A stretch of DNA of 64,000 nt from Hysterium pulicare CBS 123377. Taxonomy: Eukaryota > Ascomycota > Dothideomycetes > Hysteriales > Hysteriaceae. The position numbers and the translations under genes are program-made. The stretch is from assembly GCA_000467715.1 (NCBI GenBank), contig AJFK01000845.1, forward strand, positions 116,753 through 180,752, in the 5' to 3' direction. The notes beneath the pieces were generated by a model that saw only the letters and a list, made by a program, of their open reading frames with translations, searched no databases and was not told where the DNA came from. This document shows positions 1 through 64,000 of this stretch, in pieces. The first letter of the stretch is position 1; every line of letters starts with the position of its first letter.

Positions 1-877
1 CTATTCAGGCATTCTTTTAACCCTCAGGTCCATTCTCTCCGCACGTCACTGCTAACACCTCGCTGACATCTTCAGAACATGTTGGGAACAACAGCTGGAA
101 TCGACACTTTTTCGATATCCTTCCTAATTCGGTCGTTTCATCCGGCTCGTCATCAGTGCAAACTTGCACAGCTCAGACCAGATGGAAAGACATAATCTCA
201 TATGAATATTATTCAGAGTTTTCTTGGGCTTTTGTAATGACTGTTTCCTGGCAGTTGGAGTAGTTGTGAGCAGTACTGTTGGTGCTGTTATAATGTTGTG
301 GAAGGTGTTGGCTGTGGCGGCACGAACCAAAAACACCCAAATTCGACACTTTTCTACTTTCTTTCCCATTTAGGAATATATCTTCCACCGTTGTTAATTT
401 AGGATAAAAATCAGTCCTCTTTCCATTTTCATTTCTACTTAGGAGAACATTCGCCTCTACGATTTCCTCATGCCGAATTCTTTTACTATTCGAAACCTCG
501 AGGTTGGTAAAAGAATTCTTGTCACTCCCAAGTGTGGCGTCCATTCCGTTCCGTCTTGGCATGAATGAATTGTAAAGCTCATGAAAGAGATCGCGTGCAT
601 GGAGCGTCGACCTTAGAGGCGAATGTGGCGGCGTCCCTTGTATAGCTTTTCCCAAACGACTTCAACTTGCAAGACTTCCGAACAATATAGAATAATTAGG
701 TGGCTAAATTTACTTGTTCAAAGTCTAAGATGCATCTAATGCTATGTGATATACTCCCATCGTGACATCGTTACCAATGATAATTAAATTCCTTGCTTCC
801 AAACGTGTAAAAGAGAGACACGGGGTATATTTAAAAGAATGGCGGGAGAGTCGCGATATCTAGCGCAAGACTCCCAT
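1..877. other. Left edge, no convincing gene
   Basis: No recognised domain or well-supported gene lies here. The only sizeable reading frame is a 148-codon minus-strand frame, listed separately. The stretch also holds the 3' flank of the transporter gene that ends at 878. Confidence 0.5.
209..655 (-). CDS. Doubtful hypothetical ORF (148 aa)
   Basis: An uninterrupted minus-strand frame starts with ATG at 655 and is rich in Asn, Ser and charged residues. I recognise no domain, signal peptide or membrane segment. It stands alone, downstream of the sugar transporter and in the same orientation. Composition is not clearly coding, and no conserved splice sites extend it. It may be a chance ORF or a fragment of a gene continuing beyond the window. 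Listed only because nothing else explains the stretch. Confidence 0.15.
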   Translation of the reverse strand: MGKAIQGTPPHSPLRSTLHARDLFHELYNSFMPRRNGMDATLGSDKNSFTNLEVSNSKRIRHEEIVEANVLLSRNENGKRTDFYPKLTTVEDIFLNGKESRKVSNLGVFGSCRHSQHLPQHYNSTNSTAHNYSNCQETVITKAQENSE

Positions 878-2707
878 CTACGCACGCGCGTGCTCCTTTT
901 CCAGCACTTCCGTCACGCCCTCGTTCCCATGCATCACGATCTGTATTCTACTCAAACTCGTCTTCACCGGTGTCCGACTCTTGAAGATCTCGGATAACTC
1001 CTCAAGCGTTCGTCTTCTCGTCTCAACGTAGAAGAAGTAGATGAACACGAACTCGAAGATATCCCAGAAGATGAATAGGAAGTAGTACTTCCAACCAGCC
1101 CCAGAGAAGGCAATACCCGTAACGAACGTGTTGTAGAAACCGGCAATATTGACCCAGAAGTTGTAGAAGGCCATGCCCTTCGCTCGGGACTCGTAGCGTA
1201 GACATTCGACGGGGTAGAGCTGCTGGAGAGGAGTGTAACCAGCGGAGAAAACAAAGCCGAAAATAAAGATGAGAGCGATGACAGCTTTAGCTTGGCCAGG
1301 TCGTTTGATCAAGGGCGTGCCGGATTTGTCGACTCTGGGCTTGCCGTCCGGTCCGTTTATTACATTCGTAGCTACGAGAGCACAGACTAGAATGAAAATG
1401 CCAACAACGATACCAGTGGAGACTAATAGTTGCGGACGTCGACCCCATTTATCGGTGTACAAGGCCCCAAAGATGGCTCCAATAAAGGACACTACGTTCT
1501 GGAGACCGTTGAGGAAGAGACGGGTGTGGTTATTGGTGATACCAGCTCCTTGAAGCATAGCCGGATAGTAGTAAGATACAGGGCCGTTGCCCGACCATTG
1601 GCCTACACAAGAACATTAATCCCGAATCTAAAAAGACAAAATGAAATCAGTTACATACCAAAAAAGGCCATAGAGAGTACAAGCATTGTGCGATATCGTT
1701 GCTCTCGGTTGTTGAAGAGCTCACGATAATCCCACCACCGCTTGTCCGATCCGGTCACTGAAATATCTTCAACCATCTCCTTGTACTCAAGCTGTACGAT
1801 TGGCGAATCTCGGCTTCCCTCTCCGTGATATCTCGCCATGGTGTCTAAAGCCTGACTGCGAGTTAGCTACTGGAATGATCCTTCCTAAATCATTAAAGGT
1901 TCTTTACCTCTTCGTGCCGGTCATTGGCAATCAGCCAACGGGGCGTTTCCGGTAAGAATGGCGCGCAAATGAGCACAACTCCGGAGAAAACCATCTGAAG
2001 CCAGATGGGAATACGCCAACTCGTCGTCCCGGAGATAGTAGACGTCCCATAAGACACGAACGTGCCTGGTATGCCACCAACGAACCAGAAGGTGTTGAAG
2101 ATACCGGTCAAGACACCACGATAGGCGGGATGAGCCATTTCGGAGGCGTAAGCCGGACCGGCAGTCGATGTGATAGCGACACCAAATCCAAGGACGAATC
2201 GACCTCCCATAAAGCCACCAAGGTTATGGCAAGTTGCTTGGATGCATGTTCCTACGACAATGATCACGCAGCCTATGAACATACCCCATTTACGTCCCCG
2301 AAAATCAGTGGCTGGGCCAGCAAAGAACGAGCCGACCAAGTTACCGATGGTGTAAATGGCGTACACAATACCGGTTCCAGGGGTGCCTTCTGTGAGGGAG
2401 AAGCCGAAGTAGCTACGGTACTGGGAGTAACTGTTGATGGCGCCCATCAATGAACCATCGTAACCGTTAATGCACGAATTGAGAGTCGCAACCAGGAGAC
2501 AAGCGTAGAGCTATAATTCGATCAGTACTAAGTCCAAACCATGATATTCTGATAAGTTCTGACCCTAAACATTCGCTTTGTCCAGGGCGAAACGACAGCT
2601 CTCGCTGTCGCATCTGCGAGAGCGACATTCTGCACCTCTAACACCTCTGTGTCTTGATGGCCGTGCTCTCGGTGCGAGGCACCCATCTCCTTTTCCAGCC
2701 CAGCCAT
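878..2707 (-). CDS. MFS sugar transporter (lactose-permease-like)
   Basis: A 12-helix major facilitator of the sugar porter family, expected to carry a sugar with protons across the plasma membrane. Four exons give about 554 aa: 2707-2564, 2510-1908, 1851-1659 and 1602-878, all with GT-AG borders. Visible family motifs are NGYDGS in helix 1, DFRGRKWG in the loop after helix 2, PETPRWL before the central loop, DKWGRRPQ after helix 8, and a PVECLRYESRAKG segment in the C-terminal half. The N-terminal 45 residues are hydrophilic and cytosolic. The start at 2707 was chosen because it precedes the conserved SPWTKRMF lead-in; an upstream in-frame Met would add an unlikely hydrophobic stretch. The substrate cannot be read from sequence; lactose, cellobiose or hexose are candidates for this subfamily. 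Confidence 0.9.
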
Positions 2708-5356
2708 GTTGGAATTGAAAGACGAACTTCCTGGAATGTAGGGCTGACGGAATTTGATTTGAGTAAAAGGCTCAATCGACAGCTCGAGCCACGCTGCAAC
2801 AAGGACGATGACTGGGGCTGCTGTCCATATTATTATACAGGAGACCAAAATCCCTGGAAATATAAATGCTGGGCATGAGGTGCAGCATCTCCAGGGTAGG
2901 GAGTCCCTTCAAGCCGTGCTGACTCGGAAGCCAGACTCAGTGGAAGCCAGGATCAATACCAGGGACGAACGACGCCAGATTCGCCAGAATGCGGTTGCGA
3001 ACTGCTGGGGGACCTAGAAAGGATAGGGGAGAGCAGCGATGGCCCATCACGCGGTGATTCCGGTTCAGCGCTCGCCCTATGCGAAACGCTTACTCTACGT
3101 TGCACACTTGACACCCTCCGTGCCCATTTGGATAAAGTGTCTCCTGTAGTAATGCGGCGTTTGGCTTCAACGCAACCAAGGGACCAACCGAGTTGAACGT
3201 TTCTAAAAACGAGCCCCAATGGCGCCTTTGCACGAATAACTGCAAGACATTCTGAAACTAAACGCCCTCGGCTTCGACGCCTCGAGGATCAGAGATATTG
3301 AAAAGGGGGACAACGGCCCGGTCAGCCTGGGGCCGAGGACACGAAGTAAGAAGTGAAGCATGGAGATTCGCGCAGAAGCCGCATCTCCAAAGACTTCTGG
3401 AAGACGGCGAGCAAAGCTTCTGCCGCAATTGCGGGGGACGGTCTGCGATCAGTGATGATTGGTGGTGAATGTAGTAGAGTTGCGGCTGCGGAGACAGTTG
3501 TGGCGGCGGTGGCCTCGTTCCGCGTTGAATGGGGCAAGGCGGCCGTTTGCCCTTCGACTTCACAGTGGCCATCTCTATCCAGCACAACGGCATCGCCTTG
3601 TCCGTGTTCTTCAGAGCATTGCTCTCCGAATGGATTCTCGACCGTCAACATGGTTGCGTCGAGGTGACGCCCATAATCCGGTCTTGTTGGTCGCGGAGAA
3701 ATACTGATGAATCTGTTGCTCCGGCAGTCCAGGACAAATTCTCCGCCCTCAATGGATCTGGTACCTGGTGAATTATTATTTCGAATTATCGAGAATCGCA
3801 TTGAAAGGGCCAAGAGTCATGCGGGTACCGATTTTATGCAGGAGCATCTTACTGAGACTTAGACGTTAGCACAGCATAAATCTTGTTGCGCCTTCATCAG
3901 CCTTTAATGCCATTGACCAAAGCGCGTGCTGTTTTGTAACCCACATCTTCCTCGCTGGTCCATAGCCCTGGCTACCTCGAGGTACCAGTGGTACGTACCT
4001 AGGTAAACGTCAATACCAAGTACCTGGTTCCTTAATACACAAGAGCTTGGTCCTCTCAACATCGATGCTTGTAGAGGTGTGTTGCTAAGTCTTACATGCC
4101 ATAATCGCGATCTTATGCATGCTATGCGTCTTTCGTGAGTAGTATTACAATCTTCTACACTCGAGCCACAAAGATAGTGTTGGTGGTATCTCAACTCCCG
4201 AAGCAGAAATTCGATAGAAGATATCCATGAATCCTTGTACGAAATCCAGGCCAATGACCTACTCCACCACATGGATCTTCCCCCGTAAAGCAGTCAAGGA
4301 TGCCCTTCATTCCCAGATCATACCTAGCAGCCTCCATTCCTAAAGGGACATGCTATCTTTTAGAATAGGCGAGGAACTTTTGCTGTAAAGTAGTCCTAGG
4401 TTTCCCCACGACCAAATCCGGTAAAATAGATTGAATATAGATGAATGTGTAGATCCGGCATCTACTCGACCCCGCCCTTTGATCTTCTATAGGGCAAAAA
4501 ACTTCTCAAATATATTGTAACACAAGTCATCCGCAATGCTTTCCCTACAGTTAGTTGCGCTAGATGGTGGTATTGGGTATACCACTGAGGGCGTTATACG
4601 TAAACTTAATCTTCTTCGCCGATCGTTTCATAGTCCGCTGACCAAAGCCTGAGGATTATCGTGTGGCTGGATTACCACCACTGTGAGAATCTTTTTCAGA
4701 CTTACAAGAATGCGCCAACGCTCCACTCCAGGTAAAAAACGAGTTTCCAATTGTCTTTGCCATTGACACGGCGTTAATGCTCGCATCAACTATTCGTCCG
4801 GTACTTTGTATGGAATCTGCTTAGAACTGCAACAGTCCGAAGTCAACATATTGAAGCGGAGAACCGGTGAAGCTGGCAGACATCATCAGAAGAGGTCATA
4901 TAGTAGTCTCAATAGCCATATGTAGCATTAACCATATTCTCGTATCTACATCCCATCATGTGACAAGTCCATTCATTATCCACCCGTCCCTTCCAGAATA
5001 AACCCTGTTGACCATTACCAGCATGTCCCAACATTTCAGTCATGAAATAAGACCATCCACCGAAACTTGCGCAGTCCTCCTTTTTTGTCTTCTCCTTTAT
5101 CTTTCTGGAGACCATTACATGATATAGGTATGATGATGATAACAATGATGATGATGAGGCTCGCGCCTGCCTGTATCCAACCCGCCAAACGCTATGCAGA
5201 GACGAGATGATAAGTGAAGCGAGAGTGGGGAATAATAAACGAACGCTTGAACGCAGCAAAAATGTAGAACACCGAGTCTAAGACCCAAAAAGATTACCAA
5301 AGTAGACCAGAGCGCAGCTCAAACGAAATGAAGTGGAGGTTTTGTGTGCGTACCAT
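2708..5356. other. Intergenic, no supported gene
   Basis: This holds the transporter promoter (right of 2707) and the 3' flank of the large methyltransferase-like gene. Several overlapping frames of 80-163 codons occur on both strands around 3.2-3.8 kb and 3.9-4.3 kb. None shows a domain or intron-joined continuity, and their mutual overlap suggests chance openness. One palindromic TACCTAGGTA lies at 3996. Confidence 0.5.
3996..4005. promoter_or_regulatory. Palindromic TACCTAGGTA motif (copy 1)
   Basis: A perfect 10-bp palindrome in intergenic DNA. Exact copies also occur at 14080 and 30911, with a 9/10 match at 25479, all outside coding sequence. It could be a transcription-factor site; function unknown. 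Confidence 0.3.
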
Positions 5357-8300
5357 CTACACACTCACTGTTCGTCTGACTCCTACCTCAGGCTTCTGCG
5401 CATACCCAATCAACATCCTAAAGCTCGTCCCATGTTTTTCGCACTCTCGGATTAGAGCCTCATCTCTCCAGATACTACTCGCGAGCAAATTGCCAGAGTC
5501 CTCTGCTCCTGGCTCCCCAGCCTCAGGCAGCACGAGGGATTCATAGCATCTGCTGTACCACCATCGCCCGACTTTAGCAACCATCTCTGTGATGCCGTTA
5601 TCAATAGCCTCGGAAGGCCCCGTGGAAGTTGTCAGGAGGTCCGAGAACGACAGTTCTGGCTTTGGGGTCCTTTGTGTAATAGATTTCCCTTTGCTCGAGC
5701 CACTTGCCGTGCTTCCCTTCCTCTGTCCACTCCCCGCCTTTTCATCCCCTTCACTTTCGGGTCTTGGTAGTTTTCCACCTACAGGCACGCCGACAAAACA
5801 CCTGTAGCAGTTCGTGAAGCCTCTTCTGCCCAGGCCAGCCATGACTTCGTCACTGATGTTTCGTAGGCTTGTATGCTCATCCGCGACTTGCATCTTCACT
5901 TTTAGTCCCCTAACGGCTCGCCTTGCCCGGTTACCCATATTAACGAGATCAACGTCCAGAACGCTGAGTTCGAGGTAGCCACCCGGCCTCAGTACGCGCT
6001 TGCATTCAGAGAGAATAGTACGATGAACTGAGGAGGGAAGAGCAGGCGGGAAGCGTAGGACTGCACAGGCAAAGAAGCCGCGGGGGAAAGGGAAAGGACT
6101 ACTCAGTGATTGATGCGAGATATGTCTATGGTTTCGAAGCGTAGACCACGGTTCGCCTGCAGTAGGAGTAGCCGAAGATGATGGACCTGGTCCAAGGTCG
6201 TACACGGTAGCCTCTGGATACGTGAGAGCGCAGTAGTAAGACCAATCTTTGCCAAGCCCATCAATGACGAGAACTCGGTCCTCGGCAGGATCCTTGAGCT
6301 CAAAGTGTGCAGGACTGAAGAGAACGCGACCGAACGAGAGCCACTTGCTCGTCATAAGGGCGCCAAAACGGAGGTTTGCCATCGAAACGAGACCATCGGA
6401 TTGAGTCTCGGCTATTTCCATTAAACGGCTGTCCCGATATCTGTTTGCGCTGGCACTATCACGATCTTTGTCGGAGTTCGAAGCAAGGGTAGCCTTGGAT
6501 TGCCGTGCGCTTACTGTAAGAGATGCTGGAAGACTTGACCGCGTGGAACCAGGACGGTTTTGAGGTGTAGAGCCGGTGGACATGCGAGTGGTTGACGGAA
6601 GGCTGAGACGGCCTGTGACGGGGTCAATGACGCTTAGGTTGCGCTCACCATAACCCGCGAAGAACTCGTTGACAGACATGGGCGACGTGGGCGTATGAGC
6701 TGAGTGAAGCACAGCGAGGAGACGAGAGCGGCGAAGGTGAAGCGACGGGTTGACCGCAGCGATTGATGAACCAGAATGCGAGGAGGCGTGGGATACTTTG
6801 GGTCTCAGAGGCAGCGGCTCGGGGGGAGGTTGGCGTTTTGTTTTGGATGTCGTACGCTCCAACGTGTTGTCAGATAACCTGCCGACAATGCGCACCGTAG
6901 ACTCGTCAGGGGATAGAACTTCATCAATAAGATCATCGTATTCTTTCCATATCTCGTCATCGGATTGTGGAGCACCGGGTTCTGGAATCACAGCGGTCCC
7001 AGAGGTAGTTGGGAAGCTCCATATCCCTGAGCTACTCGAATATGAAACCTCAGAATCCTTGCGAGGAGGGAATTTAAAAAACTCGCTGTGCCTGAGAGAT
7101 TCATCGGCGCTAGGACTGATACTCGCGATGAAGGTGCCATGGGAGAGTGCATTGAGGCCTTGCAGAACTGGGAACGGTTCAGTTGGCCCCGCTGTCACCA
7201 GGAAGGAATTCGTAGAATCTACTGACGTCCGGGAAGGGAGTTTAGGCCGTGGTAGCTCCGGCACGAAAGGTCGCGAGAAAGACTGAGATGGTGGTCTCCG
7301 ATTTTGATCGCGTCTTGAAACGACTTGGGGAATACGACCGACTTGGGGCAAGCGACTCGGTCGAGGGGGAGGAAAAGTTGGTGGTGGCGCTGGTGGAGAT
7401 AAAGTCTGTAACGGAGACACTGGCTCCAGTGGAGAGAGCGCCGGCGGAGGAGATGTTTGAGGGACTTCGGAAATCTCCGCTGACTCCGGTTGTGGAAGAG
7501 GAAGTACTTGAGGCTGGAGATTTTGTACGACGTCCTCAAGCGGCGAAAGGGGTTCTGGTTCTGGCTGTCGTTGCAAAGAAACTTTGGGGGAAGTAGCTCG
7601 AACTGGCTGAGCGAATTTAGAAGAGAAAATAGGTCGAGGAGGTAGCAGCATAGATTGCAAACGTTCCTTGTCAGCTGTACGTTGGTTGCCGGGTGAAGCA
7701 ACCACCTTGCCAAGGGGCATTGGCTCTTCTGCAGCACTATCCGCTTCTTGCATGATTTGCTCTAGGTCATCTAACCCGAGGCCATCGGGAGGGTCCATCA
7801 GTGCATAGTGAGCGACAGACCGCGATGGTGGCGGTCTGGCCATAGCAGCAGTCGCCTCCACTACTGGAGACTCGACCTTTGGTGTGGCATGGGCCCTCTG
7901 GAAGAAGTTCCATTTCCTGGACGGCTTGGTTGCAGCGGGCACCTTTTTTGATTTCAGCCAATTTCCTTCTTTCCCTTCCAAAATATCCTCGGTACGTATT
8001 TGGCTCTCAGTCGATGTAGTGCCAGGAATTTTGCCGGATACAACGCTGTGTAACCCCCTTGAGGTGTTTTTACCTGCAGTGTTGATAGGTGATGGTATTT
8101 TGGCAAGAGCTGTACCGTCGGTGTATTGCAACTTCCTCGATGTACGTCGTGTAGCTAGACCTGGGAGCAAAGACACCTTACCATCGTCCTCGCTCTCGGA
8201 TGGTCTCCTAGACTTAAGTGGCATCTTCTTCACAGGAGAAACGGTGCGAACAGAATCAGATATCGCGGAAGGTAAAAGGGTGGGCGGTGCTAAGCGAACA

Positions 8301-10327
8301 CCCCGAGATGATGGTTTTTGGCCTCGAGCATCTGGATTACGTGCCGTCCCAATAGTAGATTGACCCGAAAAATCCAAACTACTGTCGCTACGCATAGGTT
8401 CTGGGCTTCTAGAAAGCTCGGTACTGCCTCCATTTCCACGAATGGCGACAGGATTGAGCCTCTCCAGAAAGAAATCATCCATCTCAGTACTAGTTGTACT
8501 AGTCATGCTGCTCTTGCGGCTAGAGGGTGTTCGGTTCAGGCTCTCGGTGGTGGTACCTGCACTAGCTGACCGACCAACACTACCACCACTCGTAGAACTT
8601 CCACTGCGCCCTCTGAAGGAGTACTTTGCGTAGCCTTCGTGACCCGTTCCAGCCATAGGGCCTTTGCGTTGTAATTTGTTCTCGGGCTTGGAAGATGAAG
8701 TCGCAGGCTCGGTTTTAGTCCGCCTAGAGAAGAAGCCAAATCGAGAGGTCTTACTAGGGCTGGGGGCGGGGGTAGGGAGTGTTTTGGCACGTTTCTTATC
8801 TGCATCGGTCTGCACGTCCGGGGTTGGTCCTCGTGTTGGTACACGAGTGGGTGGTTGAAATTCAGAGACCTGACTAGGACTCGGAGACGGATTGCGCGAA
8901 GATGGTTTTGACGGCACACCGAAGCGACTTTTGCCACTAGGCATAATACCGGCCTTGGAGTCTGATGAGCTCGTTCGCTTATGTGGTGACGGAAAGCTCG
9001 TCATGTTACTCTGAATTATTGGCGAGGGCTCTCGGAGCCCAAGAATTTCGGAGGTCCCATCCCTGCTTGGTCTCCTTGGTCTTGTTGGTCTTGATAAGTT
9101 TGTTTGTGGTGGCATCGGCTGGTCTGCGAGATGAGCTAACTCGGGCGGTGCTTGGATAGGAGTGTGGCTCCGCGGCTGAAGGGGGCGATTGTATTCCAAC
9201 GGCATCGCTGGCTGAGAGGCATCAATCTGATAGTCTGATATTGTGAACAACGTTGGAGATGCGTGTGTAGGAGGGCTTGGTGGCGGGGCCGGCAAGCGAT
9301 TTGTCGGAGGCTTTTCTTTTTGTCTGCCAATATCTGCCATGACAGTGGATACAGAGGACGACGATGTTGATGACTCTCGGACAGACGACAGAGCTCGCTG
9401 CTCGCGAAGGCTGGAACCCTCATCAGGTTTCCGCCGTGTCACGGGCGGCCTATTTTGCATGGGGCTTGCTTGTCTCCCGTGAGTAGGCGTTTTCGTTGTC
9501 AAAGCGAGACCAGGCGAGTATGACGACATCGAGGTGGGAGTTGAAGTGATGCTGAATGGTCCAGGAGATTCTGAGTATCTTGTTGAAGGGGTTGTTGATA
9601 GAGTGTATTGCGGTGTCGGAAACCGTAGCCCTTCCGTGATGAGTTGCGGCGGAGCATCATACCCATATAGTTGTGATTCGGGAGACTCTAGTTCCACCTC
9701 CGAGTGGGCGAGAATCGATGAAGATGGTGGGAGAGATATGCCTAATACAGTCTCCGAAAAAGGGTCCTTATACCCTCCCGGTATATTATTCATGGTCTGA
9801 ACCTCCTCTTGGGATGACAATGACCCACTCCTAGTGCTTGAAGTTTGCCTTCCGCTTCCCGCTCCAATATTTGAGGGCTTCCTCCTCAACAGGTTGGATC
9901 TTGGACTATCGACCGTTGAGGTAGATGATCCGGATACGAGTGAAGGAGTACGAGTGCTTCCTGACACTTCAAATCGTGGTAGACGAGACGACGAGGATTG
10001 CTGTGTTGCTCTAGACAATGGTATGCTTGATGGGCCATGAGGTCCGGGTACACTTGGGTTCAGCTGTCCCAGGCGCGAACTCTCCGTTACCGAGGACTTG
10101 TACACAGGCAGTCTGTGAGTGCTAACCCCTCTGCCTGTGTATGTCTGGTCATCTCTGACTGTCCTCTTCTTTTGTAGTTTCGATGGAGCGGGGATTTGCG
10201 AGTTCGAGGTCGGCGTGACGGATCTTTGGGGCAATCGGGTGGTAGGAGTGCGATGGGTGTACAGCGTCTCGTTCTCCGATCTCCTAGGGGGGTTGAACTG
10301 TGACTTATAGGAAGCCATGTCGGGCAA
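5357..10327 (-). CDS. Large disordered protein with C-terminal methyltransferase-like domain
   Basis: A single uninterrupted frame of 1656 codons. Roughly residues 1-1270 are low-complexity, rich in Ser, Pro, Thr and Arg, with many basic SR/RRP clusters and proline runs, so probably disordered and phosphorylated. Around residues 1290-1500 the sequence becomes globular and resembles a class I SAM-dependent methyltransferase: DRVLVIDGLGKDWSYY at the motif I position, a YDLGPGP stretch, then CKRVLRPGGYLELSVLD, the typical post-motif III signature. Motif I is not the canonical GxGxG, so catalysis is uncertain. Another Ser/Lys-rich linker follows, then a helical C-terminus. The start could be 10327 or the Met at 10318. 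I know this architecture as a conserved Pezizomycotina protein of unknown role; substrate and partners cannot be inferred. Having no intron over 5 kb is unusual beside its neighbours. Confidence 0.85.
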   Translation of the reverse strand: MPDMASYKSQFNPPRRSENETLYTHRTPTTRLPQRSVTPTSNSQIPAPSKLQKKRTVRDDQTYTGRGVSTHRLPVYKSSVTESSRLGQLNPSVPGPHGPSSIPLSRATQQSSSSRLPRFEVSGSTRTPSLVSGSSTSTVDSPRSNLLRRKPSNIGAGSGRQTSSTRSGSLSSQEEVQTMNNIPGGYKDPFSETVLGISLPPSSSILAHSEVELESPESQLYGYDAPPQLITEGLRFPTPQYTLSTTPSTRYSESPGPFSITSTPTSMSSYSPGLALTTKTPTHGRQASPMQNRPPVTRRKPDEGSSLREQRALSSVRESSTSSSSVSTVMADIGRQKEKPPTNRLPAPPPSPPTHASPTLFTISDYQIDASQPAMPLEYNRPLQPRSHTPIQAPPELAHLADQPMPPQTNLSRPTRPRRPSRDGTSEILGLREPSPIIQSNMTSFPSPHKRTSSSDSKAGIMPSGKSRFGVPSKPSSRNPSPSPSQVSEFQPPTRVPTRGPTPDVQTDADKKRAKTLPTPAPSPSKTSRFGFFSRRTKTEPATSSSKPENKLQRKGPMAGTGHEGYAKYSFRGRSGSSTSGGSVGRSASAGTTTESLNRTPSSRKSSMTSTTSTEMDDFFLERLNPVAIRGNGGSTELSRSPEPMRSDSSLDFSGQSTIGTARNPDARGQKPSSRGVRLAPPTLLPSAISDSVRTVSPVKKMPLKSRRPSESEDDGKVSLLPGLATRRTSRKLQYTDGTALAKIPSPINTAGKNTSRGLHSVVSGKIPGTTSTESQIRTEDILEGKEGNWLKSKKVPAATKPSRKWNFFQRAHATPKVESPVVEATAAMARPPPSRSVAHYALMDPPDGLGLDDLEQIMQEADSAAEEPMPLGKVVASPGNQRTADKERLQSMLLPPRPIFSSKFAQPVRATSPKVSLQRQPEPEPLSPLEDVVQNLQPQVLPLPQPESAEISEVPQTSPPPALSPLEPVSPLQTLSPPAPPPTFPPPRPSRLPQVGRIPQVVSRRDQNRRPPSQSFSRPFVPELPRPKLPSRTSVDSTNSFLVTAGPTEPFPVLQGLNALSHGTFIASISPSADESLRHSEFFKFPPRKDSEVSYSSSSGIWSFPTTSGTAVIPEPGAPQSDDEIWKEYDDLIDEVLSPDESTVRIVGRLSDNTLERTTSKTKRQPPPEPLPLRPKVSHASSHSGSSIAAVNPSLHLRRSRLLAVLHSAHTPTSPMSVNEFFAGYGERNLSVIDPVTGRLSLPSTTRMSTGSTPQNRPGSTRSSLPASLTVSARQSKATLASNSDKDRDSASANRYRDSRLMEIAETQSDGLVSMANLRFGALMTSKWLSFGRVLFSPAHFELKDPAEDRVLVIDGLGKDWSYYCALTYPEATVYDLGPGPSSSATPTAGEPWSTLRNHRHISHQSLSSPFPFPRGFFACAVLRFPPALPSSVHRTILSECKRVLRPGGYLELSVLDVDLVNMGNRARRAVRGLKVKMQVADEHTSLRNISDEVMAGLGRRGFTNCYRCFVGVPVGGKLPRPESEGDEKAGSGQRKGSTASGSSKGKSITQRTPKPELSFSDLLTTSTGPSEAIDNGITEMVAKVGRWWYSRCYESLVLPEAGEPGAEDSGNLLASSIWRDEALIRECEKHGTSFRMLIGYAQKPEVGVRRTVSV

Positions 10328-13300
10328 CCGCTTCGTGCGACCCTTCTGGATACAACGGAAGACGGCTGACCAGGGCCTGTACTACGAGAACTTCTGCGCG
10401 CGAAGTAACTCATGAAGGCATGCGGTCCAATGTGGCAGGTGAGGACTAGGAGAACGTCAGCACCATCAGATAGCAAAAAGCAACCAATGCCCGGAATGTG
10501 CTACCTCAGGTACGGTCAGCAACGTTCAGCTCAGGCAGATTCCGTCAACCTTTGCGGAGTTGCTCGTGCTTCCAGTTTTGAGGCGCCCGGGGGTGGCAAA
10601 ATCAGTTGGTCAGGTACGGGGAGGCGGCAATATAAGTCTTGGGCATTGAATTATATGGGATTTCCAAATATTGCTGGAGACATTGGGTGAGGCGTGTTGT
10701 ATGCACCTATTCTGCGTCGCGCCACCGGGTGTGCCGAGGAGCGAATAGGTGTAGGCGAAGAAGTGGCGCAGCGGCGGGGGTCTCGTGCAGGGATCCCAGA
10801 ATGTTTAAGGAAGCGGTCAGATCGAGCTTCTCCAACAGCGCAAGATGGCAGATGATACGATGTCGTGAAGTCTTAAGGATCTGTCTTGCGACCTGTTGCT
10901 CGATGAGGTGGAGAGGAGGTATCCAAGTTGCCGCAGAGTGGAGACGGGTCGCCGGTTCCCGCTCTTAGTCGAATGCCCCGAATTCTCGGCTACCTTTTGG
11001 GAGCAACGGCCTTGTCAGGGACCGAGAGAAGAATGGATTGGGATCTGTTGGACGAGGGCGATCAGAAGTGCTGGCTCCAGGTGTAAGACGGTGGAGTATC
11101 GCGAGCAGATGTTGATATGTATACAGGGCTCGCCCCAGCAGGCGGACGAGGAGACGCGCAGAACAGAGCGAGCATGGCGCCGTTGGTGCTGCCAACCTGC
11201 CAGGAGCTGGCTGAGCCGGCAGAAGCACATCGGGCCCTCAACGGCGCTTGCGCCTGACTGGGCGTGTGGAGGCTCGAAGCAAAAAGGGCGAAAAGCGAAA
11301 ACGGGCAGCAGAAGTCGCGCAACCAGTGAAGGGCTTGGGTGAGGGTGGTGTAAGGCCATTCGCAGACAGAGTGTGGAGTGGAGCAGCCAGCGGAGGCCCT
11401 TGCACTAGGGAGCACCCGCTCATTCGTAGACGGCTGAGGTGCGCCTTCCAAGCTTGTGGGATGCAAGAGGGCATGATCAGGCGAGGTGCACGGTTGGTCG
11501 AGGGCCTCGCAGCTTGTTTCGCCCACAATCGCGACCCGGGCATGCCATCGTAGCTGGGGCAGAACTGCTTCGCTGCTCCTCGACTACGGGGCTGCCTGCT
11601 ACCGTGTACCTTTGCAGCTGACAGCAGAGTCCGTCGCTTGCTGGGAGCGACAGATGGAAGTCCTGAAGAAGCCACCTGTGCGAGCCAGTCTCAACGCGCT
11701 CTAGAGCCAACATCGCCGAGCATTGAACGAGCTCGGAGTCAAAGTGGCTCGTGAATTCAGATGCGACGACAGCCGTGATAGGCCGCATGCACCTCTCCGG
11801 ATGAGGAAGCAGGTCTATTTGAGAACATGGCCGGTTGTCGAGAATGCCATGTTGACCATTCAATCAAGACGCAGAATATGAATCGTGCCCTATCCTTGGA
11901 AGGATGCATTATGCCCTCGATGCGCGCAAGGCAAATGACCCTCTCTTAGCCCGACTCTGGGCTCCCAGGCAGCTCGTGACCCAACTGCCGCCGAAGAGCT
12001 TGATATGCAGCCGGCGTCATTGCACGCGTCCTCCATGCAACGAGAGAGCCGCAACGGAAAGTCCGTCTTCCCAGCAGCTGAAATGTGGCTGGGTGCATAT
12101 GTCCTGCAGCAAACTGAGGCTGAGTCGGATCGACAAGCGCCACACTGCCAGCACATCAAAGCAACGTCGATTGTCTTCGCTGTGGCCGAAGAGTCTGAAG
12201 ACTGGAGAATAATGAGAATCGGCAGGCAGGGAGAAATGTGTCGTCTCACATCAGTCAACATGTTCAACGATTTTCGGTGCCGTACTCGGGGAAGTTGAAT
12301 CCCACCGCCCAGGTTTCACACAAGCCACACTTCCCGCCAACCCCTCCTTTCGTAACCTCATTCGCTCTGTGAGCTGTGCTAGCTTGCAGCCCTGTCTGCA
12401 GCATCCTCGCAGTCACACTGCGTTGAATGTCAGTCACGTTACCGTACTATGCCTATCGCAGTATACCGAATTTATACAAACCTCCAATGAGGGTTGAAGG
12501 TGGGACTTCGACGTTCTTACTCGCTCGTGCAAATTGCCGGGGGTGCAGCGAGCTTCCCCTCCGTTCCTCATCAGAACGGTTAAGGCCCTCGAGCTGCTGA
12601 GACATTTTCTCTCCGACAACGTTGGATTTCTGGGGTTTGACACGAGCATCTCGATGCGACACCTCAACTCGCCTATTGTGGAGAGGATTGTTGACCCTTC
12701 ACACCTCACCTATGCCTTTCAGGCCATTACCGTGCCGTACTTTGTGTCTCAGACTGTGAGATGAGAGGGCAGATGAAAGATATCAGATAGAATTCGTCGT
12801 CCCAAAACCCCTGCTAACCAAGTCTGATCCTAATTTGAACATCTCAGCTACGATTTATGACAAATCTAATATCCACACAAGCTAAGATGTGCCCACTACA
12901 CCATCACATCTCATCTTGAATTGTTGAGAGATCCGAATTTCGGATTAATATGAGCTAAGAGGAAGGGTTGCAAGCATTATCCGAGTTGAACTCTGGTAGG
13001 CCAGCGGGGGGAATGAGGACAAAGCGGCGCGGGGCGGCACGGAATGTTGGAACCGCAGCTGCGAATCATAATGAAGAGCAATCTCCCGAGTGTTTGTGCA
13101 TCGTGCCGCAGTGGAACCCGGGCCGCAAACTGACCAGTTCGTCAATGGAATCCGGGTTGGTTGACCGAATCGGTGGTGTATACGATAATTTGATGTTGTG
13201 GTCGCTTTTCACGAGAGGGGCCTCATCGAAGATGACTACGGTACGGATCGCCAGATCGATGCAGTGACTGCTCGTCATCTACCTCTGCATGATTGCTAGT

Positions 13301-14438
13301 AACATTTCGGAGATGCTTTCCCATTCAGGATGATCCTGCATATCTTAATGATGTGACAGGCGCTTAGTCGTAACATGGCCTGACGCTTGACGTAGGTTAC
13401 TGTTCGCGGTATGTTGGAAAATTCCTTTTGTTCCAAAAAGATGATGTTTGTATTTGATTATGACTGATGATTATTTCGTTCTTTATGTTTCCAGCCTGTT
13501 TTATTCTTGATATGAGACGGAGGTAGGAAGGTTGCTTTGAAATGAGAATATAGGCTTTTTTTTTAAAGACGGCGTAACCAAAACACTTTTAAACTGAAAT
13601 TCCTCGGAAAAAGTATTTTGAGAAGATCCAAAGCTTATCAATGACCTTGAAAACCACAGCCACGTTCCCAAGTTGTGAAAAAGAAATGGCTCCTACCTTG
13701 GAGCGGGATACATGGCTTCATTTCAGAATCGGAACTGGACTTCGTTGACCTTTTGATCCGCATCATTGTCAGTATATTTTCGGAAACGCAAGCCGCGTCG
13801 GTGACCACAAAGCTGGGGTTCGAGTAGATGTTTTGTTTCTCCACCCTGTGTTGGTATTCAATTGAGGCGAAACCGCATTCGCAACGACCCTTCCGCGTTG
13901 CCCGTCGATATATGGGAGGTACTTGTGATTTTCTCACGAGAATAATGGCTGTTCTATCGGCATATCTGCTTTCTTCCCAAGTATATTCCAGTATTTCGCA
14001 ATGACGTTGATCCCGCATCTTGAGGATCCGAGACGAGAAAGGAGTTGCGTACGGAGTATTTGGCTTCTACACTTGTGAGTACCTAGGTATCCATTAGAAT
14101 GTTGTTGTCACAAGGAGAACAATTCGGGTGGCTGCGCGCTAAGCTACAAAGGATTAGTTCGGTCTTGGCGCATAGGTGCGCCTTTGACTTCAGACTCGCT
14201 TTCTATTGTTTCTTTCACCACCTCTACCCCATCTCCCTCCTCGTCGCGATTGCTTCTTTGCGGTCCGCGCTTTCAACTCACTAACCCTAAATAGAGGCCG
14301 TTTCCGGTTCTGCCACGAATTTCTTTATCCACATCCACCTTAGTGTTCGGGTCAAGCGCCCCCTTGGTACAATCAAATCCCGAAGACCATCAACGATATT
14401 CATTCCATCACGCGCGATCTTGAAAGCATCCCGTCACC
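10328..14438. other. Long intergenic region, GC-rich then AT-richer
   Basis: No gene is supported in these 4.1 kb. From about 10.4 to 12.3 kb the DNA is GC-rich and poor in stops on both strands, giving many overlapping frames of 90-154 codons with mutually incompatible Arg/Ser/Ala-rich translations. From about 12.3 to 14.4 kb it is richer in AT. No transposon domains, long repeats or tRNA structures were recognised. The right end contains the tho1 promoter. Confidence 0.5.
14080..14089. promoter_or_regulatory. Palindromic TACCTAGGTA motif (copy 2)
   Basis: Exact copy of the palindrome at 3996, here about 350 bp upstream of the tho1 start. Possible regulatory site; function unknown. Confidence 0.3.
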
Positions 14439-15284
14439 ATGTCCTCCGACTATTCGAAAATGAAAAATGCCGAACTTGAGGCTCTCCTTAAGTCGCGCAA
14501 CCTCCCGCATCACGGCAAGAAAGCTGAGATGGTTGATCGCCTGCTGAAAGACGACGAGAAGACGACGGGTCCGACTACTGATAACGCGGAAGACGAGATC
14601 GACTGGGAAGATGATACAATTGAACCCTCTAAGCCTGCCGCTGAGATTGCCACTTCTGAACCTGCTGCAGCCGCCATCAAAGCTGGAGGCCAAGGACAAG
14701 TTGCAAACCCACAAGCCGTTCCTAACCAAGTAGCCGACATCGATCCGTCAAAGACGTCTGACCTTGCTGTCAAGCCGCCAACTGAAGACAAGGACATTGC
14801 CAATGACGTGGCCAACGGCACTACATCTGAGAATGCGAAATCAGAAGAACCGGCGGTAGACTTCAGTCGCGGTCTCGCCGCAACCTCGCTTGATGAGGAA
14901 ATCGAGAAGAGGAAGGCGCGTGCCAAGAAGTTTGGAACAAACATCGAGGATGATGAAGGATTCAAAAAGTTGGAGCGCATGAAGAAATTTGGTGAGACTG
15001 CGGCACCCAAAGGACTCGACGAAGCACTTCCAGAGCGTGCAGCGGGCCGCAAGCGAGGCCGCGACGGTGACGATGACAGTGGTAGGAACAAGAGGCGTGG
15101 AGGGAGATTTGGTGGACGCCGGGGAAGAGGCCCAAAAGATGGTGATCGGAGAAGCCCTCGAGAAAACAGGCGAGAGCAGGGAGGCAGACCCAAAGGGAAC
15201 GACAACTGGATGAGCGAGGCAGATAAGGCCAGGGCAGAAGCTAGGAAGAACAGGTTTGCCGCAGCACCGGCTGCTTCAACCTGA
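14439..15284 (+). CDS. tho1: SAP-domain mRNA export factor, Tho1/SARNP-like
   Basis: A nuclear RNA-binding protein expected to work with the THO/TREX machinery and the helicase Sub2 in packaging mRNA for export. It is a single 281-codon exon. Residues 5-40 form a SAP domain (MKNAELEALLKSRNLPHHGK then AEMVDRLL), the DNA/RNA-binding helix-turn-helix of the family. Residues 45-145 are acidic and Ala/Pro-rich. Residues 150-195 carry the two Tho1-type segments EKRKARAKKFG and KLERMKKFG, the signature of the conserved C-terminal part. The tail, residues 205-260, is Arg/Gly-rich (RRGGRFGGRRGRG) and would bind RNA. Start context CACCATGTCC is good. A long opposite-strand frame over the same DNA is a codon-bias shadow. 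Confidence 0.88.
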   Translation: MSSDYSKMKNAELEALLKSRNLPHHGKKAEMVDRLLKDDEKTTGPTTDNAEDEIDWEDDTIEPSKPAAEIATSEPAAAAIKAGGQGQVANPQAVPNQVADIDPSKTSDLAVKPPTEDKDIANDVANGTTSENAKSEEPAVDFSRGLAATSLDEEIEKRKARAKKFGTNIEDDEGFKKLERMKKFGETAAPKGLDEALPERAAGRKRGRDGDDDSGRNKRRGGRFGGRRGRGPKDGDRRSPRENRREQGGRPKGNDNWMSEADKARAEARKNRFAAAPAAST

Positions 15285-16885
15285 GAGGACTCCAAGCATT
15301 CGGCAAATGGGATTGAGATGTCGGAAATTGCGTTTATGGATCGTTCGGTATGCACGAAGCGGTGTTGCGGGCGTTAGGACGACGAACGATTTCCGACCTG
15401 TACCAACAGTTTTCATGCCCATCACATCACATTCAAAGGGGTTTCATTGAAAGTGGGCAGTCCCCTGGTAATATTTCCAAGGAATACATTCTAGTTTCCC
15501 ACCACTGGACCCGCGTATTGTCTCGTCTTAGAATCGATGCCGGCTTGTGCCACTCCTGTGTAAGGGTTCGATGGTTGCAGGCAAGGGAAATCCTTGAAAA
15601 TGCCTTCGATGTGACCAGACGGAACCGACTTGAAAGCCCAACCTTCTAGTTTCTCTAGGCAGCATAACATACGCCTACGGCTGCTGCCTTAGTGACCCCT
15701 CTTTCTTCCGGTGGAAATGATGATAATAGAACCTCGTCAGCATTGCTCCTGCTTCTCTTAGAGACTGACGTATGAGGTTTACCCTCCCTCCCATTTACTC
15801 GTCAGACTATATAGGCCGGTGTTAGGACTGCCCTTCCTCGCAACTACGCGCCGAGTATCTGAGTTAGACCTCGAATTTGTCCGGTTCATGACCAAGACTA
15901 CCAAAACATCTGCCATCATAGGCATTGTAGGGCTAATTCCAGTCCGTAACGCCTATATTGACAGAGGATTTATCCTTCAGCTGTACATTTACTGAAACCT
16001 GAATAACAGATAATTGGCTGAGTCACTTGGATGCGTAAAAGCATCTCATCAATTTCGTTCTCGACGCGTGACGACGGTGTGTCCATTCAACGTATACAAA
16101 AGGTCGACATTGCACCCACCGATACGAATGAATAAAATGTTCCTCGGCTTGTTAATATGACTGAATGACCAGTAAATGTTCACACACAAACAGCCTCGAG
16201 ATAATTTGTATGGCGATCATGTACGAACTAGGAGGCACGAAGACTTATCCTCGTCAATTTATAATCACCACCAACTTTTCTGATTGTAGACACGCTCCCA
16301 CCTCCAGAATCGGGCATACAAATCAGTCGCAGTAAGCTTCACCGATTTGTGACCGCCATGCTGCTACACACCTATGCTCAATTTTCGAATTAGGATGACG
16401 CCCAGTAGCCTTTAATCCTCGTCTAGCTAGCTCGCAATACCGAGGCAAAGCGCAGATCTCCGCAATTTTTCTCCACACCCCAGGAACGACGCTTACAAAA
16501 CTACGAGCACGTCTTTCGGCACCATAGCCGTTCTGATGCATAATGTGGCTACATCATAACTGTTACAAAAGCCTATGAGGCCCTTCGTTCACTTTGTTCA
16601 TATCCTCTCCCTATCTTTCCTGCTTCTGTCATTATTACTTTTCATCGTGCCTCCACTGTCTCGAAATGAATCGCAACCTTCGGTAAATTTAGCCTCTCGG
16701 GGATCAACGATCTGCTGTGTTACTGTTTTCAAAGTCTCGCAAGTCAATTGCATTCTGTCCTTTGCCCAGGGTTGATCTTGTGTGGCGAGTGTTCGAAGAA
16801 GTGTATTCCGGGGAACTTTGGTTTCTACAAACAAAGCGAGGGACAACCGACCTGCAGCCACTTCTAAATGCTCTGACTCTCGAAG
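15285..16885. other. Intergenic between tho1 and MCT-like transporter
   Basis: No domain-bearing frame. Contains the tho1 3' flank and, toward 16.6-16.88 kb, pyrimidine-rich DNA typical of fungal promoters before the transporter start. Nothing else recognised. Confidence 0.5.
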
Positions 16886-18432
16886 ATGTCAACAGCTCTC
16901 GAATTCGAAGAGGAGAAGGCTTTCGAGTCCGCTCCCAATTCTGGACCCTCTCATAGTGCTTCGACTACCGAATCGGTTCATGACCCAACCGAACCACCAG
17001 CTGGACTTCCACCTCCTCCAGATGGGGGTCTACATGCTTGGCTGAAGGTTTTCGGGGGGTTTCTCGTCTATATCAATATTTGGTGCGCTGGATACCTTTA
17101 CACCCCTTCCTTTCTTCCCATCTAACCAATCTCCGACTAGGGGGTTTACTTTGTCGTTCGGCGCGTTTGAGACCTACTATCGACACGAGCTTCTAGCAAA
17201 CTCCTCCGCGTCCGCAATCAGCTGGATAGGTACTGTTCAAGCTTGGCTGCTTATTTTAGTTGGCGTGCTGTCAGGCCCACTATTCGATTTGGGCTATTTC
17301 CGCTCGATGCTGTACACTGGCAATTTTCTCGTCGTTCTCGGAATCATGATGCTGAGCTTGTGTAAAGAGTACTGGCAGGTCTTCCTAGCGCAGGGCTTGT
17401 GTATGGGTCTTGGTGCGGGATTGCTATACATTCCGAGTCTTGCACTAGTTGGCATCTGGTTCTCCAGGAAACGAGCGGTTGCAATGGGATGCGTCATGTC
17501 TGGAATTGCGGTTGGTAAGTTTCAATCTCATAAACATGTTCCTTCCTACTTGGTGGTTAATTCATTATCTCATACTGTTTGCGTTTTCTGACTCTTCCGA
17601 TAGGTGGCGTGATCTACATCACAATGTTCGATCGCTTGACTCACTCTGTCGGGTTTCCCTGGGCCATCCGCGCCATGGGCTTTATTGCTCTTTTTACTGC
17701 GCTATTGTCGTTTCCAGCACTCCTCAGCGGCTCGAGCATGTTGGCTCGCCCAAGGAAGGCGCGAAAACTCTTCGACAAGACTGCGTTCAATGACAAATTA
17801 TTCATCTTGTTTACCTGCTCGACGTTCTTCAACTTTCTCGGCTACATCGTGCCATACTTCTACATTCCCACCTTCGCACAGGACAAAATTGGGACCTCGG
17901 AGTCTTTGGGCTTATATACTCTTGTTATATCTGTTGCCGGATCATTCTTTGGACGTCTAGGTTGTGGACTCCTTGCACAATATACCGGAAGCATGTTTAC
18001 TTGGATTTTGTGCGCACTTAGCTCCGGGACCCTATCTTTGTGTTGGCTCAGCATTACCACTGAAAAATCATTCATCGCATTCAGCGTGTTTTGGGGTATG
18101 CATTCTAAGTTGACATTCAAGCGCATAGCTGACCTGGAGTAGGATTCTTATCTGCCGGGTTAGTTACACTTCCCAGCGCCGCATTCGCAAATATATGTCC
18201 AGATCTGTCTTTACTCGGAACTCGACTGGGCATGTCTTGGGGAATCTCATCCGTCGCATCCTTGATCTCAGCACCCATCGCAGGCGCTCTCCTCAAGTCT
18301 TCACCTTCCGGCAAACTCGACTTTGTAGGGGTTTCTGTCTGGAGCGGTGTATGTCTACTGACAGGTGCAACTTGGCTTGTGGCGTTGTGGATCATGACTG
18401 TCAAGACGCAGAAGAAGGGAATCTTTATTTGA
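16886..18432 (+). CDS. MFS transporter, monocarboxylate (MCT) type
   Basis: A 12-helix plasma-membrane or vacuolar carrier of the MCT/Mch family. Four exons (16886-17082, 17141-17514, 17604-18095, 18143-18432) give about 450 aa; all introns are GT-AG and the joins preserve frame. The first 50 residues are hydrophilic and proline-rich. They end in the fungal MCT hallmark PPDGGLHAWLKVFGGF leading into helix 1. Helix pairs follow, with GLGAGLLYIPSLALVGIWFSRKRAVAMG in the helix 4-5 region (FxxRRxxA-type motif) and a central loop with KARKLFDK. Fungal relatives carry riboflavin, monocarboxylates or secondary metabolites, and the substrate cannot be told here. It stands alone with no biosynthetic genes beside it. 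Confidence 0.88.
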
Positions 18433-21400
18433 CATGTCTTTAGTGCCTTTAAATGCGCCATCTCCCGTGCTTGGACCGACTTACTGCGGGAAATTGCAGT
18501 ACCGGAGATGAACCATGATAGGTATGAAAGATCGTGTTGACTCGGTGAGTCACCGTTGTTTATGCCGGAAGTGTTGCAACCTATGCTGACTCTTTCCCCA
18601 AAGGCCGTCATGACTGGGGTGGCAGTCTATACTTTAAGAAGCGGCCATACTCATCATGTTCAACGTCTGGTCATATGCACCATGATTGACTCCGATACCA
18701 TTAATTCTCCAACACTGCCTCAAACCAGCGTACGTTGCTGGCTGAGCAATTACGCCTACCTGAAAATCAGCGTGATTACTAAACATGGAGAAGAAACGTG
18801 CATAGCTTCTTTCTTTGGGGTGGGTGGCAGCCAAACACAATGCCGATCTTGCGTTTATCTTCATGGCTCGGATCCGTCAAAGAAGAGGCCATGCAGTTCA
18901 TCGCAAGTTAAACTGTCTTCACTTTTGTAGCCGGGAGGGTTCACTTCTGATTCTCATTTCACATAGGTAGTCAATGAAGTGATTTGATATTTTATTTTCC
19001 CTCGATTCTCATTAACGACCTTACTATATGATATCAGAATCCAAAGGCAGAAGAGCTCATGATGTTCAACAACAGATGACCCTCTCCCTCGCAGCTTACT
19101 CCCTTTTGACCTTCCACTTTTGCTCAGCCCCTTTAGTCCCCTGAAAATCAAGATTAAAGTTACAAAAGTGTACCACAGGGATGGACGGAAGTCAGCGTCC
19201 GGATCGGCCCGCTGTACTATCCACGAGAAATCTCTCCGTAGCCGCTGCAGTCCCAGGTCCCACCTCTTTAAGCCAGACCATACATGTGTTTAGATGACTG
19301 TCTCTTCCGGAGGACCGCCGCTTTATCACTAGCACTTTTCAGCCACGAAGCGACGTTAAGAGTCAATTCGGGCATTTACGCACTCAAGAGAAGACGAATG
19401 GTAGAAGATGGGCAATGATCCTACCCCTGTCATAATTCTCCACGGCTTCCAGACCCGGAACCTCGGTTCAACGGGTGCCATAGATTCTCGCGATGCTTGC
19501 AAATAGAGTATATTTGCGGACCACGCAAAGTGAACAAAGCTCACCCGCACCAGAGTTATTCGGTGACAAGTACCTGTCTACTGCAAGGATGTACTGTGTT
19601 GAATGAGGGAGTGTTCTGCCCTTGTAGTAGTGTCAGCCTGACTTGAGAGAAAGGCGACTGGATTCGCTCTAGGCATTGGAATAGTGGAATCTGTAATTAC
19701 GGTCAACTTCTGAAGCTCCAAGTCCACTACGATTGAGGCCAGGTCCTACATTCATTTGATTGGATTACGGAACAAGGTTGATTTTACGTGTATCTGCATA
19801 TTCTATAAGCTGCTGACCGGTCAGACCATTCATTAGTTGGTGTCCAATGTGATGTCACTCTAGAGGGATTGCTTTGATTGTGAGCAACCATGCCGATCCA
19901 GCGCCGAGAAATCGGCAACGGCAATTATGTAAGCGTAAAGGGGTCGTCTTTCTCGCCTGAAGGCAAGATACTGAAATCGCAGGGAAAAGGAACTAGATGT
20001 AGAGACTTAGCTAATAGAGTTTTAACTTTGCAATTTGGCACAATGATCTAACCTTTGATACCGGAGAGGGGTTTGCTGGGAACCTTGGGCACATACGGAT
20101 TTGAGTGGCAAACCCGGTGGGGTGGATACTTCAGAAGGAAGAGAATCTTTCTTTGCCACGCGTTTCGGTCCTTGCGCTGTAGCCAAGTGAATGATGCATC
20201 CGGGCACAGGTGTTGTTGAGCCTAGACGATGTCGGTGCGCCATCTCTAATCCCCCGGGAGCCACAGTTGTAGTTATCATTCCCTTCAGTGAGGCAGTCAA
20301 CTTTATTCACCTTTCGTGGTAGGTAACCCAAGCTTCATACGAGACACTCTCAAACTCTAATCCGCGTCGGCAAATGGACCTGTGATTCCTCGACGTCAAA
20401 GATGAGCCGAAGTACAGATAAGCCTTCAGTCGGACCGATTCAATGCAACTATCTCCACAGTCTCAACCTCAACAGCCGTAGGCGTACTGTGGTAGAACCG
20501 TAGAGGTGCCCGGGGAAATCTTAGGTTGTCGCCATGCACATGGACTTCTAAGGAACTCAAAGGGTCCAGATAGGCACCAGGTGCGACGAATATGTCAAAG
20601 CTGTAACCTGTCGTACGATCAACAGGGTCTTGCGCAATTCATGTCGATAATGGCTTCCGCCGCTCGCGTGTGGGTGCTAAGTGACAGCTGACATTGAGAT
20701 CATGCAGGTCATCGAGGCCATCCCCGAAATCCTGGGGTATTTGGCGTGATGTGAGTCACAACGCAACGACGTTGTCGAAATCTGGGGTTGGCGTTGCATT
20801 GGTTTTGCGTCTGAGGGCTGAACATCGACGATTTGGCGGCCCGAGTTCGGCTGTCGGCGATAGCGCTACCACCATGCCCATCCGTAGGAACGTCCTCGCC
20901 CGGAGAAAAAGGAAAAAGTGAGTGGCCGATGAAGAAGACCAGCCGCAGCTGCAAGACCAGAGGCGTCTGCAATTGCCGATGCCGGGGGGGGGGGAAGGTC
21001 TAAACATTTACATACTGGGAGGTCGTGCAAGCTCAGGGAGCTGAGTAGATGCCGCAGGTAGCACCTCGCCGATATATTCCACACAATGTGCTTCGAAATT
21101 CGATGAGTGTGGAGGTGGAACTGTTCACCGATCGGTGAGTATCGTCCAATGACGTCCGCCAGAACACTACAGCCAAGAAAGTGGCACCGCGGAACGTTAA
21201 TCTTACAAACCGGGGAATCTCGGTAAACATGAGCAAAAATGGTTTAATTCATAAATGGGCGTCTACACTGAGGGTGAAAAGGAAGAGCTGGCTGCAGATT
21301 CAGTGGGGAACAGTCAGTTTAGGCCATCAGAGCCGTCTATGATGGAGGGTTAGACAAAGAGGGTGTATTTTTGGAAGCATGTTGCCCCAACAAGTCACAT

Positions 21401-23147
21401 GTTTTATCCGAGCAGACGTGTTCCCTTGGTATCTCCTATTTCAATATTAGCGACTTGAATCCCAAGAGTCATCGGACACGGACATCTCTATACAGGAGTA
21501 GCCGAGGATCGAGCGGGCTATGCGCTTCAGAGGTATGCTGCGCCCATCCTAGAGATTTGCCATATGAAACTCCCCAGTTTCGCTTCCGCGTGGGCTGATA
21601 AGGAACTCGATGTAGCAGCAATTGTTACACAGACTGAGCATCGCGTGGCTGGGAGTTACCTGGCAGTACAGGTCGGAAACCTGCCACAGCGGCTTTCGTT
21701 AGCTTGCGATCAGGTGGTGTAACAAGTGACGCTGCGGCGTAATGATCAGGGGGGCCATGCAATATGCATATGCCATCTGGGCGCCGGGATGTCGAACGGT
21801 GAGCTGCCGTACCGAAGTTTTTCGATCTACCTCTTAACAACACATTTTAAGCCGAGAGAAACGGAGATACTACCCAAGCGATGATCAAGCGACCTGTTCC
21901 ACAACAAGCAGCATTCACCATTGTATAGCGGACTATGTCTTGGACGTTGGTGCAATTGAAAAGTCGCATATGGTAACGTACTCCTGTCTCGCTTACATGA
22001 GCACGCTTGGATGCTACGCCGTTAGGCGGTGCCGAATAAGATGGTCGGGATTGTCCCGGCCCGCCGGGAAGGATAAAAGAAAGACAACCATACCTTTCGA
22101 GCATATTTTGCAGAGTGCCGCATATCAAGATCGTTGAAGGCGCAGGCCCGAAGATCTCCGAAGATTATAAAAGTGCCAGACACACGCCATGGTCATCTCG
22201 AAGGATCTCTATTTATATGGAACCTGGGTAGAGGATGTAGTCCCTTATCAAGGACGCCCCTTTCAGGTGTGACTTCGATGCACACACACACACGTGCTCA
22301 TGCTTGTAATGTGACAGCTGGAGCCCATGCATCGAGAATGACACCGCCTTTGCACATAGCAACTGACCCGAGCGAACGGACCGAGCACGTACGCCTCGGG
22401 ATTACCGACGCTACCGTTTGCGTGAACATGGGGCGAAAAAGTTCATGACGGTTGGGTAAGTAGATCTAGGTACTCAGATGCGTCCAATGTGCCGAGAAGA
22501 TGGACGACGCTTGCATCTGGAAACTCGCAGCGTCGAAGCTCCACTGCCAGCGTTTGGAGGTCTTCAGGAATGATGAACCAGGTGACCGGGATTGTGGGCT
22601 GAAGGTCGAGGCGCCTGTCGTCGGACTGCGACTAGCGGCAAACCCAATGGAATTTGACGGGGATGCGGGACGGGGTGTTTGACGCAATGCATGCAGGGAG
22701 GTGTAAAAGCCACGGCTTCTTGCTTGGCAGCTTGCATTGCCGCGACGTTGGGCTGTAGCTCTAGAAAGCCTCGTGCAGCGTGGCTGCAGTAAAAGCACAC
22801 AGACGTGGACTCAGCCCCCTGTCACTGCAGCGCGTTACTGAACACCATCACGAAGAGACCATGAATTCAGACGAGATCCAATGTATTTCATGGCATTTCA
22901 TTAAGGGAGAGCCTCAAAACGATACAACAACCAAAGATTAGGTTCTCCGGGCGCCAAACAAATGGAATTCCATCCCAAATCGCAGATCCCGACAGTTCGG
23001 GCCGTCGCAGGGCCCCCGTGGATCGGCCGGGTACCTGCCGCGTGGGTCGTCGCCAAGGGTCCGCTCCGTGGGACCCACCACAAGTCCCGAGCTCCAATTT
23101 CGCTCTAACGCTGCGAGAAGGTCAGTGCTGTCTTTTCGCTACATACA
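18433..23147. other. Gene-poor 4.7 kb stretch
   Basis: Frames are short (under 125 codons), overlapping and without recognisable domains. Small simple-sequence features occur: an 11-G run at 20984-20994 and a short CA repeat near 22.28 kb. There is no obvious AT-biased RIP island, LTR pair or transposase. It may hold non-coding transcripts or diverged relics, but I see nothing to support a specific call. Confidence 0.45.
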
Positions 23148-24213
23148 CTACGGAGTCAGGGTCTTCCCTACCTGGTAGACATTGGAGCCATTGGCAATGA
23201 CTGGTCCCACCGGCGTTGCTTCTTTGTCTAGGCGGACTCTGAGGGTGAAGTCCATGTACGGCACATTGTGCAATCGATCAACTGCGTACTGTGCCTCAGC
23301 ACTTGTTGCATATTTTGCAGTTGCGGTCCCGCTGGAGTCTCCGTTCGGTTTCTTGTGTACTCTCGATTCCACTGGTTTCCCAGTACAGCTCAGAAGATGT
23401 TTGAGGCCAGCGTCATCTATCCCATAGTTTAGGCCGCTAATGAATATACCACGGAATTCTGTAAGCATCGCCCCTTGGCTAACGTTGACAGGAATTCCAT
23501 TTGCAGTCGAAGTGTACACCGGACTTTGGACAGTTGGGATCGCCTGTATTGGTGCGGTCATCGGAGCCATCGGGGTCGCATAGTAAGAGTAAGGAGTTGT
23601 ATAAGTGTACTGCTGCGGCTGTTGAGTGTACGAACCGTAAGGAAAGGTAGGCGAAGCCGCAGATGCATTCATTTGGGGGGGTCCGTGGGCAGCCTGTTGC
23701 TTGAAAACACACAGCTGCAGAGAATTTGAGTCGATTCCAGATCGAACCGGTGAATGAGCGCCAGATCGAAGGCCGGGAAACTTGGAAGAGCAATTGCACT
23801 TAAGAATTTGTGCCTGCGAGCTTTCCCTTGATAGTTCCCAATAATGCACCAGCGGGATTGGATTCTGCGAAGAATTTGCAAAGCGGTCTGTAATCGGTCA
23901 GCCGGGCACGAAACATCAGGGTTCTCGTATCCTTACTAAAAGCTCGTTCAGCGTCTTCTCTATCTTTGACTTTGAAGTGGCCTTCAGTCCTTCCATCACG
24001 TTGGGTAGATGAAACATCAGTCCACCCTGGTTGGTTTTTCACAAATTTGCGGACGTGGTCTTTAAGGTCTTGCCAAGTCCAATGCAACGGAAGCTAGTAT
24101 TTATCGTTAACCCAACTATCGAAGTTGACGTTTTGGTCACTTACTCCCGAGACGTGTATGAAATATTCTTCATCCCGAATAGAGTTACGGGGCCTTTCAA
24201 CATATCCAGACAT
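23148..24213 (-). CDS. RNA-binding protein with two RRM domains
   Basis: A predicted nuclear or cytoplasmic mRNA-binding protein of about 321 aa. Three exons, 24213-24145, 24093-23937 and 23887-23148, join in frame through GT-AG introns. RRM1 (about residues 15-95) starts EEYFIHVSG, the RNP2-like strand, followed by LPLHWTWQDLKDHVRKFV, the helix typical of Gbp2/Hrb1-like RRMs. A Pro/Tyr/Gln-rich linker (residues 135-190) separates it from RRM2 (about 205-280), with GIFISGLNYGIDDAGLKHLL and GTATAKYATSAEAQYAVDRL. An alternative last intron starting at the GTAGGG after VYQ would lead into a frame that stops at once, so I end the gene at 23148. RNA target and process are unknown. Confidence 0.8.
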
Positions 24214-25677
24214 ATTGATATGAGTAAAACGTGATAGATAAGCACAAAGATGTGGAAGCATAAACGAATGAATAACGATGTTGTCAATTAATGATGGTGA
24301 CTTGACATTAGTCAAGTGACAGGTTTTTGAGTGAGTGGACGAGTATGGACGTAGACAGGTCTTGGAATCAGGACAAGATAACAATATTTTCAAGTCAAAG
24401 TGCCCCCGGCAAGGTTGAACTAGTGAAGTAGTCTGGGTACATGGGAGTGGGTGCTAATTGGGGCCAATATATACTTCAACTCCACAGAAAAGGAAACATT
24501 CATCATCTGTAGGTGCAAGCACACTTGGCTTGCATGACATATGCCACCCATGGAGTGATCAAATCAGCGCGGGATGGTAGGGTCCTTGCGATTCACCTAG
24601 AAGATTGCTGATACGAGAGTCAGGCTTGTGGTTGATGCATCCACAACGTACACGGAAGGCGATGGTTGTGCCACCGGGTGGCGGGAACGAATATCCAGCA
24701 CGTAAAGTATCCATTAAACCGAACGCAGGCCTGAAAAAAAGGTGGAGACGTTGTCGATCGTCTTCAGACGGCCGAGAGTTTGTTTCCTAAAAGCATAGAC
24801 TTCATGGACAGGCGGCCTTACAACGCCACACTCCAAGAAGCGGCGATTGAGGATTAGGAAAAGGTTGAAGAAAGCCGTTCTAGAAAGCCTGCGGATCAAG
24901 TTGATTAAATCTCTGTCAAGTGGGTTCTATATGTGCGACTCTAGAAGATTATGCATGGAGTGAAGCATAAGCCGTGCATCATGCCGCTTGATGTGCAATC
25001 GGCATACCTTCTGCACTGCAGGTTGGCGACATGAGGGGGGGGCGTAGAAGGAACAATCCGTTTTATAACACGACTAGCGCTTGTTTCCCGCACGGAAAGC
25101 AGGCAACGACAACTGTATGGCCGATATTGCTGGGAAGTCCTTCGTCATGGCTTCTCAAGATGGTCGTACCAACTTCAGGACGGCGTTTGGTTGGCGATCC
25201 GCGGTAAATGAACGAGAATGCGCCTGAAAGTAAGCGGTTCTATATCTTATCAATGTCCTGGACGTTGAACGGGACGTCCTTTGATATGTTTCTCTGAGAG
25301 AAAGTTTGCCTACACCAGAAGGCCTCCTTAAGACATCATAGATTAAGCGTCAACACGCTGAAGGCAGATGGTCGGCGTACGCAGCTACGTACAGCTTCTG
25401 GAAATCTTGGCGCCTCGGCAATCGAATCGGCTCGGCTCAGCCGCTAGGGATCTAGGTAAGACCGAGTCGAGGCAATGATACCTAGGTGGCCCTCGAAGAC
25501 TGGCGAGTACACTGCAACGTTACGAGAAGTGTCTGGAATGAGGGTCAAAGCTTCTCATGCGGATTCCGAGATACTGTCCTTGTTATATCATCAGAATATG
25601 ACGATTCTGCGGCCATCAATCCGTCGAAGCTAGGCAGATTTATTTCTTACAAATGGTATAAGTAGCGCTTAAGGGTC
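24214..25677. other. Intergenic, RRM-gene promoter
   Basis: Contains the upstream region of the RRM gene, including a CCAATATATA box near 24.46 kb about 250 bp upstream of its start. No coding frame with a domain. A near-copy of the TACCTAGGTA palindrome (one mismatch) lies at 25479-25488. Confidence 0.45.
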
Positions 25678-27251
25678 TCACGCCACTCTCCAGACAATAA
25701 GTTTACGATCAAATCCACCGCTGACGAGCCACTCCTCTTTTCGTCCGCTGTCTCCATCGTCTATGTCAACATTTCCCGCCCAAAGGCAACGGATCTTCGA
25801 GCCGGCTTCATGGCCATCCAAACTTGCGATGATCTTCCCACTGCTTGCTTCAATCCCTCGAATGACTCCATCGTCGCTATTGACCCATACCCCACTGCCA
25901 TCAGGACGCCAAGTCAAAGCTGGGGTGGAATACTGAGTCTGCGGCGCTAGTGTCGAACACTGGATGATTATTGCCGCTTCTTCGCGGTCCTGTATAACGA
26001 GCGCTGCTCGAGATTGGGAGGCCTGCGTAGATCTGAACCCACCATGGGAATCTAGTTCAGAACTGGGAGGCATTTCTGAACGTTGCTCTGGATCATGAAG
26101 TGGATGGTCTAAGGTCGCTTTGGAGATAGGCGGCAGGAGAAGATTTACAATAATCAGTTTCATGTGTGGGGTAGTAGATGTTGCCACGGCCACAATCGAA
26201 GGGTCGACAGGGCAGATTTCGACATGCGACGGAGTGAATGCAATCCACGCGTTCGAATGAGGCGCTAAATTTTGTTTGCCAAGAAGAAGTAACCCTTGAG
26301 TCGGCTTGCCTGTTTGAGTAGGCATTTCATAGAAATAAAGAAAAGTAGAGTCCCTTCGCGTGACTAAGAGCACTGGTAGGGAAGATTCTGGATGTCTGAC
26401 GAAAACCAACGCTTCAGGATTACTTGGTAAGTCGAGAGTGGCAATGGGGGCGCCTAGTCGAGGCTCGGAACCGCCTTCTATCTCTATGCAGTATAGATGG
26501 ACTTTAGCATCCCACCCAGCAGAGGCGACGTACGCAATTCCACCGTCTTGCCAACTACCCACCTTGACCACGTACTTATGGTGGTCACATCTCTCATCTA
26601 GCAAGGTATCCGCAACAGTATTGTATAACCTAACCTTGCCAGACATGCTTGAGATGATGAGGTATTTTTGATCCAGGACGGTGGAGTCTAAGACAGGCGA
26701 ATCTTGGAGAGTAGTGTAGGAGCGTAGCAAAGCGAAGGAGCTTGGATCAGGCTTGACTATATTGAGCCGCCTGTCTGCTGAGCTCGCCAGGAGATACGGC
26801 ATCGTGGTGGCTGCATGGGCCGGGAGGACCAAGTGCTCGATCGATGCGCTAAGAAGGTTGGAGGCTGAGGGTAGGGTGTCTATGATCGTAGGCACCGACG
26901 GTGCTTGGGAATCCGTCAAACCCTTTCATTTGTTGGAAGAGAGGTCCGAGAAGGCCCTACCTGGACGTCGCCAGCCCCGCTCTTCATCCTCAGTCCCCAG
27001 CTTTTCGAAGCCCACACTGAGGTCGAAAGTCCTTTTCTCTTGGAGAATCTGTTCGAGAGTCACATCAGTGCTTGAAGTCGATCCAGCATCCGGCGGCAAT
27101 CGCGCCTCGGCTATGAAGGCTGTCAAAGTCTGAAAGACGGCAACTTTGGTCATTAGTGAAGGTTTCGAAGGAGCGAGGGGCTCATGCAGACCTCATGGTA
27201 GCCATTGGCTCTGAGAAAGCGCGCCACCAGGACGGGAGCGGACAAGAGCAT
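25678..27251 (-). CDS. LisH-domain protein with WD40-like beta-propeller
   Basis: About 484 aa from three exons: 27251-27192, 27129-26961 and 26903-25678. The LisH dimerisation motif is only visible after splicing: VLVARFLRANGYHET from exon 1 to exon 2, then LTAFIAEARLPPDAG. A short linker (LEQILQEKRTFDLSVGFEKL) follows. The rest, residues 90-484, is a series of degenerate WD-type blades, clearest as SSADRRLNIVKPD, ASAGWDAKVHLY, LTWRPDGSGVWVNSDDGVIRG and the closing SGGFDRKLIVWRV. LisH plus WD40 is typical of scaffolds for dynein regulation, chromatin complexes or E3 ligases; I cannot place this one more precisely. It shares a 359-bp divergent promoter with the SET gene. Confidence 0.82.
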
Positions 27252-27610
27252 GATAGGAGTTGAGAGGTTTGTGCGCTGTGCAGCCTATAGGGCCGATAGA
27301 GCGACAATGGCATGGACGAGAGAAGGTGAGTGGTGATGGGGGGTGTGAATAGTTGAAGCATGTCGTTCTAGACGGCCTGGCGCGTGAAGAACCGACGCCT
27401 GACTCGAACGGGCGCGCCCATCAAGCGAGCCGAGAGTGTGCAACGCAACAGGCCCAAAATTCCCTCAACCACATGTACATGTACCTGTAAGGTAGGTCAA
27501 TCGAGATATCCGATCAAGCAGCTAGCCGCCACGCCAACCTCTGCATAGTCACGCCTGCCCGCCTGCTCCAGCTATCATCCTCGACAATCCACCCAAGGCC
27601 TTCCTGCAGT
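27252..27610. promoter_or_regulatory. Shared divergent promoter, LisH/WD40 and SET genes
   Basis: The 359 bp between two divergent start codons must carry both promoters. It includes a short tandem ACATGTACATGTAC at about 27.47 kb and a pyrimidine-rich stretch before the SET start. No clear TATA box. Confidence 0.5.
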
Positions 27611-29762
27611 ATGGACCAACAAGCCATCCAGGCTGTCGCGGCTTTGGATAATTACTTCGGACACTCCTCTCCACTGGCCGATGCACCACCACCCAGGAAA
27701 CGGGCCGACCTTCAGGACAGATTCAACGCGCTGCGAAGAGTACAAGCATTGACACTCGACCATCCGTATAGCATCACCTCGCGCATCCAGCTTGCTCGGG
27801 CCTACCAATCTCTCGGATATGCTGATCTGGCCGCCGGAGAGTCATACAAAGCGCTTTTGTTGGCCGACGAGCTTGCAGACGAAGGAGAATATTACGAAGA
27901 GACAGCCGAAGCCGCGAAGGCCGATATTGCTTCTGCGCCTGCCGCTGACCCTGCTCAAGTTGCAGAGAGGCGCTCAGAGATCTCCGAACCGCGAAGACCA
28001 GAACCTGCCAAGATTGGTTTAACAGAAAGCTGTCAGACACTGGACGATGAAGCCCTCATGCTGGCAAGCGCCCGCTGGTCGGAAACTGCGTAAGTGCTCC
28101 TGTGCTTTTCCCATAGCGGTTCTGGTCATACTGGTTTTGCTTGAGCATCCGTTCAGGCAATGTCTACTTTTGAATACTTGGATTTGTACGTTTTCTTACT
28201 TGTCTGCCTTGTTTTGATGTTTTACAGCAGACAATTCTGAAGCACATGCAACGCATTCGCTAAATGTTGGCCAGATTTAACATCCTCGTAACGTGCTTGA
28301 TTGACTGTGGGTCCCTCAAGAGCGCATCCGACTTTTGTTCGCGGGCTCTGAAGTCATTTCCAAATAATGCAGGCCTCAAGTCCAGCCACCGAAGACTGAT
28401 GACGAAAGCTTGCTCTTATTTTCAGTCCCAAAACTGGAACTGGGACCCAAATTCCATAAATACCCAGGATTTTCCAGATAAAGGATATGTTCGCCGCGAG
28501 TTGTACCCATGGAACGACCATGAGGCTAATAGGTTTTCGCCTGAAAGTATACAATTTTTGAATGATGAGATGTTCAAAGTTGCTCCCAAGCTAGAGGTTA
28601 AGGCAACCAGCCTTCCAATTCTCTCTAGTAAAATTTTATCGGAAAAGTAAGTGTCTATCTCCGTGGGACATCTCGTTCATCTGAATGTTGATCCTATATG
28701 CTTTATACTTGTGCTAGGACATTTTCTCCGTTAGAGCAAGAAACTCACTGCCACTTATGCAGTGAATCTTCCCTTTGCAATCCCTCCTTGACATATATCC
28801 AACAGCTTGGTGTTTTCGCCAACGAAGATATCCACCCTGGCGAGGTCATTCTCCAAGAAAAATCGGTGTTGACCGCGGTATGGCGCCTTCATGAGTCCTT
28901 TTGTGATGCGTGTGGCGGTACACTGCCCAATGTCAGGGATCATACGGAATCTGAGGCCGCTTCTGCTACCATAGCTTGCGAGGATTGTGTGGAGGCTTTC
29001 TTTTGTAGTTCCGAATGCCACGAATTGGCGCATTTGAACTATCATCCGGCTCTTTGTGGGAGCAATTCCGACTTCATCCTTCAGGACGTTCCGGCAACAG
29101 AAATAGCGGACTCACTATATTCGTTATTGCTTCTTCGAGCCATCGCCATGGCCGAAACCCAAGGAATTCATCCTCTTGATCTCAAAGAGGTCAAGTATAT
29201 TTGGGGTGACTACCATGGCCTTTCGCTCGAGCCGACATTCAAGACAGACGGTCAGGCGCCGCTGGTCGATGCTTTTGGCTCTGTGCCTCAGACTCTTCCT
29301 TTCTCCTTTACTACTAACATACTATTACCCCTCCACATGCTTGAAAAGATGGATGTGAACATATTCGAGCAGAGCGACCGCTATGATGTATGGGTGTTTA
29401 ACACCCTCTACGCAAAGTTCCGGGGTACGGCATCAGCTCGACAAGGACTAGATGGGAGACCGGAAGTCGGTGCTGTTCATCCCATGTGGTGCCTAGCGAA
29501 TCATAGCTGCGATCCGAACGTGGCCTGGGAATGGCAGGGAAGTATCAGGTTCTGGTCTCGAGAGAAGTTGGTTGAATGGGGGGTGAGGGATAATGTGCGC
29601 AAGGCGGGTATTCGAAAAGGCGAAGAAGTGCAGAGTCATTATTGTGACATCAGACTCCCAGTCAAAGAGAGGCGCGAATGGGCATACGGGGCTCTTGGAG
29701 GGAAGTGTAAGTGCGAAAGATGTGTATGGGAAGCAGCAGAGAGCGGCCTCGGGAGCAAATGA
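27611..29762 (+). CDS. TPR-MYND-SET protein (SMYD-like lysine methyltransferase)
   Basis: A probable protein lysine methyltransferase of the SMYD type, about 631 aa from three exons (27611-28089, 28275-28646, 28718-29762). The N-terminal 200 residues are helical TPR-like: SRIQLARAYQSLGYADLAAGES, then after intron 1 FNILVTCLIDCGSLKSASDF. The split SET domain begins at QLGVFANEDIHPGEVILQE. A MYND-like zinc cluster follows (FCDACGGTLP, then CEDCVEAFFCSSEC, then HLNYHPALCG). The SET core has the catalytic NHSCDPN and the GEEVQSHYCD segment, and a post-SET cysteine cluster (CKCERC) binds the fourth zinc. All key motifs are present, so it should be active; histone or non-histone target is unknown. 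Intron 1 is long (185 bp) and its acceptor at 28274 was chosen because it restores the TPR helix in frame. Confidence 0.85.
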
Positions 29763-29829
29763 GATGAGGTATTGTCCAGTTTAGCAACATTCTACCTTCA
29801 AGCAACTCGTTCTAAACAGTTTCCTAATC

Positions 29830-30825
29830 TCACTTCTTCCCACAACAAACTTTGAACTTCTTCGATGACCCACAAGGACACTCATCGTTCCTACCTACTT
29901 TGATTCTACCAGCTGGACCCTTACCATCTGGATTTCCACCGACCCCACCATCCATACCCAACGCCTCCGCCATTTCCGGCACCAGCCCCTTCAACCTCTG
30001 CATCAAACTCCGAGCCGAAACCCCATCCGATTCTTCGATATCAACATTGCCTCCATGCTCAACAAACCACCTCAGCATCTCCGCAGCATTCTTCTTTGTC
30101 CCAGCATCGTACTGCCTTACCACGACAATATCATGAGCAGCCGTGCAACCATACCTATTCCTCCTATTGATCTGCGCCCCAGCATCCAGCATCATTTGCG
30201 CAAAGTCCGGTTCTACGAAGGGTTTTGTAGAAATGGCGTACATTAGGGCCGAGGTTCCAGCCATGTCCACACCATCAACGGGGATTTGGGCCTCGTTAAT
30301 CAGATACTGGGTCATCTCGATATACTTGGGCCGACTATGCGGTTTCGTGTATTGAAGTATGAGGATTACGTTATAGATCGGGACGTTGGTGGGACCCCAT
30401 CTTTTATCCTCCGACTCTTTGGCTGCATTCTGGTGAGATCCAAGGTCTGTGCGGCGTTGCTCGAAATGCCTCGTTAGTCCGGCTGTGTCTCCGGCTTTGA
30501 TAAGTTGCCCGTAGGGATCGGGTAGGCCGTTTTCCAGATCGAGGATTGAGCTTGTGCAGAATGTTCGGAGGGCTTGTGAGTCAAGGCCAGAAAGGAGATC
30601 CGTTGAATTCTTCAAGTCTTCGAGCGTTCTAGTGAAGGGCAGGGTTCTAGCTAGAGTTGAAGCAAGAGAAGGAAGCGCACCGGGTTGAGCGAGAGGCGAA
30701 GTAGGAAGCCATGTTTGTGACGGTAAGCAGACAGTCTTCTCTGGCTTGCTCGGTGTATTTATGCAACATCTGCTGCGCCGTTTGTGGGAAGTTTGATGTG
30801 TTGTTACACGACGACGCCGCATCAC
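29830..30825 (-). CDS. Ankyrin-repeat protein with C-terminal SEC-C zinc motif
   Basis: A single-exon 331-codon protein. The N-terminal 120 residues are basic and then helical, with no clear domain. Residues about 150-275 contain ankyrin-like repeats, clearest as VDMAGTSALMYAISTKPF and NRRNRYGCTAAHDIVV, with a third at FVEHGGNVDIEESDGVSA. The last 20 residues are an intact SEC-C motif, GRNDECPCGSSKKFKVCCG (CxC, eight residues, then CC), the zinc finger named from bacterial SecA. In eukaryotes this small finger appears in assorted proteins and is presumed to mediate protein binding. No enzymatic residues are visible. It ends only 67 bp beyond the SET gene stop (convergent) and is divergent from the F-box gene at 31007. 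Confidence 0.8.
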   Translation of the reverse strand: MMRRRRVTTHQTSHKRRSRCCINTPSKPEKTVCLPSQTWLPTSPLAQPGALPSLASTLARTLPFTRTLEDLKNSTDLLSGLDSQALRTFCTSSILDLENGLPDPYGQLIKAGDTAGLTRHFEQRRTDLGSHQNAAKESEDKRWGPTNVPIYNVILILQYTKPHSRPKYIEMTQYLINEAQIPVDGVDMAGTSALMYAISTKPFVEPDFAQMMLDAGAQINRRNRYGCTAAHDIVVVRQYDAGTKKNAAEMLRWFVEHGGNVDIEESDGVSARSLMQRLKGLVPEMAEALGMDGGVGGNPDGKGPAGRIKVGRNDECPCGSSKKFKVCCGKK

Positions 30826-31006
30826 GTGCTGACGCGTGCCTGTCTACTTAGTTAATCTGCGACTTCCACTCGCCTCATCCACTGTTCACTGTTTCGACCA
30901 TCAATTGCCATACCTAGGTAGCAAACCAGCGAGAAGAGGGCTGTCACACCAAAACGTGGTTCCATTCACTTACCTTTTCCCATAGCTTCGGCCTTCATCC
31001 GCCAAC
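30826..31006. promoter_or_regulatory. Divergent promoter with TACCTAGGTA (copy 3, 30911-30920)
   Basis: A 181-bp interval between the ankyrin/SEC-C start and the F-box start. It contains an exact TACCTAGGTA palindrome at 30911. No clear TATA element. Confidence 0.45.
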
Positions 31007-32691
31007 ATGGGCGACCGGCCTTTCCACTGTGTTCTCTGTGGCGGCTGCTTCTGGCCTGATCGTGCGCTACCGACTGAGGAAGAAATGGAGGAAATGAATG
31101 AGAGGGATGCAGACCCAGAAGTAGGTATCTGGGGCGGATGGGGTCCTTCCTGGGACCAGTTTTGTGATCCTGCAGTAGCCACAAAAGAACAGGTTAAATG
31201 GATGGGGAAGTTGCGAGTACTGGGCGACGGTAATCGAGTTTGTTTTACGGATGATGGTGCCATCATATATGAAGGAGATGCGGTGGTGGTCCCAGGGACT
31301 TTCTTGACAGACATTGGGAGCATAGACGATGGCACAGACACGGCGGTAGTCAATGGTACTCACCACCAAACGTATGTCCAAGTCTATGTTCTCGTTCCCC
31401 ATACTTTTCTCAAAAGCATCCGCGTTGACCATTGCAGATACTGGTGGCCACTTGGGGGCGGCAGAGGTTTCATCGAGCAGCCCCTGCCTTTCCATGATAC
31501 TTGTTATGCAATACTCCTGCGTGTTATTCGTCGAGAGCATGATGGAAATGTGGAACCCGAGGCCTTATACACCGCCTTAGGTCGAGCACGAGGTAGCAAC
31601 GAGAGAGAAAAGAAGGAGCTCAAATTCTCTGCAAGGGCTCTTCCATATTTGAACTATTATGAGTTCGACGGAGACGCACATGCTCAGGATTGGGATGCTT
31701 GGGTTGGCTATGAGGTGAGCCTGTTCCAACTCTCAACGTTTACGTGGCTGACAGGGAGTAGCCATATATTACGGATCCTATAAACATCTCCGGGCTGACA
31801 GACTACTTCAACCAGCTTCCTCAGAGTCATCCACGGGCTTCCATTCTCAAGTGTCCTCCGCACGATATTGACTTCTTCTCGAGAGTACCCGTGGAGCTCA
31901 TGTACAGAATTGCCTTTCTACCTTCCTCTAAAGTCCCTCCGGTCATTCTCTCGTTCATGTCGTGCCGCCTTTTCGATATGCAGTACTCACTGGTTTTGGA
32001 AAAAGAGACTCGAGATAGACATGCCGTGGATCTGGGAGGTTTCTGAAGTGAAAGAACAGTCTGATGTCGACTGGTATGCCGTGTATTCCAGAATGCTCAA
32101 GTTGAGTTTCCCAGGTAGGGCTGGGCAATGGAGAATGAAAAAGGAATCGGATGAAGAGTAAGTCATTTTTCTTGCTTAACTATTCATACTCACCTGAACG
32201 TATTGTTATGAATACGTTCGGGTCCATGGCTCTCATTAATATACCGCAGACCTCTCACTCTTGATGACAAGCTCAACGCTCGGATGATAGGGATCGCAGG
32301 CAGAAGGAGAATTTGGCAGTGCTGCGAGCAAGTGAAAGAGCTCTATCTCGAAGATCCCTTAGAACCCTTCACCGTGCTTGCCACCAATTTCGCCCCCGGA
32401 ACCACAATCGAGGATATCCAAGCAGTTATAGCGCCAATTTGTGGCAGGATGTTGAGCCGCAGACTTATCTGTTCCGATCCCATAGTAACAGCAGAAATGG
32501 TCTTCCTGACTAAGCACGGCGCAGAAAGGTTCATTGCAATGTTCGACAAAACGAAGGTACGTCATCCGGACCGTCATATCTTAACTCGCTAAATTTTGTG
32601 ATTACAGTGCCTAGGCGGGCGGAAGACTTCTTCATGTTTATCTAGCAGATGCCACTATACCGCGTTTGTCCAACGGAAAATTCTCGGATGA
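31007..32691 (+). CDS. F-box protein with apparent single-base frameshift
   Basis: A fungal F-box family protein, presumably a substrate adaptor for SCF ubiquitin ligase. Five exons: 31007-31371, 31438-31714, 31762-32157, 32250-32556 and 32608-32691. The N-terminus has a short Cys cluster (HCVLCGGCFW) followed by acidic Trp-rich sequence. Residues about 170-200 give FIEQPLPFHDTCYAILLRVI. The F-box is SRVPVELMYRIAF then YLPLKSLRSFSRSCRAAF, but the two halves are in different frames: one extra base lies near 31914-31920. Without it the five exons total 1428 nt, 475 aa. A gene finder could instead splice 31902-31983, which restores frame but removes the F-box core. Later segments are WFWKKRLEIDMPWIWE and ARMIGIAGRRRIWQCCEQ. 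A decayed paralogue lies tail-to-tail at 33147-34719. Sequencing error, recent pseudogene or real intron are all possible. Confidence 0.65.
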
Positions 32692-33146
32692 GGTATCCTC
32701 GGGTGCATCGGTTTCGGTCTAGAAGTCACATTGCATGATCGAGGTTGTGTACTTTTAGGATGACCGAATAACCCCCGTTCCGGAAGGTCGGATCAGAAGC
32801 TCAGAAGCGGAGGTGTATTGATGGATCACAACGGCAAACTATTCTGGTGTATTGCTTTTCGGTGGGAGTACAAGGGATGTGTCAATAGATTGTGAGTGAG
32901 GAGGAAAGTCTTCACTGTCCTGTTCGAGGACACAGAAGCGGCGTTTCGGGATTATTGTGGGTACCACATATCAGCGGATTATATGGTTCAATCGTCATAA
33001 TGTTATGTCAAGCAATCCTAGGGTTCATATACTATAGAAATAAAGACATATACGCTATTGCGGGAGATCATAATTTGGCTCCAGATTCATCTTCTTCCTA
33101 CCGCGTCTGAACCACTGAAGGGAGTGCTCAGTATGCTCCACCTTTC

Positions 33147-34719
33147 CTACCACAGGGTTCCCTCATACATCAGATTTTCTGCCCGAAGACGCCAGATGGC
33201 CATGTTCCTCTCAGTGATGAGCTTACCATATTCATGCACTCCGGCGCGTTCCATCTGGTACAGCTCTTTCACCTGCTCACAGCAATTCCAAATCCTCCTC
33301 CTTCCTGCGATTCCTATCATTCGAAGATCGAGCTACTCTTCCGCTGTAAGCTTTTCCATGCTGTTCGACATTAGCAAGGCCCTTTTTACCAGTACTTGAG
33401 ACTCACAGATATTCTTTTTTCTGCCTGTGACATTCCCATTCGCGTGGCGCATTAAATTTTGGACAACTTAGACTCTGCATCTTCATGTAAACAGTATGCC
33501 AATCGACATCATCGTCATAATCGGCCTTCTTCGTAAATTCCCAGAGCCATGGCATATCTAGCGGAAGGCGTGCTTTCCAGACCCATTGAGAGATGCTAGC
33601 AGCGCTGTAAGAAACGAAGAAGACAGGCGCGAGTGATTCCATAGGGAGGTACATAAGGATTTGGAAGAGAGTCTCCAAGGGGAGTCGCGAGAATGGTTCC
33701 CTGTGGGGCTCAATGCAATATTCTGCAGGAAGCGATCGGGTCGACGGTAGGCTCTGGAGGAACTCTAGGAGGCCAGAAATGTTGGTAGGATCTATGAGGT
33801 ACGGCTACTAATTGTTAGTCTCATACAGCATGTCTTTCCCAGTGGGAAGCTTATAGCGACAAATCCTCGTTTAAGCTTACTTCCAACTTCCTAAGAAACG
33901 GGTATGGGATATGGGAAATGGTGTCAACGGTCATGAACGAGGGAGATCATACCTCATAGCCGGCCCAGCCCTCTTGACCTCATTGCATTACTTGTGCTTC
34001 ATCATTCAACTCATATTATCTCCTTTCCCTCGTACTCTACCTAGCGCATCGTATAGGACGTCAAGATCAACACCCTTCTTTTGGCTTTGGGAGATTATTC
34101 GGGTCATCATGGCGAAACAAGTTTCGTGGAACCGGAGTGGACCAGGAACATATCTCACTGGAGCAGGTGGAGGTCTTCCGTAAAGTTAGTTGCTGGTTTT
34201 GATTAGTATTCCGCCTGCCTTGATCTGCGACATGATATCGAACTCACCACCAAAGGGTGAATTTCCCCGATTCGTCATACTCAATCTCGAATTGCTTAGT
34301 CTGCTCCCGTGTCGGCACATTTGGGTGACCTCCGGGGTCTACTGTCGACGTCTCAGAATCTTTCATCTCACCAAGTCCTGTGATATACGAGCTATCAGAG
34401 TAACTGTGAGCAACACATTAGTAAGATATCTGAAATAGAATGCGTACCCTCTCCCGACAACAGCTCGGTTATTTCTTCCGAGCACCCTCACTGTCTTCAA
34501 CCATTGCAGCGATTCCTCGCCCACGACATCCGGATCTAAGAAATTGGACCAAAGAGGCTCTTCAAAGCAATCATCGTTTTCAAAGTCCAGCTCGCCGTTG
34601 GCTTTCTTCAAGTCCTTTTCCGCTAGCTTGTGCAGGTATTCTGTCGTAGGTAGGGCGCATCCACGGCCTGGCGTGCCAATATCATAGCATGGCCCGCAGC
34701 AGAGGGAGCAAAAGAACAT
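33147..34719 (-). pseudogene. Decayed F-box paralogue
   Basis: Clearly homologous to the gene at 31007 along its length. It starts MFFCSLCCGPCYDIG, then FHETCFAMMTRII and LYDALGRVRG. Next comes PYLIDPTNISGLLEFLQSL, matching PYITDPINISGLTDYFNQL in the other copy. The F-box is FSRLPLETLFQILMYLPMES, followed by WKARLPLDMPWLWE and RMIGIAGRRRIWNCCEQVKE. Damage is multiple. Near 33.96-34.03 kb a segment of about 20 residues is missing, the frame shifts and in-frame stops appear. The intron borders before FHETCF and before RMIGIAG do not give a continuous frame with any GT-AG pair I could find. The F-box itself is intact and in frame, so a shortened product from an internal start is conceivable. Orientation is tail-to-tail with the better-preserved copy. 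Confidence 0.6.
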
Positions 34720-35270
34720 CTTTGTAGAGGGGGCTGTGCCTAGAGTATGATGCAAAGAAAAACTACGTAGGTAGAGTTGAATGGCGCTCAGAGGAGAAGG
34801 GCGAAAGGTGGAAGTCGGTGAGAAGTCCAGGGAACTCTAAGTCGTTACTCTAGCCTGCCAAATTCTAACCAGGCAGTTACGCAGTCAACTTCACCTGCAA
34901 AAAAAGGGCACTTGGCAGGAATACTGGAAATAAATGTATGTAGAAACTTTCTGCACTGCCATTGGCCATGATACTACCTAAGTAGAATATTATGAATCGT
35001 CCAGGAAGCAAGTAGAAGCCATTCATAAGAGTACATGATCCTCACTCCCATCCGTCGTCCACCCAGAAAAAAGCACGCCAACCACTTTCTGTTCGACGCC
35101 TTCGAAGAGATCTAGAGCGAAGAAGTAACCGCCGTAGTGATTACATCCACAAAGTAGTGAAAAGTGATGTGATGATGGTATGAGTAAAATAAAGGGAGAC
35201 ACGTCGTGACACATGAAATGGAAATAAGGGGAATCGAAGCGCCAAACGACTTTTGTACCGGTAAATGCGC
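34720..35270. other. Intergenic between F-box relic and Hsp90 3' end
   Basis: Holds the upstream region of the decayed F-box copy and the Hsp90 3' flank. No coding frame with a domain. Confidence 0.5.
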
Positions 35271-37430
35271 CTAGTCAACCTCTTCCATGGCGCTCTCGCC
35301 AGCAGCCTCTGCGGGAGCTCCCTCCTCGGCCTTCGCCTCCTCGGCGGTCTCAACATCCTCGTCGACGTTCAGACCGAGAGACACAAGCTTGTGAATGCGC
35401 TCAGCATACTGGACTGGCTCATCAATGGTGAAGCCTGAGACGAGAAGCGAAGTCTCGAAGAGCAAGAGTGTGATTGACTTGACTTGTCGGTCATCTTCAC
35501 CATCAGACTCGACCTTGCGCTTCAATTCCTTGATGATGGATGACTTGGGCGAGATCTCGAAGGTCTTCTTCGATGACATGTAAGAGCTCATCGAGGTGTC
35601 GCGGAGAGCCTGAGCCTTCATGATACGCTCCATGTTCGCTGACCAACCGAATTGACCAGTACGGATGGCACAAGGCGAGCCGACAAGCTTGTGGCTCACA
35701 ACGACCTTCTCGACCTTGTCTCCCAAGACATTCTTGAGGCTCTTGGCAAGACCTTCGTATTCCTTCTCCTCCGCTTCACGCTGCTTCTTCTCTTCATCGG
35801 TCTCCTCAAGCTCGAAGTCCTTGGTGATGTCGACAAGCTTCTTGCCATCGAATTCCTTGAGCTGAGTCATAGCATACTCATCGATTGGGTCAACGAGGAA
35901 CAGGACCTCGAAGCCCTTCTCCTTGAGTGAATCAAGGAAGGGAGACTTTTGCACTGCCTTGAGCGACTCGCCAGTGATGTAGTACATCTGTTTCTGGTGC
36001 TCTGGCATGCGAGTGACGTAGTCGGCAAGGGAGGTGGTATCCTCACCAGACTTGGTGGAGTGAAACCGGAGAAGTTTGGCAAGAGATTGGCGGTTCTGAG
36101 AATCCTCGTGGATACCAAGCTTGATGTTTTTGCTGAAAGCCTCATAGAACTTCTGGAATTGCTCGCGGTCCTCCGCGATTTCGTTGAAGAGCTCGAGTGT
36201 CTTCTTGACGATGTTCTTGCGGATGACTTTCATGATCTTGTTCTGCTGGAGAGTTTCACGAGACAAGTTGAGGGGAAGATCCTCAGAGTCGACAACACCT
36301 TTGACAAAGCTGAGCCATTCAGGAATGAGATCAGTGGCATCATCGGTGATGAAGACACGGCGAACGTAGAGCTTGATGTTGTTCTTTGTCTTCTTGGTCT
36401 CGAAGAGATCGAATGGAGCTCGCTTAGGGACGAAGAGGATGGCGCGGAATTCGAGTTGACCCTCAACGGAGAAGTGCTTGACGGCAAGGTGGTCTTCCCA
36501 GTCGTTTGAGAGAGACTTGTAAAAAGAGGCGTATTCCTCTTGAGAAATGTCCTGAGGGTTTCGTGTCCAGATTGGCTTGGTCTTGTTGAGCTCTTCCTCC
36601 TCAATCTTGGACTCCTTGACCTTCTTGGTCTTCTTCTTCTTTTCCTCTTCCTCGTCGTCGACCTCCTCGACCTTGGGCTTCTTATCGGCGTCTTCCTCCT
36701 TCTCCTCTGCGTCCTCATCCTCAACTTCCTTCTCGGTCTCCTTGAGAACGTGGAGGTAGATTGGGTATGAAATGAACTCGGAGTGCTTCTTGACGACCTC
36801 CTTGATCTTGCTCTCATTTAGGTAGTCTGTCTGCTCATCCTTGAGATAGAGAACGATCTTCGTACCGCGGCCGAGCTGCTCACCCTCGGTGTCTTGGGTG
36901 AGAGTGAACGTACCACCTGCACTTGACTCCCAAACATACTGCTCGTCATCGTTGTGTTTCGATACGACCGAAACGCGATCAGCAACGAGATATGCAGAGT
37001 AGAAACCGACACCGAATTGACCGATCATAGAGATATCGGCGCCAGCTGTGAGTGCCTCCATGAATTGTTTGGTACCGGATCGGGCAATTGTACCGAGGTT
37101 GTTGACCAAATCCTGCCGTAGCCATCAGCATCAAAACTTCTGGGAGAGTGAGAAAGCGAAGAAACTTACAGCCTTGGTCATACCAATACCGGTATCGCGA
37201 ATAGTAAGCGTCTTGTTCTCCTTGTCTGGAATGATATCGATGCGAAGATCCTTGCCGGATTCCAGCTTGCTAGGATCCGACAAAGCCTCATATCGAATCT
37301 TGTCGAGGGCATCGGAGGCATTGGAGATCAACTCTCGTAGGAAGATTTCCTTGTTCGAGTAAACTGTGTTGATGATGAGGCCCAGAAGCTGAGAAATCTC
37401 AGCCTGGAACTCGAAGGTTTCTGAGCCCAT
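35271..37430 (-). CDS. hsp90: Heat shock protein 90 (cytosolic Hsp90/Hsp82)
   Basis: The essential ATP-dependent chaperone that matures kinases, receptors and other clients in the cytosol. Two exons (37430-37170, 37112-35271) give 700 aa, the usual family length. The N-terminal GHKL ATPase domain shows [20 protein letters not shown] with the catalytic Glu, [13 protein letters not shown], and [16 protein letters not shown] charged acidic/Lys linker lies around residues 210-270. The middle domain carries the catalytic-loop Arg in [14 protein letters not shown]. The last five residues are MEEVD, the docking site for TPR co-chaperones, which marks it as cytosolic rather than ER or mitochondrial. 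The single intron falls at the conserved MTKA/DLVNN junction. Strong codon bias creates long antisense open frames, which are shadows. A candidate heat-shock element lies about 375 bp upstream. Confidence 0.98.
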
Positions 37431-39693
37431 TTTTGCGGTGGATGGAGGATGTAGTGAGATGACTGTGAATGGTTGTTAGCTTTAATGGGGTCTAATACAA
37501 TGAGATGAGTGACGATAGCAACGCCCAAAGTGTGTCTCAGGCGGGATGGAAACAGGCGAAAAGCACGTATGAAGTCCAATGCAGTTGCTCAATTCTCAAA
37601 TGAGGCTGACAATGGCTTTTGGGGTAGAACTTACTGGGTGGATGATGCGAAGTGGTGTTTTCTGCGAAAAGGCTCTTTGATTAGAGAGAGCTCGAAGCAG
37701 TGGTCGTCGGAAGAGCAAGAGTAGGTGGGTGAGCAATCAGTTGTTGGAGGATGAGGAAGCGGGCGAAGTTTTGAAGCTCAAATACTCTTCCAGAGCTAGG
37801 CTCGCAGAAGATTCTAGCAGCTGCCGGAAATACTGCGGCCTGTACTTGCAGCCAATCAGCTACGCCAGCCTTGCTCACCGCCTTACGCACAAACTTCTGC
37901 ATAGCAACCGCTCCGCCCTCTGTGCGCCTTTAGCACAGGTCTGCCATATCCCGTACTGTCTCATCTACTACACCATACATGTCGTCCATATGGCTTTGGC
38001 AGCATGGCTGACCGACGAGTGGTCTCTCTCCGTGATATTCTTGCAACTCTTCTATTTCGTCGATTGTCGTTGTGCGCGTATCAGCCTTGCTCAGCCTCCA
38101 TAGATGCCTGGATGCCTGCAGCATGCCGCAACCAAACAGAGCTCAGGCTTCCGTGACCAAGCCTCTCGTGCGTTAAACGAAGCGCAATGAGAGCTCCCAG
38201 TGAATCCTAGCATCGACGAACCTGCAGCTCTCTGCTCTCCGTCGAAGTAGCCGCCCCCTTCGATCTCGACTGTAGTCCAACGACCGACTTGACCGACCGA
38301 CCATTATGATCGTAAAGCCTCATTCCACTCCTTGCGTGCCAGTAATATCACTTCGAGGCTCGACTACTAGGTTCCGTGCCCATAGCAACTCTAAGATCCT
38401 TCAGCCTCACACATCAGTGGCATTCGTCATGTATAGATCAGCACATCTGTGTCGCTTCTTCGCAGGGCCATGAAGCTCGTCACTTCGACTACAGACATCG
38501 CTCCTTTTTTCCCCTCGGCAGCCCGACTGTGATATTGAACGCTTCGCATTGGGCAGGAACGGGACATTCTTCGAAATGAATCCAGAGAGATGGAAGCATT
38601 GCTGACATCGATATGGTATTCGAAAAACCTCAAAACGGTTACGAAACTAACGTGCTCTAAAAAGTCAGACTAAATGATCGGACCGGCGAGAGAAAGAATC
38701 TGCTTGGGGGGAAGGAATCGACGCATCTGTGAGCTTACTCACTTTTATGGTCACAGTCAGAAGCCGTGGCAGGTACAAGTTCCCAAGATGAGGAGATAGG
38801 CTGCAGTGGTATAGTCCTTACAAGATAGGATCTACTAAGTACGTCAATGTTAAACAATAATACGCCAGATATACTTTTTGCCGGACCTGTTTCAAAGCTG
38901 GTTTCAAAAACCTTTCCCTTCTACTCGTGAACTTCGATTTGCAACTTCACAGATGGGGAAAAAGATCGAAGACCCAGTGTTTCAATAGCAGACAGCGATT
39001 ATCTGATTATTGGTCTAGCTGGATTATATTGCAGTATTATCCTCAAATGGTTTGCGAACCCTCAACTATACCGAATTGCTCCGGATGAAGTGCTGACTGC
39101 TCCAAGCAACATCCACTTCCAGCATTCTCCGCGTCAAGCCTGCACCCCACAATGACACTCTCCACATCTTCTCTGTTACACCGATCGATCTGGAAACGCC
39201 GGTATTTGTAACGGTTTATCAATATTGATGCGCAGAAACGAATGGCTGTCCATGCCCAACTTAAACCAGACGTCTGCGTCGGTGGACGGTAAAATTCCCG
39301 TTCTGCCGGATAGATTGGTTATCATATAAATGAGCGCTTGAGGAAAGCCTTCCACTTGCAACGGCCTTACAGAGCCCAGGAACTGGTTTGCTAATATGCT
39401 CAACTCAGTAATTCCCGGATGCACACACATTGCCATCTGCCAGAGTTAGCCACCATGCAAGTCCTCTGAACATAGTGCGGAGTGACCAAGCGAGCAAGCC
39501 CATCTATCATGCCCCCTACGTCGAATTCTCCGATATGAAGTTTTAATATATCCAAATCAGGTAGGCTTGTCTATGATGGTGGCCGCATGACAAAACCATG
39601 CAGCATGGAAAACATTTAAAAAACCAGCACACGGCCTCTTGTCTTTGTCTGTCCAGTTATATCCGGGTTTTCGTTGCATTCGCTCATCAAACC
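37431..39693. other. Intergenic between Hsp90 and LPMO promoters
   Basis: A divergent 2.3-kb region. It contains both promoters; a 124-codon plus-strand frame near 37.73 kb overlaps the Hsp90 promoter and shows no domain. A TTTAAA box occurs about 80 bp before the LPMO start. Confidence 0.5.
37806..37820. promoter_or_regulatory. Candidate heat-shock element
   Basis: AGAAGATTCTAGC gives two perfect alternating units (GAA, TTC) and one imperfect third unit at the correct 5-bp spacing, upstream of Hsp90. The match is short and could be chance. Confidence 0.3.
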
Positions 39694-40666
39694 ATGAAGT
39701 CCTTCGTTGTTTCTGTCGCTTCGGCGCTTGCTGTCGTCCAGCAGGTTGCTGCTCATGCCATCTTTCAAGATCTGTGGGTGGACGGTGTAGACAAGATATG
39801 TACCCGCCAGGCTATTATTCTCAGCGTTTGCTAACATACTCTTTGCACAGCACTACATGCGCTCGGGTGCCAACATCCAACACTCCAGTCACGAACGTAG
39901 GATCCACCGATGTCCGATGCAATGCAGGCACAAAGCCCGCTGCAGCAAAGTGTGCAGTCCCAGCAGGCTCAACTGTGTCCGTTGAAATGCACCAAGTAAG
40001 GACCTCAAGATCTTTTCTGAGCGCAAGCTCTAATGCATAATTAGCAACCCGGAGACCGAAGCTGCAAGAACGAAGCCATTGGTGGAGCTCACTACGGACC
40101 CGTTATCGTCTACATGACGAAAGTCGATGACTCTTCGACCGCAGACGGCTCGACCGGCTGGTTCAAGGTCTTCGAGGATGGCTGGTCCGCTGGCAAAGGT
40201 GGATCAGGAGACAACGACAACTGGGGCACCAAGGATTTGAACAGCTGCTGTGGAAAGATGGACGTCAAGATCCCTTCGGACATTCCGGCTGGTGATTACC
40301 TTCTCCGCGCCGAGGTCATCGCATTGCACACTGCCAGCTCCGCTGGTGGAGCTCAGCTGTACATGAGCTGCTGTATGTTTTCTTCCTTGCGATCCGGCTT
40401 ATTTCCGTGTGACATCGGCCATTGAATGAATACTAATCTCCCGCATAGATCAACTCACTGTATCAGGAGGCGGCAATGCCAGTCCCGCTACTGTCAAATT
40501 CCCAGGCGCATACAAGTCCTCCGACCCTGGAATCAAGATTAATATCCACGCAGCTATATCATCGTATACGGTTCCTGGACCCGCAGTCTATAGCGGAGGT
40601 ACCACCAAGGTTGCAGGCAGCGGCTGCCCTAATAAGCGCAGTGTTGCACTGATGTTCAATGCGTAA
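39694..40666 (+). CDS. AA9 lytic polysaccharide monooxygenase, secreted
   Basis: A secreted copper enzyme that oxidatively cleaves cellulose or related glycans. Best model: four exons, 39694-39795, 39849-39995, 40045-40372 and 40449-40666, 264 aa. A 20-residue signal peptide (MKSFVVSVASALAVVQQVAA) leaves His21 as the N-terminal copper ligand. The second His of the brace is His99 in AIGGAHYGPVIVYM, and the axial Tyr is in AQLYMSCYQL. Other family blocks are QPGDRSCKNEA, WGTKDLNSCCGK and AGDYLLRAEVIALH. There is no carbohydrate-binding module; the protein ends soon after the catalytic domain. Intron 1 is abnormal: homology and frame require AT-AC borders (see separate entry). Introns 2 and 3 are GT-AG. 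A 20-bp palindrome lies in the 3' region shared with the convergent acyl-CoA dehydrogenase. Confidence 0.92.
39796..39848 (+). other. Probable AT-AC intron in the LPMO gene
   Basis: A 53-nt intron beginning ATATGT and ending TTTGCAC, with a good fungal branch point TTGCTAAC 14 nt before the end. Removing exactly these bases joins VDGVDK to STTCARVP in phase 0, matching AA9 relatives as I know them. No GT-AG pair keeps both frame and the conserved WVDGVDK segment; the only in-frame one (GT at 39774 to AG at 39850) deletes it. The 5' end is the usual GTATGT with the first G changed to A, so a U2-type AT-AC intron is more likely than U12. Confidence 0.6.
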
Positions 40667-40814
40667 GACACATCATCACAGCCTGAACGGAGTGCAACGC
40701 ATCTGTTACGGACCGCTTACAACGTAAAGAAACTTTAAGAGTCTCTATCTATTGTTAGCATATGCATGTATTTAATTATAACCTCTATGTTGCCTATGCC
40801 TAGCATCATCCCAC

Positions 40815-40834
40815 AATCACTTATATAAGTGATT
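40815..40834. repeat. 20-bp perfect palindrome between convergent genes
   Basis: AATCACTTATATAAGTGATT reads the same on both strands. It lies between the LPMO stop (40666) and the acyl-CoA dehydrogenase stop (40927). It may mark 3'-end or regulatory structure; function unknown. Confidence 0.5.
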
Positions 40835-40926
40835 GACGAAAATCACCACAGGTTCTCATGGATTTTCCCCTAAGATATGTGCTGTGGCGAAGTAACGAAA
40901 TCGTTTAGCCATACTTGTCCTTACAT

Positions 40927-42443
40927 CTACAACCTCGCACAAGGCCCCGTCTCCTTCGTACCATACTTCCTAAACAAAGCATCTGTAGCATCCATTTGTT
41001 TCTGGATCAAATCCCTCGCCCCTACAGCCTTCTTGTTCTCTCTCCTTCCTAGCTGCTCCAAGTGCGCCTCATCCGGTCCATCTGCAATTCTCACTGTCCG
41101 AACCTGAGCCCACATGTATGCCAGTGGCGTATCCTGACAAACACCTTGAGCGCCGTATATCTGCACCGCTCTATCAATAACATCCAGTGCCATGTTGGGG
41201 ACTAGGATCTTGGCCTGCGCTATTTCTACTAGTGCTTGCTTCGCATTTCCGAAGTCAATGGCTGCTGCGGCATTCAGGACGATGAGGCGGGCAGCATCAA
41301 TCTCAATACGGGATTTAGCGATCCATTGTAGAATGACACCTTGTTGCGAGAGAAGCTTGCCAAACGGCTTTTTGTGCTCAGCATTGGCTCGAGTGAGCAG
41401 CCATTTGAGGGCTTCTTCCGCCTGGGCGACGTAGTTAGCGATGCCCCTTCTTCTACTGTCTAGACGGAGAAACACTTACTGCACCAATTGACCTCATAGC
41501 GTGATGTATACGGCCCGGTCCCATACGTCCTTGCATCACCTCAAATCCCCTCCCGTCACCAAGTATGATATTCGAAGCCGGGACACGTACGTCTTTGAAG
41601 ATGAGATGGGCATGGCCATGGGGTGCGTCGTCGTACCCGTACACTGAAAGCATGCGCTTTGACGTAATTCCTGGCGTGTTGGACGGAACAAGAATGATTG
41701 ACTGTTGCTTGTACTTGTCTGGGTTGTTAGGATCTGTTTTGCCAAGGACAATGTACAATTTTGCGCGAGGGTCGCCGGCGCCAGATATCCACCATTTCTG
41801 TACGATAGATGTGTAAGATGGCCTCTTGTAAAGCTGACACGATTGGGACTAACCTGCCCATTAAGCACGTATGAGTCCCCATGCCTCTGTATGCTCAACT
41901 GCACATTCGTCGCGTCGCTAGACGCAACGTTTGGCTCTGTCATAACATAACAGGACCTAATTTCTCCCCTGAGAAGGGGCTCTAGCCATTGCTTCTTCTG
42001 CTCTTCGCTTCCATACTTGGCCAGAACCTCCATATTCCCAGTATCAGGAGCCGAGTTATTCGTTGCTTCAGACGCCACTCTCGACCTCCCAAATTGTTCG
42101 CACATCAACCCGTACTCCAGATTCGTGAAACCGGCGCCTTCTTTGTAGTGGCCCTTCGCCAGAAACATGTTCCACAATCCGAGGCTCTTAGCTTTCGCCT
42201 TTAGGTCGTCCATGATGGGTGGATAGCCCCATCTTTGCGAGCCCTCCCCCAATTGAGCAGTGTATACGGGATCAGCGGGGATGCATTCTTCGTTTACAAA
42301 CTTCTCGACCTATGTTCAGATGTCAGAAACGAACGCGTTAAGGATGTGACTTGGGAAAGGCGCACTATATCCAGAGTCTTACGTGCTCGGTCACTGACCA
42401 AGCCTCTCACAATTGGCGGAATCCTCTCTGAAGCCGTCGGCAT
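40927..42443 (-). CDS. Acyl-CoA dehydrogenase, ACAD10/11-like, with PTS1
   Basis: A flavoenzyme introducing the trans-2 double bond into acyl-CoA. Four exons, all phase 0: 42443-42366, 42309-41854, 41797-41480 and 41421-40927, giving 448 aa. The N-terminal helical part includes [14 protein letters not shown]. The substrate/FAD segment is [17 protein letters not shown], followed by [40 protein letters not shown] and [14 protein letters not shown] are typical of the ACAD10/11-like fungal branch. The C-terminal helices contain [14 protein letters not shown] and [17 protein letters not shown]. The last three residues, ARL, are a type 1 peroxisomal targeting signal, which argues for peroxisomal rather than mitochondrial action. 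It is convergent with the LPMO gene. Confidence 0.9.
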
Positions 42444-42940
42444 GATGGTTCGAAATGTATTCGGCTGGGGCTGATAAGGATAATGGTTGTAGTCCTAGAT
42501 CTGGTCCAAATATAAGGGAAATGCAATCTACACTCCATGAAGAAGTGCGCGACTCGCGATCCATTGTAGACAGCATGTTGCCTCGGCTCTGCTAAGGTTG
42601 CCCGAGTGAGAGGTACGGGTGGTGGTGATAGCGGGAGAGAGGCTACCGGTTTCCGGTCGGTCCACCAAATGCACCCCGCGTTTAGGGTCTCTGCCCGACT
42701 TGTACGGAGCATGCGGGCGCAACGTCCTGCGCTTACACCTCCAGAGTTCGGTCACTTCATGTAAAGTGCGACAAAGGGCAATGTGGTCTCGATACTACAT
42801 TCAGTTTTGAGGAACATTAAGTCGGCTAATAAGGCAGCCAAAGCCCAAACAACTCCATCTCATTCTCTCCCCTCGACAAGTGTACCAAGTGCAGGATTCC
42901 ATCCAAACAATTCGTTTCCAGAGTCTATCATCATCTCTAA
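42444..42940. other. Promoter interval of the acyl-CoA dehydrogenase
   Basis: About 500 bp between the dehydrogenase start and the 3' end of the upstream 2EXR-like gene, both on the minus strand. No domain-bearing frame. Confidence 0.45.
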
Positions 42941-44581
42941 TCAGTCGTCGAAGTTGAATTTGTATTTCTTGAAGATATCTTGGGGATTCTCGGTGTGCCG
43001 TCGTCGATGTGGATCAAAGAGCACCTTCACACCCCAAAAGCCGCATCTCGGGTCGCATTGGCACAACGGAGGTCTGTACATAAGTTAGCTATAATGTTTA
43101 TTAGCTCGCAGATGTATAGAGCTTACAACTGAGCCACCGGCGTTTCTTCGATGCTTCGTGTGTTGATCAAGTGGTGTTTGCCGTTCCTCTCGTCTTCCAA
43201 GATATTCTCCCACTTCTCTACTACACTGTTCTTGATATAGCCCTCAAAGTATACGTTTGGAATATGCTGGATGTGTGGTTTAGCGAAGGAGAGAATCCAG
43301 TCGGCCAGAATCTTTTGGCATGACCAAGCCCTGTCCCATGCAGCACCGGCTCTGTCCCCGAGATGAATTGTCCAAGGATCCGTCAAAGGATCCCAGATGG
43401 TCGAACGAAATTTCAAGCCTAGACGCTTGAGTTGAGGCAGATTTTGACGCGAAAGCATGGTTGCCATAGGAGGGGAAGTCGTGAGGACATCGTCCTTCCA
43501 GGGCTCTAGGCTCACACCAAAAAAGGCGATGTAGTCGTAGTTGTCGAAGTTAAGCCCAATATGAGTAAGAGCTTTTGCGGGGAGAAGGTCAATCCTCCGA
43601 CACGTTCTCTCGAAAGAGTTGATTCCTTGAAAGCTTTGACGTGTTCCAGGACCCCATGCTACTGCCAAAGCCTCGTGCCGTGTTTGCTTGTTGAGCATGA
43701 CAACGGCAACATTCGGTGCCCTGACTTCATCTTCTGGTGAGTGTGTGCATTCGAGGACTAGATCATGTTCAATTAGCATCCTCATTCCCAAGATACCACT
43801 TTCTTTACCGCCAGCCTACAAAGCCAATTCAGACTCTGGGAGGGGTATGAAAGCAAGTTGCCGTCCTTAACGTTAGTTGGAAAAATAGTATATATGGAAT
43901 ACAATCTTTCCAGACTTATACCGCCAAAGGAGTTCACAGTACGACGAATATTGACACCCACCGTGGAGTAGGTGGATATCTTGGTAGCTATGGAAAGTCT
44001 CTTACCTGCTTCAGGGGCTTCGGGTATCCATCCGTAGCCTAGTGAGATAACTGTTCTTGTCTCATTGCCTCCGGCAGCATTTGGGTCATCACTGACTATT
44101 CGCCGTCCAAGCAGATTGGAGAATCTAACCAACCAAGCAGGATCAAGTGCGAGATCTCCCGGGACTCTGAGCCCTTTCGTAATTTCAATCTCTTTCACGT
44201 GGGGATATATATCCAAACTGAGTGCATGTTCGTAAATCGTCAAGCGCAGCTCTTTGGGTAGATCGAGAAAGCTGAATTGCCTTCCATTATGGCGCCACCA
44301 GTTCCATTGCGTGACAAAACCTTGTTCGCCAACGTGCTTCGGTTTCGGGCGTTGATCCAACCATTGGCGAATCGGGATCCAGTTTTGGCTGTCCTTGATG
44401 AAAGGCTGTTCGTAATCGTAGCCGCGTTTGTTTTTCGAGACTAGGACCGGGACAGTGATGGTCTGACGGCCTGGATTGACTGGTGTACGGTCAGTCGAGG
44501 CAGTATATGGGCAGCTGGGATTGAATCCATACGGCGTTCCACGAAAGTGAAAAAGTCGATGAAAGTGTTTTCTGGACCCAT
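42941..44581 (-). CDS. 2EXR-like fungal protein, one internal splice unresolved
   Basis: A member of the large, uncharacterised fungal families that begin FSFLDLPKELRLTIYEHAL (2EXR/F-box-like). Exon 1 is 44581-44533 (MGPENTFIDFF...). It joins 44479 through an intron with CTGAC branch point, giving NPGRQTITVPVL then the leucine-rich domain. The second half holds VVMLNKQTRHEALAVAW, another family signature, then an alpha/beta stretch (LPAKALTHIGLNFDNYDY, LPQLKRLGLKF). A last exon 43073-42941 ends CQCDPRCGFWGVKVLF. The exon join between about 44000 and 43750 is ambiguous: several GT-AG pairs work, and the DNA there resembles a second segment at 44650. Function is unknown; relatives are usually of low expression and highly expanded. 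Confidence 0.7.
43801..43915. repeat. Intron-like duplicated segment, copy 1
   Basis: Read on the minus strand it starts near a GTATAAG donor-like site, contains GGCAACTTGCTT, and ends TTTGTAG followed by GCTGGCGGTAAAGAA. The segment at 44650-44745 has the same order of blocks. It lies within the unresolved splice region of the 2EXR-like gene. Confidence 0.5.
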
Positions 44582-44649
44582 GTTAGCCACTGCAATCCAC
44601 GCGGGTGTCATATTTATCATTTTGGGAGGGAGTTTCTGCGTGTACCAAC

Positions 44650-44745
44650 TTCTTTACCACCAGTCTACAAATATGACGTCGACTCGGTACGGCATCGAAG
44701 CAAGTTGCCCTCTTTAAGATGATCTGGAAAGTAGCATAAGAAGTA
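44650..44745. repeat. Intron-like duplicated segment, copy 2
   Basis: Read on the minus strand: GTAAGTCATAC donor, then GGCAACTTGCTT, then TTTGTAG followed by ACTGGTGGTAAAGAA. It is similar to 43801-43915 by eye, with divergence between the shared blocks. Either a tandem gene-fragment duplication or an introner-like element. Confidence 0.5.
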
Positions 44746-44928
44746 TGACTTACCCTTGACCTCGGATGAAAGACATTTGTACTCTGGAAGAGTAGCGACG
44801 CGGACCCAAGTATCAGCCACGAAGTCGTTGAAGTTTGCTGTCTTCCGCCGATTGATGAGCGCGACAAGCGTTGCCAGAAGTTGGGCGCGTCTGCGGTCGC
44901 CCACGACAGGCGCTTTCAGAGGGGACAT
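44665..44928 (-). CDS. Small hypothetical ORF upstream of the 2EXR-like gene
   Basis: An ATG at 44928 opens MSPLKAPVVGDRRRAQLLAT, then a helical, charged stretch to TWVRVATLPEYKCLSSEVKG. A strong GTAAGT donor follows, so the coding part may end or splice near 44760; the frame as it stands stops at 44665. No domain recognised. It may be an exon of a longer gene, or a fragment of a tandem duplicate, since the DNA after the donor resembles part of the neighbouring 2EXR-like gene. The rest of 44929-45311 shows no supported gene. Confidence 0.25.
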   Translation of the reverse strand: MSPLKAPVVGDRRRAQLLATLVALINRRKTANFNDFVADTWVRVATLPEYKCLSSEVKGKSYFLCYFPDHLKEGNLLRCRTESTSYL

Positions 44929-45311
44929 GAGAAGGCTGGTAAACGGGACAACATTAGAAGACTTGCTGCGAGTGAAATCCTTTGAATTCGTCGGGCAGGA
45001 CGCCAAAAGATTTACTTACGCTCAGCTGGAGTGATTGTCGGTCAGGCACGTGAAACGCTGTCTAGAAAGAGAAGGAGCATTTGCCCAATGAGCCAGACCT
45101 CGTCTTGAAACCTAGTGAAGCCGCTCTTTTATTCTCTGGCATGCGATTGAGAAAGACATGACAACCACGAAGGAGGAGACCTCGATTTGATGATCGAGAG
45201 CTGATCCTAAAGCCACGGTAGATTGAAAGAAAACGATACGGACTAGAGACTTGCTTGCGCCTAGATACCGCTTACTTGGCCTCTTCACCGGCTTTTCCTT
45301 CAGCGCCTTCA

Positions 45312-47390
45312 CTACTTTCGGCTTGCTTTGATTATGTCCGCTCCCTTCTCCGCAACCGCATACACCAAACTTACAATATTTCCCTGCACATGAGTCGGAA
45401 AGATAGACGCATCTACCACCCTCACATTTGTAGTTCCATAAACCTTCAGTTCGTCATCAACCACGCCTCCCTTCTCCTTTGGCAACATGCAGCACGTCCC
45501 CACTGGATGATACTCCGTTACAGTGCTCCCTTGTGCCAATTTCTTGGCTTCTTCCAGCGTCTTCGGAATGCCGATCGTGTTTGAAGGATGTGGGATCAAG
45601 TTGCCGTTCTCGTCCTTTTTGAGCTTGGAGTATAACGGCTCTACTTTTGCCAGGTCTGCAGCATGGAGGAGGCTACGGGCAGCGATATCAAGATCAAGAG
45701 GATGAGAAAAATATGCTGGATCAATGGCCGGATGTGCGGTGGGGTCCGACGAGGTAATATGAATGCTCCCGCGGGAGAACGAGCGAGTGCTGCAGAGGCC
45801 AATGGTGATCCAGTTTCCTGGCGCAGAATGAATGAAAGTTCCAGCGGCCGTACCGGGCGAGTTCACAATATCGAAACCAGTAGCTAACAAGACGATCTGG
45901 CAGATTGACTCACCAGGGTTCAACAGCTGTTTGGATAGCAAGGGATCTCGCCCGCCTACGTCGGCGTCCGGATTAGCTTTTTGGTAGGCCGAGACCATGC
46001 CACTGATATATTTTTCTGGATCTGGAAGAGCAGAGGAGGGTGCAACGGTTGAAAGTGGGAGAAAGCCAGAGGTTGTAGGCGCGTTAGCAAAAGGACCAGC
46101 TTTGTGAGTAAGGTAAGCCTCCATTGCTTGTTGCGCAATTTCGGGATTGCGGAGTAGAACTTCCGCTGTAGGATACTCGTCTTTAACTTGCTGGTAACAG
46201 TCGTTAGCAAATGATAACCAATACTGAGATTCAGTGGAGGACCCACGAGTGCAAAACCAGTGGCAGAATGGTCGTTTAGATGTTCACCAACATTTGGATT
46301 ATCCACAACTACATCGATGCCATGCTGTCGAAGAAGGGTTGCAGAGCCAATGCCTGAGAGCTCAAGGATTTGGGGGGAGTTGATAGCTCCTCCACAAATG
46401 ATAACCTCTTTCTTTACCCTGACCGTATGGGCGGCGCCGCCGACAGTGAATTGAACTCCGGTAGCGGTTGCACTTCCGGATGTCTTCTCAAAGTCAATTT
46501 TGGATACTAAAGCGTCCGTTAAGACGGAAAGGTTTGGTCTATTGGCATTTGGCTCATAGAAAGCCCGGGCAGAGTAGCTTGTTTCGAAGTCAGTGTTCGA
46601 AATTGTCATGCAATCCAGGAACATCGCTGCACCGACCTTCTCCTCACGGCTTTTGGATCCACGGTTGTTAACTGATTGAACCCACCAATCGCCGATCCAC
46701 TCCTAGGGTCCTTAGGTGTCGGGTAGCCTGCATTGACACAAGTCTCAGGCCAGACCTCTTGCGCCCAAGTGAAATCCGCCTCGCAGAATGATACCTTGTT
46801 AAGTATTAGGGGTAGTGACGCGTGACATTGTAAATATACTTACTTGAATCGGTCCGTCAGTGCCACGAAGAAGCGGGTCAATATACTTGTCGTTGATCTT
46901 GGTCGACAAGGCCTGAGTAGGGGGATTGTATGTCTCAAATTTACGATAGTATGGAGCCATGGCATCAAAACCCCAGCCCTTATTTCCCAACTCAGCCCAA
47001 TTATCGAGATCCTGCCTTGAACTCATGGAGAACATATTGTAGTTGATAGCACTAGAACCACCAAGGCATTTGCCTCGCGCCCATGCATGGACTCGATTTT
47101 CAGTACCATTCTAATAGATGTTAACGCTTTCAACGGCAGTGATACTTTGTTATCATTCTTACTTGCGGTACGGTCTTGTACTGCCAATCGTATTCAGGCT
47201 TGTCCCACAATTGAAGGAACAGATTAGGACCGTCGACGAGTGGATCATTCAATCGGTTTCCTCCTGCTTCAAGAACTCCTACCGTAACATCTTCTTGCTC
47301 GGTAAGGCGGGCGGCAAGCAACAAACCAGCAGTTCCTCCGCCCACAACAATGTAATCGAAGGCTTTTTTGGCGAATTCTTCGGCCGACAT
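45312..47390 (-). CDS. GMC oxidoreductase (choline dehydrogenase-like)
   Basis: An FAD-dependent glucose-methanol-choline family enzyme oxidising an alcohol. Five exons (47390-47163, 47110-46844, 46794-46637, 46577-46247, 46190-45312) give 620 aa. The Rossmann FAD motif is DYIVVGGGTAGLLLAARL, with Glu at the end of strand 2 in GVLEAGG. GMC signature 1 is GKCLGGSSAINYNMF and signature 2 is GAINSPQILELSGIG. The catalytic His sits in TEYHPVGTCCM, with the second active-site residue in the C-terminal HVQGNIVSLVYAVAEKGAD. There is no signal peptide, and the N-terminus runs straight into the FAD fold, so it is probably intracellular. The third intron's donor (GTCGGT) and the fourth (GTGGGT) are non-ideal but are the ones that restore family sequence. 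An 8-bp tandem repeat lies 73 bp upstream of the start. Substrate unknown. Confidence 0.92.
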
Positions 47391-48669
47391 GTTGGATGGA
47401 AGTATGTAGTGGGCAACGGGGTAAAGGCAGAATAGTTGGGATCAACTGGCTTCCCTCAACTGGGCTGAGAGGCTGAGAGGCTAAGAGGCTAAGAGGTTAA
47501 GAGGCTGAGAGCAAATAACAAAGGATACATTGAGCTGTTATATAGGTACCAAGATACTTAGAAAGTGGGGTAAGGATCGGGGCCTGGCCACAGCCTTCCA
47601 GAGGCGCCACCATTATTAGAAGCAGCTGGAGTCAGGACCGTCTGCTGGTGAGGAGTAGTAAAAACTCTGCTCTAGTCCCGAATAGGAAACAACGGGAAAT
47701 CTCTGCCAAGGTCCACGGGTATTGCTTTATCTTCGGCTTTTGTACGAACCAGCAGTACAAAAGCCCCCAGAAGAGACAAAATACTGTCTGTACGCATTGC
47801 AATTCCAAAAGGCAGTTGTTCGTACCCAAGCTGGAACCCTGCAACGAGGGGGTGTGCACAACGGAAGCCAACCTCATCCTAGTTCCCTGCCGCTTTGAGC
47901 TGCATTGTACGGTCGACTTTGGAACAGTAGAATGGTCTCACCTGAATCAAGTGCAATTCTGGGAAAAAGAACTGACTCGCCCTGCTAGAGAGGATGGTAA
48001 CGTTGTCGGGGTAGGATCAAAGGAATCCCATCTGCTCCTTGTCCGACCCCTTGTCCGATGTGATGAGCACGAAGTAAGCAGCTGAAAGTTTGACAAGACA
48101 TCTCGAGCGGCCGGTCGAAATGTTCAGGGTAAGTCCTTACAAAGCGAGTAGCCATTTTACTAAGCGCTTCATATTTATAGATGATACTAGAAGACCGGGA
48201 GGATCGCCATGGAGAGATACCTATCCCAGTAAACAAGAATGTCCAGTATTGACGGATTGCTCACCTCACCCGACTGTGCCAGGCTCCATCAACACTTTCC
48301 AAGAGTATCGTGCAAGCTTGTACGTTCAGTGCTAGATGGTGAGTTCAGCTCCGACGAAACGGCGGAGCGCAATAAATGCGGCATTGATCAACCGGTTGAA
48401 GATTACTGCACTAGGCACTGATCATTGCAAATGTACACCGCATTTATGCGAAGCATATCACGTCGTAAGTTGCAGTATGGACTATGCTTAGGATAGGAAT
48501 GGAATGGAAAGTCTCTAGGTCGTCTGATGATTTGAAGTACCGTGAACGCGTGACGCACGGTCTTGTGCTTACGCGTCAGTAGGTAATATATCGTGTCTCC
48601 CAGAGCGCCGCTGCAGCTAATCCTCACCTGCATGCTTCACATCCACTCAGACTTCGCATATCCACAAGC
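47391..48669. other. Divergent intergenic region
   Basis: Contains the GMC promoter with its 8-bp tandem repeat and the promoter of the gene at 48670. A 145-codon plus-strand frame at 47.65-48.09 kb shows no domain and is not called. Confidence 0.5.
47463..47510. repeat. Six-copy 8-bp tandem repeat
   Basis: Six consecutive units of GGCTGAGA with variants GGCTAAGA and GGTTAAGA, 73 bp upstream of the GMC start codon. Probably in the promoter or 5' UTR. Confidence 0.8.
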
Positions 48670-49487
48670 ATGCCGGCTCCTACACGCAAGCGGACTCACG
48701 AGGCCTACAATCTCGCTGACCAAGAGAACCAGTCCAATGGGACTCCACCAACAAAAGTTGCAAAATCCTCCGACATTCGATCCTTCTTTTCGTCCTCCCA
48801 AGCAAAAGGTCCACTGACCGAAGCTACACCAAACCTTGAATATAAGCTTTCAAAGAACATTCGACGCCCGACAAATCCTACCGTGCCCTTAGGAAAGCAG
48901 TCGATAAAGAGTTCAATGCCTTACTAAGAATGCAGAAGCCCAACCCGAATAGCTTTTCGGGGATAACATCAGACAACTTCGCCGCCAAGATGGCCGCTCA
49001 CCTCCCCAAACTCCAAGAAATGACCGAACAGTCCTCCAGACAAGCCTTTTTGATGCTTATGTGCCTGTGTGATCACTCCTATGGCGACGTAAACACATGT
49101 TTCAAATCTAGTGGATTCGGCAGATCCGAAGCGCCTTTCAAAAAGATGGATCAATTCCTGCTTAAGCTCATCGAGAAAAGGATGGAAGAGGATCCCCCGG
49201 TCGTGGATGCCGGACAAGATGCCGGACTCAAAGAACTGGAACTGGAGGGTGCGCTCCAGCTGTTCAAAGAGACGTTGGGCAGAGATCCGAGAAGTAAGAA
49301 AGAGCGCACAGAGTGGGAGAGGTTGAGGAGACAAGATCTCAAAAACAGGCTAGAGTGTATGATGGAGCGCAGAGAAAGTGCGAAGGATTGGGTCGCCAAT
49401 GCTCTGGACGATCTCGTTAAACAGCGGGACTGGATCGCGAAATTTGGCATTGGGAAGCTTCTTTCGAGAGAGTATCAAAAAGCTTAA
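48670..49487 (+). CDS. Conserved unknown protein with N-terminal PIP-box-like motif
   Basis: I do not recognise a named family. The first exon begins MPAPTRKRTHEAYNL and carries KSSDIRSFFSSS, which resembles a PCNA-interacting (PIP) box: hydrophobic residue, two residues, then two Phe, although the usual Gln is Ser. Two frames must be joined by an intron, most simply from the GT at about 48810 to an AG near 48855, giving SYRALRKAVDKEFNALLRMQ. The main body (48930-49487) is helical and charged, with FAAKMAAHLPKLQEMTEQSS, a Cys-containing MLMCLCDHSYGDVNTCFKSS, and a long coiled-coil-like C-terminus rich in Glu, Arg and Lys. No catalytic motif. The combination suggests a nuclear, replication- or repair-linked role, but that rests on the short motif alone. 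Confidence 0.6.
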
Positions 49488-49681
49488 TGAGATCAAGGGC
49501 ATCGAGTCCAAAAAAGAGGGAGACGAGTCTGAGTGATCCGAGATATGATCAAATCTCGCGCCCATTCTTCCTTGTAACATCTTTCTGTTTACCTGTACCA
49601 TATTTCGAATCCTTCACTTCCACAGCCATATACTTCTCGAGTGCTGTACAATTTAATATCACATCTTTCCCCTTCATCCAA

Positions 49682-49939
49682 TCACGTCTTTTGACCAAAC
49701 ACAAGTTCAAAGACATTCAATGCACACCACGTCGTCCAGGCCAATAACCCTACAATGACAAGCAATCCTTTCCACAGCGGAGGCGGTCTGCATGATCTCT
49801 TAATTACTCCAACGTCGTTTCCGTCTACCCCAATAGCAGCATCTGTCGCACAGCCAGATGGCGCTTCGGGAAGCAGCCTCTCAAGTATCTGTTCAGGTTG
49901 ATCGAATCCGCTGTAATGATGTTCGGGAGCGGGTTGCAT
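49682..49939 (-). CDS. Small single-pass membrane protein, hypothetical
   Basis: An 85-codon frame starting MQPAPEHHYSGFDQPEQILE, acidic to neutral at first, with a basic KRSCRPPPLWK just before a hydrophobic helix (GLLVIVGLLAWTTWCALNVF) near the C-terminus. The basic-then-hydrophobic arrangement fits a tail-anchored membrane protein. It is convergent with the gene at 48670. Its short length and lack of a recognised family leave real doubt. Confidence 0.35.
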   Translation of the reverse strand: MQPAPEHHYSGFDQPEQILERLLPEAPSGCATDAAIGVDGNDVGVIKRSCRPPPLWKGLLVIVGLLAWTTWCALNVFELVFGQKT

Positions 49940-50584
49940 CTAGTCCAATACTATCAGCTCGATACAGGACGAGAGTATAAGGCTAAGGCAAAGGAGAATG
50001 GGTATCTTATGAATGCAAAGTAGCACATACGGATTCACCCATCACACTTAACGATCCTCAGAAGTGAGATTTCTTTTGTTTTTTCAATGTAAACCTTTAT
50101 AGACAGCGGCTTTTACTGCCTCTATAGGACATCTTCTCTCTTGTCACTTCTCGCGATTGTCTCATTAAGGCGGCGGGAGCTGGCGGGAACAGTTGGGTTG
50201 GGGTACATGGTGAGGCGTATCGTAAGTCTGCATTATGCGGGCTGCAGGAAACGTGATCCTAGCTGGTTGGTTTATCTACTTGCATTGCATATGCACATCC
50301 TTTTTGCTTTACCGATTTGCTTCCCGCGTCGTAGAGGCCCAGAGATGGTCGTAGACTGTGTCTTGAGGTCTCTGGATACAAACTGTACACCAAATGAATC
50401 CCATTGGGTATGTCTCAAAACCTGACTTGAACGATTTAACAGTCTATAGAATCTATAGATGAACCTTACAACACAACGCTTTTCTCAAGTGCGCTAAATC
50501 TCGCTGACAATGCCCCGCGAACCTCGATAATGCGTCCTATTCGCTACAGCCATAATCAAATTCGTGCTTCATAAAAGTGCCGTA
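49940..50584. other. Intergenic, 3' side of the lipase gene
   Basis: No supported gene. Includes the region upstream of the small membrane protein and the 3' flank of the patatin-like gene. Confidence 0.5.
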
Positions 50585-53179
50585 TCAACCCACAATAGTC
50601 CCTCTTCTCTCTCCAAGGAGCCTCTGTATTACCTCATCATCCCCCTCGCTCTCTTCCTCGTCATCTCCAAATTCACCATCAAAGTCACTGCCTTCGTCAT
50701 CTGCACCTCCATTTGTACCTTCACGTCCATGGTCCCCATTTTTCTGTTCATCGCCGCCGGTATGGCTGTCATCATCGCTATCGCTTTCATCCATAAAAAC
50801 CCTGCTTTGTCTCTGTATTTCCTTCAGAATGCTTCCACGCCTATGCGCCGGTGCTTCTGAAGCTCTAGAATAGAGGTCTCGGATCGTTTGTTCCTTAGGC
50901 GGACGAAGTTCATACATAGATGTAGGACGATCAGCGAAGGCGTATGGCCGCCCACCGGCGGTCTCTTTGGATTTCTTCATACGTTGATTTGCCGCGGTTG
51001 GGGAAAGGGACGACCACCAGCCAGAGACTCTTTGGCTGAGAGAAGGACTGTGCGTTCCATCACTGTCTTTAGGCTTGGGTTTGGTATCAAGTCGCGGAGG
51101 AACCTTAGCTGAATGCCTTTTTCCGAAGGAAGAGGACGATGACGAGGAGGCGGACATAGCACGCCCATCTCGGTCAGGTCCTGAAGAATGAAGTAGACCT
51201 TTTAGGTCATCTTCGGACAGGATGTTAGGGAGACCGCCATCCTGTGTTCGAGAAGGTCGCGTAGCTCTTCGGCCTTCTTGAATTAAGCGTTCGAGTTTAG
51301 CTCTATTGGCGATGAAGTTAAGCTTTGGGAATGCAGACTGTTGTCCGACGTGGATCATACGGGCTAGCCTCTGAGGCGAGGGATCAGATAGAATATGATA
51401 GAAGTCCGATGGAATAGATTTCGGCCAAAGAGTAATGGTACCACTAAAGCGTTGGAGCCAAATCTCACTCCAGTCCTGGCCCATAGGTCGAGGGAGAAGC
51501 TCGAGGTGACGAAGCACTTTGAGCCATTTGGTTAAGTCTAGCTTGAGATACTGTTCAGTTGCGGAGCCTAAGAAACCACCCCGCCACCCACGGCCACGTC
51601 GGTGTGTGACTGGTCTGCCAACGGAGCCGCGCGAGGAAAAGAAAAACAGATTGATATGTGGATTGACTTGACTAACAATAGAGAAGCGGACGTTAAAATG
51701 GAGATTTAAGGCCTTCAGGGGTATATCGGTGCGAAGCGAGCCGTCTTTCCATTTGTGGCCGAAAGAGTAAGGGACAAGAGATCCATCTTTGGTCTTTTTC
51801 ATGAGTACAACGGGATTGAGGATACCTGGTACAGCAGCCGAGGCAAGTACAGCCGTCCAGATAACACAGTCGGGTGAGGTGAGATAATTCGCCAGTATGG
51901 TCGGGGAGTGTGGGTCTGACGGTACACAGGAGACGTTGAGGATGCGCCCAGTCCGATTGTAGGCTTCCCTGAAAGTCATACTCCCTCTGGTGAACCATGC
52001 ACATCGTCTTGCCCACTCTACACTGTCAAATCTCGCTCCAGTCCTATACCATCGCTTAATCCAGGTGAGGGTGTCATCGTGGCAAGCGGTTATACGGTTG
52101 GCTAGAGCGGGGACCAAGAGCTTTTTCAATTCGTCATCGGTTCGTGTTGCCAGCAAGCCAGCAACAAGAGCTCCTCCCGAGGTACCAGTAATGACCGCAG
52201 GCATGAGGCCGGCATCAAGGAGGGCTTTGGCGACTCCAAAATGGTAGTAGGCAAAGGTGGCTCCTCCGGAGAGGCAAAGAGCTGTGCGGCCGAAGTTGGT
52301 CTCAATGTGCTTGAACATTGTCCTTTTGCTCTCCTGGTCTAGCTGATTTGTGCGAGCAAGCAAGGAAAGGGAGGCTTCAACCTCATCAACAAAGCTTTGC
52401 ACCAAGTCTTTTGTGCCGTGGTACGTTTCGCTATAGAGCCTAGGGTTCTCGAACCCCACGAAGTTGTTTTTCACAGATGCTTCCACGAGCCCACGAAGGT
52501 CTTCAATGGCTTTTTGGTTGTCTGCGGTAGCCTTTCCATTCCCTCTGCCATTTTCATCAGACTCGGCTCTTCTCCGTAGCTTCACCATCTGCTCCTGAAC
52601 TTTCCGGATGGTCTTGCTATCATAATAGGCATACTCATCGATTTTCTTCCACTCATCGTTGCCTAAGTAAGTGTCTAACTCTTTCGCAGCCTTCACCCAC
52701 TCCTCATAATTTTGTGCATTCTGCAGTGTCTTCCGTAACCTCTCTCTCCGACCCCGCCAGGTCACCCAATGCTCGTATAGGTATATGTAAAGCCGGGTAA
52801 GCAAATAGGACACACCCAAGAATAGCAGCCATCCAAAGACGACTATGAGGAGTGGCCATTTCAATAGCGCATAAACGAAGCCTTCCCGTGTCTCGTCTTT
52901 GCCGCGCCTCGGTGGCTTCTTCGACTTCTTCCGCCGCCGCACTTTCTGGTGGACGGGCCTCCAGTCGTTTAGTGCTGTTATGAAAGTGCGTGTTTGTGGG
53001 GGAGGGGCGCTGAGATCATCGGTGGAGGGCGAGTTCTCCGGGGCTGCTAGGGCTTTGGCAAATTCGGTGAGGTCGTTCTCCCCGATAAAGTCATTGTCGA
53101 AGTCCGGCAGAAGGGTGAAATCGAAGGCGGAAGTGGAGTATGGGACTGGGCCATCGGTGTCTTTGTTTACGTCTGCCAT
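50585..53179 (-). CDS. Patatin-like phospholipase/lipase, membrane-anchored
   Basis: A single-exon 864-codon serine lipase of the Tgl/SDP1-like patatin group, which hydrolyses triacylglycerol or phospholipid, often at lipid droplets. Residues about 105-135 form one hydrophobic segment (LLIVVFGWLLFLGVSYLL). A helical DUF-type region follows (YEEWVKAAKELDTYLGNDEWKK). The patatin domain begins at GRTALCLSGGATFAYYHFGV, the glycine-rich oxyanion loop. The catalytic Ser is in VITGTSGGALVAGL and the catalytic Asp in KWKDGSLRTDIP, so the Ser-Asp dyad is complete. WSEIWLQRFSGTITLWP is typical of the family's C-terminal part. The last 200 residues are Ser/Arg-rich then strongly acidic, probably regulatory. 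It is divergent from qri7 across 247 bp. Confidence 0.92.
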   Translation of the reverse strand: MADVNKDTDGPVPYSTSAFDFTLLPDFDNDFIGENDLTEFAKALAAPENSPSTDDLSAPPPQTRTFITALNDWRPVHQKVRRRKKSKKPPRRGKDETREGFVYALLKWPLLIVVFGWLLFLGVSYLLTRLYIYLYEHWVTWRGRRERLRKTLQNAQNYEEWVKAAKELDTYLGNDEWKKIDEYAYYDSKTIRKVQEQMVKLRRRAESDENGRGNGKATADNQKAIEDLRGLVEASVKNNFVGFENPRLYSETYHGTKDLVQSFVDEVEASLSLLARTNQLDQESKRTMFKHIETNFGRTALCLSGGATFAYYHFGVAKALLDAGLMPAVITGTSGGALVAGLLATRTDDELKKLLVPALANRITACHDDTLTWIKRWYRTGARFDSVEWARRCAWFTRGSMTFREAYNRTGRILNVSCVPSDPHSPTILANYLTSPDCVIWTAVLASAAVPGILNPVVLMKKTKDGSLVPYSFGHKWKDGSLRTDIPLKALNLHFNVRFSIVSQVNPHINLFFFSSRGSVGRPVTHRRGRGWRGGFLGSATEQYLKLDLTKWLKVLRHLELLPRPMGQDWSEIWLQRFSGTITLWPKSIPSDFYHILSDPSPQRLARMIHVGQQSAFPKLNFIANRAKLERLIQEGRRATRPSRTQDGGLPNILSEDDLKGLLHSSGPDRDGRAMSASSSSSSSFGKRHSAKVPPRLDTKPKPKDSDGTHSPSLSQRVSGWWSSLSPTAANQRMKKSKETAGGRPYAFADRPTSMYELRPPKEQTIRDLYSRASEAPAHRRGSILKEIQRQSRVFMDESDSDDDSHTGGDEQKNGDHGREGTNGGADDEGSDFDGEFGDDEEESEGDDEVIQRLLGERRGTIVG

Positions 53180-53426
53180 GAGGATTTCAGAGCCGCATTC
53201 ATTTTAGAGAGGGAGTGGATATCGGTGTGTTTGGGGACGAGGTTTCAGTGTCGAGGGCGGGAATCATCATTCTGCGACAACTTGTCCATCGCCTGGCAGG
53301 CCTGGGCATGTGAGGTCACTCCTCGCGTAAGGTACGCGACTCACCATCAAACTTCCACCCGCTGCATTCACCATCACCATGTCCTTCATTGGGCTGCTTG
53401 TCTTCAGCTGTAAACCATCGTAAACA
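53180..53426. promoter_or_regulatory. Shared divergent promoter, lipase and qri7
   Basis: The 247 bp separating the two starts must contain both promoters. No definite TATA box or repeat seen. Confidence 0.45.
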
Positions 53427-54951
53427 ATGCCAATTCTCTCTAGAACCTTCGCAAAACATCATGTCTTTGCTTCCGCGCTCTTAAGACGATTTTCGCACAC
53501 CTCCCAACACCAATCCCTCTTGACCCTCGCAATCGAAACCTCCTGCGACGACACTTCTGTCGCTATCCTCGAAAAGAGGCATTCGACATCAGACAACGGA
53601 CCGAGAGCTGTCCTTCATTTTCATAAAAAGGTCACGTCTAACAACACTCTCTACCAAGGTGTCCATCCTGTCAAAGCGCTGGAATCGCATCAAGAAAATC
53701 TGGCGCACCTTGTCAATGAAGCAGTCCGATACCTGCCAGACCTGCAGGGTCAGAGTTCAGATGCGGGCATTGGCCACCCCATTACAAATGCCCTCTCGTC
53801 TCCTCGACCAGTGGAGATATGGACGAAGCGACGGCCAGATTGCATCTCTGTGACCCGCGGTCCTGGAATGCGATCCAACCTATTCACTGGCCTTGACACT
53901 GCAAAGGGATTGTCTGTGGCATGGCAGGTCATTTCCCCTGAGATTCTTCCATACAAGTCGAGACTGATTGGTTCACGCAGGTTCCTATAGTAGGTGTGCA
54001 TCACATGCTCGCACACGCTCTGACGCCTCGACTGGTTACCGCGCTGGAACCCATGTTGCCAACCACCCAGAAAATGGAATCCGCGCATCTGGATTACCCT
54101 CCTTTCCCCTTCATTTCTGTCCTTATCTCGGGTGGCCATTCGCTCATAATACAGTCCACTTCCCTAACCCATCATAAAGTCCTCGCAACTACCTTGGATA
54201 TTGCCATTGGCGATTGTCTAGATAAGATTGCTCGTCTGGTTCTTCCCTCAGATGTTATTGCAAACGCGAGGACGACAATGTATGGTGCTCTTCTTGAAGG
54301 GTTTGCATTTCCCCAAGGCCAGTATCCGGAGCAAGATTCTTCATGCCGTATGACCGAATGGGGCTGGAGTTTGAATCCGCCGTTGTCGAAGTCTGCAGGC
54401 GGTCTCAAAAGCAAGTCTATGGAACTTAGTTTTTCTGGTCTGGTCTCGGCTGTAAAACGTATCCTTCAGTTTCCGATGGATAAATCGACGGGAAAAATCA
54501 GCAAAGTCGAGAGGGCAGCTACAGATGTAAGCGATAGGGAGCGAAGAGCCATTTCACGGGATGCTATGCGTGCTACCTTCGAACACCTTGCCAGCCGAGT
54601 CATCGTTGCGATACAGCAGGTTGGATCTGAGTACCCTACTAGCCCCCAAGTACCAGCTGTAATAATGAGCGGTGGTGTAGCTGCGAATAGCTTCCTACGA
54701 CACATGTGAGGATTCCTCTTCATGTGACAGGCATCCGCTGACCTAGTAGACTCTACCGAATGCTTCAGAAGCATGGCTATGGTGATACCCGAATCATATT
54801 CCCTCCCCCGAGTCTTTGTACAGATAATGCTGCAATGATTGCCTGGGCAGGACTAGAAATGTTCCAAGCCGGCTACACTGACCCGCTTGATATCCGTGCC
54901 ATCAGGAAGTGGCCGCTTGATCAGCTGCTCTCACCTTCGCAAGGATCCTAG
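53427..54951 (+). CDS. qri7: Mitochondrial tRNA t6A synthesis enzyme Qri7 (TsaD family)
   Basis: The mitochondrial member of the Kae1/TsaD/Qri7 family, which transfers threonylcarbamoyl to A37 of ANN-decoding mitochondrial tRNAs. Three exons (53427-53927, 53981-54705, 54750-54951) give 475 aa. A basic, Ser-rich N-terminus (about residues 1-30) fits a mitochondrial targeting peptide and distinguishes it from cytosolic Kae1. The family start [18 protein letters not shown] follows. The metal-binding HxxxH is in [11 protein letters not shown], then [12 protein letters not shown]. The nucleotide-binding ASKHA segments are [29 protein letters not shown] and [17 protein letters not shown]. All catalytic motifs are present. 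A longer-than-bacterial insert with [16 protein letters not shown] lies before the last third. Confidence 0.93.
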
Positions 54952-56132
54952 TTACCGACCGTAACCCTTTAGTCACTGAGCAAGATATAGATCTAGCGAC
55001 CCACAGAGAAGTACCCAGGACTGAAGACCAAACCAGCTTGTGCCTTTGGAGGCCACGCAAATGAGGCAGTCGGACGTTGTGCCCATAGGAGTAGCACTCC
55101 CGTCAGTGTTGCCTGCAGGCCATCAAAGTGCCGGAAAGCCTGATCAGCGCTTTCTCGCGTGCGCGGGTTGCCGTATCCCTTCTAAAAACAGACACAACAA
55201 GCTTTCTCTTGGTCCTTCATCTAAGGGTACTCGTACCTGGTTAGCCTAGATTGCCTGTACCGGAGCACTATCAGTCATCGCCAGGTGGGCAGAAGGTATA
55301 AAATTGGGCACCCTTTTGGACTGAAGCCCGTAATCCCAGGTCGCCGACATTGATTATGGCAGAAGAGTTCTCAGGTGGATCTCTTCGCTTCTAGAATCGA
55401 GGACATTCGACGAATCTGGTGAGTGTCAGATCTACTCGCAACGTACCCTGAGTATTATCGCGCAGGACAGTTCTCGGCACAGATCACCGAGTCCCTGCAT
55501 AGTCTTGATAGGGTCAATTCTAGAACGAATGGCGAGGGCATGGCAAGGCGTGGGCGTGCAGGTGGTGACGGTAGCTATGTTGATTTTCGGCAACCCCTGG
55601 CGTCCACCCCGCAGATCTGCAAGGGGTCGTATATAAGCTTCTCGTCCCTGCACATTAACGGTCGGTTGTTGCCGGTCAAATTTACTTCAATATACGTCAA
55701 GATTCTCATTACCCGGTCCTTCGAATTAATTTCTGGAGTCCGCTCTGTTCATGTCCAAGTTCTATTTTAAGTCACTGTTAATCATGCCATTGTCGCATTG
55801 CCGGGCTCGCCGGCCTTGGGAGGCATCTGTTGGGCAGAGACTACTGCCTTGGGTCCGGGATTAGACGTTCTGAGAAGCTTCAGTACTGGTTCCATGGGTA
55901 TACGCTACGGGGATACACTGCTCAACGCACGTGTAAGAAAGTCGTTGGAAAAGCAGACTTCGGTCGCTCCGTATTTTTCATTTGTTGATAGTGCTAGAAT
56001 ATATCGTACCAGGTGACCATGGCCATTGAAGCCCGGAAACAACGTCATATAACATTCCACGGTTCCCCTCGTCGCTGATCGACTCTTGACCATTATCACT
56101 TGCCGCCGGCCTAGTGCATAGGTAGTACCACA
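54952..56132. other. Intergenic, no supported gene
   Basis: A 1.2-kb interval with the qri7 3' flank and the promoter of the repeat-protein gene. A 115-codon frame at 55.4-55.8 kb has no domain. No tRNA fold was recognised. Confidence 0.5.
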
Positions 56133-58216
56133 ATGGCTCTTCTTCAGCAAAGCTTAGTTCTCGTGCTAGCTCTTATTGTCAGGTCTGTCCTCTTTCTCGA
56201 TGGCTTTTTCTGTGCCTTGCTTTCTAACTTCCGAACAGCGTGAATGCCGTCAGTTGCCCAGCATGCTACACCCGTACTGTTGCGGGCATGATGCATTGCC
56301 CTATGATCGCACCTCCCAACCCGGCATGCGTCGAGCCGCAATGTATCAAGGTTGCCTCGACAACAATCCCAGGTCCTAATCCGGCATGCCCAAACACTCC
56401 TACAATGACGACTTATGGGTCTTGTCCAACCACTGCAACGTGCCATAAGGGTTGCCGCACTGTTACGAGGACAACTATGGGTCCTTCTGCCGCATGTGGA
56501 GTGAGCTGGGAGACAGATACAGCAGCCTCTCAGGCTAGTGTTAGTTGGGATACCGGTAGTCCTGGTGTCACAAATCCGGTTGGCCCTGGATACAGCGTTT
56601 CATTTGATACAGGAAGCCCTGCGGCCACGAATCCCATTGGACCTGGTTATAGCGTGTCTTGGGACACTGGAAGCCCTGCTGCTACGAATCCTGTCGGTCC
56701 GGGCTACAGCGTGTCCTGGGATACTGGAAGCCCTGCCGCTACGAATCCTATCGGGCCTGGATATAGCGTGTCATGGGATACCGGTAGCCCTGCCGCGACA
56801 AACCCGGTTGGCCCTGGATACAGTGTGTCTTGGGAGACATCAGCCCCGTCCGTCACTGAAAGTATAACATGGGACCAAGAGAGGAGAGAGGCCCAGGTTT
56901 TCGGTCAACCCACTGACAGCTTTGGCTTTGGATCTCCTCCGGAAGCAACTTTTACTTGGGATAAAAGAGAAGCTCAGGATCTAGGTCAGCCAAGTGATAG
57001 TTTTGGCTTTGGACCACCTCCTTCAGCTACGCTTAGCTGGGGCAAGAGAGAGCCTCAGAATAGCATAGGTTTAAATTGGCCTGGACTCAGTGGTTTCCTC
57101 TCTTGGGAGCACCATCATCACTCTACAAGCACGGCTGCCGAATATATCTCTTGGGGCAAGAGATCTCCTCAAGATCTCACTTTCGGCGTACCTACAGATA
57201 GCTACGGCTTCCACTGGCCTACTGATGTCCCTACCATTACATTCGAGACCTCTGGATCGTCCGCTTCGACAACTAGTGGCGGTTATATTAGCTGGGGCCC
57301 GGAAGCTGAGAGACGTGATATGATGACCACAGATTGCGCAGCTGGCCCTCCGTCTTGCTATACCGTAATAGTCACTCCTAAGATGGAATGTCCGATGCTC
57401 CCTAGACCTACTCCAGCTTGCATCGAACCCGCATGTGCCATCATCAAGACAAAAACGATTCCGGGGCCCAATCCCGCGTGCCCTGCCACTCCTACCGTGA
57501 CAGCTAAAGGTTATTGCCCCACTCAGGCGACTTGTCGGAAAGATTGTGCAGTATACACCACAACTGTCATGGGTCCTGCTTGGAGTTGTGCATTCGAAGC
57601 GGGTCCGACCCAGAGTTCTGAAGTGACATGGTATAAGAGAGAGCCAGAAGCTGAGCCCGCGCCTACAGCACCTGCTGCATTAGCTGAGCGAAACGAGGCG
57701 AAAGGGGGAGCATGCGAGTCCACAACCACCGTGACGAAGGTAACGCCATGTCCGATGGTCGCGTGTCCTGTAGCAATGGCCGTAAACCGAGTAGAAGAGC
57801 GAGGAGAGAATAACCTGCGTGAGGTCTACCCCCCTCTTTGTACTGTCACCGCAACGAGAAAATGTCCGAGCTGCGGCAATTATCCCACTCAGATGCCGAC
57901 GTCCACAACCTCGAAAAGGCACCTCTCTTGCCCCACGGTCACGGTGAGGGAAATCCCGCCTTGTATCCATCCTACGTGCCCTGTCGACCGTACGGCTTGT
58001 GATTTCAGCAAGCCAACAGCTGCAGGGGTTGCTGAAAGGGAGATCGAGCAGGTCATCGAGAAACGGGTCGTAGAGATCAAAACATTTACGCCCACGGAAA
58101 TTCCTACGGTGGTCAGTGACCCGGTGTGTACAGTTACGCCTACTACGACGATATTTGCTGGGTGCCCCACTTATACCTGTGTGCCGCATTGTAATCCGGC
58201 ACAGGTTGTCATTTAA
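56133..58216 (+). CDS. Secreted Cys-rich repeat protein with internal KR sites (Kex2-processed type)
   Basis: Two exons (56133-56182, 56239-58216) give 675 aa; the intron interrupts the signal peptide (MALLQQSLVLVLALIVS then VNA). Layout: Cys module A (about residues 22-105, with IPGPNPACP and CPTTATCHKGC), then five 19-residue repeats of SVSWDTGSPAATNPVGPGY type, then three or four longer units. Those units end in SW(G/D)KR and restart with EAQ, EPQ or SPQ. Their core, (S/T)DSFGFG..P, appears twice, with a variant third (TDSYGFHWP). Cys module B (about 405-485) is a clear duplicate of A (IPGPNPACP, CPTQATCRKDC), and a looser Cys region closes the protein. The ERR, DKR, GKR, GKR and ERR sites, with EA-type residues after two of them, look like Kex2 plus dipeptidyl-peptidase processing, as in alpha-factor-type and RiPP precursors. 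No tailoring enzymes flank it. A cell-wall or adhesin role is the alternative. Confidence 0.8.
56537..56821 (+). repeat. Five in-frame 57-bp tandem repeats
   Basis: Five full copies of a 57-bp unit coding 19 residues, followed by a partial sixth (SVSWETSAP). Copies alternate NPVGPGY and NPIGPGY, hinting at expansion by a two-unit block. Silent differences between copies show the array is not brand new. Confidence 0.9.
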
Positions 58217-58681
58217 CTTTTCTTTTATATTGGAGCGGTTGAGATGGATCTAGTAAAGGTCATTGAGGTTATGCACTGTACATACAAATGGACACCCAGT
58301 TGAAATGACGAAATGGGTTAAGCTGTCCCTGGCTGTGCAGGTGGCTGTGTTCACGCATATCGTTCTCAACAAGAATGAAGCGTCTAACGCTTCGTTTTGA
58401 TGAGCAAAAGGCCTTGTTAACATGTAGACTTTTCAAGAAGATGTCGACCTGCGATTCGAACTCGGTTGGTCTTAATCCTCAGCCGCATTCGCATTCAATT
58501 GGCAAGAAGAATTTGTTGTTCAGCGCAGAGCGCCGACTCGTATTTGCGTACGGCCGGCCACGCTAAAAGCTGAGCGATGCACTTTTACCGCCCTGCACGC
58601 CTGGACGCCTGACAGCAGACAACGGACCCAGAGCAAGTTGGCTCTTGACTTCAACTTCAACTGCTCTTCTCACAGGATGCG
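58217..58681. other. Intergenic between repeat protein and conserved unknown
   Basis: No supported gene in these 465 bp; contains the promoter of the gene at 58682. Confidence 0.5.
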
Positions 58682-60082
58682 ATGCCGGAACTGACGTTTA
58701 TATTTGGTCCGAACAACACCTTCTTCTTCGACTCGCCGAAGTCATGGAAATTGTGAGAGGTCCTTGCAGTGGCCGAGAGTCGGAAACAGCTGACGAAGAC
58801 TAGTCTAAACATTCCTCCAACCCTGCGACAGTTATTTAATGCCTCCATGAACCCGGGTTGGCGGGTGCAACAACCATATTGCCTGGCTCTCGCTCCTCCG
58901 AATAATACCCCAGAGCCCGTGTGGTACATTGGATCTAAGGTCTGCGATGGCAGCGATAAGATCTGTAAGTGCTGGACCTCAATCTTGTGTCACCCCATCC
59001 GGCCGACGCCATGTCAAAACGCCCGCTGACCTCCCCGTAACAGTCTATTCGCAGACACACTTCGATCTCAACTATCCCGACCTTTCACAGTGGACAAAGA
59101 CTATCCCGGATGCTCCGAAGGCATGTTTCGTTACCTTCGGCCCGGGCCTCTCATATTTCGGATGCGCGCCGGGATGCGGTTCGATATGGGCTGGCATTCC
59201 TACGGATTTGAGAGTCAAAGTGCAGAAGGCTTTTGACACGCCATGTCAGGTATCGCTGGGAATGAACAATGCATGGTTCGTCATGTGGCCGGACGGCTAC
59301 TATGCATGGAAATTTTATGGCGGGTATGGAGAGTTGGACAAGATCCTCAACTCTGCAGAGCCCAGATCGGTTGCGGTGAGTGATATCTATCGCCTTGCTT
59401 GAATGTCAACTCCCGGCCTCAAAGGTTGAACAGTACATTTTGTCCTGAATACTGATGATATCTCCAGTCTCTTGCGTTGAGTCCTTTCTCCAAAGACCAG
59501 TACTTCGTTGCCTTCAAAAATCGCACCGTCAAATATAGCCTATCCCCAGAATGGATGCCACAAATGCAAGAGGTTTTCTACGAATGGCAAGCCGAAATCA
59601 TGATGGCTCAAGGTGTCTCCCAACAGCAACAGTACACCCAGCCCCCGGCCGGCCTGTACCCTGTGGACGTCAAGCTTCCTTTAACACCACCTCTACAATC
59701 GCCCAATCCACCCGCGTATTACCCTTATTACGCGCAAACTCCACCAAATCCCCAATATCCCTCCCCCGGTTACGGCCAAACAATGCCCCTTTCACCGCAA
59801 AGCTCATACGGATTGTATCCGGGTTACCAGTCCCCTCCGCTAGGTAATGGATCCGTGCCAGCGACTCAGCCTGGCCTGCCGCCCCAGAAGGTGAGTTTGC
59901 AGTCTTTCGGGACTTGATTGAACCCCATGTAACTAACCTGATTGTTAAAGTCGAAGAATCCCCTGAAACGAATAAGCAGACAGGTCAGCACAGGCGCCGA
60001 AATAGCAAGCGCGGGTGCGAATGTTGCGCGTGCGGGCTACAACCTCGCAGCTACTGGCAGCCAGACGTGTGTTGTGATGTGA
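58682..60082 (+). CDS. Conserved fungal protein of unknown function
   Basis: Five exons (58682-58752, 58804-58964, 59044-59375, 59468-59890, 59951-60082) give 372 aa with all joins in frame. It starts MPELTFIFGPNNTFFFDSPK, then LNIPPTLRQLFNA. The conserved core is FVTFGPGLSYFGCAPGCGSI, then SLGMNNAWFVMWPDGYYAWK and FYGGYGELDKIL. This looks like a beta-rich, possibly propeller-type module: a second strand set follows after intron 3 (DQYFVAFKNRTVKYSL). Residues about 225-325 are a Pro/Tyr/Gln-rich tail (repeated NPPAYYPYYA and YPSPGYG-like units), likely disordered, and the C-terminus is basic then Ala/Gly-rich. No signal peptide. I know the core as conserved in Pezizomycotina without an assigned function. 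Confidence 0.75.
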
Positions 60083-60846
60083 ATATACATTATGCCTTTC
60101 CTTTTGCGCTTGGATTTAGCATTTTACTCTTAGGAACTTGGGTTCTTTAAAATCGATGCATTGGTTCTGGAAGTTTTAATTCATGTTTATTTGGACTCGG
60201 TTCGCTTTTGTTTTAGCGGAATGTTGGATCGTTGTCAGCAGGAAATACCCAATGTCATAGGAGTAGCGGAACGATACTAAGCCAAATGCAATGGTGTCTC
60301 AATAGCATGCTTACGACTTATAGGTTTCTAGGTTTCTGGCTGTCGGTATCTACAAGCTTACCCTCGTTCAATACAGACAGCTTTCATGCAAACGTTCGAA
60401 GGCTCCTCCGTGTTCCTTGTCTTCTAATGGATTCACAACGATGGTCCGAGTAAGTTGACGATTCGTACTTGCCACTTAGTGAATAGCTGTGTTTCAGTTC
60501 TTTGTCTCCTACAGTGTTTCACAACGAAGACGTACCAATTTCGATTTGAGGTTTGCCAAGAAGAAGTTGGAGGATGCGGCTTATCCTTGCCGGTTCCTGT
60601 AGATCGCCGAGGAGAGCGAACGATGATCCCAGTTTCGAACGTCATGCCGCATCTAAACCACTACGATTCGGGCATCCGAGTAACCTCAAGGCTCGCACGT
60701 TATCCGGCGCCCGGGTTCGACAATTATTAATAATTGTCGAACCTGCGCTATATCACCACTTCATCCGGATTCCTGAATTCAAACTCTTCCCTTAACTTCA
60801 CTAGGACGGCCGAGCCCAACCTAGGTGCTCTGCAAGATTTCTCATC
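60083..60846. other. Intergenic with palindrome, esterase promoter
   Basis: No supported gene. The right third carries the esterase promoter and the 30-bp palindrome described separately. Confidence 0.5.
60714..60743. repeat. 30-bp perfect palindrome upstream of the esterase
   Basis: Two 15-bp arms, GGTTCGACAATTATT and its reverse complement, abut with no spacer, 103 bp before the esterase start. It could be a binding site for a dimeric regulator, a cruciform, or the hairpin of a 5' UTR. Confidence 0.75.
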
Positions 60847-62842
60847 ATGTTATTCAATTTGTGGCTTTGGACCTGGCGAACGTTTTTTATCTCTTCGTTG
60901 GTGTCACCGTTACTAGCGACCGATCCAACCGTGACAGTTCTGAACGGGACATACGAAGGACTATATCTCCCTGCATTTGACCAAGACTTGTTTCTGGGTG
61001 TGCCTTACGCTCAAGACACTGGAGGTGAAAACCGCTTTCGTGTTCCGCAGTCACTGAATGAGTCTTGGACGGGTTTGCGCTCGGCGAAACAATATGGAAA
61101 TGCGTGTCCAGATTTCACGCCCGACGCTGATGCTACATACGGCATGAGCGAGAACTGCTTGAGTATCAATATCGTCAGGCCTGCTGGATTGAAGGATGGT
61201 CAAAAGGTACCGATTGTTGTTTGGATACATGGCGGAAGGTCAGTCGTTTTGTGCATCACACAGTCCAAGTTCATTGAATCAATCTTGCGTCGAGTTTGTC
61301 ATGTGTCATTTGCTCTCTTACATGCTTAAGGATCGTGCTTCACCAAACATCTTCTGGCCTCTAACAACTTCACACAGCTACCAAGTAGGGACTAGTGGAC
61401 TTCCAAACTACAACCTGACCTACCTTGTACAAAGATCGGTGGAGATAGGGAAGCCGATCATTGGCACTAGCATTAATTATAGGTACCCAATACAATCAAG
61501 TCCCCTCCTTGTCGAACTTAGAAGAAACTGACCTTCGAGTAGGAAAGGCGGATGGGGCATGTTGTACTCTATCGAGATCCAGGTATGATGCAAAGTGAAT
61601 CCTCCAATCCATGTCACTATGTCTGAGCAATACCTAGGGCTCTGGCAATGCCAATCTAGCGCTCAGAGATATGCGGAAAGCGCTAGGCTGGGTATCTGAA
61701 AACATAGGGGCCTTCGGAGGGGATAAAGATAGCGTCACTATTTGGGGAGAGTCTGCTGGCTCATTTGCAATAGTAAGTCAACTTCTTCCCTGCAGTAAGC
61801 CGGAGCCAGATTTCATGAAAACCGATAGGGCCAACTCCTTATGACCTATTCTGGTCGTACTGACAACCTTTTCCATCGCTCAATCCAAGAATCAGGCAGC
61901 GCAAGCACAGCTTGGTATAACGGCACGTCTTGGTATCAACCCATCTATGATAAAATCGTCGAGAAGGCCAATTGCACGTCCTGGGTCGACACGCTCGCCT
62001 GCCTGCGTACCGTTCCTTACGAAACCATGCTCCCCTTCTTGGATAGTTCGAAAGTCGGCGGACCCGGATTCTACCCAGTAGTCGATGGCGATATCATGCC
62101 GAACTATCCCACCGAGCTGCTGCATTCAGGTCGCTTTGCACACATTCCGCATCTTTACGGCACGAACTCAGATGAAGGGACTGACAACGCACCACCTGGC
62201 GTCATAAACACAGATGAAAACCTTTATGCTTACCTCCTCAATAGTACAGGCTATGACTTTCCTCCTTCCGTTGTACAAGAAATCATGCGTCTTTATCCTG
62301 ACGACCCAGCTCTCGGGATCCCCTTGAACACCGGCAGCGAACGCTTCGCCGCAGAAGGATACCAGTACAAGCGCATCGCGGCCATCGTCGGCGATGTTTT
62401 CTACCACGCGCCAAGATTAGATGACGCAAGATGGTATTCGAAATACAGTCCAACATTTATCTACCGCTTTAACACACGGCCCTTTGTAAACAACACAAAC
62501 GCTACCTACACCGACCTTACAGGATCTCTGGCTCCAGCGTACAAGGGCGTCGAACACTTTTCCGAGGTGGCATTTGTGATGGCAAACCCCCAGTTTGTTG
62601 GGCCATGGCCGGAGTACAAGGCGTTGAGTGACCAGATGAGTGCGCAATGGGTCAATTTTATTAATGGTGGTGATCCCAATGGAGTCAATCTACCGGTGTG
62701 GCCGAGATATAGCGAAGGATCGCAAGGACTAAATTTGGTGTTGCAGACGAGTGGTCAGGGTGGAAGTTATGTGGAAAATGATACATATAGGCTAGAGGGG
62801 AGAGAGTACCTGACGAAGTGGGCGAGGCGAAGGCATGTGTAA
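60847..62842 (+). CDS. Secreted type-B carboxylesterase/lipase
   Basis: An alpha/beta-hydrolase acting on carboxylic esters outside the cell or in the secretory route. Five exons starting at 60847, joined through GT-AG introns after HGG, after NYR, after SIEIQ and after FAI, give roughly 560 aa. The first 24 residues are a signal peptide ([19 protein letters not shown]). The oxyanion hole is [10 protein letters not shown], completed across intron 1. The nucleophile Ser is in [14 protein letters not shown], the acidic residue probably in [11 protein letters not shown], and the His in [13 protein letters not shown], so the triad is complete. [13 protein letters not shown] is the type-B signature 2. 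Many NxT/NxS sites fit glycosylation. The catalytic domain is intact and of normal length. The exact substrate is open. Confidence 0.9.
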
Positions 62843-63376
62843 TGGAATGGAGCGGCATGAGGACGGCCGAGGAATCTCAGGTGGGATGAGAATGTAGATA
62901 TATGCGATATTATTGCCCTCAGATATCATGAATCTCAACAACCAAAAGCATAGTGCAGATAGTTGTAAAATTGAGTGTTCTGTCACGTGACCATGCATAT
63001 CCAGTGAATTGCCGAGGCATGTCTGAAGCAAGAGGTACAACCCTTTATCCATCACACCCCTGGCATGGCATCTTTTACCTTGTATAGCCACCAGACCTGA
63101 CGAGTCCCGCCATCCGCTGACTCGAGAAGGATTCTCCGCTTTGTCTTGTACGCTAGGCCTTAGATTTGCTAAGCCGAGGCGGAATTCTTTTTGCGGGGCC
63201 AAGCTTACTATTCACGCTGCCGTCACTCGGGTTTTCTTTAGAGCTTATACACTGAGGTCTTCTTGAACAACTACATTGAAGCTCTTTCTTACTCCTTACT
63301 TGATCTTGAGTCTTTCTATTATCTTCACAATCTACCAATTTGTATTCAATATCCATCATTTCTATCATCAGCAGCC
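62843..63376. other. Intergenic, promoter of the enoyl-CoA gene
   Basis: No supported gene in these 534 bp. Pyrimidine-rich DNA precedes the start at 63377. Confidence 0.5.
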
Positions 63377-64000
63377 ATGTCATCACACGACTTCACGGAC
63401 ATCAAATTCGAGATCAAGGGCCAAATCGGAATCATAAGTGTATACTTACTTCCTTGACTTCCGAATGTTCCCTGAAATACTAAACAAGTCCAGTTTAACC
63501 GGCCCAAAACTCTCAATTCTTTCGGCGGCAACCTCATCCCAGATGTCATTGCCGCGTTACGAGTTCTGAATAAGCACCCTGACACTGTTTTCACAGTCTT
63601 GACTGGAGAAGGGAGATTCTTCTCTGCCGGAGCAGATGTGAAGGGTAAATAGAGTAGTGGGGGAGATTGATGGTATTTTTTGCTAACATCATGCACCGCA
63701 GCCGAAGCAAACAGGAAGCCAGAAGTATACAAGAATGATGCGGAGAAGAAGTTGTTCTTCCTTGAGAAATTTACTTATGGTACTTATTCGATTTCAATCA
63801 CAAGCAGGCCATCTACTTCCTCATCCCTCAAACCCCTTCCCACAAACACCTCGTATATCCAACTCTGTTCTTCCTCTCAATCCCCCGTATCCCATCTCCT
63901 CTAACCCCAATCAACCCAGCAACCGAACTCCTCCGCAGCATGATCGACCACCAAAAAGTCCTCGTCCTCGCCCTCAACGGCCCCGCCGTCGGCGGCGGGG
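63377..64000 (+). CDS. Enoyl-CoA hydratase/isomerase, cut by window end
   Basis: A crotonase-fold enzyme, most like fungal peroxisomal delta3,delta2-enoyl-CoA isomerases used for unsaturated fatty acids. Exon 1 starts MSSHDFTDIKFEIKGQIGII and joins FNRPKTLNSFGGNLIPDVIA. After the next intron comes the oxyanion segment GRFFSAGADVKAEANRKP, and after a third, TELLRSMIDHQKVLVLALNG with PAVGGG at the window edge, where the second oxyanion glycine falls. The C-terminal half, which would carry any peroxisomal signal, lies outside the window. Visible introns are short and GT-AG. Partial at the 3' end. Confidence 0.85.

Follow-up and report, generated by a model that had tools for sequence, protein, structure and literature searches.

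Can an intron in a fungal enzyme gene run from AT to AC, and if so, which spliceosome would remove it and for how long has it been removed? The question is raised by the first intron of a gene for an AA9 lytic polysaccharide monooxygenase (LPMO) in Hysterium pulicare, located in a stretch of 64 kb of genomic DNA that was analysed as a whole and is referred to here as the window. An earlier note on this DNA had described the gene, together with an ATATGT donor, a CTAAC branch point, an intron end at AC and the in-frame junction VDK|STTCARVP, and all of these were found in the sequence (Table 1). Intron 1 reads ATATGTACCCGCC...GTTTGCTAACATACTCTTTGCAC, that is, ATATGT...GCTAAC...GCAC.

The spliced product matches the AA9 profile PF03443 far above the cut-off of 27.8 bits, as well as 31 distinct PDB sequences at E up to 0.001, of which Neurospora crassa NCU01050 is the top match (E 2.3e-45). 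His 21, the first residue of HAIFQDLW, aligned to the first residue of the nearest PDB chains. With both the profile match and a predicted mature N-terminal histidine, the gene is assigned to the AA9 LPMOs. Because exon 1 encodes this histidine, removal of intron 1 would be needed for an active enzyme; translation with the intron kept in gives a 46-residue product, and no active enzyme should be expected from it. Adjoining the gene, on the minus strand of the window (40927-41848), are long open frames whose translation we take to resemble an acyl-CoA dehydrogenase.

Table 1. Coordinates of the window AA9 gene, its sister-gene intron and U1-like sequences elsewhere in the genome
Feature	Location	Strand	Remarks
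AA9 (LPMO) gene	window 39694-40666	+	4 exons, 264 aa, signal-peptide-like start, then HAIFQDLW; PF03443 207.8 bits
Exon 1	window 39694-39795	+	signal-peptide-like start, predicted mature N-terminal His (codon 21), VDGVDK; phase-0 end
Intron 1, predicted AT-AC borders, 53 nt	window 39796-39848	+	same position and borders in L006
5' splice site ATATGT	window 39796-39801	+	fungal GTATGT with G1 to A; direct reading
Branch-site-like GCTAAC	window 39830-39835	+	presumed branch A 39834, 14 nt before intron end; direct reading
3' splice site CAC	window 39846-39848	+	YAG with last G to C
Competing AG, two bases beyond AC	window 39849-39850	+	with AT donor 39796, frameshift
Exon 2	window 39849-39995	+	starts STTCARVP
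Intron 2, GT-AG (GTAAGG...ATTAG), 49 nt	window 39996-40044	+	
Exon 3	window 40045-40372	+	
Intron 3, GT-AG (GTATGT...CATAG), 76 nt	window 40373-40448	+	
Exon 4	window 40449-40666	+	stop TAA 40664-40666
L006 intron, predicted AT-AC borders, 50 nt	C238 56536-56585		ATAAGT...GGCTGAT...GTGAAC
U1-like L062	C250 31111-31249		43-44 bits as U1
U1-like L063	C300 95304-95452		43-44 bits as U1
U1-like L064	C15 19923-20081	-	23.6 bits as U1

To determine which borders keep the reading frame, in-frame, stop-free joins around the site were listed for ten chosen border pairs. This list did not bear out the earlier note's statement that AT-AC borders alone fit: in addition to AT-AC at 39796-39848 (VDK|STTC), it holds AT-AG at 39798-39850 (VDKITTC), GA-AG at 39795-39850 (VDNTTC) and three GT-AG joins (39774-39850, 39778-39824 and 39787-39824). 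The two GT-AG joins that end at 39824 lose residues and insert others. Ten AT-AC joins were listed, among which only 39796-39848 pairs a consensus donor with a linker as long as that of the paralogue described below. Nor does the frame exclude an indel at the donor, since an A inserted after the first G of GTATGT gives the observed GATATGT, and without that A a GT-AG intron remains in frame. Taken by itself, the window sequence would leave an indel possible and the choice of borders undecided. The choice between AC and AG does matter in this gene, because splicing from the AT donor at 39796 to the AG at 39850 would shift the frame and yield a product of 78 residues. In the GCACAG at window 39846-39850, the AC and AG acceptors lie two bases apart, and only AC is in frame with that donor.

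The window protein was searched against the genome that the window comes from, which comprises 596 contigs and 37.2 Mb. The best place outside the window was a locus on contig C238, L006, with 281 bits (69% over query residues 45-221); the next other gene scored 116 bits. L006 is the closest AA9 paralogue, 65% identical to the window gene, and was picked up by protein similarity, not through its intron borders. It reads GTT GAC ATG, then ATAAGTATTCCTCAACTCTGAGCAAGACTGCTTGGCTGATTTCCGTGAAC, then GGT TCA ACC TGC GTG AGG ATG. Taking out the 50-nt segment that starts with ATAAGT and ends in GTGAAC leaves VDM|GSTCVRMP; this aligns without gaps to VDK|STTCARVP and places the L006 intron at the same phase-0 position as intron 1 of the window gene. 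The remainder of L006 is open to a stop, with a second intron that is GT-AG and 49 nt long. Ten border pairs were listed for this locus also. Both of its GT-AG joins, 35 and 44 nt long, lose at least VDM and bring in TAWLISVN, a GT-AA join costs the protein one residue, and a further two AT-AC joins, of 44 and 53 nt, have no consensus donor; among the ten listed pairs, only ATAAGT...GTGAAC combines a consensus donor with an ungapped homologous protein. Two separate loci, at a codon boundary common to both, are thus predicted to have exchanged G1 for A and the final G for C, and as far as DNA allows, L006 decides in favor of AT-AC for the window gene.

The paralogue bears on each of the other ways of reading the window gene. 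A non-GT donor spliced to the AG at 39850, whether AT-AG or GA-AG, would keep the frame, use a textbook TTTGCACAG acceptor and give protein models with nearly equal AA9 scores. We nevertheless consider this unlikely, since L006 has no AG near the 3' end of its intron and fits AT-AC with a consensus donor, the donors themselves (ATGTAC for AT-AG and GATATG for GA-AG) are poor, and the GA-AG protein would be one residue shorter than that of L006. A misassembly, or a genuine insertion of one base into a GTATGT donor, which would make this a misread gene or a fresh null allele, accounts for GATATGT and for the in-frame GT-AG intron that its removal restores; it is very unlikely in view of the AT and AC borders that a paralogue on another contig has independently, the open remainder of the window gene and a joined protein that would fall one residue short of L006. 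A GT-AG intron with an unexpected donor at 39774 would be in frame with a good acceptor at 39850, but it would remove WVDGVDK, a segment whose counterpart is retained both in L006 and in a more distant relative, L022, and it lowers the AA9 score to 198.5 bits; we regard it as highly unlikely. The preferred reading for both genes is an AT-AC intron.

Profile scores were also tried as an arbiter of the joins and do not discriminate among them. With PF03443, the alternative window joins score 207.8 (AT-AC), 206.6, 206.9 and 198.5 bits, AT-AC being best by about one bit, and the AT-AC and 35-nt GT-AG versions of L006 tie at 210.1 bits each. In the five PDB alignments displayed, the window protein has a one-residue gap just past the junction, so that these more distant AA9 proteins exceed it by one residue at that point; the AT-AC join equals L006 in length but is one residue below those PDB proteins. 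As a guide to how often such a join arises by chance, the sequence bounded by the GAC and TGC codons of each gene, which were kept fixed, was shuffled 200,000 times with dinucleotides preserved. ATAWGT...AC joins that keep the frame and leave four residues, no more and no fewer, ahead of the Cys appeared in 119 of 200,000 window shuffles and 59 of 200,000 L006 shuffles, and such joins with a CTRAY branch in 8 of 200,000 for either gene; the pattern was picked after both sequences were known, so that these figures are guides and not strict tests.

If the intron has AT-AC borders, it might belong to either spliceosome. The earlier note had proposed U2-type splicing with paired terminal changes and not U12, and this is supported by the U2-like donors and branch sites, by a sister gene with the same pair of changes and by the minor snRNAs, none of which scored over cut-off. 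The donors ATATGT and ATAAGT equal fungal GTAWGT (GTATGT, GTAAGT) except at position 1, and the branch sites read CTAAC in the window gene and CTGAT in L006. The consensus branch site of U12-type introns is TTCCTTRAY. Direct reading of both introns found no such element. Neither ATATGTAC nor ATAAGTAT fits the U12-type donor RTATCCTT as given in the passages available from PMC2846911. An Rfam search of the genome returned no U12 match at E up to 10 and no U11 or U4atac match at E up to 1, in a search insensitive enough that the U1 model missed a real U1. None of the 13 U6atac matches exceeded 17.3 bits (cut-off 33), and weak ones also occurred in 11 of 14 prokaryote controls; U6, as a control, gave five matches over cut-off. 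The genome's U1 gene was unlisted in the U1 model search and was found by a pattern search; scored afterwards with Rfam it ranked best, at 53.4 bits, which is still under the U1 cut-off of 69.5. The absence of minor snRNAs is weak evidence because a like search missed this real U1. A U12-type intron, removed by a minor spliceosome, would have the AT-AC termini typical of that class. We find this reading barely credible, given donors that lack the ATATCCTT core, branch sites of CTAAC and CTGAT, the snRNA searches with the weight just described, and the statement in the cited passages of PMC10639083 that surveys of Ascomycota and Basidiomycota have found no convincing minor introns.

We also examined how the donors of the probable U2-type intron could pair with U1. 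The canonical U1 (L069, contig C315, pattern match 13322-13388, minus strand) has a normal ATACTTACCT 5' end. The L006 donor can form 7 bp with the 5' end of U1 (+2 to +8, -4.5 kcal/mol); pairing of the window donor is weak (-1.6 kcal/mol) and similar to that of the intron 3 donor in the same gene (-1.9 kcal/mol). Three further U1-like sequences (Table 1) have a 5' end without ACTTAC and have in common an ATTGCAC loop, an AATTTTTG Sm-like site and the 3' flank TTTTCRTTGAT; they may be pseudogenes or variant forms of U1 RNA. The L064 fragment also has a sub-threshold U2 snRNA match (456-581 of the fragment, minus strand, 34.3 bits against a cut-off of 46), at a distance of about 1 kb from its U1-like sequence. 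A U1 variant that recognises A1 was considered and set aside, as duplex energies pick out none of the three: with their 5' ends guessed, the window donor gave -4.1 with L064, -3.6 with L062 and -2.0 with one form of L063, versus -1.6 with U1, and for the L006 donor U1 itself was best (-4.5).

The two genes also give an indication of the age of the intron. A tree was built from 18 rows: the window gene plus 17 AA9-matching loci out of 20 fetched, three having been left out for too little aligned sequence. The window gene and L006 are sisters in this tree, with support of 100/99. Between them, dN is 0.28 and dS 2.44 by NG86 (0.29 and 2.12 by LWL85), for a dN/dS of about 0.1 with dS saturated, and the same residue occurs at 168 of 263 aligned codons, the poorly aligned C-terminus included. 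Both genes appear to have been kept under constraint as proteins long after the duplication, and therefore intron 1 has presumably been removed for a long time in both.

The earlier note had also suggested that close relatives with GT-AG borders at this phase-0 site would point to a recent switch. This comparison, run here on paralogues, had a divided outcome: the distant, long-branch AA9 gene L022 (contig C543) does have an intron with GT-AG borders there, 54 nt long and likewise in phase 0 (VNGVSQ|GLGVAMRM), with CTAAC before the AG, and the sister gene L006 is already AT-AC, which suggests a switch before the duplication and not in the window gene alone. GT-AG is taken as the probable older state at the site, with the place of L022 in the tree unsure and with three other AA9 relatives (L024, L026 and L027) having no intron there. 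Two scans of prokaryote and viral collections found no relatives.

To search for further introns of this kind, we counted genome matches, overlapping ones included, to ATAWGT N20-50 CTAAC N4-16 YAC, a pattern that is blind to L006 itself (CTGAT branch, AAC end). There were 181 matches, compared with 139 for the same pattern starting with TT and 1268 for GTAWGT...YAG; the corresponding reversed-pattern controls gave 462, 548 and 541, so that the AT pattern is not enriched over its control. Thirty rows of the 181 (27 different sites) were checked for open flanks and 12 were read, none being convincing; several contain an evident GT-AG intron or fall within a long frame. Within the 64-kb window, the pattern fits nothing but the AA9 intron.

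Together, these observations make it very probable that 39796-39848 is a real U2-type AT-AC (type II) intron that the major spliceosome removes and that arose from a GT-AG intron by paired terminal changes before the window gene and L006 duplicated. The support in the sequence consists of the frame, a position and borders common to two genes, U2-like signals and purifying selection. As expected of type II, an AT 5' end and an AC 3' end are indicated by frame and homology in two paralogues, the donors ATATGT and ATAAGT are U2-like past the first base with G at +5, and the likely branch sites near the 3' end, GCTAAC in the window gene and GGCTGAT in L006, are U2-like also. We infer splicing at AT-AC, the order of changes and the mechanism, the last from literature passages. 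In the proposed sequence of events, a phase-0 GT-AG intron in an AA9 gene would have undergone G1 to A and the last G to C before the duplication; the major spliceosome would remove the resulting intron, with U1 and U6 reading the donor from +2 onward and U2 recognising CTAAC or CTGAT as the branch site. During the second step, the contact between G1 and G-1 would be replaced by one between A1 and C-1.

The intron type is already known; what is added here is a pair of genes that conserve it. According to the passages available, type II introns such as human SCN4A intron 21 share the AT and AC termini, the +5 G and the major-spliceosome signals (PMC2831892), whereas the window and L006 intron is 50-53 nt long, fungal and in an AA9 enzyme gene. 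The sodium-channel AT-AC introns are proposed there to be U12-derived (PMC2831892), but the AA9 intron more likely comes from GT-AG, because L022 has GT-AG at the site. In yeast, which is without a minor spliceosome and whose standard introns are normally never AT-AC, the SUT635 protointron and an alternative RPL30 junction are likewise spliced as AT-AC by the major spliceosome, and in a mutated intron AT-AC was second in efficiency to GT-AG (PMC6726248, the latter citing Parker and Siliciano 1993). Those passages describe a protointron and an alternative junction, whereas in the AA9 pair AT-AC is seemingly an obligatory, conserved coding-gene junction. U12-type AT-AC introns have the same terminal dinucleotides but differ from the AA9 intron in donor core and branch site, and U12 splicing is given as missing in Ascomycota and Basidiomycota (PMC2846911, in the passages available).

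Fungal surveys, again in the passages available, put AT-AC at 0.019% of introns (PMC7072748), at 69 of 14305 junctions in Trichoderma longibrachiatum (PMC4324775) and at 0.03% of SnowyOwl introns (PMC4084796). AT-AC is also among the non-canonical types listed for Fusarium graminearum, in which seven genes with non-canonical sites of one type or another were Sanger-confirmed (PMC3577648). These surveys give counts, and their passages name no AA9 gene or pair of paralogues sharing AT-AC. A search within one open-licence library found no relevant report on AT-AC introns in LPMO or GH61 genes.

U2-type AT-AC introns may be trapped, since both ends would need to change simultaneously (PMC2831892, in the passages available). 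By this view, A1/C-1 would be irreversible by any single mutation and would persist through duplication and the saturation of synonymous sites. A wider and distinctly tentative proposal, which we think rather doubtful, is that an AA9 subfamily carries an old trapped major-spliceosome AT-AC intron across many fungi, where it would control whether the exon that encodes the catalytic histidine is joined to the rest, and would lead to misannotated gene starts in public genomes.

Although fungi are known to have U2-type AT-AC introns, these are scarce, and in the passages available the prior cases are counts or alternative junctions. Sister genes that apparently keep A1/C-1, alongside a relative whose intron at that site is GT-AG, would offer a clean evolutionary case for a joint change of first and last base, and the AC and AG two bases apart in the window gene a natural test of the A1/C-1 pairing rule. 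In practice, gene finders limited to GT-AG and GC-AG would drop or misjoin exon 1, and with it the N-terminal histidine.
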